From IMG/VR virus record IMGVR_UViG_3300037502_003419, positions 1 to 37,718 of that record: 37,718 bases of DNA; one strand, given 5' to 3'. A program made the translations under genes and the position numbers. Under the pieces are notes generated by a model. The model had not been told where the DNA came from and made no database searches. It saw only the letters and a list, made by a program, of their open reading frames with translations. Positions 1 through 37,718 of the stretch are shown here, piece after piece. Position 1 is the stretch's first letter; the number at the start of each line of letters is the position of its first letter. The DNA is from a virus.

Positions 1-100
1 CCGCTATGTGAAAATCATATTCCTTTTGTAATTCTTCCTCTGTCATCTGCTCGGTCTTACCCTTTAACGGACAACCATCTTTTACTTCATAAATGTTCAT
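1..100 (-). CDS. Small early phage protein, 5' part (runs across the window ends)
   Basis: An ATG at 100 follows an AGGAGGTG ribosome-binding site at 108-115 and opens a frame that begins MNIYEVKDGCPLKGKTEQ and stays open to base 1. If the window is circular, the frame continues at 37718 and stops at 37684, giving a 44-residue protein. The protein is charged and has no recognisable domain. It lies directly after DNA polymerase, and its ribosome-binding site forms the 3' arm of a conserved hairpin motif (108-148), so its translation is probably controlled by that structure. I do not recognise the family. That it is a gene is supported by the start signals rather than by homology. Confidence 0.6.
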   Translation of the reverse strand, partial: MNIYEVKDGCPLKGKTEQMTEEELQKEYDFHIA

Positions 101-107
101 AGAAAAA

Positions 108-148
108 CACCTCCTACCTAGTAGCCACGGCAGGAGGTGAAATCTGAT
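108..148 (-). promoter_or_regulatory. Three-copy structured motif, copy B (hairpin that holds the SD of the next gene)
   Basis: On the minus strand it reads TCAGATTT, then CACCTCCT, then the core GTGGCTACTAGGTAG, then AGGAGGTG. CACCTCCT (132-139) and AGGAGGTG (108-115) are perfect 8-bp complements, and the second arm is the Shine-Dalgarno of the gene starting at 100. A small CTAC/GTAG stem can form inside the loop. Related copies lie at 4383-4442 and 36786-36836. The arrangement predicts translational control: an open hairpin frees the SD and a closed one hides it. Confidence 0.65.
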
Positions 149-155
149 GATTTCT

Positions 156-2096
156 TTAATCTTTTTGATAAAAGTCACATTCATAGCCATCGGCATCAAG
201 GAGCAGCCCTTTCGTCCAAGGTGGCACTTGACTCATCTGTTTACATATTTCAGTAACCGATATTTGAGAATCGGCTTCAATAATTACTTCATCATGGACA
301 TGAGCCACAATACGATAAGTACTAAGCATCTTCATTGAATACATTAAAATGTCACGGGAGATGGCTTGAACTATATTCTCTACAAATTTAGGACCGTAAC
401 TTTCTAGACGCTCCCACTTCTTTGTTCCACCTACTCCTTCATAGGTCACAGACTCACCACCAAACTGATTCTCACCAATTCGAGGTTTTACATAGGCAAG
501 CCTTCTGCCGGAGGGAATAACGATAAAAAGCATGCCACTAAAACAATGAAACTCGATGCCATGGGTTTCTTGTGATTTGTTTTCCTTCACGCATTGTTTA
601 GCCGCCCGATCTACATCCCACCAGAACTGTGTGATGTTGGGATTAGACATTCTCCAGGCATTCACAAGCGGTTTTAATTCTTCCTCTTCAAGCCCCATCT
701 CTAATGCGCCCATGGCTTTTAATGCACCAACAGAACCACCATAGCCAAGTGCCAATTCAGCAATTTTACCCTTCTGTCTCAAGTGACCGTTCACACCATG
801 CTTTTCAACGGAAACACCAAACATCTGTGAGGCAGATGCACAGTAGATATCACCACCACTAGCAAATACATCCGTTCGCCATGTCTCACCTGCAAACCAT
901 GAAAGCACACGAGCCTCAATGGCTGAAAAGTCAGCCACAATAAACTTATGACCTTCTTTTGGTACAAAGGCTGTACGAATTAGTTGTGAGAGTGTATCGG
1001 GTATATCTTCATAGAGCAGTTCTAGTGTTTCAACATCACCATTTCTGACAATAGTTCGCGCCTCTTTTAAATCTGGCATATGGTTCTGAGGGAGATTTTG
1101 CAATTGCACAAGCCTTCCGGCAAAGCGTCCGGTTCTGTTTGCTCCATAAAACTGAAACATCCCTCTGGCACGAGAATCACTACAGACCGCATTTTCCATT
1201 GCTGTATATTTCTTTACTGAGGATTTTGCCAGTTGCTGACGAAGTGAAAGAACTTCATTTAGTTCACCATCGGTTTCCTTAAGTTTCTCAGCGACAGCTT
1301 TTTTACCGAGAGTCTCCATCTCTAGACCATTTTCACAAAGCCAGCTTTTCATCTGTTGTACAGAGTTTGGGTTATCGAGATTTGTTATCTGCTGCATGGC
1401 AGTTAGTAGTTTTTCATGAGATATGTCATCCATGGCAATGGCCTGCTTAACAAAATCCATATCCACCTTTATGCCTCGATCGTTGATTTCTTGGTCGAGA
1501 TGATACTCATCCCAGATGTCCTCTGGTACTGGAAACTTGATCAATCTTTGTTGTATCTGTATTTCTGCCTCCACATCACGCTTGTTATATGCTTTGAACT
1601 TTTGCCACTTATCGATTTCATCAGTGGGTAGGTTACGGGTCCTACCACCATTTGTTTTAGTCGGAGTACATGGAACACAAAAGTATCGTATCAGGTCTTT
1701 TCCCTCCGTCAACTTTTGCTTCTCAAGTCCTAGCACTGCACCTACACCTTCTAAAGAAAGAGGAAGTCCCATATAGGCAGACCAAACCATGGAACATTTC
1801 CATGAGGAAGGATTTAGATAAGTTCCAGTGGGGTAGCTTAAATAACGTGAAAGACAGACTCGCTCAAACTGAGCATTAAATGCCCACTTCGTAATGGTTT
1901 CATCGGTTAAGGCATCTAGGATTTCTTTTGGAATCCTTTCTCCATTCTTCAAATCGATGACCTTAACTTCACCACCGTCAACCGCATAACCAAACAGCAT
2001 CACCTCAAAATCATCTGCTTCTACGTAACGATAAACACCACTCTTTTGTAGATTGGTAGATGAATAGGTTTCTATATCAATTTCTAAGTTTTTCAT
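156..2096 (-). CDS. Phage DNA polymerase I (family A) with 3'-5' exonuclease domain
   Basis: This 646-residue replicative polymerase copies the phage genome. An N-terminal DnaQ-like proofreading domain shows D7-x-E9 and a later exonuclease aspartate near D174 (YNKRD). The polymerase domain shows motif A at 389-394 (DFSAIE), motif B around R440/K444/Y452 (RQKGK to LGYG) and motif C at 600-602 (HDE). There is no 5' nuclease domain, as is usual for phage enzymes of this size. I chose the ATG at 2096, which has AGGTGG just upstream, over a GTG nine bases earlier. It follows the DUF2815 gene by about 70 bases and appears to belong to the same early transcript. Its 3' end runs into motif copy B. 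Confidence 0.95.
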   Translation of the reverse strand: MKNLEIDIETYSSTNLQKSGVYRYVEADDFEVMLFGYAVDGGEVKVIDLKNGERIPKEILDALTDETITKWAFNAQFERVCLSRYLSYPTGTYLNPSSWKCSMVWSAYMGLPLSLEGVGAVLGLEKQKLTEGKDLIRYFCVPCTPTKTNGGRTRNLPTDEIDKWQKFKAYNKRDVEAEIQIQQRLIKFPVPEDIWDEYHLDQEINDRGIKVDMDFVKQAIAMDDISHEKLLTAMQQITNLDNPNSVQQMKSWLCENGLEMETLGKKAVAEKLKETDGELNEVLSLRQQLAKSSVKKYTAMENAVCSDSRARGMFQFYGANRTGRFAGRLVQLQNLPQNHMPDLKEARTIVRNGDVETLELLYEDIPDTLSQLIRTAFVPKEGHKFIVADFSAIEARVLSWFAGETWRTDVFASGGDIYCASASQMFGVSVEKHGVNGHLRQKGKIAELALGYGGSVGALKAMGALEMGLEEEELKPLVNAWRMSNPNITQFWWDVDRAAKQCVKENKSQETHGIEFHCFSGMLFIVIPSGRRLAYVKPRIGENQFGGESVTYEGVGGTKKWERLESYGPKFVENIVQAISRDILMYSMKMLSTYRIVAHVHDEVIIEADSQISVTEICKQMSQVPPWTKGLLLDADGYECDFYQKD

Positions 2097-2168
2097 AGCT
2101 ACCACCTTTCCTAAATGAAAAAGGTGGCAGAGGGAAGTCCTCCACCACCGTCAAGTTTATTGTTTCTA

Positions 2169-2720
2169 TTAGGCAAGGAAGTCATCATCTACAAGAGTCG
2201 TAAAATCATCTACTGCAGAAGTCTTACCGCCTAGAGGTTCTCCGTCTCTAATTTTTTGAATGTTACCAAGGCCACAAGCTACACCTTTATTACCATTTGA
2301 GTTGAAGGCATAGAAGTTAAGTGAAACCCTGCCATAACAACCGCTGTACACCTCACTGCGATCCATAATCGGCTTAACACTTTTATCTACAATCTGTGGT
2401 GCTGTCTTGCTATTCGCATTGATGAAGTAATGGCCTTTATAAGCCTCATCATCACGCTCTACATCACCATCACGCAGCGGTAGTTTAATGGCTGCCTTAT
2501 TTGGTTTCTTACCACCAAACTTTGCGATACCTTCCTCAATGGCAGCATCAACTGCTGCATGGATAGCATTAATGGTTTCCTTGTCATCCTTTGGAATAAG
2601 AACGGATACGCTGTACTTTTCTGCACCACCATTAATAGATACAGGCTCCCATCCGTGGAAGTAAGAAAATCTTGAGTTTACACCTGTGATAACTTTTGTT
2701 TTGTTTTGCATATTTACCAT
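2169..2720 (-). CDS. DUF2815 protein, Enc34-type single-stranded DNA-binding protein
   Basis: This 183-residue protein matches the DUF2815 family by its order of conserved stretches: an early SYFHGWEP segment, then KYSVSVLIPK, GHYFINANS and SGCYGRVSLNFYAF. The family includes the ssDNA-binding protein of phage Enc34, an OB-fold protein comparable to T7 gp2.5. The last residues (VDDDFLA) are acidic and end in a hydrophobic patch, like the partner-binding tip of many SSBs. It sits between the DUF2800 nuclease and DNA polymerase, where an SSB would be expected in a replication operon. Start: ATG with GGAGG about ten bases upstream. The family call comes from pattern memory. Confidence 0.85.
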   Translation of the reverse strand: MVNMQNKTKVITGVNSRFSYFHGWEPVSINGGAEKYSVSVLIPKDDKETINAIHAAVDAAIEEGIAKFGGKKPNKAAIKLPLRDGDVERDDEAYKGHYFINANSKTAPQIVDKSVKPIMDRSEVYSGCYGRVSLNFYAFNSNGNKGVACGLGNIQKIRDGEPLGGKTSAVDDFTTLVDDDFLA

Positions 2721-2725
2721 AATAT

Positions 2726-3862
2726 TTAATCCTCCATAATTTCGTTAAATTCGTTTTTAGCATTTACTACGTTCATTGCCGGTCTTTTATCTGAGTTTGG
2801 AACAAGAGTCGGCTTACCCGGTGGTTTGAAAATGAGATCACCAAGGAGTTCCTCAAACTTGGCTTTACCCATCAGTTTTTGCATCTCTGTCATCGGAATA
2901 AGGCTCTTTCTGTAAATATCCTTATATCCACCTGCTACAGCTTTTTCTGCGATGGCTTCTTCATCTTTATACTTACGAACCGAGCGACCTTCCACAACTT
3001 TAAAACCATTCCACTCTTTACCGTGATTGACTGCTGCATCAGTGGCATAGGCAGTTATTTCATTTGCCCATTTGCTAAGGTCGGGAAGAACAAGTAAGAT
3101 TTCTTCTATTTCTGTGTCCGTCAGTAACGGCGGCAGCTTGAATTCTTTCTCTGCAAGTTTCAGCTTTTCTTCGGCTCTAGCACGACATCTGTTTGCCGCT
3201 TTACAGAAGGTACACCATGGACCGGGGATGTATTCACCCTCACCGTTGAAAGCTTTGTCAGCTCTGGGCTTTAGTTCCTCTTCAGCCCAGTCTTTTAGTT
3301 CTTCCACCGGTATTGTCCAGGTGCTGACATTCTCTCTTCTAGGCTGAAATATCGTCATGGACACTTCTTTGATATCGTACAAGTAATCATAGATTCCAAG
3401 TGCTCCGAGGGCATAGAGTTTCATCTGTGGATTGTCCACTGCATCAACTAGCACACCCAGTCCATATTTAAAGTCTACGATGTGAAGTCTGTCATCTGAA
3501 ATGATCACACAGTCTCCTGTTCCAAAGCCATCTGGCACATAGCATGAAAAATCAAGGTGCTGTTCGATAAGAACGATTGGATCCTTGCATTTCGCTTTTG
3601 CAAGCTCTACCTGTTCCATAACGAAGTCAACGTAAGCATCTGTACATTCCTCCATCTCATCAGAGTTATACGCAGAGACAGGTCGCTGACTTCTCATATG
3701 AAGTGCCTTTTTTAGCTTGTGTTCACATAGGTCATGAGCCGCTGTACCTTCTTTTGCCGCCTCACCACTTTGGTCTTCAAACTCCAGTTCAAGTCTTGCT
3801 GAAGGTAAGCAGTTGAGCCACCTGTGGGATGAGGATGCAGATAATATTGCATGATTACCCAT
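2726..3862 (-). CDS. DUF2800 protein, Cas4/RecB-like PD-(D/E)XK nuclease
   Basis: Counting from the ATG at 3862 (SD GGAGGAG in the end of the upstream gene), the protein has 378 residues. The start MGNHAILSASSSHRWLNC is typical of DUF2800. H44, D117 (FGTGDCV), D130-x-K132 (IVDFKYG) and Q146 (PQMKLYALG) fit the RecB/Cas4 nuclease core. Cysteines at 18, 217, 220 and 226 are placed like the Fe-S ligands of Cas4 and AddB, one near the N-terminus and three after the core. It likely processes DNA ends in phage recombination or replication and is paired with the SSB gene that follows. An ATG 18 bases upstream (3880) is possible but lacks good SD spacing. Confidence 0.9.
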   Translation of the reverse strand: MGNHAILSASSSHRWLNCLPSARLELEFEDQSGEAAKEGTAAHDLCEHKLKKALHMRSQRPVSAYNSDEMEECTDAYVDFVMEQVELAKAKCKDPIVLIEQHLDFSCYVPDGFGTGDCVIISDDRLHIVDFKYGLGVLVDAVDNPQMKLYALGALGIYDYLYDIKEVSMTIFQPRRENVSTWTIPVEELKDWAEEELKPRADKAFNGEGEYIPGPWCTFCKAANRCRARAEEKLKLAEKEFKLPPLLTDTEIEEILLVLPDLSKWANEITAYATDAAVNHGKEWNGFKVVEGRSVRKYKDEEAIAEKAVAGGYKDIYRKSLIPMTEMQKLMGKAKFEELLGDLIFKPPGKPTLVPNSDKRPAMNVVNAKNEFNEIMED

Positions 3863-4172
3863 TTCCAAGCTCCTCCGCATCTTTCAAAATGTCAGCGTAA
3901 TAAGACTTATCAACAGCACTTAACTTGTCTGCACCATACTTCTGAATGAGTCCTCGCACTTCGGCAGTAAACCCAATCTGGCTCTTTTCAGCAAGTACCA
4001 TACGCACTTTTTCAAGTAGGATATCCGGCTCTTTTACTAGTTCTTGTTCAGTGGCAGCTTTTGCACTTGGAGCAGGATCTCCTTCTGTCATCGCATCGCA
4101 AACTGCCTGTATGCTGTCAGCAAGACTTCGCATATCATTTACCACTTCAAGCAGTAGCTTTATTTTGCTCAA
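3855..4172 (-). CDS. Small early phage protein, unknown function (105 aa)
   Basis: A TTG at 4172 with AGGAGG about eight bases upstream begins a 105-residue mostly helical protein (MSKIKLLLEVVNDMRSLADS), followed by an Ala/Pro-rich stretch and a C-terminal half containing SQIGFTAEVRGLIQKYGADKL. Proteins of this type sit directly before DUF2800 in many Bacillota phages; I know of no proven function. It overlaps the upstream small gene by 26 bases and its stop overlaps the start region of the DUF2800 gene, so the three look translationally coupled. Confidence 0.8.
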   Translation of the reverse strand: MSKIKLLLEVVNDMRSLADSIQAVCDAMTEGDPAPSAKAATEQELVKEPDILLEKVRMVLAEKSQIGFTAEVRGLIQKYGADKLSAVDKSYYADILKDAEELGNG

Positions 4173-4374
4173 GGTCAGTTCCTCCTTTCGTCATTTCACA
4201 GATAGAGAGTTCCTCGATGCTATCTCCAGGGATCACAATCGTTACACGCTGTTTACTCCCTAAAATAAAGCGAAGAATTCGTTCCCTTACGGACACATTA
4301 CGGTAGGTAACAAGTCCGCCTGTCTGTGGTTTCTTAGAAACACTGATTCTTAGATTGTGTTTCATATCCATCAC
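4147..4374 (-). CDS. Small early phage protein, unknown function (75 aa)
   Basis: The first gene of the early operon encodes a 75-residue basic protein (MMDMKHNLRISVSKKPQTGG, then RERILRFILG and a C-terminal VTIVIPGDSIEELSICE segment). AGAGGTGATGG lies just before the ATG codons at 4374/4365; the second ATG has better SD spacing. It follows motif copy A, whose downstream hairpin ends a few bases before the SD. The family is not recognised beyond its typical position upstream of DUF2800 in phages. Confidence 0.75.
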   Translation of the reverse strand: MMDMKHNLRISVSKKPQTGGLVTYRNVSVRERILRFILGSKQRVTIVIPGDSIEELSICEMTKGGTDLEQNKATA

Positions 4375-4382
4375 CTCTTTCC

Positions 4383-4442
4383 AAAGGGCGATTTATTTCT
4401 TGCCCTCTACCTAGTAGCCACGGGAGATGATAGAATCTGACG
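4383..4442 (-). promoter_or_regulatory. Three-copy structured motif, copy A, upstream of the DUF2800 operon
   Basis: On the minus strand the sequence reads CGTCAGATT, an ATCTCC element, the core GTGGCTACTAGGTAG and AGAGGGC. Unlike copy B, the element after the core pairs with a downstream partner: AGAGGGC (4402-4408) with GCCCTTT (4383-4389) around a 12-base loop. It fills the gap between the late terminator and the first early gene, so it lies in the 5' leader of the replication operon. Structured RNAs named after DUF2800 and DUF2815 have been proposed in phages; whether this is one of them needs a covariance-model search. Confidence 0.6.
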
Positions 4443-4457
4443 GTTTTGTAAAATTGC

Positions 4458-4497
4458 AAAAAAATAATGCCCTCAGAAGTTTTAAACCTCCAAGGGC
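4458..4497 (-). terminator. Rho-independent terminator at the end of the late operon
   Basis: On the minus strand GCCCTTGGAGGTT pairs with AACTTCTGAGGGC over 13 positions (three or four G-T pairs) around a 3-base loop (4469-4497), followed by ATTATTTTTTT. It lies 12 bases after the amidase stop and closes the lysis and late transcription unit. Confidence 0.9.
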
Positions 4498-4508
4498 ATG
4501 TTGCTTAC

Positions 4509-5198
4509 TTATTCAATTTTAATAAAGGCATCCGTAAAGCCTGCAGTTTTTACTCTGGCCAGCATTGCTTCGGCATTGGACTTAACGCTATAAGCACCAA
4601 CTTGAATTCGGTAAAGCTTTTTAGTTGGTGGATCAGGAACTGTCAGTAGCTTTCTAACATCTGCCCTAAAAGTGTGCATGGATTTACCGTGTTTTGTAAA
4701 CCAGTGATTTGGATCAGCGTGGTTTGAAGCGATGCCTCTTTGAAATCCTTCATAGTGGCCAATGATATCACTTTCAGTCAAACCATATATTTTGCAAAGA
4801 TAAGCACAAAACTCTGTGGCTTCTTTATAAACTGCATTAAAGTAAGAAACATCGGTTAGACCATCTTCACAGATTTCAAATCCGATATGAGTATTGTTAG
4901 CAGTTCCACCTGCATGCCAGCCTCTGTGATTCCAAGGCAGAGTTTGATAGGTGGTTATTTTTCCATTTTCAAGTTTGCCGATAAAGGCATGAACACAAAC
5001 CTGTCTACCACTAGGTCTATGCTGATTCCAGTGGTTATTGTATTTGTTTTTCCCTAGAAAACCATCATCAGGGCCAACGTATCGCTTGAGAAATGGATTA
5101 TTTGCACCAGTAGAATGAACCATAATACCTTTAGGCTGTATGGTTCGACCCACTTTATAACATTCATTTTGCGTAAGAATTAGCTTTCGTAGGTTCAT
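4509..5198 (-). CDS. Endolysin: N-acetylmuramoyl-L-alanine amidase with C-terminal SPOR-like domain
   Basis: This 229-residue lysin cleaves the amide bond between MurNAc and L-Ala in peptidoglycan at the end of infection. Residues 1 to about 185 form an Amidase_2/PGRP-type domain. Likely zinc ligands are H28 (GIMVHST), H148 (IIGHYEG) and D162 (NHADPNHW). A linker VPDPPTKK leads to residues 195-229 (LYRIQVGAYS), a SPOR-type repeat expected to bind cell wall. The start ATG at 5198 overlaps the holin stop (ATGA) and has GGAGGACTCAAA upstream, so lysin translation is coupled to the holin. A strong terminator follows directly. Confidence 0.95.
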   Translation of the reverse strand: MNLRKLILTQNECYKVGRTIQPKGIMVHSTGANNPFLKRYVGPDDGFLGKNKYNNHWNQHRPSGRQVCVHAFIGKLENGKITTYQTLPWNHRGWHAGGTANNTHIGFEICEDGLTDVSYFNAVYKEATEFCAYLCKIYGLTESDIIGHYEGFQRGIASNHADPNHWFTKHGKSMHTFRADVRKLLTVPDPPTKKLYRIQVGAYSVKSNAEAMLARVKTAGFTDAFIKIE

Positions 5199-5599
5199 TT
5201 TGAGTCCTCCTTGCTAAGCTGTTCCAGTACCGTTTTTAACTTATCTGGTATTGGTAGACCAAGCTTTGTGGCATTTTCTAAAATACTGATCCCTTCATTG
5301 GAAGCATAAAAGAATATAACTGCAGTTCTAATGGCACTTCCTGTTCCTATGATTTTTGAATCTATAATGTGGCCTATGGACACCATCACAAATATAAGCA
5401 CTTTCTTGAAAATTCCTCGAAAGCCAATCTTACTGGATAGCTTTCTTTCAACGATTGCCAACATCACACCTGTGACGTAATCAAGGGTAATAAATGCGAC
5501 TAGGGCATAAAGAAAGCCATCACAGCCTCCGAGGGTGTAACCTAGAAAACCGCCAATGGCTGTAAAAACTATCTGGATCGTTTCAATAAATCCCTTCAC
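5195..5599 (-). CDS. Phage holin (TcdE/holin_4 family)
   Basis: A GTG start at 5599 has AGGAGG seven bases upstream. The 134-residue protein has several hydrophobic segments: about 8-28 (IVFTAIGGFLGYTLGG), 30-50 (FLYALVAFITLDYVTGVML) and 67-100. DYVTGVMLAIVERKLSS and the KIGFRGIFKKVLIF stretch are characteristic of the phage_holin_4/TcdE family. It makes the membrane lesion that lets the amidase reach the wall. It directly precedes the lysin and follows the tail gene broken by the IS, so late transcripts must cross the IS antisense to the transposase to reach it. Confidence 0.9.
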   Translation of the reverse strand: MKGFIETIQIVFTAIGGFLGYTLGGCDGFLYALVAFITLDYVTGVMLAIVERKLSSKIGFRGIFKKVLIFVMVSIGHIIDSKIIGTGSAIRTAVIFFYASNEGISILENATKLGLPIPDKLKTVLEQLSKEDSK

Positions 5600-5916
5600 T
5601 AAAATCCCTCCTATCTTTTTCCTAAGTAGACATAAATGTTGGCAGTGACCGTTTCTTCGGTGTTATTTGCTGCTACTACCTTTACCATTTCAATCCCACT
5701 AACACTTGCTTGACAAGAAGCCCTCATTGAAGCACTGTTCATGGTTCCAAGTGGATCCCAAGCATAATCACTTCCGTTTGGCAGGGCCACTCTAAAGGAA
5801 ATCTGAGCGTTGCCTGTTCCCGCAATGAAAGCAGTAGCAAGGTCAAATCCTGCTGATGGAATGCTCTGACTAAAAAAAGACCCCGGAGCGATTTCTTGAT
5901 TTAACCTGGTATGATG

Positions 5917-5968
5917 CCTCCAAAGTAGACATTCTAATTAATAAAAATTAGATGTTCTACTTTGGAGG
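5917..5968 (+). promoter_or_regulatory. Hairpin hiding the ribosome-binding site of the IS transposase
   Basis: CCTCCAAAGTAGA (5917-5929) is the exact complement of TCTACTTTGGAGG (5956-5968), and the inner bases extend the stem with two single-base bulges. The second arm contains GGAGG (5964-5968), the SD of OrfA six bases before its ATG. Six T residues follow the stem, so on the plus strand it could also end transcription entering from outside. Both effects would limit transposase made from read-through transcripts. Confidence 0.75.
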
Positions 5969-5974
5969 TTTTTT

Positions 5975-6679
5975 ATGCCTAGAAATTACAAGGTTAGTAA
6001 AGAGGTTAAGATTAAAGCTTGTGAGGATTATCGTGTTGGTAAAGGGAGCTATGATGCTATTGCTAAAGCTATAGGTGTCAACAGTACTACACTGCGAGAA
6101 TGGTACTCTGCATTTATCTATCACGGATCCTCAGCTTTTGATTCAAGTATTAGAAACAAAGCTTATTCTAAACAGTTCAAGACTGCTTTAGTAGAGTTGC
6201 ACCTATCAGGAGAAGTTTCGGCAATGGAGCTTAGTGGTAAATACAATATTCCACTTGCTATGGTGAAGTGTTGGATTAAAAAGTACAATGGAGGTATAGA
6301 ACTTAAGGATTATGATCCGAAAGGAGAAGTCTATACCATGAAATCTCGAAAGACAACTTACGAAGAACGGCTTGAGATTGTAAAGTGGGTTATTGCAAAT
6401 AACCTTAACTATAAGGATGCTGCTGAAAAATATGGTATTAAATATGCTTTAATTTACCAGTGGGTACAGAAGTATCTAAAAGATAACGAAGTTTCTTTAG
6501 AATACAAAAAAAGAGGACCAAAAGGAAGCTGTAAAATAGATGAGTCGGAACTTGATGATATTGGCAAACTCAAAATGGAGCTGGAACGGGAGCGGATTCT
6601 TAGAAAACATGCAGAATTCAGACTTGAGCTTTTTAAAAAAAAAGAGGAATTCGAGAGAAAAATAAATTCACGAAAGTAA
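5975..6679 (+). CDS. IS3-family transposase OrfA (DNA-binding subunit)
   Basis: This 234-residue protein has repeated helix-turn-helix units: about 10-45 (KIKACEDYRVG, YDAIAKAIGVNSTTLREWY), 60-100 and 120-160 (NYKDAAEKYGIKYALIYQWV), followed by a coiled-coil-like tail (ELDDIGKLKMELERERILRK). It binds the IS ends. Near the 3' end, nine A residues (6635-6643) allow -1 slippage into the OrfB frame to make the OrfAB transposase. The ATG at 5975 has GGAGG six bases upstream within a hairpin. Its length and multiple HTHs fit the longer OrfA proteins of the IS150 group. Confidence 0.9.
   Translation: MPRNYKVSKEVKIKACEDYRVGKGSYDAIAKAIGVNSTTLREWYSAFIYHGSSAFDSSIRNKAYSKQFKTALVELHLSGEVSAMELSGKYNIPLAMVKCWIKKYNGGIELKDYDPKGEVYTMKSRKTTYEERLEIVKWVIANNLNYKDAAEKYGIKYALIYQWVQKYLKDNEVSLEYKKRGPKGSCKIDESELDDIGKLKMELERERILRKHAEFRLELFKKKEEFERKINSRK
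6635..6643 (+). other. Programmed -1 frameshift run (A9G) joining OrfA to OrfB
   Basis: OrfA reads TTT AAA AAA AAA GAG here. The -1 frame is closed by TAA at 6634-6636 and open from 6637 to 7557, so slippage must occur on the A run. A-rich slippery runs before OrfB are normal in IS3-family elements. Confidence 0.75.
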
Positions 6680-6738
6680 GAAACGAAGCAGATTACCTTG
6701 TTGTTGATTATTATAAAGAGCAAGGTTATTCTGTAAAA

Positions 6739-7557
6739 ATGATTTGCAATGAACTTGGTATTTCTAGAAGCGCTTATTATAAAAATCAAGTTCGAATACC
6801 ACCCCAAAAAGAAGCACAAGACGAGTTGTTATGCTCTTTAATCAATGGGTATCACGCAACCTTCGACGGCATCTTAGGCTACAGACGAATGACTATATTT
6901 ATCAATCGGCTGAATCAAGCTACTTACTGCGAAAGATATATTCATCGCCTCATGAAGAAAATGAAAATCTCTGCACGCATCAGACGAAGAAAGGTAAATC
7001 GTAAAAGAGTTAGACCGGATTATGTGAAAGAAAACATATTGGCACGAGATTTCACTGCGAGCATGCCTAATGAAAAATGGTTAACGGATGTAACCGAATT
7101 TTCGATTCCGTGTGATAACCGAAAGTTGTATTTGAGTCCGATATTGGATCTTTATGATAACAGCATTGTGGAATATGAGTTGTCGTTTAGCAATAACAAT
7201 ATTTTAGTCTTTAAAATGTTTGATCGAGCAGTACGAAACAATCCGACAGCAAAACCGATTTTTCATAGTGACAGAGGTTTCCAGTACACAAACAACACTT
7301 TCAAATGTAAGCTTGATGGTGCTGGTATGACTCAGAGTATGTCCCGAATTGGTAAATGCATTGATAATGGCCCGATGGAAGGCTTCTTTGGAATTCTAAA
7401 GACAGAAATGTTTTATGGAAAAAAGTTTGAATCTATGGATAATCTGATAGAAAAGATTAGATCATATATCACCTTCTATAATGAAAAAAGGTTTCAAAAA
7501 AGACTTAAGTGCTTGGCTCCGATGGACTATCGTAACCAAGCACCTGATATTGCATAA
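6739..7557 (+). CDS. IS3-family transposase OrfB (DDE integrase core)
   Basis: Counted from the ATG at 6739, this is a 272-residue catalytic domain. Residues about 28-90 form the HTH_21-like region (GILGYRRMTIFINR). The rve core follows, with catalytic D117 (WLTDVTEF), D178 (FHSDRGFQYT) and E214 (NGPMEGFFG). The D-35-E spacing and the terminal YITFYNEKRFQ block are characteristic of IS3. The frame is open from 6637, so the natural product is probably an OrfAB fusion made by -1 frameshifting and not a protein starting at 6739. The triad is intact, so the element may still be active. Confidence 0.92.
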   Translation: MICNELGISRSAYYKNQVRIPPQKEAQDELLCSLINGYHATFDGILGYRRMTIFINRLNQATYCERYIHRLMKKMKISARIRRRKVNRKRVRPDYVKENILARDFTASMPNEKWLTDVTEFSIPCDNRKLYLSPILDLYDNSIVEYELSFSNNNILVFKMFDRAVRNNPTAKPIFHSDRGFQYTNNTFKCKLDGAGMTQSMSRIGKCIDNGPMEGFFGILKTEMFYGKKFESMDNLIEKIRSYITFYNEKRFQKRLKCLAPMDYRNQAPDIA

Positions 7558-7783
7558 ACTTTAATTAATTACTTGTCTACTTGACAAGGGGCAGTTCAAC
7601 CACTCATAGGTCTTTTGATTTTTTAGTTCCCACCCATCTCCTGTAGAGATGAACTCTCTTTTTGTATCTGTTTCAAATAATGTAGCTCCTACTTCAGCAC
7701 TTATGGGTTTTATATCTGTCGATAAACCCATATACTTCATGCCATTTGCATATACTCTAATTGCCATTACATCATCCTCCGTT

Positions 7784-9826
7784 CTAATTGGTTTCTTCTA
7801 TATGAACCAGCGTTCTATTGATTACTGCTGGAATGTACTTTATTGGTATCTTAGGATTCCAGCTATCCCTTCTAATCTGAGTCCCTGCCCATACAAAGAC
7901 TTCAAGCATCCCAACAGATAGACCCTTAACCGCTGCTTTTTCAATCCGCTCCCACTGAGTATTTATTGGAATTAAAAACTGCTCCCATGCAAAGCCTGCA
8001 AAATAATGTGTGAGATGCGGCTGATATTTAAGATTTGGGTTTCTAGCAAAATCAAATACAGCTGGATGATTTCCGTTGTCATGTACTGCCCAGTCGTAAT
8101 CCTCTATCTGTATAAAATCCAAATTCCCAAGCTTCCAATACTCCGTAGGGTAGTTGGCAATCCTCATGGCTTCAGGAACTCTTTCTTCATCTAAAACAGA
8201 TGGTGGGAAGAACAGCACTGTATAAATGCCACCTGTATAACTTTTAGCGATGCCCTTAGCAAAGTCTGAAAAATCCCCTAGCTTATTTCTAAGCCACTCA
8301 ATGGCTTCTAGGTTTTCTGGGGTAAGGGAAATTGTAGAGCTTGTGAAAATTGGGAGACTCTTTCCCTTTTCTGATTGGTATAAATTCTTTGTGGCATCAT
8401 CATAAAAACATGGTGGTCTGCCTGGATAGGGGATATTGATGTTTCCTGGCTGAAATTCCTGCCACCACCACCATGGCTCTCCAAGCTGTAAAATTGGTGC
8501 AAATCCTTCATCCCTTGAAATATCGAGATAGTCTTTTACAACTTTCTCCCAGTACGTTCTCACTGCTGTATTTGTAGGACTAAAAAAGGAAGTCGGTGGC
8601 TCCCATCCTGTTTGACCTGCTTCACCATTATGAAGCCTTTGTTTCCAAGGCTCTGGCATTTGAAGATTCTCCATTGACATCGATACGATAATATCTTCAA
8701 AATCAAATTCTTTCATCGCTTTTAAGAGATACCTAAACCATTTCTTAGCCGCAGTACAGACACCAACAGTTGTAATTAGTACTTGTGTTTTATGGTCAAT
8801 GGATGATGCTCCAGCATTGCCTTTTTTATCATAATAATGAGATGCTCCAACATAAAGATTGATGACTTTTCTATATCCAAGATGGTGCATTGCCTGAACA
8901 ATCCTGTAAGGGTTTCTGTAATACTCATCATCATAGCCTTCAGCTGTTCTAAAAGGGTGAGCCGCTTTAGGGTTAGGAAAATCGCCAAGATTTCCACCAC
9001 TAACAGTCCAATTACTAAAAGTCACAGTTGCTTCATCAGATCTCCCTGTCAGCTCATTTTTCCCTTCTACATAAAACGTAGGAATGATTGGAAAGACAAT
9101 TTTCTCTATATTTGAAGCAGAAAGGCTTATAGCATTATTTGGATGAGTGCCTTGCTTTAAGTTTGAAAAATTGACGATGTAACTTTGCTGAAGGCCATAC
9201 TCATAGCTCACGGTCAAATCTGCCCCATATGGAATACCGCTACCAGCCACAGGTGCGATTAAACCAAATACATAATCTATAACATAGTCACTTTCTCTAG
9301 TTGCAGTACCACTTTGACGTTCTGTTATTTCCCTTGTGTATAAATAATTCCCTTCTGAGTCAAACACATCTTCATAACCTACCACCACATCCTTTTCCCA
9401 ATGGACTGTTTCACTATCCCAAGCAATCCATTTTCTGCTTAAATTCTCACTGCCAGTGAAATTCGAAACATAATCCGTATCACTTCCTTTATTTGATAAG
9501 AAGCCTAAAGTAGCTACTTTTTGAGAACCATCTGAATAGTTTATAACCATTGCAGGAAGAATTGATAAATTGTCGAACCTTGTCACACTCCCATTAAAAC
9601 TCGGAGAAAATGATAAGGTAACCCCAGTGTAATTCTTACTTTCAGGATATCTTGCACCTTCATGCATTCTGTAATCTTTACTGTTAAAGGTAAGTCCAAT
9701 ATAGTCGGAGTAGGCTCTAAAATGGCCAGTTACTTCCAAAGCAGTAGGAGAGATGGACACCACTGAAGCCATGGCAGAGAAGTTGAATTCAACCTCTATA
9801 AATTCTGGCTGAAACTTAAATGCCAT
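7784..9826 (-). CDS. Phage tail protein with TIM-barrel / glycoside-hydrolase-like domain
   Basis: The ATG at 9826 (SD GGGAGGG) gives 680 residues. The N-terminal third is beta-rich (EVEFNFSAMASVVSISPTAL, then WNNL-like tail repeats). From about residue 285 the protein has the alternating pattern of a TIM barrel, with YRKVINLYVGASHYYDK, ENLQMPEPWKQRL, an unusual WWWW run in LQLGEPWWWWQEF, GGIYTVLFFPPSVLDEERVP and FIQIEDYDWAVHDN. GEPWW resembles the TIM-barrel proteins of gene transfer agent and siphovirus tails, which may cut surface glycans. Enzyme activity is inference. It directly follows the Tal gene and overlaps its 3' end. Confidence 0.75.
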   Translation of the reverse strand: MAFKFQPEFIEVEFNFSAMASVVSISPTALEVTGHFRAYSDYIGLTFNSKDYRMHEGARYPESKNYTGVTLSFSPSFNGSVTRFDNLSILPAMVINYSDGSQKVATLGFLSNKGSDTDYVSNFTGSENLSRKWIAWDSETVHWEKDVVVGYEDVFDSEGNYLYTREITERQSGTATRESDYVIDYVFGLIAPVAGSGIPYGADLTVSYEYGLQQSYIVNFSNLKQGTHPNNAISLSASNIEKIVFPIIPTFYVEGKNELTGRSDEATVTFSNWTVSGGNLGDFPNPKAAHPFRTAEGYDDEYYRNPYRIVQAMHHLGYRKVINLYVGASHYYDKKGNAGASSIDHKTQVLITTVGVCTAAKKWFRYLLKAMKEFDFEDIIVSMSMENLQMPEPWKQRLHNGEAGQTGWEPPTSFFSPTNTAVRTYWEKVVKDYLDISRDEGFAPILQLGEPWWWWQEFQPGNINIPYPGRPPCFYDDATKNLYQSEKGKSLPIFTSSTISLTPENLEAIEWLRNKLGDFSDFAKGIAKSYTGGIYTVLFFPPSVLDEERVPEAMRIANYPTEYWKLGNLDFIQIEDYDWAVHDNGNHPAVFDFARNPNLKYQPHLTHYFAGFAWEQFLIPINTQWERIEKAAVKGLSVGMLEVFVWAGTQIRRDSWNPKIPIKYIPAVINRTLVHIEETN

Positions 9827-9827
9827 T

Positions 9828-12173
9828 TTAAACCCTCCCAACTACATGAATGCTGATGAACCCATTTGAAAGAGTGCTTGGAGCAGAGCCACCAAAGGTG
9901 ATATGTGCTCCTGTGTAAAACAAATAGCCACTCTCATTTTCAATGATTAAATCGATGTTAGGGGAGATGTTATAATTCCCAAAAGCACTACCAGTATTTA
10001 CAGCATTGATATTTCGAAGTAGGCTCGCTGTAACCGATGGTGGTAGGCTGTACTTTTGATTAAACTGTATACTTACGCTCTGGGCATATGGAACATTAAT
10101 ATACTCAAGCCATGTATCTGAAAGAGGAATCTCATCGGCACTAACTGAATAAGGACCATTGGTATAAAAAGATGGATACTTACCATTAAAATCAGGCTCC
10201 ATCTGTACTGCATCAATATAAGCTACACTCCCACCAATGTTTGAAAATCTAATCCAAACCCGCCCTGATTTTGCAGGCTCAAAAGAAAAGGTGTATCTTC
10301 CATCATCCCAATTGCTAGAAGCTCCTGTATTGTAATAGGTTTGAGTTGTCCCATACTCATCAGTAAGTGCAAATGGTGAAAAATCAAATTCACTAAAGAC
10401 CTGCACCTGAACATCTCCACCTTTTTTAAAGAAAGACACTCTCGTTCTTTTGTTATCCCACCACGCAGGGTCTGGCCTAGGAGTATAGCCACCAATAGAC
10501 TGGGTTTGCTCACTCATTTGTCCCACATCTAATTTCATAGAGTGAGTATTATCAAAGCTTGAACTGGCAGTTGCTTCACCGCCGCTCCAATATTGAGGAA
10601 TTTTCGTTGTAGGGTCAAATCTTTCAAAGGATGAATTCCAAATCATATTCTTAAAGGCTTTTATAAATCTTGGATCTATCCCGTATTCATCCAGCATAAG
10701 CTCCCCATTATCCCCTTTGATTCTAAGACCATATCTTGCAGGGGTACTTCCTTCAGCCGGAACAATCTTTCCTATTTTAATAATGATATTGTTTTCTTCA
10801 TCCTTTGCTTCAATATTTATCTGATTGGCATTAATCGTGCCTGTATCAATCCTAGAGGCATCTACAAAGCCTGTCTTTAAGTAACCGCCTTCGATAATTG
10901 TTGTACCGAGCATAGCTTTTTCTACAGCATCTTCAAATGCTAAATCTCCAAGATCCACCTGATCCATTTTAGTAGAAGGGTCATAACCATCTTCAAAAAT
11001 AGTATTAGAGCCGATTGTCACTTTCCCATTGATGATGGTATCTCCTTCTTCAGTAATTTCAAAAGTAGTGACATTGGTGTTTTCATTGACAATTTTCAGT
11101 CCCTTTAAAGTGGCTGAGTTCAGCTTTCCTTTTCTAAAGGCATAATCTACGGTGTCCTTTGCTTTTAATAGGGATAGCTGAAAATCCATAAAATTATCCT
11201 TTGGAGATCCGAGGGTAATCTTTGACCCTATACCTTTTAGTACATCTTTTTCATAGCTTAAAACCTTTAGCTTCACATCAAGTTTGAGTCTTTCGTGCCT
11301 TACAATAACCAAATCCCCAAGCCTTAGTTTTTCAAGGTGGGCATAGTTTTTGTATTCTCTTGATTTTTCAAGTTCCACAAAATCCACTTCATAAGTGAAT
11401 TTAGGCTTATCAACTTTTGTGATGTAATCCTGCGCTATAGCTCTAAGGGTCCACTCATCATAAACATCGAAGCCGACCTTTTTAATGATGGGATAGGGCG
11501 GATACTCTGAATGATTGATAAAAGGGCTATCGATATATTTCTCTGGAAGCCTAATCTCATCAGCTCCTGCAGGGTAAAGTCTTGTAATGACGCTATCCAT
11601 ATTAAGTGTTTCTGTGATACCCTGTAGGTTCTTACCGTATTTGATAAGTACACCATTATCCTCACCAATCTGATAATTCAAATCTATACTGAAGTTGTCT
11701 CTTTTCAGCTCACCACCATAAAGCTGTATCATTTGAAACAGCCCTGCTAAATTATCAATCTCCCTAAACACCACAGGAAACTCAAAGCTATAGGTTATAT
11801 TAGTATTCATGGAAAAGGGAGTCCCCGATTTTAATACATTTAAGACCTGCTGAACGGTGGAGCCTGCTGGCAGAATGTTTTCTTCTAAGAAGAAAAAAGC
11901 AAGATCATAGCTGATATGTCTTGCCCATACTTTTAGAATTTGCTTGCCATCGTCTTTGATTTCTCTGTTATAGATTCTAAAAAGCTGCCCCTCTACTTTT
12001 AGGATATTCCACTTTTTAAGATGCACCGCTTTCTTTGTGTTTGATGGGTGCTCAAGTTCTAATTCGTAGAGACCATTTAATTCTTCTTTTATAAAACAGG
12101 AGATGCACTCATGGAGTTTTGAAAGCCCGTTATGATTAAAGTTTGTTTCTTTGCTATGATAGACTGTAATCAT
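9828..12173 (-). CDS. Tail-associated endopeptidase / minor structural protein (Tal, gp44-like)
   Basis: ATG at 12173 shares a base with the Dit stop (TAATG) and has GGAGG upstream. The first 350 or so residues match the prophage endopeptidase tail (baseplate hub) family: CISCFIKEELNGLYELELEH, KVEGQLFRIYNREIKDDGK, then DEIRLPEKYIDSP. A linker and short beta region follow (INGKVTIGSNTIFEDGYDPS, GYLKTGFVDASRIDTGTINA). The C-terminal half contains a carbohydrate-binding-like jelly roll (MIWNSSFERFDPTTKIPQYW to VAYIDAVQMEPDF) and a final beta-rich lectin-like segment, so it probably contacts the host surface. Its 3' end overlaps the next gene. Confidence 0.88.
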   Translation of the reverse strand: MITVYHSKETNFNHNGLSKLHECISCFIKEELNGLYELELEHPSNTKKAVHLKKWNILKVEGQLFRIYNREIKDDGKQILKVWARHISYDLAFFFLEENILPAGSTVQQVLNVLKSGTPFSMNTNITYSFEFPVVFREIDNLAGLFQMIQLYGGELKRDNFSIDLNYQIGEDNGVLIKYGKNLQGITETLNMDSVITRLYPAGADEIRLPEKYIDSPFINHSEYPPYPIIKKVGFDVYDEWTLRAIAQDYITKVDKPKFTYEVDFVELEKSREYKNYAHLEKLRLGDLVIVRHERLKLDVKLKVLSYEKDVLKGIGSKITLGSPKDNFMDFQLSLLKAKDTVDYAFRKGKLNSATLKGLKIVNENTNVTTFEITEEGDTIINGKVTIGSNTIFEDGYDPSTKMDQVDLGDLAFEDAVEKAMLGTTIIEGGYLKTGFVDASRIDTGTINANQINIEAKDEENNIIIKIGKIVPAEGSTPARYGLRIKGDNGELMLDEYGIDPRFIKAFKNMIWNSSFERFDPTTKIPQYWSGGEATASSSFDNTHSMKLDVGQMSEQTQSIGGYTPRPDPAWWDNKRTRVSFFKKGGDVQVQVFSEFDFSPFALTDEYGTTQTYYNTGASSNWDDGRYTFSFEPAKSGRVWIRFSNIGGSVAYIDAVQMEPDFNGKYPSFYTNGPYSVSADEIPLSDTWLEYINVPYAQSVSIQFNQKYSLPPSVTASLLRNINAVNTGSAFGNYNISPNIDLIIENESGYLFYTGAHITFGGSAPSTLSNGFISIHVVGRV

Positions 12174-12862
12174 TACAAATACCTCCAATTTGGTTTAATC
12201 ACAACATAAGATACCGAGCCACTCCATGAGATTGTGTTTGCCCCTAGCTTAAAGATAGGAAAGTCTCCTGACATTTGATTGTTTAAATTACTTGAACCAC
12301 TGTAGGCATCTTGAAGGACTGAATCAATCGTAATGCTCCCGCTAGTACCTGTGAGACTAATAGGTTTTCCATTTATATTAAGTGTGATATTCCCACTACC
12401 ATAAACCGTTATAAGGGGCTGACTTTCAAAAGTTCCAAGATTATGAATCGTTCCACCTTCAACGAGCATCAAATCTTGAACCCCTAATTTATATGAAAAT
12501 GGCTCTAAGTCCATTAAAACAACAAACTCTCCGTAGTTTCTAATGAGATAGGAAATATCAAAGTGGTTTACAACCTTTGCCTTATAAAACACCTCTGGAT
12601 CTTCTGAAAAACTGAGGTTTCCTTCTCCATTTAGCCATCCCTTGATAGCTCTTGCAGCTTCTGCTAGGTTATCTGATTTCACAAAGCACTCAATGGGCAT
12701 GATCACATCATCGTAGCTTTCTTCTGAAAAGAATAGGGAGCCATGCCTTCCAGGGATGCTGATCTTTTCTCCACGTAGCCTCGGCTTTGAGAAGGGAGGC
12801 GTTTTCTTTATGGTAATGTTTTTATCAAAGCTACTGATGCCATTAAAAGTAAAATACTTCAA
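12173..12862 (-). CDS. Distal tail protein (Dit)
   Basis: A TTG at 12862 with AGGAGG eight bases upstream opens a 229-residue protein matching the siphovirus distal tail family: KYFTFNGISSFDKNITIKK, KISIPGRHGSLFFSEESYDD and YEFVV-like beta strands, then a galectin-like insertion (GSGNITLNINGKP). Dit forms the hexameric ring joining tail tube to baseplate. It follows the tape measure by one base and leads into Tal, the usual order. Its stop overlaps the Tal start. Confidence 0.92.
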   Translation of the reverse strand: MKYFTFNGISSFDKNITIKKTPPFSKPRLRGEKISIPGRHGSLFFSEESYDDVIMPIECFVKSDNLAEAARAIKGWLNGEGNLSFSEDPEVFYKAKVVNHFDISYLIRNYGEFVVLMDLEPFSYKLGVQDLMLVEGGTIHNLGTFESQPLITVYGSGNITLNINGKPISLTGTSGSITIDSVLQDAYSGSSNLNNQMSGDFPIFKLGANTISWSGSVSYVVIKPNWRYL

Positions 12863-12863
12863 A

Positions 12864-15425
12864 TCAAATGCCTCCTTTCCCTCGACCGACTCTGTTTAGA
12901 TAAAACTGTAGTTCATAGGCCAGTTTCTCAATGTCTTTATCTGTGTTGTTATAAAAATTATCTATTTGAAGGGTGAGACCACCATTCGTCCCACCGCCTA
13001 CTTTTTCCAGTGCTTTTGCCAAAATATCATCTAGTCTATCAATTGGAAGAACTGCCTCAGCTCCAGCTTCACCAACACCTATGATACTTGGTGCATTAAA
13101 AATACCGCCCTTTGCATACCAATCAACAAATAGCTTTGGTACACTTGGCGGGTTCAAACTAAAGGACCCTGTTAAACTAAAGCGAGGTAGCTTTATCTTT
13201 GGGATTTTAATCTCTGGTATTTTGAGATTCTTAAAGAACCCAAAGATGGCATCCACTGCTTTTTTCACTGTATCTCTAGCAGCATTGATAGGCTTTTCAA
13301 TAGCTGTTTTAATGCCATTCCACACAGTAGAAGTGAGGGACTTTAGACCATTCCAAATGCCTGAGACAAAGTCTTTGATGTACTTAAGTTGAAGTGTGAT
13401 GATATTTTTTATAAGTCCAAGCACACTTTCAATAATGCTTTTGATACCATTCCATAAATTACTGGTAAGACTTTTAATTCTATCCCATACACCTTGCCAG
13501 TCTCCCTTGATAAGGCTGGTGACGATTTTAATAATGTCTTTAATGGCATTTAGGGCTGTGGAAATAACACTGGATATAACGCTAAAAGCTGAAGATACAA
13601 TCCTCGTCAAATCCTCTCCATGCTTTTCCCAGAGAATGATGGCAAAGTCTATAAAGGCTGAAAAGAGCTCTTTAATTACCTCAACAATCCCAGCAATAAT
13701 TTCTTTCACTTCATTCCAAGTTTCATTGACCTTGTTTCTAAAGCCCTCATTGTTTTTATACAGAGCCACAAACACAGCAGTGAGTCCTGCAATAGCGCCA
13801 ATAACAATTCCCACTGGACCCGTAAGGGCAGTGAAGGCGGCACCAAGTGCGCCACTTGCTCCACCTGTAGCACCGATTGCTGTTGAAATAGACCCAAGGG
13901 TAGAAAATAGAGAACCGAAAGTGGAGATCAGCTTTCCAACTACCATCAATACGGGACCAATGGCTGCCGCAATGAGTGCCATTTTAAAAATCATATCTTG
14001 CTGAGCAGGTGAGAGGCTTGTAAACCTTTCTATTATTTTAGTTATATTTAGAATTAGACCTTCAATGGCTGGCATCGCATTATTTACTGCTTCAAATAAT
14101 GATTTTGCCAAAGGCTCCAATGAAACAGCCATCTTGTTTTTTAATACTGAAAATTGTTCAGCTGCATCTGCTGTGTCCGAGTAGACCTTTTCAATGGACT
14201 CTGGACTACTTTTTAAACTTTGTATCAAATCATCTAGATTTAGTCGGCCTTCTCTGATTGCCGCAGCCATATCAGGTCCTGCTCTTGCTCCAAACATTTC
14301 TAAAGCAAGGGCATTAGCTTCACCCGCAGTTCCTACTTCTTTGATGCGATTTATCATCACTTGTAGTGCCTTATTTGGTTCTGAAATACCTTCTCTTGCC
14401 ATTTTCCCAAGTGCTATCCGAAGAGATCCAACTACTAGCTCAGTATTTACACCTTCTTTTTCAAATTTTCCAAGCATTGCGGCAGAAGTTTTCCAATCAA
14501 ATCCCATCTGTCTAAGTGGTCCACCAAATTGTGTCATAAGTTCTTGTAATTTACTTACTCCTATGCCCGTACTTTGGCTGACCTTAAATGTGTAATCTAA
14601 GGCATTAGCATACTCAGTCGCAGAAATACCTGCATCTCCAAACATTCTCGTTGCTGCAGGTATAAGCGTATTGATATCTTCACCTGTAACTTTTCCAAGT
14701 TTAATCATTTGGGTCGATAAATTTTGAAGTGATTCACCAGATAAACCTGTTCTTGTGTTTAAATCTGCTATAACTTGGCTAGCCTCTCCAATGCTTGTAT
14801 CAACGGATTGATAGACTGACTTAAAATCTTCTTCTAGTCCTGCTAAGTCTTTGCCTGTTGCTCCTGTCCCAATTCTAATGGAATCACTGGCCTCATCGAA
14901 GTCACTGGCCAATTTAAATAGACCTGCCCCAGCAGCTAAGATAGGGGCGGTAACGGTTTTTGTGAGTGATTCACCCACATTAGAAAAACCTTCACCAACA
15001 CGTTTCATCTTAGATCCAATTTCATCAAGATTAGAACCTAACTGAGTAAACGAACTGCTTTGAATTCTAATCTGATCGTTCAAATCACTCAGATTATTTT
15101 CCATCTTATTCATATCAGCGATGGCATAATTGAGCTTGATTCTTAAGTTTTCAGTAGCTTTGGCATCTTCACCTTTAGTGGCTACGCTTTCTTCATAGCT
15201 TTTTCTAAGGGCAGCAACTTTAGCCTTTTGCAGATCCATCTGCTTATTTAAACTATCAGCTTTTAATTTAAGTCCCTCTGTGGATTTTCCAAAGTCACCA
15301 AGCTTCGAACTTGCTGCTGCAAACTCACTTTGAACCACCTTTAAACTTCGCTGTATTTTCTGGACACCTTCTTGAAAGCCTCTATCATCAAGACCGACTC
15401 TTGCCACAACAGCAGTACCACTCAT
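12864..15425 (-). CDS. Tail tape measure protein
   Basis: This 853-residue protein sets tail length and later helps DNA entry. The N-terminal 150 residues are a coiled coil (KIQRSLKVVQSEFAAASSKL). Residues about 190-430 form the conserved TP901-type core (ETLQDLST-like, VSKLQELMTQFGGPLRQMGF, NTELVVGSLRIALGKMAREG). Hydrophobic stretches at about 480-560 (MIFKMALIAAAIGPVLMVVG, GPVGIVIGAIAGLTAVFVAL) look membrane-inserting. Helical repeats with WNGIKS units follow, then a GIFNAPSIIGVGEAGAEAVL segment common to many tape measures. ATG at 15425 with GGGGGTG upstream. It follows the tail chaperone genes as expected. Confidence 0.97.
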   Translation of the reverse strand: MSGTAVVARVGLDDRGFQEGVQKIQRSLKVVQSEFAAASSKLGDFGKSTEGLKLKADSLNKQMDLQKAKVAALRKSYEESVATKGEDAKATENLRIKLNYAIADMNKMENNLSDLNDQIRIQSSSFTQLGSNLDEIGSKMKRVGEGFSNVGESLTKTVTAPILAAGAGLFKLASDFDEASDSIRIGTGATGKDLAGLEEDFKSVYQSVDTSIGEASQVIADLNTRTGLSGESLQNLSTQMIKLGKVTGEDINTLIPAATRMFGDAGISATEYANALDYTFKVSQSTGIGVSKLQELMTQFGGPLRQMGFDWKTSAAMLGKFEKEGVNTELVVGSLRIALGKMAREGISEPNKALQVMINRIKEVGTAGEANALALEMFGARAGPDMAAAIREGRLNLDDLIQSLKSSPESIEKVYSDTADAAEQFSVLKNKMAVSLEPLAKSLFEAVNNAMPAIEGLILNITKIIERFTSLSPAQQDMIFKMALIAAAIGPVLMVVGKLISTFGSLFSTLGSISTAIGATGGASGALGAAFTALTGPVGIVIGAIAGLTAVFVALYKNNEGFRNKVNETWNEVKEIIAGIVEVIKELFSAFIDFAIILWEKHGEDLTRIVSSAFSVISSVISTALNAIKDIIKIVTSLIKGDWQGVWDRIKSLTSNLWNGIKSIIESVLGLIKNIITLQLKYIKDFVSGIWNGLKSLTSTVWNGIKTAIEKPINAARDTVKKAVDAIFGFFKNLKIPEIKIPKIKLPRFSLTGSFSLNPPSVPKLFVDWYAKGGIFNAPSIIGVGEAGAEAVLPIDRLDDILAKALEKVGGGTNGGLTLQIDNFYNNTDKDIEKLAYELQFYLNRVGRGKGGI

Positions 15426-15442
15426 AGCTTCTCACCCCCTTC

Positions 15443-15639
15443 CTAGAACAGAATGTTATCAATGGTATCAAGCTCAGTATCCTCAATACCATTGACTTTT
15501 TTATAAACGATAAATAGTGCCTGAAGCTTTTTAGGGGTAGAGCACCAAAATTCATCTTCAGTCATCTTTAGAAGATTGGTCGCTAAATAAAAAAGCCACT
15601 CCCAGTCCCAACTAGAACTAGAGCAGCTTTCTATTCCCC
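15443..15639 (-). CDS. Tail assembly chaperone T extension (gpGT-type, reached by -1 frameshift)
   Basis: In the -1 frame relative to gpG, codons run open from 15639 to TAG at 15445-15443 and encode WDWEWLFYLATNLLKMTEDEF, then WCSTPKKLQALFIVYKK. The EFW and TPKKL pattern is typical of the T partner of tail chaperones. The frame has no convincing start codon or SD of its own, so it is probably made as a gpG-T fusion after slippage at the G run near 15637-15641 (GTGGGGGAA). The tape measure begins 17 bases after the stop. The frameshift is inferred from frame and position. Confidence 0.7.
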
Positions 15640-15954
15640 CACAGTTTCTGTTGCCTCCGGCATAGCCTTGCTTAAAGCTTCATTAATGGCAGTACCGAGC
15701 CTTTCTAAATCCCCAATTTCTAACTTTTCTCCTACACTTTTAAGGGTGGCTTTTTCATCATCAGCTTTAACCGCTGCGTAGATTAGTGCCCTAATAGCCT
15801 TTATTCTCATAGCTTGAAGATCATCAAATGCCTTATTCAAATCACCATAGACCTCTTCAAGCTCGCAGAAAGTATTCATATTAAATTTGAGCTCATGCTC
15901 TTTATCACCGAGCATGAATTTGATTCCTTTATTTTTCAGTTCAGATGCTTTCAA
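15631..15954 (-). CDS. Tail assembly chaperone (gpG-like)
   Basis: A TTG at 15954 with GGGAG upstream starts a 107-residue acidic helical protein: KFMLGDKEHELKFNMNTFCE, EVYGDLNKAFDDL, IRALIYAAVKADDEKATLKS, ending in ATETVGE. The N-terminal strand region followed by helices is typical of Bacillota siphovirus tail chaperones, which coat the tape measure during tail assembly. It lies between the major tail gene and the tape measure. The GTG GGG GAA TAG end carries a G run where a -1 slip would give the longer GT product. Confidence 0.85.
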   Translation of the reverse strand: MKASELKNKGIKFMLGDKEHELKFNMNTFCELEEVYGDLNKAFDDLQAMRIKAIRALIYAAVKADDEKATLKSVGEKLEIGDLERLGTAINEALSKAMPEATETVGE

Positions 15955-15971
15955 GACTCATCATCTCCCTT

Positions 15972-16544
15972 CTAAGGTGTTTCAACTGGCTCTGCCGGAA
16001 CTGCAGTAAACCACGCAGCAATAATGGTAGCATCAATGCCTACAGCATCCTCATCCGCAATAAATCTAAAATTGCCATCATAATCACGGGCATAAAAAGT
16101 TCCTTTCAGTTTCGCAGTCTTTGGTTCTGGTTTTTCACCTTCTGTATCATATTCATCTGATGTAAGCTCAAATTTGCCCTTTAAGAGCCACACCAAGCGG
16201 TATTTTCCGTTGTTTTTCTTCGATTTAAACCCTAGTGCCACTGTTGGTGCAATATCGTTCTTACTTTCAATAAGGACGCCTTTTACAACCTTTGCCCCTT
16301 GGAGCTTAGCTCTACTTTCAAGGGATAGCTGGTTGGTTTCAATTTCTACCTCCACACCTTCAAAGGCTGAAATTACATCCTCAACCGTATCATCGGAGTA
16401 AATATTTTCTGAAGATACCTTCGGTGTAATCTGAGCACTTACAGCTCTTTCAAGCTTAGATGGCGTACCATAGGTTACTTCGGTAGTATCGTCTTTTGTA
16501 AGTATTGCAATATGAATATCCTTAAGACCAATTTGTCTAGCCAT
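15972..16544 (-). CDS. Major tail protein (phi13-type)
   Basis: This 190-residue protein forms the tail tube. It begins MARQIGLKDIHIAILTKDDT and contains VEVEIETNQLSLESRAKLQG and APTVALGFKSKKNNGKYRLV, patterns typical of phi13-family major tail proteins. It then has a variable loop (SDEYDTEGEKPEPKTAKLKG) and ends with a short Pro/Ala tail. It starts just after the tail-completion gene stop with a GGAGGTCGTATAA SD. Confidence 0.93.
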   Translation of the reverse strand: MARQIGLKDIHIAILTKDDTTEVTYGTPSKLERAVSAQITPKVSSENIYSDDTVEDVISAFEGVEVEIETNQLSLESRAKLQGAKVVKGVLIESKNDIAPTVALGFKSKKNNGKYRLVWLLKGKFELTSDEYDTEGEKPEPKTAKLKGTFYARDYDGNFRFIADEDAVGIDATIIAAWFTAVPAEPVETP

Positions 16545-16886
16545 TTATACGACCTCCTGTTCTTCTAAATAAAAAAATCTCATACCCTTATGGTAGAGAC
16601 CTGTATCTGTTTCATAAAAATCTGCTTCATCAATTCTTTTAAATCCTGCTTCAAGAAGTCTTACTTTGATATTTTTAACAAGGATGCCATAGTCCTCTTT
16701 AGACCAAACATCCACCTGAACATAATGACCTGTGAAGGCTTCCACATCCTCTTCAAATTCCTCTCCTGAAGCCAAATACTCATGGAAAGTGATATAGGTA
16801 CTTGCTTTTCCAGAGTATTTTTGAAAACCTACTGGAATGCCCATCGGGTTCAATGTATCTATCACTAACTTATTAATCAAGGTCAC
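16545..16886 (-). CDS. Tail completion / tail terminator protein
   Basis: This 113-residue protein is in the tail terminator position before the major tail gene. Features: KLVIDTLNPMGIPVGFQKYS, TYITFHEYLASGEEFEEDVE, HYVQVDVWSKEDYGILVKNI and a C-terminal DTGLYHKGMRFFYLEE. This follows the beta-strand then helix plan of lambda gpU/DUF3168-type proteins, which cap the tail and join it to the head. Start: GTG 16886 or TTG 16880, both after GGGGG. It overlaps the end of the HK97 gp10-like gene by 14 bases. Confidence 0.8.
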   Translation of the reverse strand: MTLINKLVIDTLNPMGIPVGFQKYSGKASTYITFHEYLASGEEFEEDVEAFTGHYVQVDVWSKEDYGILVKNIKVRLLEAGFKRIDEADFYETDTGLYHKGMRFFYLEEQEVV

Positions 16887-17271
16887 TAAGCCCCCTTTCT
16901 AATTCATCCCTTATAACGTCATTAATCATTTTCTGATTTTCTTTTACGGATTTCGAGGCCCAGTGCTGTGCAGGTATTTTTGAAGTGCCCCATTCAGTAA
17001 ATTTGGAGTAGAAGAACTCAGAAATATCCCCTTTATCGGGACCAATCTTTACAAAATCCACGCCATTACTACGCTCTATATCCGACACTTTTATATGATC
17101 AGCCATATGCTTTTTGTTTTCCTTAGACCTAGGCGCTTTTTTCTCCATGCTCTGTTTGACCATTTCACCCGCTTTATCTAAGGCATTTTTCTTAATTTCA
17201 TCGCCTTTAAAGCCTAACTTATTGACTTTATCAATGAGTTCCTGCATCCCTTCAAGTTCTATTTTAGCCAC
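16873..17271 (-). CDS. HK97 gp10-like tail/head-tail joining protein
   Basis: GTG 17271 (SD GGAGG, spacing nine) is preferred over the ATG at 17277, which lies too close to the SD. The protein has about 132 residues, starting with AKIELEGMQELIDKVNKLGF, then a helix KKNALDKAGEMVKQSMEKKA, a basic loop and FVKIGPDKGDISEFFYSKFT ending with EWGTSKIPAQHW. This is the HK97 gp10 family pattern, found between the head closure and tail terminator genes. It overlaps the upstream gene by eight bases. Confidence 0.9.
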   Translation of the reverse strand: MAKIELEGMQELIDKVNKLGFKGDEIKKNALDKAGEMVKQSMEKKAPRSKENKKHMADHIKVSDIERSNGVDFVKIGPDKGDISEFFYSKFTEWGTSKIPAQHWASKSVKENQKMINDVIRDELERGLSDLD

Positions 17272-17590
17272 TGTCATCCACCTCCAGTGCTTTTATTTCA
17301 ATATACTTATTCTCATACTTGATGTTGTCTATAAACGTTATGTCATAGAGTTTCCCACCAAAGTCAATCTTCATGGTTTCATCAATACCTGCTATTGCTC
17401 TAAAGATGAATTTGACTGTCTTTTCCTTTTGAATCGTTGCCGCCTCAAAGTACTCCTTGCCATGCAGATTTGTAACCTTTGCCCATAGCGTTTTATAAGT
17501 CTCATAGGTTTTTACTTCAAATCCATTCTCATTCACTTCAGTAATAAGTTTTTTTATGGTGATTCTATGTTTAAATTCTCCTATCTTCAT
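17264..17590 (-). CDS. Head closure protein (SPP1 gp16 / head-tail adaptor family)
   Basis: ATG 17590 shares a base with the stop of the upstream connector gene (TAATG). The 108-residue protein has the typical start MKIGEFKHRITIKK, a TLWAKVTNLHGKEYFEAATI strand-turn and a RAIAGIDETMKIDFGGKLYD segment. These are the marks of phage head closure (HTA) proteins, which seal the connector after packaging. Confidence 0.92.
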   Translation of the reverse strand: MKIGEFKHRITIKKLITEVNENGFEVKTYETYKTLWAKVTNLHGKEYFEAATIQKEKTVKFIFRAIAGIDETMKIDFGGKLYDITFIDNIKYENKYIEIKALEVDDSG

Positions 17591-17877
17591 TACCACTCCG
17601 CCTTTCTGTATGAAAAGAGAAGGGCCCTTAAAACCAAGTTGAGTTCTGCCATATCGAGCTCATTTCTATCTTCATAAAATTTGGAAACAGTAAAGAAAAC
17701 AGCGTGTTTAATTGCCTCTGGAATACTGCCCTCAAATTCACTTAAAGGAAAGCGGAGGATGCCTTCTACAAGTTCCTCCGCCGCCAATATAAAGCTTTCA
17801 ATGAGCGCATCTTCATTAGAATGCTCGACTCTAATCCATAGCTTAGTTTCTTCAAGTGTGACAATCAATGCGCCCAC
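17590..17877 (-). CDS. Head-tail connector protein (gp6-like)
   Basis: This 95-residue helical protein contains VTLEETKLWIRVEHSNEDAL, ESFILAAEELVEGILRFPLS and PEAIKHAVFFTVSKFYEDR, the DLKxxLRI-type pattern of HK97 gp6/DNA-packaging connectors. It follows the head fibre gene and precedes head closure. The start could be GTG 17877 or TTG 17868; the TTG has better spacing from AAAGGAAG. Confidence 0.9.
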   Translation of the reverse strand: MGALIVTLEETKLWIRVEHSNEDALIESFILAAEELVEGILRFPLSEFEGSIPEAIKHAVFFTVSKFYEDRNELDMAELNLVLRALLFSYRKAEW

Positions 17878-17882
17878 TTCCT

Positions 17883-18107
17883 TTATTCACTGGCCATCAG
17901 ACCAGCAGCTTTAAGTTTTGTTATCAGTGCATTTAAATCTGATACTGCACCTGCCACAGTAGAGGCTGTACTTGTCTCTTGAAAAGCGGCAGGTTTTAAT
18001 TCCTCACCATTAAAAAGGAGCTTGCCGCCTTCTGCGATTACAAGCTCACCTTCAATGATTGTTCTTTCTCCACCTTGCTCTCTATGGTTTTTAGTATTGT
18101 AACTCAT
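17883..18107 (-). CDS. Head fibre-like protein
   Basis: A small protein (74 residues from ATG 18107) with MSYNTKNHREQGGERTIIEG, ELVIAEGGKLLFNGEELKPA and a C-terminal STVAGAVSDLNALITKLKAA heptad-like helix. This pattern is shared by the short phage head fibre proteins encoded right after the capsid in Bacillota siphoviruses; they decorate the capsid. ATG codons at 18113 and 18107 both follow GGCGGTG. Confidence 0.8.
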   Translation of the reverse strand: MSYNTKNHREQGGERTIIEGELVIAEGGKLLFNGEELKPAAFQETSTASTVAGAVSDLNALITKLKAAGLMASE

Positions 18108-18119
18108 ATTCATCACCGC

Positions 18120-19310
18120 CTATTTTTGTTTTAAAACTTTGATAGCTTCAGGAAGGATAAGCTTGCCATCTACACGCTGAGTCGCTCTAAAACCAACTTG
18201 ACCTGTAGCTGCAAAGAGCTCATTAAGTCTTTGGAATGAGCGACCTTGTCTGTCTGCTACCCAGTAATACCCAAAATCACCAAAAGCTACAGTCTTTGCA
18301 CCAGCTTCAACATTTGGAACAAAGCTAGATGTCTTTACAGGTCTGTTGAGAATTGTATCTGGCTGTCCTGCTTGTACAGAAGGTTGCCATAGATACTGAC
18401 CATTACCATCTTTAAGTTTTCTAATCATCTTCACCGTAGCATCGTTTGTCACGAAAGTAGCATTCTTGCGATAGGGAGATTTAAGAGAGTAGAAAAGATC
18501 CATTAGCTCATCAAAGGTAATGGCAGTAGCACTTGCTGCTGTAACACCAAGTTCTGCGCCGCCAGTGGCATTGAAGATACCAGTTGGTTTGCCTGTACCA
18601 TTCCCGATAAAGAAAGCTTCTTCTTCCTTAGCACCGATTCTTCTAGCAAATTCTCTAGCAATATAGCTTTCTAGATTAAAGACGCTATCGTTTAGAAGCT
18701 CCTCTGATACCTTAATCATGGTAGCTACTTTGTAAGCACCGATAGAAACTTGACCGAATGAATCATCAGATTCAGGGATAAGACCTTCTTCATCAACCCA
18801 AGAAGCAGTACCTTTTGATGCTACAACAGGAATTTTTCTATCTCCTGAGGAAGTGGTGATGACTTTTGCTAGACCTCTAAATATGTTTTCTTCAAGAAGG
18901 GCTTCCACAAGGGTTCTTTCAAATTCATCTGGAACCAAGTATCCACCTTCTGAATCTGTGCCAATCTTTAAGGCATTTTGCACATCATAGCTGTGTTTGT
19001 TTCGCATCGCATTCCAGAAAGCATGCCTATATTCATCACTGGCTCTGCCAGTCTTTGTTTTATCGGCTCCCTCTGGTCTAGTTGTTAGGGGAGAATTTAC
19101 TGCTTTGGACAGTTCTAAATCAATAGCAGCTTGTCTTTCTAATCTCTCTATTTCTTTGCCAAGATTGACGACTTCCTCTTCCATTTTTTCATATACGCTT
19201 ACATCCTCTGTAGAGATTAAGCCATCTTTACCTCTTTTTGAATCAAGAAAGGCTTTTGCATCCTCCCAAGCTTTTGCTCTTTTTTCTCTAAGTTCCAAAA
19301 TTCTATTCAT
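18120..19310 (-). CDS. Major capsid protein (HK97 fold) with N-terminal scaffold domain
   Basis: This 396-residue protein begins with a coiled-coil delta domain (LELREKRAKAWEDAKAFLDS; EEEVVNLGKEIERLERQAA) that acts as scaffold and is usually removed. The mature shell part follows with NALKIGTDSEGGYLVPDEFE, ASWVDEEGLIPESDDSFGQV, VATMIKVSEELLNDS and AFFIGNGTGKPTGIFNATGG, all typical of HK97-like capsids, ending PEAIKVLKQK. ATG 19310 has AAGGAGG upstream. The protease that would process it is encoded immediately before. Confidence 0.97.
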   Translation of the reverse strand: MNRILELREKRAKAWEDAKAFLDSKRGKDGLISTEDVSVYEKMEEEVVNLGKEIERLERQAAIDLELSKAVNSPLTTRPEGADKTKTGRASDEYRHAFWNAMRNKHSYDVQNALKIGTDSEGGYLVPDEFERTLVEALLEENIFRGLAKVITTSSGDRKIPVVASKGTASWVDEEGLIPESDDSFGQVSIGAYKVATMIKVSEELLNDSVFNLESYIAREFARRIGAKEEEAFFIGNGTGKPTGIFNATGGAELGVTAASATAITFDELMDLFYSLKSPYRKNATFVTNDATVKMIRKLKDGNGQYLWQPSVQAGQPDTILNRPVKTSSFVPNVEAGAKTVAFGDFGYYWVADRQGRSFQRLNELFAATGQVGFRATQRVDGKLILPEAIKVLKQK

Positions 19311-19324
19311 TAATTTCTGCCTCC

Positions 19325-20014
19325 TTATTTTTTTAAGAGATCGAGTCTCTTTTCAAATTGCCTAACATCAACGACTTCTTGTTTTTCCTTTTTTGGAAGT
19401 TTATTTAAAAGCGAGTTGATCACTGCCATGTTGCTAAAACTGATCCCTTCGCTATTTTGTAAATCAGACTGCATGGGACTGAACAAAATCCCATCAGCAA
19501 AGCCAAGCTCCACAGCCTTCTTGGCATTGAACCAGGTTTCTGCATCCATTAGGTGGGACAGCTTTGTTCTTGATAAGCCTGTCTTAATCTCATAGGCATT
19601 GATTATGCTTTCTTTGACCTCACTTAACATCCCAATAGCTCTCTCCATTTCCTCCGCATCGCCAAAGGCTATGGTCATAGGATTGTGAATCATCATAAGA
19701 CCGGTGGGAGAAATGAAAACTTCCTCTCCGGCCATTGCAATAACAGAAGCGGCACTGGCAGCAATGCCGTCAATTTTCACAGTGACTTTTCCTTTGTAGT
19801 CCATAAGCATGTTGTAGATCTGACTGGCTGCAAACACGTCACCGCCCGGAGAATTAATCCAGATTACGATATCTCCTTCCTCTTTTAAGAGTTCTGATTT
19901 AAATTCTTTAGGAGTCACTTCATCACCAAACCAAGTTTCTTCTGCAATCGCTCCATCTAAATAAAGGGTCCTGCCCTCGTCAGAGCTGACCCAGTTCCAA
20001 AATTTTCTCTTCAA
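19325..20014 (-). CDS. Head maturation protease (ClpP-like, S14)
   Basis: The likely start is TTG 20014, with GGAGG overlapping the end of the portal gene; this gives 229 residues beginning MKRKFWNWVSSDEGRTLYLD. The ClpP fold shows INSPGGDVFAASQIYNML, nucleophile S87 in GIAASAAS, H110 in MMIHNP and the later DAETWFNAKKAVELGFAD. It removes the scaffold domain of the capsid protein during prohead maturation. An upstream ATG reading frame extends to 20065 but overlaps the portal coding end and lacks an SD. Confidence 0.93.
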   Translation of the reverse strand: MKRKFWNWVSSDEGRTLYLDGAIAEETWFGDEVTPKEFKSELLKEEGDIVIWINSPGGDVFAASQIYNMLMDYKGKVTVKIDGIAASAASVIAMAGEEVFISPTGLMMIHNPMTIAFGDAEEMERAIGMLSEVKESIINAYEIKTGLSRTKLSHLMDAETWFNAKKAVELGFADGILFSPMQSDLQNSEGISFSNMAVINSLLNKLPKKEKQEVVDVRQFEKRLDLLKK

Positions 20015-20018
20015 TTTT

Positions 20019-21248
20019 TTATTCCTCCTCTCCCTCTGTTTTCTTTGCAAATGCACCGGCATCATGGAGTTTGGTCATGTTGCCATTGATCAGATACAGA
20101 TCGCCTCCAAGGTCAGCAGGAATACGGTTTAAGTCTTCAAGCTCTCTAATATCATTGGCTGAAAGCCAGCCATTTTGGCGACCTACCGCATAACCGTTCA
20201 TCCTCGACTGATAATCCCCTCTCAGCAGTCCATCCACATTAAACTTAATAAAATACTCTTTCTTTTCTGCGTCTGTCAGCAGCGCCTTTTGCAAAGCCAT
20301 CTCCCAACGAACCACCCAAGGGTCAAGGGTATATTTTACAAACTCCAGCGATTGTTGCTCTATATTAGAAAAGCTCGACTTCTCAAGATCTCCTATCATG
20401 TGTGGAGGTATCCTAAAAATTCGAGCGATCTCATTAAGTTGAAATTTTCTTGTAGCAATAAATTGTGCCTGTTCTGGAGGAATTCCTATGGGTGTAAACT
20501 TCATGCCTTCTTCCAACACCGCGACTCGATGGGCATTCCCACTTCCCTGATAGACAGCGTTCCAACTCTCTCTGATTCTTGCCGGATCTTTGACAATACC
20601 AGGATGCTCTAATACACCACCAGGATTCGCACCATTGGAAAAGAACTTGGCACCATATTCCTCTGTAGCTATAGCCATGCCTATTGCATTTTTTGCCATA
20701 GCAATAGGGGATTGACCTATAAGACCGTCAAAGCCAAGACCTGGAATGTGCAAGACATCCATTTTACTCAATGTAACTGTGCCGGTATCCTTGCGGTATT
20801 GATAAAAAATCTCTCCCGTTGGAGTCCGATCCACTTCCATTCGATCCGGAAGAAGCGGATACAGAGCCATCACTTTTCCTCGACCGTCTCTAATTATTTG
20901 AGCAAACGCATTGCCCCACAAAACAAGGTGCAGGGTCAACAATTCTCTAAACACAAAGGAAGTCATCTCCGGGTTTGGCTCATCATGGAGCAGTCTATAT
21001 ATTGGAGAGTCTTTTGCTTTTTCTTTTCCGCTTTCTGTATGCCTGTAGACATGCAGCGGCAGACTGGCTAATGTTTCAGCTAATATCCTAACACAGGCAT
21101 AGACAGTTGTTGTCTGCATAGCTGTTCTTTCGTTGACAGTCTTTCCGCTTGTCGTTCCTCCAAAGAAAAAACTGTAGGTTGTGTTGGAAAAGCTATTCTT
21201 TGGGCCAGCTCTTGAATTAAAGAACCTAGATAAAAAAGGAATTTTCAA
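20019..21248 (-). CDS. Portal protein (HK97 family)
   Basis: TTG 21248 has AGGAGGTGG seven bases upstream. The 409-residue protein shows the HK97 portal pattern: VYACVRILAETLASLPLHVY, FRELLTLHLVLWGNAFAQII, MDVLHIPGLGFDGLIGQSPI, FFSNGANPGGVLEHP, IARIFRIPPHMIGDLEKSSF and NIEQQSLEFVKYTLDPWV. It forms the dodecameric DNA channel at the capsid vertex. It lies immediately after the terminator of the two-gene RHH cassette, which separates it from the terminase gene. Confidence 0.97.
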   Translation of the reverse strand: MKIPFLSRFFNSRAGPKNSFSNTTYSFFFGGTTSGKTVNERTAMQTTTVYACVRILAETLASLPLHVYRHTESGKEKAKDSPIYRLLHDEPNPEMTSFVFRELLTLHLVLWGNAFAQIIRDGRGKVMALYPLLPDRMEVDRTPTGEIFYQYRKDTGTVTLSKMDVLHIPGLGFDGLIGQSPIAMAKNAIGMAIATEEYGAKFFSNGANPGGVLEHPGIVKDPARIRESWNAVYQGSGNAHRVAVLEEGMKFTPIGIPPEQAQFIATRKFQLNEIARIFRIPPHMIGDLEKSSFSNIEQQSLEFVKYTLDPWVVRWEMALQKALLTDAEKKEYFIKFNVDGLLRGDYQSRMNGYAVGRQNGWLSANDIRELEDLNRIPADLGGDLYLINGNMTKLHDAGAFAKKTEGEEE

Positions 21249-21276
21249 ATGTTACCACCTCCTAAAAATGGGCATG

Positions 21277-21307
21277 AAAAAAGCACCTTCGATTTGAAGA
21301 TGCTTTT
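21277..21307 (-). terminator. Rho-independent terminator closing the RHH cassette
   Basis: On the minus strand AAGCATCTTC pairs with GAAGGTGCTT around a 5-base loop (21281-21305, one T-G pair), followed by TTTT. It lies between the unknown 147-aa gene and the portal gene and makes the cassette a separate transcription unit. Late transcription must pass it to reach the portal. Confidence 0.85.
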
Positions 21308-21322
21308 AATATTTCGCGTAGA

Positions 21323-21766
21323 TTATTCTTCAACCAATATACTTTTTAGTTCTTCATAATTTCTCTTTGGTGTTTCTTTTTGACTAAACTTTAATTCTTC
21401 GAAGATCTTATGTTTCATGCTAGATTTGGCTGCCAAAGATAAAGCAAGCATATTTTGGAAATCTTGAAAAGACCCACATGCAATAATTCTTCCGACAATT
21501 TTACTTAACCAATTATACGTTACCCACTTGCAATCTAAAATTTTAGCAACAGAACCTGCTAAATTTAAATGTAACATCGACCCTTTAGGCATAGAAATCT
21601 TTACTAAAGCCAAAGCAGCAGCATCTTCTAATATTTCATCTCCATCCTTTAATTTAAAAGGTCCAGTACAAGTAGTCCCTCTGTCTCCAAAGTCTGACCA
21701 AGCAATGATTTCTGGATAAGTTGAAAGTAAAACTATGGATTTTCCAATTTCAGTAATATCTCTCAT
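21323..21766 (-). CDS. Unknown 147-aa protein, second gene of the terL-portal cassette
   Basis: I do not recognise this protein. It begins MRDITEIGKSIVLLSTYPEI, contains WSDFGDRGTTCTGPFKLKDG, ALALVKISMPKGSMLHLNLA and SVAKILDCKWVTYNWLSKIV, and ends with a charged helical tail. No signal peptide, membrane segment or known catalytic motif stands out. The ATG has GGAGG with good spacing. It is 36 bases downstream of the RHH-protein gene, under the same promoter and before a terminator. The pairing of a DNA-binding first gene with an unknown partner suggests a moron, such as a toxin-antitoxin-like or exclusion function. That function is inference only. Confidence 0.85.
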   Translation of the reverse strand: MRDITEIGKSIVLLSTYPEIIAWSDFGDRGTTCTGPFKLKDGDEILEDAAALALVKISMPKGSMLHLNLAGSVAKILDCKWVTYNWLSKIVGRIIACGSFQDFQNMLALSLAAKSSMKHKIFEELKFSQKETPKRNYEELKSILVEE

Positions 21767-21802
21767 TTATTACTCCTCCCTCTCGTTAGATGCTTAGTGT
21801 AA

Positions 21803-22222
21803 TTAGGTTATTTTATATACAATAGCATTGTTTTTACTGAGTTTTGGTTTTTTATTGTCATGATAAGCTCTTCTAACGTTACTAAAGTCTCCATGGCCTA
21901 TTTGGTTTTTAAAGTTTCTACCAATTTGTGCTCGAACAGCACTAGGCTTACCATTACATGACATTTCAATATTCTTAAAGGTTTTTGAAACAGTCAAAAT
22001 ATCAAATTCTTTTGGTACTCCAGGAGTATTAATATAGACCTTAATTTCCTCCAACACCTTATTTGTCAATACTGATATCGGTAACTGTTTATTGCTTCCA
22101 ATACCATATAATGAACTAAGCTTTTCATTCACAAGAGCAGAAACACTAATTCCAAGTGTTTGTGCTTCTTCCTCTAATTTTTGTTCTAACTCAGAACTTG
22201 GATAAAACTGAATTCTTTTCAT
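21803..22222 (-). CDS. Ribbon-helix-helix protein with DUF1413-like C-terminal region
   Basis: This 139-residue protein has an N-terminal RHH/Arc-CopG-type segment (MKRIQFYPSSELEQKLEEEA, then LGISVSALVNEKLSSLYG) in which strand, helix, turn and helix can be followed. The C-terminal half (FDILTVSKTFKNIEMSC, RAQIGRNFKNQIGHGDFSNV, NNAIVYKIT) resembles DUF1413 regions in its LGR-Fk-type centre. A consensus promoter with a large inverted repeat lies directly upstream, so it probably represses its own cassette. ATG 22222 has AAAGGAG upstream. The RHH call rests on pattern; the DUF1413 link is less certain. Confidence 0.8.
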   Translation of the reverse strand: MKRIQFYPSSELEQKLEEEAQTLGISVSALVNEKLSSLYGIGSNKQLPISVLTNKVLEEIKVYINTPGVPKEFDILTVSKTFKNIEMSCNGKPSAVRAQIGRNFKNQIGHGDFSNVRRAYHDNKKPKLSKNNAIVYKIT

Positions 22223-22248
22223 AATGGTGGCTCCTTTATATAATAATT

Positions 22249-22305
22249 AGTGACTAACTCTATCACTATGGATTATAACACCGTTTAGCGATAGAGTCAA
22301 TCACT
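22249..22305 (-). promoter_or_regulatory. Consensus promoter with a 16-bp inverted-repeat operator for the RHH cassette
   Basis: On the minus strand TTGACT (22300-22295), a 17-base spacer and TATAAT (22277-22272) form a near-perfect sigma-A promoter. Flanking it, AGTGATTGACTCTATC (22305-22290) and GATAGAGTTAGTCACT (22264-22249) are inverted copies matching at 14 of 16 positions. One arm covers the -35 and the other lies at the expected start of transcription, ideal for repression by the RHH protein encoded downstream. Confidence 0.88.
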
Positions 22306-22317
22306 ATTCGGCGAATA

Positions 22318-23943
22318 TTATATAAGGAGAATGCCCCTATCATCATAAACCGAAGTACTCGTATCATTGCCACAGCGAATTGCTCTATCTAGAGCCATAA
22401 TAGCGGCTACAGCACCATCTATCTTTTCTGTTGACTTCTCTTTATCTGGTTTAATGTTACCCGCCGGATCAGTACGAATAAAAATATTATCCATCATCCA
22501 TCTAAGAACGGGATGCCCACCATGTGCGACCTTTTCCTCCAAGGTTAGTTTCATAAGTTCCTTGGTTGGCGGACTCATGTCTTTGAATCCCTGCCCAAAC
22601 GGGACAACGGTAAATCCCATACCCTCAAGGTTTTGTACCATCTGAACTGCACCCCAGCGGTCAAAGGCAATCTCTCGAATATTATATTTCTCACCAAGAC
22701 TTTCAATAAACTTCTCAATGAAGCCATAATGCACAACATTACCTTCAGTAGTCTTAATAAACCCTTGTTTTTCCCATACATCATAAGGAACATGGTCACG
22801 ATTTACTCTAAGATTAAGGGTTTCTTCCGGCAACCAAAAATAGGGTAGAACAACATATTTATCATCTTCATCTTCTGGTGGAAACACCAGTACAAAGGCT
22901 GTTATATCTATGGAACTTGAAAGGTCTAGGCCTCCATAGCAAACTCTTCCAAGCAAGTCTTCCTCATCTACTGCAAAAGCACATTTATCCCACCTATCCA
23001 TCGGCATCCATCGAATTGCTTGTTTGACCCATTGATTAAGTCTTAGCTGCCTAAATGTATTCTCTTCTGCAGGATTTTGCTTTGCAGATTCACAAGCGGC
23101 TTTTACCTTGTCGATTCCCACAGTAATTCCTAGACTTGGATTTGCTTTTTTCCATGTTTTTGGATCAGTCCAATCATCTGATTCTTCCGCTCCATAAATT
23201 ACAGGATAAAATGTAGGGTCGACCTTTCGCCCTTCCAGGAGGTCTTTCGCTTTTTGATGTGTCTCATAGCAGATAGATTTGGTGTCTGACCCTGCAGTGG
23301 TAATAAGAAAATACAGCGGTTGGGTTCTTGCATCACCAGAACCCTTAGTCATAACATCAAAGAGTTTTCTATTAGGCTGCGTATGCAACTCATCAAAAAC
23401 AACACCATGTATATTAAAGCCATGCTTTGAATAGGCTTCCGCTGAAAGCACTTGATAAAAACTGTTTGTCGGCTGAAAAATAATACGCTTTGTTGCCGAC
23501 AAGATTTTAACTCTCTTACTAAGTGCCGGACTCATGCGCACCATATCGGCTGCAACTTCAAATACTATCGATGCTTGCTGACGATCTGCTGCACAACCAT
23601 AAACCTCAGCTCTTTCTTCGCCATCACCGCAACAAAGAAGTAGGGCAACAGCAGCCGCCAGTTCTGATTTCCCCATCTTCTTCGGTATCTCAATATAAGC
23701 CGTATTAAACTGTCTATATCCATTTGGTTTAAGTGTTCCAAAAATATCTCTGATTATTTGCTCTTGCCAATCTATAAGTTCAAATGGCTTTCCTGACCAT
23801 TTACCTTTGGTATGGCTCAAACACTCAATAAAGTTGACCGCATAGTCTGCAGAATCTTTATCGTAATAAGAGCCCTTTGCCATAAAAGCTGTTGGCTTAT
23901 ATTTCTTCAACTTTCTAATATGCGGCCACCTCCTTACAGGCAT
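22318..23943 (-). CDS. Terminase large subunit (Terminase_1 family)
   Basis: This 541-residue DNA-packaging motor has an ATPase with a Walker-A-like IPKKMGKSE (86-94) and Walker B VVFDE (181-185), and a C-terminal RNaseH-like nuclease starting at about 320 (CYGGLDLSSSIDITAFVL), with later acidic residues (FDRWGAVQ, STEKIDGAVA). It cuts and pumps genome DNA through the portal. The ATG at 23943 has only a weak SD. An excellent AAGGAGGTGG lies inside the first codons, best spaced for an ATT codon at residue 9, so the true start is uncertain. The cassette promoter begins right after the stop. Confidence 0.97.
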   Translation of the reverse strand: MPVRRWPHIRKLKKYKPTAFMAKGSYYDKDSADYAVNFIECLSHTKGKWSGKPFELIDWQEQIIRDIFGTLKPNGYRQFNTAYIEIPKKMGKSELAAAVALLLCCGDGEERAEVYGCAADRQQASIVFEVAADMVRMSPALSKRVKILSATKRIIFQPTNSFYQVLSAEAYSKHGFNIHGVVFDELHTQPNRKLFDVMTKGSGDARTQPLYFLITTAGSDTKSICYETHQKAKDLLEGRKVDPTFYPVIYGAEESDDWTDPKTWKKANPSLGITVGIDKVKAACESAKQNPAEENTFRQLRLNQWVKQAIRWMPMDRWDKCAFAVDEEDLLGRVCYGGLDLSSSIDITAFVLVFPPEDEDDKYVVLPYFWLPEETLNLRVNRDHVPYDVWEKQGFIKTTEGNVVHYGFIEKFIESLGEKYNIREIAFDRWGAVQMVQNLEGMGFTVVPFGQGFKDMSPPTKELMKLTLEEKVAHGGHPVLRWMMDNIFIRTDPAGNIKPDKEKSTEKIDGAVAAIMALDRAIRCGNDTSTSVYDDRGILLI

Positions 23944-24027
23944 AAAAATAGACCTGCATCAAGCAAGCCTTATCACTTTGTCTGTACGAGAAACAGAGCC
24001 AATTTTGGCACTGTCCTCTGTTACTAT

Positions 24028-24252
24028 TTAGTTGTGTTCTAGCAATAGGATTGCGAGGGCAATTTCTGCATCCTTATCAGCTGGTTCAATATCCCACCCT
24101 CGGTCATAGTTTGCAATTATCTCTCCTTTACGCTTAAGCATCAGCTTAGAAATGCGTCCTCCGTCAATGCCAAATTTCGAGCCGTTCTCATAGCACTTCA
24201 CCCAGTAATGGATGATGCTGTTATGAACTTTGATACTACCTTCTCTCCACAT
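24028..24252 (-). CDS. Small phage protein, unknown function (74 aa)
   Basis: ATG 24252 with AAGGAGG upstream encodes MWREGSIKVHNSIIHYWVKC, then GGRISKLMLKRKGEIIANYD and a C-terminal helix rich in Ala/Leu. Similar short proteins stand directly before terL in related phages; I know of no function. It begins four bases after the DUF5049-like gene and is probably co-transcribed with it. Confidence 0.75.
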   Translation of the reverse strand: MWREGSIKVHNSIIHYWVKCYENGSKFGIDGGRISKLMLKRKGEIIANYDRGWDIEPADKDAEIALAILLLEHN

Positions 24253-24256
24253 GGTT

Positions 24257-24436
24257 TTATTCCTCCTTGCCGGTCAGAATGAAACGGCAGTAGGCACCAA
24301 TGTTATCTGCAAGGTAAACAAGCAGCTCGTCATATCCTTCCCTCAGAGCGATTTCCTGTACTTTTTGTACATCAAACATATTGGTTTCACCTGTGTCACG
24401 AATAGCAAGAATCTGTTGTTTTATTTTATCTGTCAT
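24257..24436 (-). CDS. DUF5049-like small protein (59 aa)
   Basis: ATG 24436 (SD GGAGG, seven bases) gives a 59-residue helical protein: MTDKIKQQILAIRDTGETNM, then FDVQKVQEIALREGYDELLV and YLADNIGAYCRFILTGKEE. The IRDTGxxNMFD pattern is the hallmark of DUF5049 proteins in phages. It overlaps the end of the DUF4314 gene by 11 bases, a pairing seen often in Bacillota phages. No biochemical role is known to me. Confidence 0.85.
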   Translation of the reverse strand: MTDKIKQQILAIRDTGETNMFDVQKVQEIALREGYDELLVYLADNIGAYCRFILTGKEE

Positions 24437-24656
24437 CGTGAATCCTCCTGCAAAGGTCTTCACCAAAAGCTACTGAGAGGCTGGAGCCTGAATCCCAACG
24501 CACCATAATAGAACCAATATCGTCAACTCCTACAACTGTTCCTTTTGTGCCAATCTTTGGAGCTTGTATATCATCCATCCTTAAAAGTTCTACTCGACAT
24601 CCAGCAGGATATTGTTCACGAAGGTTTAGCAGTTGTTCTTTACTGATTATCCTCAT
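24426..24656 (-). CDS. DUF4314 protein (76 aa)
   Basis: A short SH3-like beta protein: LLNLREQYPAGCRVELLRMD, then PKIGTKGTVVGVDDIGSIMV and RWDSGSSLSVAFGEDLCRRI. The pattern G-x-V-x-V-D-D-x-G followed by W-D-x-G-S-S-L is typical of DUF4314 proteins in phages and integrative elements. GGAGGAG precedes the ATG. The start overlaps the end of the 231-aa gene upstream. Confidence 0.88.
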   Translation of the reverse strand: MRIISKEQLLNLREQYPAGCRVELLRMDDIQAPKIGTKGTVVGVDDIGSIMVRWDSGSSLSVAFGEDLCRRIHDDR

Positions 24657-25332
24657 TCTTTACTCCTCCTTTGAATGCCGCAGAACCGGTCAGATTTCTG
24701 AGCAATATCTTCCGTTCTTCTTTGTACTCGTTGCCGATAAAGCCAAGGCGGAGCAAAAAGCATCTGAATGCGTATTTCTCATTTTCAATTTCCTTCTCTT
24801 TTGCAGTAATGCGTTTCTGGTTTCTTGCCATCTCGCAAAGAGCACAAATGAAATGATTATAAGCTTTGACCTCTTCTGGTGTAGAGATTTCTTTAAACCA
24901 TGGAAATGAAACCTCCTCATCGGAAATTTGAATCGGTAAATCCTCTACTCCAAGTGCATGACGGATAAGTTCTCCCTTGGTATGAATAATGACTTTCAGA
25001 TTTTCTAGTGCTTTTTCATTAAAACTATCCCTGGGCATTGCAACACAAAGTCCAAAAGGCTCGTTATCAGCGTTTTGTTTGCCCTCTGTGAAACCAATTT
25101 GCTCCTCTGCGATAAAACCCTCGCTGGCCAAACTCTGAACCAACTTTTCGATTTCTTCGTTGTCTGCCATGTTGCTAAATTCAAGGTTTCCCTTCTGGTC
25201 GATGACAAAGACATCCACCTCATAAGCCATGCTGGGAATTCCAAGGTACTTTGCTTTAACACCAGTAATCTTGCTAAGTGCCGTGACCAACCTCTTTCGT
25301 TCTGTTCCTGTTACGTTATATTTAATGATCAT
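24640..25332 (-). CDS. Phage protein of unknown function (231 aa, sometimes called virulence-related)
   Basis: ATG 25332, with AGGAGG upstream, is preferred over 25365. The protein starts MIIKYNVTGTERKRLVTALS, followed by KYLGIPSMAYEVDVFVID and a central ADNEPFGLCVAMPRDSFNEK. A second half with LIRHALGVEDLPIQISDEEV, FPWFKEISTPEEVKAYNHFI and CALCEMARNQKRITAKEKEI suggests a helical domain; it ends in a basic tail. Homologues in streptococcal and clostridial prophages are usually annotated as virulence-related without evidence. A possible promoter lies just upstream. Confidence 0.8.
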   Translation of the reverse strand: MIIKYNVTGTERKRLVTALSKITGVKAKYLGIPSMAYEVDVFVIDQKGNLEFSNMADNEEIEKLVQSLASEGFIAEEQIGFTEGKQNADNEPFGLCVAMPRDSFNEKALENLKVIIHTKGELIRHALGVEDLPIQISDEEVSFPWFKEISTPEEVKAYNHFICALCEMARNQKRITAKEKEIENEKYAFRCFLLRLGFIGNEYKEERKILLRNLTGSAAFKGGVKNEDNQ

Positions 25333-25362
25333 GTACAAAACCTCCTTTTGTTTTGGTATGTA

Positions 25363-25393
25363 CATATATCACTCTAAAACACTTATATATCAA
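25363..25393 (-). promoter_or_regulatory. Possible promoter after the C5 methyltransferase gene
   Basis: In the 62-base gap the minus strand reads TTGATA (25393-25388), a 19-base spacer and TATATG (25368-25363); GATATA gives an alternative 17-base spacing. The match to consensus is partial and the gap is AT-rich, so this is tentative. Confidence 0.3.
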
Positions 25394-25427
25394 GCTTTTT
25401 ATCGCTAATTCTGAATAGAAATGCGTA

Positions 25428-27164
25428 TTAATTTTTTTCTTCTAATTGTGTATACCAAACAATGCCGGACAGCACAAAGCACACATTAGGCAAAGCTACT
25501 CCATTACCCCACATCTTATATTCAGCAGAGTCAGAATGCGGATTCTTTAGCCACTTAGATATTTGCCTTAGTGTCTTGGCTTTTGAATAACTGCCGGTCA
25601 CTTTACGGTGTGTTTCAAATATGTCATACCAAGCGCGAAGGTCATCCATCGTTGGGTTTTCTATCCCTAAATCACTACACCACCAATCCGGGAAACCCTG
25701 CAGCCTTGCACACTCAGTTGGAGTTAGTCTTCTCACCGTATAATCTATCCCGTCATTATCATTGATAAGTGGTGGATCCTTGTAATCTGTAGCCACTAAA
25801 GTATTGGCCAGTTCCTCTTTGGCATCTGTAAAAAACGATGCCTTACTGGATGAGTAGGTAGGAGTTGCAACAGCACTGGGACCTTGTGCCTTCAGTGTTG
25901 AATTAATTCCATCTTCAGTAATTCCAAGGTTTCTAGCATAGTTTTGACCGCAGTTAAATGACTCTCTATCAATGGCATAGACCACAGCGTGTTTATCTAC
26001 TGTATTTAAAGTAAAGCTAAGCTCTTCATTCACACCATCACCTTGAGGTCCATTCTTATCTGCCCTTCCTATCATAGAACCTTGTAAACCATAAGATTCC
26101 ACCACTGCAATACCACCTTGATTGCTGTCCGGTGCATTACCCGACGTATCAATCGTTCTTGCCGTATCACTTTCGTAAACATTGGAACGGGCATTTACAG
26201 TTCCTTCCGAGGTAAATCGCACATCATAAGTCTTAGAATTCTCCACAACAAATGGTTGGTTGTTGCCGCCTGTTCCATAGGTCGCTGAAATCGTTGGTGC
26301 AACATCTATCGGTCCAGTAAAACGTGTATCCTTTCCGTGATTATCAAAAACTGCAGAGTCCATGATGCAAGGAGGATGATTTGATTTCGCTCTTAAAGTG
26401 CAAGTGATATCGGTTGTCACATCCATTCGTTCTCCGCCTTGGTCATTTAAGCAGATTGTGCCTGTCTCTCCAGTGCTGTCTGCAAAGTTGCTGGCAGTTC
26501 CTTGCCACGAGCGGATGCTCTTTTTAGAATACCCAGACAAGCCTTCTGACTTAAATAGTATTTCTCCGGCACCCCCACCTGCAAAATCTGCGACAAGGAA
26601 GATACGTTTTCTTCGTTGGGGAACTCCCCAGTATTGAGCGTCAAGTACTCGCCAGGCAAGGGAAAAATGATCTCCCACAATAGTTCCTGCTTGTTTCCAT
26701 TTATCAATCTTAGGAACTGATAAGGTTTCATCCTTGATGTGGCAGATGCCTTCAAGGACACATCTGAAATCTTCTCCTTTGTTTGATGAGAAGGCTCCAG
26801 GGACGTTTTCCCAGACAATATATCTTGGTTTTTTGCCATCTGTAGCACACCTCATTTCTTTTATAATTCGGATGGCTTCATAAAAAAGACTTGAACGTTT
26901 ACCATCCAAGCCATCACGCTTACCTGCTATGGATAAATCCTGACAAGGTGAGCCAAAAGTAATAATATCTACCGGTTCTATCTTACTGCCATCCATGTAA
27001 GAAATATCGCCGTAATGTTTTATAAAAGGCAGCCTTTTCGTTGTGACCCTAATAGGAAACGGTTCAATCTCCGATGCCCATACTGGGGTAATACCAGAAA
27101 TTAAACCGCCTAAAGGAAAACCACCTGAACCATCAAAAAGACTGCCAAGGGTTAATTTATCCAT
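25428..27164 (-). CDS. DNA (cytosine-5-)-methyltransferase
   Basis: ATG 27164 (SD GGAGG in the end of the upstream gene) gives 578 residues. Motif I is LFDGSGGFPLGG at 9-20, motif IV the catalytic GSPCQDLS with C74, motif VI ENV at 119-121, and motif VIII the later QRRKRIFLV. A large variable target-recognition region (about residues 200-480) precedes the C-terminal TPTECARLQGFPDWW and a final GNGVALPNV motif X. It methylates phage DNA, probably against host restriction. It overlaps the ParB-methyltransferase gene. The methyltransferase motifs are complete. Confidence 0.96.
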   Translation of the reverse strand: MDKLTLGSLFDGSGGFPLGGLISGITPVWASEIEPFPIRVTTKRLPFIKHYGDISYMDGSKIEPVDIITFGSPCQDLSIAGKRDGLDGKRSSLFYEAIRIIKEMRCATDGKKPRYIVWENVPGAFSSNKGEDFRCVLEGICHIKDETLSVPKIDKWKQAGTIVGDHFSLAWRVLDAQYWGVPQRRKRIFLVADFAGGGAGEILFKSEGLSGYSKKSIRSWQGTASNFADSTGETGTICLNDQGGERMDVTTDITCTLRAKSNHPPCIMDSAVFDNHGKDTRFTGPIDVAPTISATYGTGGNNQPFVVENSKTYDVRFTSEGTVNARSNVYESDTARTIDTSGNAPDSNQGGIAVVESYGLQGSMIGRADKNGPQGDGVNEELSFTLNTVDKHAVVYAIDRESFNCGQNYARNLGITEDGINSTLKAQGPSAVATPTYSSSKASFFTDAKEELANTLVATDYKDPPLINDNDGIDYTVRRLTPTECARLQGFPDWWCSDLGIENPTMDDLRAWYDIFETHRKVTGSYSKAKTLRQISKWLKNPHSDSAEYKMWGNGVALPNVCFVLSGIVWYTQLEEKN

Positions 27165-28392
27165 CAGCAACCTCCAGTTCATCATAGTTGTAGCTCAGCC
27201 CATCCCTTTGGACGCTGACATCAGTAGAAGTTCCGACCTGTTCAATGTAGCGTTTGATAATGACATCGCAAAACTTTTCATCTAATTCTGCCGTGTAGCA
27301 AATGCGCTCTGATTGTTCACAAGCAATTAAGGTGCTACCACTGCCGCCAAAAGGATCTAGCACAATGGTGTTAGTCATCGAGGAGTTCAAAATCGGATAG
27401 GCGAGCAGAGGGATAGGTTTCATCGTAGGATGGTCTCCATTTCTCTTCGGCTTATCAAATTCCCAGATGGTGGTTTCTTTCCTGCCCGTATACCACTGAT
27501 GCTTGCCTTTCTTTTTCCAGCCAAACAGCACAGGTTCGTGCTGCCATTGATAAGGAGAACGCCCCAGTACAAGTGAGTCCTTTTTCCAGATACAACAGCC
27601 AGACAAATAAAAACCGGCATCCGAGAAAGCTTTTCTAAAATTAAATCCTTCGGTGTCGGCATGAAATACATAGATGGAGGCATCGTCTGCCAGAACTTCT
27701 TCGATGTTGATAAAGGCATCTAAGAGGAACTGGTAGAAGGCATCATTTCCCATATGGTCATTTTTAATCTTTCCTGCAGTGCCTTCATAATTCACATTGT
27801 AGGGAGGATCTGTTACACACAAGTTTGCCTTCTTTTTATTCATCAGCACATCATAGGTTTCTTCCTTGGTGGAGTCACCACAAATAAGACTGTGTCTGCC
27901 AAGCGTCCAGATGTCACCAAGCTTGCTGATGGCAGGCTTTTTTAGTTCTGTCTCCACATCAAAGTCATCATCGTGGATCCCCTCTTTCAGCGTGTCTTTA
28001 AATAAGTCATCCAGTTCTTTAGGGTCAAATCCAGTTAGGGAAACATCAAAATCTACACCTTGTAAATCTGAAATTAAAAGGGCCAATTTATCCTTGTCCC
28101 AATCACCGCTGATTTTATTGAGCGCGATGTTGAGTGCTTTTTCTTTTTCTTCGTCCATTTCAATGATGACACACTCAACTTCTGTGATGCCCATATCCAT
28201 GAGAACCTTCAGTCTTTGATGCCCACCAACAACATGGCCGGTCACCTTATTCCAGATAACCGGCTCTACATAACCAAATTGTTCAATGGATCGTTTTAAT
28301 TTATCGTATTCTGCATCTCCTGGTTTCAAATCTTTACGAGGATTGTATGTTGCAGGGATGAGGTCCTTTGTGTTCTTCTTTTCAATCAACAT
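27157..28392 (-). CDS. ParB-domain adenine/N4-cytosine DNA methyltransferase
   Basis: The N-terminal 110 residues are a ParB/Srx-type domain (LIPATYNPRKDLKPGDAEYD, VIWNKVTGHVVGGHQRLKVL). The methyltransferase part has catalytic DPPYNV at 195-200 and, near residue 355, the SAM-binding DPFGGSGSTLIACEQ. Catalytic motif before SAM motif marks the beta class. It modifies adenine or cytosine in phage DNA; the ParB-like head may help choose or hold the target. ATG 28392 overlaps the metK stop by 11 bases, so SAM supply and methylation are linked in translation. The next gene is a C5 methyltransferase. Confidence 0.95.
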   Translation of the reverse strand: MLIEKKNTKDLIPATYNPRKDLKPGDAEYDKLKRSIEQFGYVEPVIWNKVTGHVVGGHQRLKVLMDMGITEVECVIIEMDEEKEKALNIALNKISGDWDKDKLALLISDLQGVDFDVSLTGFDPKELDDLFKDTLKEGIHDDDFDVETELKKPAISKLGDIWTLGRHSLICGDSTKEETYDVLMNKKKANLCVTDPPYNVNYEGTAGKIKNDHMGNDAFYQFLLDAFINIEEVLADDASIYVFHADTEGFNFRKAFSDAGFYLSGCCIWKKDSLVLGRSPYQWQHEPVLFGWKKKGKHQWYTGRKETTIWEFDKPKRNGDHPTMKPIPLLAYPILNSSMTNTIVLDPFGGSGSTLIACEQSERICYTAELDEKFCDVIIKRYIEQVGTSTDVSVQRDGLSYNYDELEVADG

Positions 28393-29545
28393 ATTTGTTT
28401 ACCGCCTCCCTTAGTTCTGTATAGCAATCTAAAAATTCCCACGAGCTTAATCCATATCTGAAATGGCCGTAAGTAGCTGTATCTGCATAAATGACATCCG
28501 TCAGTTTTAGCTTTTCGATAATGGCTGCAGGTCTTAGATTGAATACATCTAACACAGCACGGCAAAGGATACTTTCCTCAACCGTCCCTGTTCCAAAGGT
28601 ATCAATCTCAAGAGCAACAGGATCTGCTTTTCCAATTGCATAGGAAATCGCTACCTGGCATCGCTTAGCAAAGCCACATCGAACGATATTCTTTGCAATC
28701 GCCCTTGCCATATAGGCACCACTGCGGTCAACTTTTGTCGGGTCTTTTCCTGAAAACGCACCGCCACCATGAGCGGCTAATCCGCCATAGGTATCAACCA
28801 TGATTTTTCTTCCCGTAAGACCGGTATCAGCTGCTGGTCCACCTTCAACAAATCGTCCACTAGGATTAATAAGGATCTCAGTCTCAACGTCAAATGGATA
28901 CTTCTCAAAGACAGGCCAAAGTACCTGGGCAATGACTTCCTTTCGCAAAACATCTAAATCTTTATCTGCACTGTGTTGAACGGAGACAACGATGGTCTTA
29001 ATTCGTTTTGGTTTGTCACCTTCATATTCCACCGTCACTTGAGCCTTACCATCTGGGCCAATGTCTTTGATTACACCATTCTTCATCACCTTATCCAGCT
29101 TTTCGCAAATGGCATGGGATAAGACTAAGGGGAGAGGTAGTTTCTCACTAGTTTCATTGGTGGCATAGCCATAAACGGTGCCTTGGTCACCAGCACCTAA
29201 CATGGAATACCATGACGTATCACCCTCACGAGATTCCAATGCCCTATCCACACCACCTGCGATATCTTTACTTTGTTGATGGACATAGACAAAGACTAAA
29301 AACTTTCTAGGATTGTAGCCCACATCCGTAAGAACACGGCGGACAACACCTCTAATGTCAATTCTCTTTGAGCAGGTAATCTCACCGGCAACAATGATGT
29401 GTCCTTTGGTTGCCATCACCTCGCAAGCAACACGAGAGGATTTATCTTTTCTTAAACATGCATCTAAAATGCTATCTGAAATAAGGTCACATAGTTTATC
29501 GGGATGACCTTTACATACACTTTCACACGTTTTATATTTTTTCAT
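28382..29545 (-). CDS. metK: S-adenosylmethionine synthetase (phage-encoded MetK)
   Basis: This 387-residue enzyme makes SAM from ATP and methionine. GHPDK (13-17), GAGDQG (117-122) and GGGAFSGKDPTKVDRS (260-275) are the ATP- and methionine-binding motifs and are intact; length matches bacterial MetK. It lies between terminase small subunit and two DNA methyltransferases and overlaps the ParB-methyltransferase start, so it probably provides SAM for methylating phage DNA. The ATG has GGAAAGGA upstream, two bases after the terS stop. MetK carried by phages in this gene order is known in Bacillota. Confidence 0.97.
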   Translation of the reverse strand: MKKYKTCESVCKGHPDKLCDLISDSILDACLRKDKSSRVACEVMATKGHIIVAGEITCSKRIDIRGVVRRVLTDVGYNPRKFLVFVYVHQQSKDIAGGVDRALESREGDTSWYSMLGAGDQGTVYGYATNETSEKLPLPLVLSHAICEKLDKVMKNGVIKDIGPDGKAQVTVEYEGDKPKRIKTIVVSVQHSADKDLDVLRKEVIAQVLWPVFEKYPFDVETEILINPSGRFVEGGPAADTGLTGRKIMVDTYGGLAAHGGGAFSGKDPTKVDRSGAYMARAIAKNIVRCGFAKRCQVAISYAIGKADPVALEIDTFGTGTVEESILCRAVLDVFNLRPAAIIEKLKLTDVIYADTATYGHFRYGLSSWEFLDCYTELREAVNKYVD

Positions 29546-29546
29546 G

Positions 29547-30086
29547 TTATTTTCCTTTCCGAGCAGATAATAACCGCTCCATCAAATCATCTTGTGGGCT
29601 TCTGCCGCCAAACTCCACAGAGCAGTTTTCTTTTACAATCTGGTAAATCTGATACCAACACTGGTTGACCTGTTTCATGTATTCACGACTCATCGCAACA
29701 TAAGGTGATGCGATGGCAGCTGAAGTGGTTGGATGCTTTGCTAGAAAGCCATATTCTGAAATACACTCTTCACACTGAATCCAACGAGAAACACTCATGG
29801 CATACTGCTCGATTAGCTGGTTGTTTACTAACATTTCGCAGCTACGATCTTTCAGCCACTTGTAAGTTTCGATATAAATATCTTCTGCACAGAGGTCTTT
29901 GCCATTTTTCTGAGTAGCCTTTAAATAGTCTTTTACAGCCGGCACATCTGCACCTTCTATATCCGTTGGCTCTGGCAGGATCATGGCACCATTTAATCTG
30001 CCGTCAGCAATTTTGTCGGTTAGAGCCTTTGATTTTCTTCCAGCACCAACACGCTGACCGCCTCTTGCTGTACCGTCTTTTGCCAT
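29547..30086 (-). CDS. Terminase small subunit (P27 family)
   Basis: ATG 30086 (SD GTGGGGTG) is preferred over the GTG at 30095. The 179-residue protein starts MAKDGTARGGQRVGAGRKSK and has an internal DNA-binding helical region (LCAEDIYIETYKWLKDR, NNQLIEQYAMSVSRWIQCEE) and a tail (FGGRSPQDDLMERLLSARK). It recognises the packaging site and recruits the large subunit, which here is about 5.6 kb away, separated by metK, methyltransferases and small genes. HNH lies directly upstream, as usual for cos-packaging HK97-like phages. Confidence 0.9.
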   Translation of the reverse strand: MAKDGTARGGQRVGAGRKSKALTDKIADGRLNGAMILPEPTDIEGADVPAVKDYLKATQKNGKDLCAEDIYIETYKWLKDRSCEMLVNNQLIEQYAMSVSRWIQCEECISEYGFLAKHPTTSAAIASPYVAMSREYMKQVNQCWYQIYQIVKENCSVEFGGRSPQDDLMERLLSARKGK

Positions 30087-30129
30087 GTTTTTCACCCCAC
30101 TTTCCTAAAAGTCTTTAATACCCCCTTTG

Positions 30130-30180
30130 ATTTCTGATTTTTACACGCGAAGCCCCCGGCCGTTGTCCGCTATAAAAGGT
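30130..30180. other. Possible cos region between HNH and terminase small subunit
   Basis: The gap of about 110 bases between the two genes contains a GC-rich block (plus strand: gcgaagcccccggccgttgt, 30149-30168) that stands out from the AT-rich surroundings and includes the CGGCCG palindrome. In HK97-like phages cos lies at this position and HNH is needed for cutting it. The exact nicks cannot be read from sequence, so this is a suggestion. Confidence 0.3.
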
Positions 30181-30204
30181 GTAGAGATTTGACCCACCCC
30201 TGGC

Positions 30205-30567
30205 TCACTTACGGATTTGTCTGTCACCAAGTTCTAAATGTATCTTGTTGTGGCAGGACTTGCATAAAGACATCAAATTTCTTTTGTCATGGGTACCGTC
30301 TTGAGAAATAGGGAGAATGTGATGTACTTCTTCAGCAGAGATAAGCCGTCCGTTTTTCTCGCACATCTCACACAAAGGATGCTCCCTGGTATATCTGTCA
30401 CGGATTCTCTTCCAGGCTCTGCCGTACTTTTTGTTAACATCTTCTGAACGCTGGTATTTATCATAGCGTCTGCGCTCTGCTACTCTATGTTCCTCACAGT
30501 ATTGTCCATCGGTAAGGTTAGGACATCCTGGGGTACTGCACGGTCGCTTAGGTCTTTTTGGCATCAT
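30205..30567 (-). CDS. HNH endonuclease (terminase-associated)
   Basis: This 120-residue protein has an N-terminal zinc knuckle (C10, C15, C24, H27) and an HNH core: C66-x2-C69, catalytic H82-H83 in EVHHILP, the N97 region (HDKRNLMSLC) and C102-x2-C105-H106. It sits next to the terminase small subunit, where such proteins work with terminase in cutting cos sites. The two ATG codons at 30567/30564 have only weak SD matches. A candidate late promoter and palindromic terminator lie upstream. Confidence 0.93.
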   Translation of the reverse strand: MMPKRPKRPCSTPGCPNLTDGQYCEEHRVAERRRYDKYQRSEDVNKKYGRAWKRIRDRYTREHPLCEMCEKNGRLISAEEVHHILPISQDGTHDKRNLMSLCKSCHNKIHLELGDRQIRK

Positions 30568-30590
30568 CTCACTTCACTTTCCGGGCATAG

Positions 30591-30607
30591 AAAAAGCCCT
30601 GCAGGGC
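30591..30607 (-). terminator. Palindromic hairpin with T-run in the late leader
   Basis: GCCCTGCAGGGC (30596-30607) is a perfect palindrome that forms a 4-bp GC stem with a TGCA loop, followed on the minus strand by TTTTTC. It lies about 35-45 bases after the candidate start of late transcription and before HNH. It could be a weak terminator that late transcription must pass. Confidence 0.5.
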
Positions 30608-30644
30608 ATACCCCACAAGGCTTGGTAAATATTCTATCTTGCTG

Positions 30645-30705
30645 ATTATATACTAACATAAATGCAATAGTGGTATCTTGTTGCAAAGTGTTGCAAGTTG
30701 TGCAA
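30645..30705 (-). promoter_or_regulatory. Candidate activator-dependent late promoter with phased TTGCA boxes
   Basis: On the minus strand TTGCA occurs at 30705-30701, 30696-30692, 30686-30682 and 30667-30663, spaced 9, 10 and 19 bases (about one, one and two helical turns). A perfect TATAAT follows at 30650-30645. No -35 match lies at the right distance, which fits a promoter that needs an activator. The DUF1492/ArpU-like regulator ends in the first box and is the obvious candidate to bind. Confidence 0.5.
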
Positions 30706-30706
30706 A

Positions 30707-31138
30707 CTATATTTTAATGGGATCTTTAGGAAGGACAACATGATTAAGGGCTGCATTATGCCACCTGTAGACCGTAGTTCTGTCAGCATTAAGTTCATCA
30801 CCGATTTGTTCCCAGGTGAAGTTATGAACATAACGATACCTTAAGACCATGCGTTCATCTGCGTTTGGAATCTCGTTGATGACAATTCTTATTTGCTCCT
30901 TGAGTGCTACAAGGTTATCCACTTCCGCATTTATCTTTCTTTCCAAATCTATGATCCGCTCCAAACACCTTACAAAGTTGGCATCCGTATTTCGTGAAGT
31001 TTTCACCTTTTCATCCCAGCTTGGAGACGATACACTCGTTGCCATTTCTCTAAGGCACTCCATTTCCTCGATGTCGGACTGTATTCTCTTGTCAAGCCTG
31101 TATGCCTGGTGCAAGTATTCCTTTACTTTCATGTTCAT
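30707..31138 (-). CDS. DUF1492 / ArpU-like phage transcription regulator (sigma region 4 fold)
   Basis: This 143-residue protein has an N-terminal coiled-coil (KEYLHQAYRLDKRIQSDIEE; RIIDLERKINAEVDNLVALK) and a C-terminal sigma-70-region-4-like HTH: PNADERMVLRYRYVHNFTWE, QIGDELNADRTTVYRWHNAA. The family is linked to late gene activation in Gram-positive phages (ArpU/RinA group). It is the last gene before the candidate late promoter and packaging genes, which fits this role. The start overlaps the preceding stop (ATGA); a second ATG at 31132 has more usual SD spacing. Confidence 0.9.
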   Translation of the reverse strand: MNMKVKEYLHQAYRLDKRIQSDIEEMECLREMATSVSSPSWDEKVKTSRNTDANFVRCLERIIDLERKINAEVDNLVALKEQIRIVINEIPNADERMVLRYRYVHNFTWEQIGDELNADRTTVYRWHNAALNHVVLPKDPIKI

Positions 31139-31353
31139 CTTCCCTCCGTTCTTATTTTTTCAATCAGAAAATTTCCGTCAACAGAGGTAAGTTCTCTATA
31201 CCAATCAGAGTGGAAGAACCTCTCCACCTCGTCTACTGTGTATGTGGCAGGGTCATAGCGGGATCGTTTTTTCAGTTTTTTTAATGCGTCCCTATAATCC
31301 TTGACCGCTTGCAAGATTATGGAGTTTGCAAGTTGCTCATAAGGTTCAATCAT
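31135..31353 (-). CDS. Small phage protein, unknown function (72 aa)
   Basis: ATG 31353 shares a base with the SNF2 helicase stop (TGATG) and has GGAGG upstream. The 72-residue protein is basic and helical (YEQLANSIILQAVKDYRDAL, KKLKKRSRYDPATYTVDEVE) and ends FLIEKIRTEGR. Proteins of this type regularly lie between the SNF2 helicase and DUF1492 genes in Bacillota prophages. I know of no function. Confidence 0.85.
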   Translation of the reverse strand: MIEPYEQLANSIILQAVKDYRDALKKLKKRSRYDPATYTVDEVERFFHSDWYRELTSVDGNFLIEKIRTEGR

Positions 31354-32702
31354 CACATCACCTCCAAATTTGCCTTTACAGCATCAATAAGAGAGGCTTG
31401 TGTTTCTTCTTTTCTTGTAAGAGCAGTCATTACCTCTTCGTCAATGGTATCTTTGGTAATTATGTGATGAATAATAACCGTTTCATTTTGACCTTGCCTG
31501 TACAGTCTGGCATTGGTTTGCTGATATAACTCCAAAGACCAGGTAAGTCCTAACCAGATAAGTGTCGAACCACCACTTTGCAGATTAAGACCATGTCCTG
31601 CACTTGCCGGATGAATCACAGCGATAGGGATATTACCCTCATTCCAATCCTCAATATCCTTCGATGTTTTTATTTGTCTTACAGGAAATCTTTTCTTAAT
31701 TCTCTCTAAATCGTGTTTGAACCAATAAGCAACAAGGACAGGTTTGCCATTTGCACCTTCAATTAAATCTTCCAGTGCATCAAGTTTTTTGTCATGAATG
31801 ATATGTGCCTTATTATCACTGTCATAGACAGCGCCGTTTGCCATCTGCAGAAGTTTTCCTGAAAGCACTGCAGCATTAACAGCATCAATTTCTTCTTCAC
31901 CTAATTTGGCGACCATATCAGATATAAATTTCGAGTATATGTTCCATTCTTTTTCATTCAGAGAGACAGACACTTCATTCAGGATGCATTCAGGCATTTT
32001 GAGATAATCTATGGATTTCATCGAAATTGTAATATCCGATATCTGCTTATAAATTTTGTCCTCAGCACCAGGCAGTGGTTTATATGAAAATATAACCTGT
32101 GCATTGCGCTTATCAGGAGCGAAGTAAGTATTACGGTAGTGAGTGATATATCTTCCTAGTCTTTGACCTAAGTCAAGAATACGAAACTCTGCCCATAAAT
32201 CCATTAAGCCATTACTCGAAGGAGTGCCCGTAAGACCTACAATTCGTTTTACAGTTGGTCGCACTTTCAGAAGGCTTTTGAATCGCTTTGCTCCATAGGA
32301 TTTAAAAGATGACAATTCATCAATGACCACCATGTCGAAATCAAAGGGAATGCCACTCTTGTTAACCAGCCAATCCACATTCTCCCGATTGATGATATAC
32401 ATTGTTGATCTCGCCATAAAAGCATCGATTCTTTCTTTTTCTGTTCCAACTGCTACAGAATAGGACAGCCCTTTCAGATGCTCCCATTTTTTAATTTCAG
32501 AAGGCCAAGTATCTCTTGCTACTCTTAATGGGGCAATGACTAATACCTTACACACAAGAAAACTATCCAAGCACAGGTCATATATTGCCGATAAGGTAAT
32601 CACACTTTTTCCTAAACCCATTTCAAGAAAAACTGCAGATATTGGATGAGATAAGATGAAATCTGTTGCATAGCTTTGGTATTCATGCGGATTGTATTTC
32701 AC
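31353..32702 (-). CDS. SNF2-family (SF2) DNA helicase
   Basis: This 449-residue ATP-dependent helicase or translocase has motif I GLGKS (29-33), motif II DELS (128-131, replacing DEAH), motif III-like GLTGTPSSN and C-terminal motifs including PASAGHGLNLQSGG and QTNARLYRQGQ near 400. It probably acts with VRR-NUC in replication fork processing or recombination, as this pairing is regular in these phages. GTG 32702 has GGAGTG upstream and overlaps the VRR-NUC stop by 20 bases. Confidence 0.95.
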   Translation of the reverse strand: MKYNPHEYQSYATDFILSHPISAVFLEMGLGKSVITLSAIYDLCLDSFLVCKVLVIAPLRVARDTWPSEIKKWEHLKGLSYSVAVGTEKERIDAFMARSTMYIINRENVDWLVNKSGIPFDFDMVVIDELSSFKSYGAKRFKSLLKVRPTVKRIVGLTGTPSSNGLMDLWAEFRILDLGQRLGRYITHYRNTYFAPDKRNAQVIFSYKPLPGAEDKIYKQISDITISMKSIDYLKMPECILNEVSVSLNEKEWNIYSKFISDMVAKLGEEEIDAVNAAVLSGKLLQMANGAVYDSDNKAHIIHDKKLDALEDLIEGANGKPVLVAYWFKHDLERIKKRFPVRQIKTSKDIEDWNEGNIPIAVIHPASAGHGLNLQSGGSTLIWLGLTWSLELYQQTNARLYRQGQNETVIIHHIITKDTIDEEVMTALTRKEETQASLIDAVKANLEVM

Positions 32703-32964
32703 TGATTATCACTCCAATCTGCTCGACACTGTCCAGGCAATAAACTGAAAAACCTAATGCCTCCAGCTGTTTCTTTCTTTTTTCTTGTAAAGGGCGCATC
32801 TTTTTCCCCGTTGCTTTACATTCAACAAATGCCATTCTTCCCATAGGAAGTAGTACAATGCGGTCTGGCACACCAATAACCCCAGGACTTACAAATTTCA
32901 GTGCAATACCTCCCATGTTTTTTACTGCTGCTACGAGTTTTTTCTCTATATATTTTTCTTGCAT
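32683..32964 (-). CDS. VRR-NUC domain nuclease
   Basis: ATG 32964 (SD GGAGG, five bases from the start) gives a compact 93-residue nuclease. The PD-(D/E)XK core is visible: E7 (EKYIEKKL), G27-V28 region, PDR at 33-35 (VPDRIVLL), ECK at 48-50 (FVECKATG) and Q60 (MRPLQ). Stand-alone VRR-NUC proteins are structure-specific nucleases often beside helicases; here the SNF2 gene overlaps its end. The longer upstream reading frame lacks a better start signal. Confidence 0.93.
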   Translation of the reverse strand: MQEKYIEKKLVAAVKNMGGIALKFVSPGVIGVPDRIVLLPMGRMAFVECKATGKKMRPLQEKRKKQLEALGFSVYCLDSVEQIGVIISEIQSA

Positions 32965-33020
32965 AATATCCTCCATAATTTTTATTAGGAACAACTGGCA
33001 CAACTTAGAGCGTTTTTTCC

Positions 33021-33090
33021 TATACGCGCGCATATACACGCCCACGATGCTTTACTACTACTATTTTTTAATTTATTACTAAGTAGTAAA
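33021..33090. repeat. Alternating pyrimidine-purine tract and 9-bp inverted repeat in the VapE / VRR-NUC gap
   Basis: The 224-base gap (32965-33188) has no convincing gene. It holds 21 perfectly alternating pyrimidine-purine bases (33021-33041, beginning tatacgcgcgcatata), a sequence class that can adopt Z-DNA, then TTTACTACT (33051-33059) and its inverse AGTAGTAAA (33082-33090) around an AT-rich centre. Being beside the primase/helicase gene, it could be an origin or control site, but this is not shown. Confidence 0.4.
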
Positions 33091-33188
33091 AATCTTGTTC
33101 CTGTCATTCCCATAACACTAAAATATCGGTATTACCAAGGTTTCTAAGAGAACAACCATATGAAACAACCACGGAACAAGGAACTACT

Positions 33189-35546
33189 TTACTTAATTCG
33201 CTCGTAACAACGTTGCTTTCCGTAGATCGGAAAATTGGTTGTTCCGTTCTTGTTCCCTTTATACTTGTTCCAGTCACTAATTTTCTGCATAATGCCTGCA
33301 ATGGCATAGGAATCCCCAGGTTTCATGGTGGCGGCATCTTTACCGAAGCACTCACACCAAATTTCCATATTGCAGACAAGGGTGCGTTCTAACTTACCAG
33401 CACGGGACTCCCCGCCAAATTCACTACCGTTAAGGTAATTTCTACGCTCATATAAAGACATGGTGCTCCAGTCATCCGGCAAAAACGTATCAAGGTATGC
33501 GCGAACAAGACCCTCCCGTTCGTCACTTTCCATCGCATCTGCCTGTTCATTGGTAGCCAGTTGGACATCGCTACCTTCGAGATAGAGTTTTTCGCCCTTT
33601 CCGTAAAGCACTAGCGTTTCTGCCCAGATCTGTTCCACATCATAAACCGACATTTGCCATGCCTTCTTTTCACTTCCACCATTAATTCGTACTGGCCAGA
33701 ATCTTCGGTTACCGGTGATGTCTCGAAGAAATCCACTTTCTGCATTGGTTGAACCTACAATGATGCACTGACGAGGATGGCTTTCAACATTGACTCCATA
33801 ACTGGCACGATATTTATCATCAGACCTTGAAATAAATGATTTTACAACCTCCACATCTGTTTTTCGCATTCCAGCTAGTTCACCAAGTTCTAAGATCCAG
33901 TATCCTTGGAGTTTCTCTGGACCTGCTTTATCTTTCATATCTGTGAGTGTCAGACTGTCTGAAAACCAATCTCCTGCAAGTTTTGCAAAGAAGGTTGATT
34001 TACCAATGCCTTGTGGACCATTAAGAATTAGTACGCTATCAAACTTCGTTCCAGGATGATAAATGCGTGCTACTGCAGCCACCATCATCTTTCTTGTAAC
34101 GGCTCTGGTATAGGAGTTATCCGTTGCGTTGAAGTAATCGATAAGCAAAGATTCAACTCTATCAATTCCATCCCAATCCGATAAATTATCAAGGTATTCC
34201 TTTATAGGGTGATAGGCTCGTTCTGCTGCCACAGCAAGAGTCGCATCTTTTGTCTTGGTTGGGGAATAAATCCCATATTTATTGGAAAGGTAAACCTTAA
34301 GGGCGGCATTATCCGAGTCATTCCAACCACCCTTCATTTGATCCCAAGGTAGACCGTTTCTTGCATCGATTCCATCGCGGTGCCTGTTAAAAGCGATAGT
34401 TTCCAGTTCCGAATCGTTACGGATTATAAGGACAATATTATCGAGGGTATCCTTAATCTTGCCCTGTTTATCAAGTTCAAGGGCTGTTTGCCATGTATCC
34501 TCAGTAAAATCAACCGTTGCTTGTTCCATACGCTCTTTTGCAAACTGAGCCTTCACTTCATCATCTTTAATGGCAAGTTCACACATATTTATAAAAGATG
34601 GTAATTTACATGGTGGTGTATTCTCTGATGCTCTATCATCCAAACTACCAAACCTGTGAATACGGACAAGGTCAAAGGCATTTAGCAGCCGACCACTTGC
34701 AGGATCTGTTGCATGATGAGAATATGCAAACTTATCATCATAGAGTATGACTCCGGCACTTGAATCAGCTGGCATATAGTCGTACCGACCTGCCATTGCC
34801 GATGGCTCGTAGACAGCTTTCAAGAATTTTTCAATTGCAGCACTTACTGAATAAGTACGGCAAAAGGTGCCAACCACGCCTTCCTTAGAAAGCGGATCAG
34901 CTTGTTCTTTTAATGAACGTTCTATCACCTCGGATTGCCTAGAAGATACCGGCCAAGTACTTGTATCTCGCCAATCATCGTACTTATTTAGAAATACATC
35001 CGGGTCAAGGAGGGAGCCGTCTTTTTCTTCATAAACAAACACACCGTTTATTGAAGTGGACGGCCAATACATTAATCTTTCCGGTTCGTAGGTAGTGTCA
35101 TCAAATAGGTCGATACCGACTTCCTTGGCTACCATACGGCTGACTGCAGCATATTCTTCCTCTCCCACATCACGGGAAAGAGGAATAATAAGCCTAAGCC
35201 TTGGATTTTCTGGAGTATGCTTATGAGTAGAATAGATACAACACCGGTAAGGGAAGAAGGTACAGATTTCTTCCCAAATACCGCTTGTTCCATAATCCAT
35301 ATCAAGGGTTAGCATGGATCGTGATAGAATATTTCCTTTTTTACGTCTGCCATCTTTTAAGTGGCCACCAACAAATCCGCCCACATCCTTAATGGAATCC
35401 TGTCCGCCTTTTTTCATTTTCCGGTACTCTTCAACGGTTTCACTAGTTCGCTGGGTAGTCTTAACACGGGAGCAGAAATCTTCCCAGCTAAGATCGCTGT
35501 TTTTCCACTTTTTATCCATTCGGCTATTGCCGTATGCTATTTTCAT
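33189..35546 (-). CDS. VapE-type primase/helicase (virulence-associated protein E)
   Basis: This 785-residue replication protein has two parts. The N-terminal region looks primase-like: LDMD at 81-84, STHKH around 106-110 and RLRLIIPL at 116-123. The C-terminal VirE/SF3-like ATPase begins near 440 (YHPIKEYLDNLSDWDGIDRV), with Walker A GPQGIGKST at 510-518, Walker B in WILELGELAGM and a conserved arginine-rich GNRRFWPV. It probably starts phage DNA replication by unwinding and priming. Its ATG overlaps the upstream stop (ATGA). A 224-base gap with unusual sequence follows. Confidence 0.95.
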   Translation of the reverse strand: MKIAYGNSRMDKKWKNSDLSWEDFCSRVKTTQRTSETVEEYRKMKKGGQDSIKDVGGFVGGHLKDGRRKKGNILSRSMLTLDMDYGTSGIWEEICTFFPYRCCIYSTHKHTPENPRLRLIIPLSRDVGEEEYAAVSRMVAKEVGIDLFDDTTYEPERLMYWPSTSINGVFVYEEKDGSLLDPDVFLNKYDDWRDTSTWPVSSRQSEVIERSLKEQADPLSKEGVVGTFCRTYSVSAAIEKFLKAVYEPSAMAGRYDYMPADSSAGVILYDDKFAYSHHATDPASGRLLNAFDLVRIHRFGSLDDRASENTPPCKLPSFINMCELAIKDDEVKAQFAKERMEQATVDFTEDTWQTALELDKQGKIKDTLDNIVLIIRNDSELETIAFNRHRDGIDARNGLPWDQMKGGWNDSDNAALKVYLSNKYGIYSPTKTKDATLAVAAERAYHPIKEYLDNLSDWDGIDRVESLLIDYFNATDNSYTRAVTRKMMVAAVARIYHPGTKFDSVLILNGPQGIGKSTFFAKLAGDWFSDSLTLTDMKDKAGPEKLQGYWILELGELAGMRKTDVEVVKSFISRSDDKYRASYGVNVESHPRQCIIVGSTNAESGFLRDITGNRRFWPVRINGGSEKKAWQMSVYDVEQIWAETLVLYGKGEKLYLEGSDVQLATNEQADAMESDEREGLVRAYLDTFLPDDWSTMSLYERRNYLNGSEFGGESRAGKLERTLVCNMEIWCECFGKDAATMKPGDSYAIAGIMQKISDWNKYKGNKNGTTNFPIYGKQRCYERIK

Positions 35547-35977
35547 AGAGCCTCTACCTCCTCAAAATCCTTATTGAAATATCTGACCGGTTGCCTGCGT
35601 TTCTTTGCCTTTTCAATTTCAATACTCATGCCTTTTGAGATAACATCAACGAGTACCCATACTTCCTGGCATTTGCCCATAAGGATGATATTCATGAAAA
35701 TAGCAAGTTCACGTTCTTTCTCATTGGTATCATCCATAAACTGCGGAAATATAAGATGCGGAGCCAGAGGGATATTTCCTTTATCTAAGGCAAAACGGCA
35801 AAACTCCCTTGTCCGCTTATTATTTCTTTCGATATCCCCACTAAAAGGAGAGCAAATATATACGAGAGGCTTAAAGGCAGCTTTTGACGCTGCCTTTTCC
35901 TCACGAGTGACATTAGTAAGTGCCTCATGACAAGTTAAATCAATATAACCTTCCGAGTTTCTTATATCTATTCCCAT
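35543..35977 (-). CDS. DUF4406-like protein (nucleoside 2-deoxyribosyltransferase fold)
   Basis: ATG 35977 with GGAGGTG overlapping the upstream stop gives 144 residues; the frame extends to 35995 without a better SD. After an N-terminal segment of about 45 residues comes the Rossmann-like core: LVYICSPFSGDIERNNKRTR, GNIPLAPHLIFPQFMDD, REL-AIFMN and CQEVWVLVDVISKGMSIEIE. This pattern belongs to DUF4406/DUF7768 proteins related to nucleoside 2-deoxyribosyltransferases. It may act on nucleotides during phage replication; activity is not proven. Its stop overlaps the VapE start. Confidence 0.85.
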   Translation of the reverse strand: MGIDIRNSEGYIDLTCHEALTNVTREEKAASKAAFKPLVYICSPFSGDIERNNKRTREFCRFALDKGNIPLAPHLIFPQFMDDTNEKERELAIFMNIILMGKCQEVWVLVDVISKGMSIEIEKAKKRRQPVRYFNKDFEEVEAL

Positions 35978-35978
35978 A

Positions 35979-36761
35979 TCACACCTCCAACTCAATTTGC
36001 GGATAGATATCGTCCGCTTTCAGCTGTTCATAGATAAAGAGTCTGCCTTTTTGCGTCCATTTGGTATGAACTTTGGTGTGTTGTATTCCCCTACTATCTT
36101 CATAAATGTGTGTATTGGTTTTGGTGTATCCATTGGGAGCATATTTTTGATACAGAAGCCAAATATCACCTTGCTTAAACTGGATTCCTTTTTCATGTAG
36201 GTATTCATTCATACGGATTCCACTCCAGCCGTAGTCTTTGGCAATAACGGAAATATTTACGGCATCCTTGCATTTAAGAACCACATCGTAGTAAGTAGCT
36301 TTTGGTTTCATCTCAGCAATTTGCTGCTGTCCAATCGCAACAGCTACCTTGAGTTCCTTGTTCTTCTCTCGTTCTTCTTTAAGAGCAGTAAAAGCAGCAA
36401 TGGCAAGGTCGGGATTAGCAATCAAATCATCCGTTGCATACATGCCATGCTTTCGAATGGCGGGGAGCACCTCATTTGTAACCCAGCGTTTGAAATTCTT
36501 AGCTTTTGGCATTTTGCTTGAGAGGATAAGACTGTAAAGACCTGATTCGTTGATAGCAGTCATTGTTTGATTTCTACCGATGGCGTCACGAATCGTTACG
36601 TCACTTTTGTCCTCTTCATCTACATGGTCAATTAAAGCTTTGCGAGTGTTTGAGTAACCAAGAATATCAGCTACATCCTTACCGACAAAGTATGGCTGAC
36701 CGCCAATTGTAGTGGTACGTACATAGCCAAATTCTGCATTTTTGTAAATTTGTAATTCCAT
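35979..36761 (-). CDS. BRO-N / KilAC phage antirepressor-like protein
   Basis: This 260-residue protein has an N-terminal BRO-N domain (LQIYKNAEFGYVRTTTIGGQ, PYFVGKDVADILGYSNTRKA, INESGLYSLILSSKMPKAKN, WVTNEVLPAIRKHGMY), a coiled linker and a C-terminal KilAC/ANT domain (AVNISVIAKDYGWSGIRMNE, YLHEKGIQFKQGDIWLLYQK). Such proteins bind DNA and relieve repression in phages. The ATG has AAGGAGG at ideal spacing and lies downstream of motif copy C. No CI-like repressor target is present in the window, so its partner here is unclear. Confidence 0.93.
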   Translation of the reverse strand: MELQIYKNAEFGYVRTTTIGGQPYFVGKDVADILGYSNTRKALIDHVDEEDKSDVTIRDAIGRNQTMTAINESGLYSLILSSKMPKAKNFKRWVTNEVLPAIRKHGMYATDDLIANPDLAIAAFTALKEEREKNKELKVAVAIGQQQIAEMKPKATYYDVVLKCKDAVNISVIAKDYGWSGIRMNEYLHEKGIQFKQGDIWLLYQKYAPNGYTKTNTHIYEDSRGIQHTKVHTKWTQKGRLFIYEQLKADDIYPQIELEV

Positions 36762-36785
36762 TAGAATTACCTCCTTAATTTTTTT

Positions 36786-36836
36786 GGAGGTCTTGACCTC
36801 CTACCTGGTAGCCACAGGAGTTGGTCAAATCTGACG
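36786..36836 (-). promoter_or_regulatory. Three-copy structured motif, copy C, upstream of the BRO-N gene
   Basis: On the minus strand: CGTCAGATTTGACC, CTCCT, core GTGGCTACCAGGTAG, GGAGGTC, then GACCTCC. The GGAGGTC after the core can pair with the GACC/CTCC upstream or with the perfect complement just downstream (36786-36801), giving two competing hairpins. The first bases overlap the stop of the sigma-like gene. The SD of the antirepressor is a separate AAGGAGG about 20 bases further on. Confidence 0.6.
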
Positions 36837-37397
36837 ATTTTTATATTCTTGTTCCAATTTTTTTGTTGCTCGTTTTAACTTCTGGGTAATGTTGTTTTCA
36901 TCAGCACCTATGGAGCTGGCATATTCGCGGATTGACATCCCATTGATACGGACTGCAATATAGGCATCCGCCCACTCTGATTTCTTCACGAGAGTTTTGC
37001 GGATCCATTCGCAAATGGCCTCGCATTCATGATCTCTACTGCGTGTTTCATCATCGGAGGTTGTACAGAGATAATCCATAATGTTAAAAGACTCATCATC
37101 CGGTTCAGCTTGGATATATCCCCTCTTGCCATTTGATTTTTTCATTTTTGGGGTTGAATCAATTCGTCTGGTTTCCTTGCGCCAGTTGTTGTACTCCTTA
37201 CTGTTCATAAGGTCGAACATTTCCTGTACAGTCTCACAACGCTTTACTTCAGCCTTCTTTTCTGGCTTAGCCTCTGCAAGACGCATCTCATAGTCGATAT
37301 CCAGCATAACGCTGTAGTCTCCATCTGGAACCTCAATTGTGGTGTAATTCTTATGACCGTTTTTGATGTGCTCTCCATATAAAACTCGAATCTTCAT
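36825..37397 (-). CDS. Sigma-70 region 4-like regulator (190 aa)
   Basis: The N-terminal 110 residues begin MKIRVLYGEHIKNGHKNYTT and include a YEMRLAEAK then ETVQEMFDLMNSKEYNNWRK stretch. The C-terminal 70 residues look like a sigma region 4/HTH: DAYIAVRINGMSIREYASSI, GADENNITQKLKRATKKLEQ. Similar sigma-like proteins occur in Bacillota mobile elements and phages. It could regulate early transcription. The ATG has AAAGGA upstream. Its stop TGA lies within motif copy C, coupling its end with the control of the next gene. Confidence 0.8.
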   Translation of the reverse strand: MKIRVLYGEHIKNGHKNYTTIEVPDGDYSVMLDIDYEMRLAEAKPEKKAEVKRCETVQEMFDLMNSKEYNNWRKETRRIDSTPKMKKSNGKRGYIQAEPDDESFNIMDYLCTTSDDETRSRDHECEAICEWIRKTLVKKSEWADAYIAVRINGMSIREYASSIGADENNITQKLKRATKKLEQEYKNRQI

Positions 37398-37683
37398 AAA
37401 GTATTCCTTTCCGTCCCGTCATTGGGCGGCGGAATACAAAAAGAGCCTGTAGAGAAGATGACCACAGACTCCGCTTGTCCTAAAAATGGGCACACGAAAT
37501 CACGGTGGGAGCATCTTCATTCCAAACACAGTCTTTATCACTGTGTTCTGAACTCTTATGCATCCCGCCGTCCTAATGCGCATCTCGGACATTGAGATAT
37601 TATTGTTGGGCTTATTGGGCCCAGTTGGGTTTGTCCCTCAAAAGGGGATAAGCAGGCTGATTAAATAAATCTGTCGCTGCCTA
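37398..37683 (-). other. 286-base gap with five hairpins, possible structured RNA
   Basis: No convincing gene is seen; the best frame (37563-37480, 27 codons) has only a weak SD. Five stems line up on the minus strand: TGGGC/GCCCA (37607-37623), ATCTC/GAGAT (37582-37598), ACACAGT/ACTGTGT (37526-37546), AGTCTGT/ACAGGCT followed by CTTTTTG (37444-37470), and CCGCCC/GGGACGG with one bulge (37411-37429) just before the SD of the sigma-like gene. The fourth stem and T-run resemble a terminator. This could be a phage RNA or a leader that regulates the downstream gene. Confidence 0.5.
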
Positions 37684-37718
37684 TCATTTTGGTAAATTAT
37701 TTTCCACTTGTCTTTGTT
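37684..37718 (-). CDS. Small early phage protein, 3' part (continuation of the gene at 1-100)
   Basis: When base 1 is followed by base 37718 on the minus strand, the frame opened at 100 reads on as EQRQVENNLPK and ends at TGA (37686-37684). The split codon is GAA, made from base 1 and bases 37718-37717. This is the 3' end of the 44-residue gene only if the molecule is circular or the contig is circularly permuted. Confidence 0.5.
   Translation of the reverse strand, partial: QRQVENNLPK

Follow-up and report, generated by a model that had tools for sequence, protein, structure and literature searches.

A putative self-regulated moron cassette between the terminase and portal genes of a Firmicutes siphophage

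In a 37.7-kb virus record from IMG/VR, analysed here over all of its 37,718 nt (the window), two small genes stand between the terminase (TerL) and portal genes. Why should a phage keep them there, and what could they do? An earlier note on this DNA had taken the pair, an RHH protein and a 147-aa protein of no recognised family, to be a moron that is expressed in the lysogen and represses itself. Our analysis indicates that the pair is quite probably an autonomous, autoregulated moron cassette situated in a TerL-portal recombination hotspot of a Firmicutes siphophage, where it likely serves the dormant phage.

Layout and regulatory sequences of the cassette

The minus-strand gene order is TerL, RHH gene, orphan gene, portal, Clp-like protease and capsid. 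Both cassette ORFs and both flanking genes were found where the earlier note had placed them, and a promoter, an inverted-repeat operator and a terminator can all be recognized in the sequence (Table 1). Lambdoid morons have their own promoter and terminator inside the late operon. The cassette resembles them in having a predicted autonomous promoter and terminator, read from sequence only, between two late genes. It differs in its additional RHH autoregulator with a paired operator and in a terminator sequence that is conserved across unrelated cargo.

Table 1. Coordinates of the cassette, its signals and its flanks in the window
Feature	Position	Strand	Evidence or comment
TerL, upstream flank of cassette	22318-23943	-	Pfam TerL_nuclease E 2.3e-48, TerL_ATPase 2.5e-20
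Portal protein, downstream flank of cassette	20019-21248	-	Pfam Phage_portal E 2.3e-130
139-aa RHH regulator ORF	21803-22222	-	RHH residues 1-40, predicted winged helix residues 43-139
147-aa orphan ORF	21323-21766	-	Second cassette gene; chimera
Orphan residues 1-118	21413-21766	-	75% aa identity to L005 ORF2; dN/dS ~0.25
Orphan last 30 codons with stop	21323-21412	-	From 3' end of L005 ORF3
Operator arm 1, TAGTGATTGACTCTATCGCTA, overlaps -35	22286-22306	-	Inverted-repeat search; shuffles
Promoter TTGACT-17-TATAAT, extended TG	22272-22300	-	Promoter scan; counterparts in L003-L006
Operator arm 2, TAGTGATAGAGTTAGTCACTA, over expected transcription start	22248-22268	-	Inverted-repeat search
Terminator hairpin AAAAGCATCTTC-AAATC-GAAGGTGCTTTT then U	21279-21307	-	Fold, covariation
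Conserved post-terminator segment TTCATGCCCATTTTTAGGAGGT, reaching portal ribosome-binding site	21257-21278	-	Hairpin alignment
Recombination breakpoint	22334	.	blastn vs L088, L089, L008; 100-nt identity profile

The promoter had been described as near-perfect. It does match at 11 of 12 positions and is the best of six promoter-like sites in 1.6 kb; however, it is not significant when taken alone, since 5.3 such sites are expected in shuffled sequence. The operator, reported earlier as a 14/16 inverted repeat, turned out to be stronger than that. Its inverted arms, each of 21 nt and complementary at 18 of 21 positions, lie 17 nt apart with the promoter between them, and none of 30 shuffles contained one as good. 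No further operator copy was present in the window within three mismatches (0.04 expected).

The placement of a promoter between two arms recurs in relatives, and corresponding promoters are found in loci L003-L006. This recurrence of the predicted arrangement is stronger evidence than the single-site statistics. The operators of L003 and L006 have AGTGATTGACTC arms like those of the window, whereas the operator of L005, whose RHH protein is 32% identical, lies in the same place with arms of a different sequence (TTTAGGTAGTAAC). Taken singly, the operators of L004, L007 and L017 do not reach significance. A change of RHH type is accompanied by a change of operator sequence, which lends indirect support to the proposal that the cassette represses itself. 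A symmetric operator over its own promoter is also what characterizes a CopG/Arc-type RHH repressor, and the cassette appears to possess one.

The cassette ends in a hairpin with a 12-bp stem followed by a U-run (-14.4 kcal/mol, z -3.7; 0 of 200 shuffles as good). A consensus scanner did not call this terminator, probably because the scanner counts part of the U-run as stem. The same hairpin is common to cassettes with unrelated cargo. In an alignment of 28 distinct copies, 98.9% of cells are paired, and there are 15 both-side changes against 2.7 in shuffles, none of 500 of which scored as high. One U-G wobble is conserved in 26 of the 28 hairpins (alignment columns 8 and 27; window 21279-21307). 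No Rfam family matched near any gathering score. Sequence is also kept beyond the U-run (TTATGCCCATTTTTA). Just upstream of the portal gene at position 4385 of L173, the TGCCCATTTT-AGGAGG segment is present again although the hairpin is a different one; the downstream motif is thus retained independently of the stem.

An exact 25-mer of the hairpin region occurs in eight IMG/VR contigs, in every one directly upstream of the portal gene. A 21-mer of the hairpin, with up to two mismatches, occurs 15 times in 391 genomes (reversed control, 0). Some of these occurrences are at TerL-portal junctions; in others the gene that follows encodes a tape-measure (L193, L199), scaffold (L191, L195) or capsid (L198) protein, and a related stem, GCACTTAC/GTAGGTGC, is often present there. 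We therefore rejected the idea that the hairpin is exclusive to the TerL-portal junction; it is a broader terminator of prophage late operons. Where the hairpin with the TTATGCCC motif stands upstream of these three kinds of late gene in other prophages of Clostridia (L189-L203), it may flag further moron sites.

The terminase-portal junction in related phages

TerL profiles recruited 80 viral and 80 genome loci, the best 80 of each collection by TerL identity. With the window and earlier loci included, 160 loci had TerL and a readable portal gene; 88 were adjacent (100 nt or less between the two genes) and 72 carried inserts (more than 200 nt). With the window and five cargo-recruited loci set aside, 154 TerL-recruited relatives remained, 88 with empty junctions and 66 with inserts; this proportion describes the best matches by TerL identity and is neither a random sample nor a population estimate. 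Adjacency, which the earlier note had called normal, is thus the commoner state in this set, but inserts are frequent.

The cargo is unrelated between loci. It includes ParE/RelE toxins, RelB antitoxins, an MNT-HEPN pair, Abi_2, Fic, TipAS, PAPS-reductase-like proteins matching the SspD, BrxP and DndC models of PADLOC, a flavin reductase with an HxlR regulator, a group II intron reverse transcriptase and many unknowns. In Erysipelothrix phage phi1605 (L170, 3566-4060), an annotated putative aminoglycoside nucleotidyltransferase occupies the junction and is followed by the same hairpin. Inserts that end in the hairpin (30 loci) begin at a median distance of 111 nt downstream of TerL, with promoter scores of at least 9 in 16 of the 30. 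In contrast, the 18 co-directional inserts without the hairpin start at a median of 14 nt after TerL, and only one reaches this score, as does one of the 88 empty junctions. Based on this offset and these promoters, one kind of insert looks autonomous and the other appears to ride on the late operon.

In a TerL tree with 148 rows, 35 changes are needed to explain which junctions are empty and which are filled, at least 15 of them forced by well-supported branches. Pairs of loci show gain and loss directly. L087 (1278 nt between the genes) and L117 (10 nt) have flanks that are 94% and 89% identical, and L106 and L129 carry different cargo between flanks that are 94% and 97% identical. The window itself is 90.7% identical in nucleotide sequence to the empty-site loci L088, L089 and L008 over 3.7 kb, ending 16 nt before the TerL stop, and only 69% identical to them past the cassette. 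We rejected a clean insertion into L088-like phages, as the right flank differs. Since the window lies at a breakpoint, clean insertion between conserved flanks can be demonstrated for other loci and not for its own cassette.

The 11 TerL rows closest to the window (the nearest at 97% aa identity) are all empty. As the earlier note had anticipated for a moron, the pair is absent at this site from close relatives and from most relatives overall. Together with the variable cargo and the cassette's own predicted promoter, operator and terminator, this supports the moron reading.

No paper on a TerL-portal hotspot was found in the open-access literature. The P2/P4 hotspots are comparable in that they have a fixed position near packaging/portal genes and are either empty or hold exchangeable anti-phage, toxin-antitoxin and Abi genes. 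They adjoin cos, whereas the site described here lies between TerL and portal, and unlike them, many of the cassettes here share one 3' hairpin and motif. The defence activity of P2/P4 hotspots has been tested experimentally, while the present cassette is known from its nucleotide sequence. Candidatus Heliusviridae/Heliusvirales (PMC9226167) is the group to which annotated phages resembling the window in TerL, portal, protease and capsid have been assigned. The window also has an SNF2-like helicase, but of the nine signature genes of that group only part was seen in it.

Two other regions of the window deserve mention. In the phage's downstream region, two ORFs with HTH transposase and rve integrase domains form an IS3-like insertion (5975-7557, plus strand). 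At 25428-29545 (minus strand), an S-adenosylmethionine synthetase lies beside an N6/N4 methylase with a ParB-like domain and a C5-cytosine methylase; a comparable pair of synthetase and methylase is present in Streptococcus phage Javan630.

The two cassette proteins and alternative readings

An AlphaFold2 model of the 139-aa RHH protein (mean pLDDT 83) predicts a CopG/Arc-type fold at the N-terminus (Z 5.5-6.2 over 40 residues; CopG Z 5.5, Arc Z 5.8), and a CopG profile matches with E 0.03. The remainder (residues 43-139) is modelled as a DUF1413/LP1413-like winged helix, for which LP1413 of SCCmec (PDB 6btc) is the best solved match (Z 6.8). These Z values are moderate, and Foldseek matches of the model were all weak (best E 0.26 in PDB). 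The DUF1413 profile matches two RHH relatives weakly (best 5.8e-5); the L003 homologue, at 23.6 bits, stays below the gathering cut-off of 25, and the window protein itself is not matched. More distant RHH-DUF1413-like genes in two genomes stand upstream of small membrane-protein-like ORFs. LP1413 is a DUF1413 protein that binds single-stranded DNA; unlike the cassette regulator, it has no RHH domain and adjoins a helicase gene (PMC7581432, PMC6851490). CopG/Arc repressors share with the cassette regulator the fold of the first 40 residues and an autoregulated promoter, predicted in the case of the cassette, but the cassette regulator has an extra winged helix and a pair of long operator arms rather than one short site.

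Profile searches, proposed in the earlier note, gave no useful match with either cassette protein; tblastn of both proteins against phages and plasmids gave none, and neither matches a PADLOC defence model. The second protein had been described as a 147-aa protein without known family. It indeed has no family match in Pfam, PHROGs, NCBIfam or PADLOC, and its structure model is poor (pLDDT 44); its description as one protein needs correction, however. The sole relative that we found is ORF2 of L005, with none among genome contigs and none in 391 genomes of one class, a search that had no positive control. Over the first 118 codons the two share 75% aa identity (dN 0.14, dS 0.56; dN/dS ~0.25), a measure of constraint that rests on one pair, as the orphan has one relative, and that cannot date the fusion described next. 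The final 30 codons agree at 78 of 90 nt with the 3' end of ORF3, a separate 110-aa gene of L005. Sequence comparison with L005 therefore indicates that the 147-aa protein is a chimera of two genes, fused by an in-frame deletion. In one genome (L184, 1495-2574), the Zn-ribbon-like ORF3 of L005 is apparently fused to a P-loop kinase-like protein.

The chimeric tail may reflect decay, and the whole cassette could be a remnant that no longer functions, with its second ORF a broken fusion. The in-frame deletion fits such a history; the promoter, operator, ribosome-binding site, both reading frames and terminator are all intact, which makes it quite unlikely.

The earlier note had also suggested a toxin-antitoxin function. 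In a type II system, the RHH protein would be antitoxin and self-repressor and the 147-aa protein the toxin. The gene order and the predicted autoregulated promoter fit this arrangement, the RHH model resembles the antitoxins AtaR, VapB and TacA (Z 5-6), and genuine toxin-antitoxin pairs occupy the same site in other phages. However, matched inheritance is not seen. RHH homologues stand without any partner in L003, L004, L006 and L007, and the orphan gene has its match in a different phage group from the RHH gene and its operator. Nor is there coevolution, since against L005 the conserved part of the partner is 75% identical and the RHH protein 32%. Moreover, where an antitoxin would have a disordered tail that binds the toxin, the C-terminus is predicted to be a folded winged helix, and no toxin family in Pfam, PHROGs, NCBIfam or PADLOC is matched by the partner. 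Taken together, these observations do not support the suggestion, and we consider it improbable.

The lone RHH genes raise another alternative, in which the RHH-DUF1413 protein would be the functional part, as a phage regulator or a nucleic-acid-binding factor acting in trans, and the second gene would be incidental. In its favour, the gene stands alone in the four relatives and is under constraint where this was measured (L003 vs L004: dN 0.14, dS 1.0), and LP1413 binds single-stranded DNA (PMC7581432, PMC6851490). Against it, 88 relatives with similar structural genes lack the RHH gene, and a search of the window and of L004's 42-kb record for a second target of the RHH operator found none. 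We regard this alternative as unlikely.

Proposed mechanism and significance

Under the preferred reading, an autonomous and self-regulated moron cassette, the RHH protein would bind both operator arms as an oligomer and repress its own promoter. Repression would fix the expression level of the pair in the lysogen, at a time when the late operon is not transcribed, and the terminator would stop the cassette transcript from running on into the portal and capsid genes. The payload would be the 147-aa protein in a reduced form, with one gene lost and its tail fused on. Other phages have toxin-antitoxin, Abi, MNT-HEPN and PAPS-reductase-like genes at this position, and on that ground the payload would most likely benefit the lysogen against competing phages. 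An exclusion or defence role of the pair is plausible from this company at the site.

A far more specific version can be offered as speculation, and we think it very unlikely to hold. Here the RHH-winged-helix protein would be a nucleic-acid-responsive repressor, whose LP1413-like domain binds the single-stranded DNA of a replicating invader, freeing the promoter and switching on an interchangeable payload. The shared 3' hairpin and motif would serve as insulator and as homology for payload exchange at several late-operon junctions.

In conclusion, the TerL-portal junction of this widespread group of Firmicutes phages is a place to seek prophage-borne toxin-antitoxin and defence genes, and the conserved hairpin with its TTATGCCC motif offers a searchable flag for autonomous late-operon cassettes. 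The RHH and DUF1413-like protein with its exchangeable operators would provide a tractable case of a regulator that is swapped together with its binding site.
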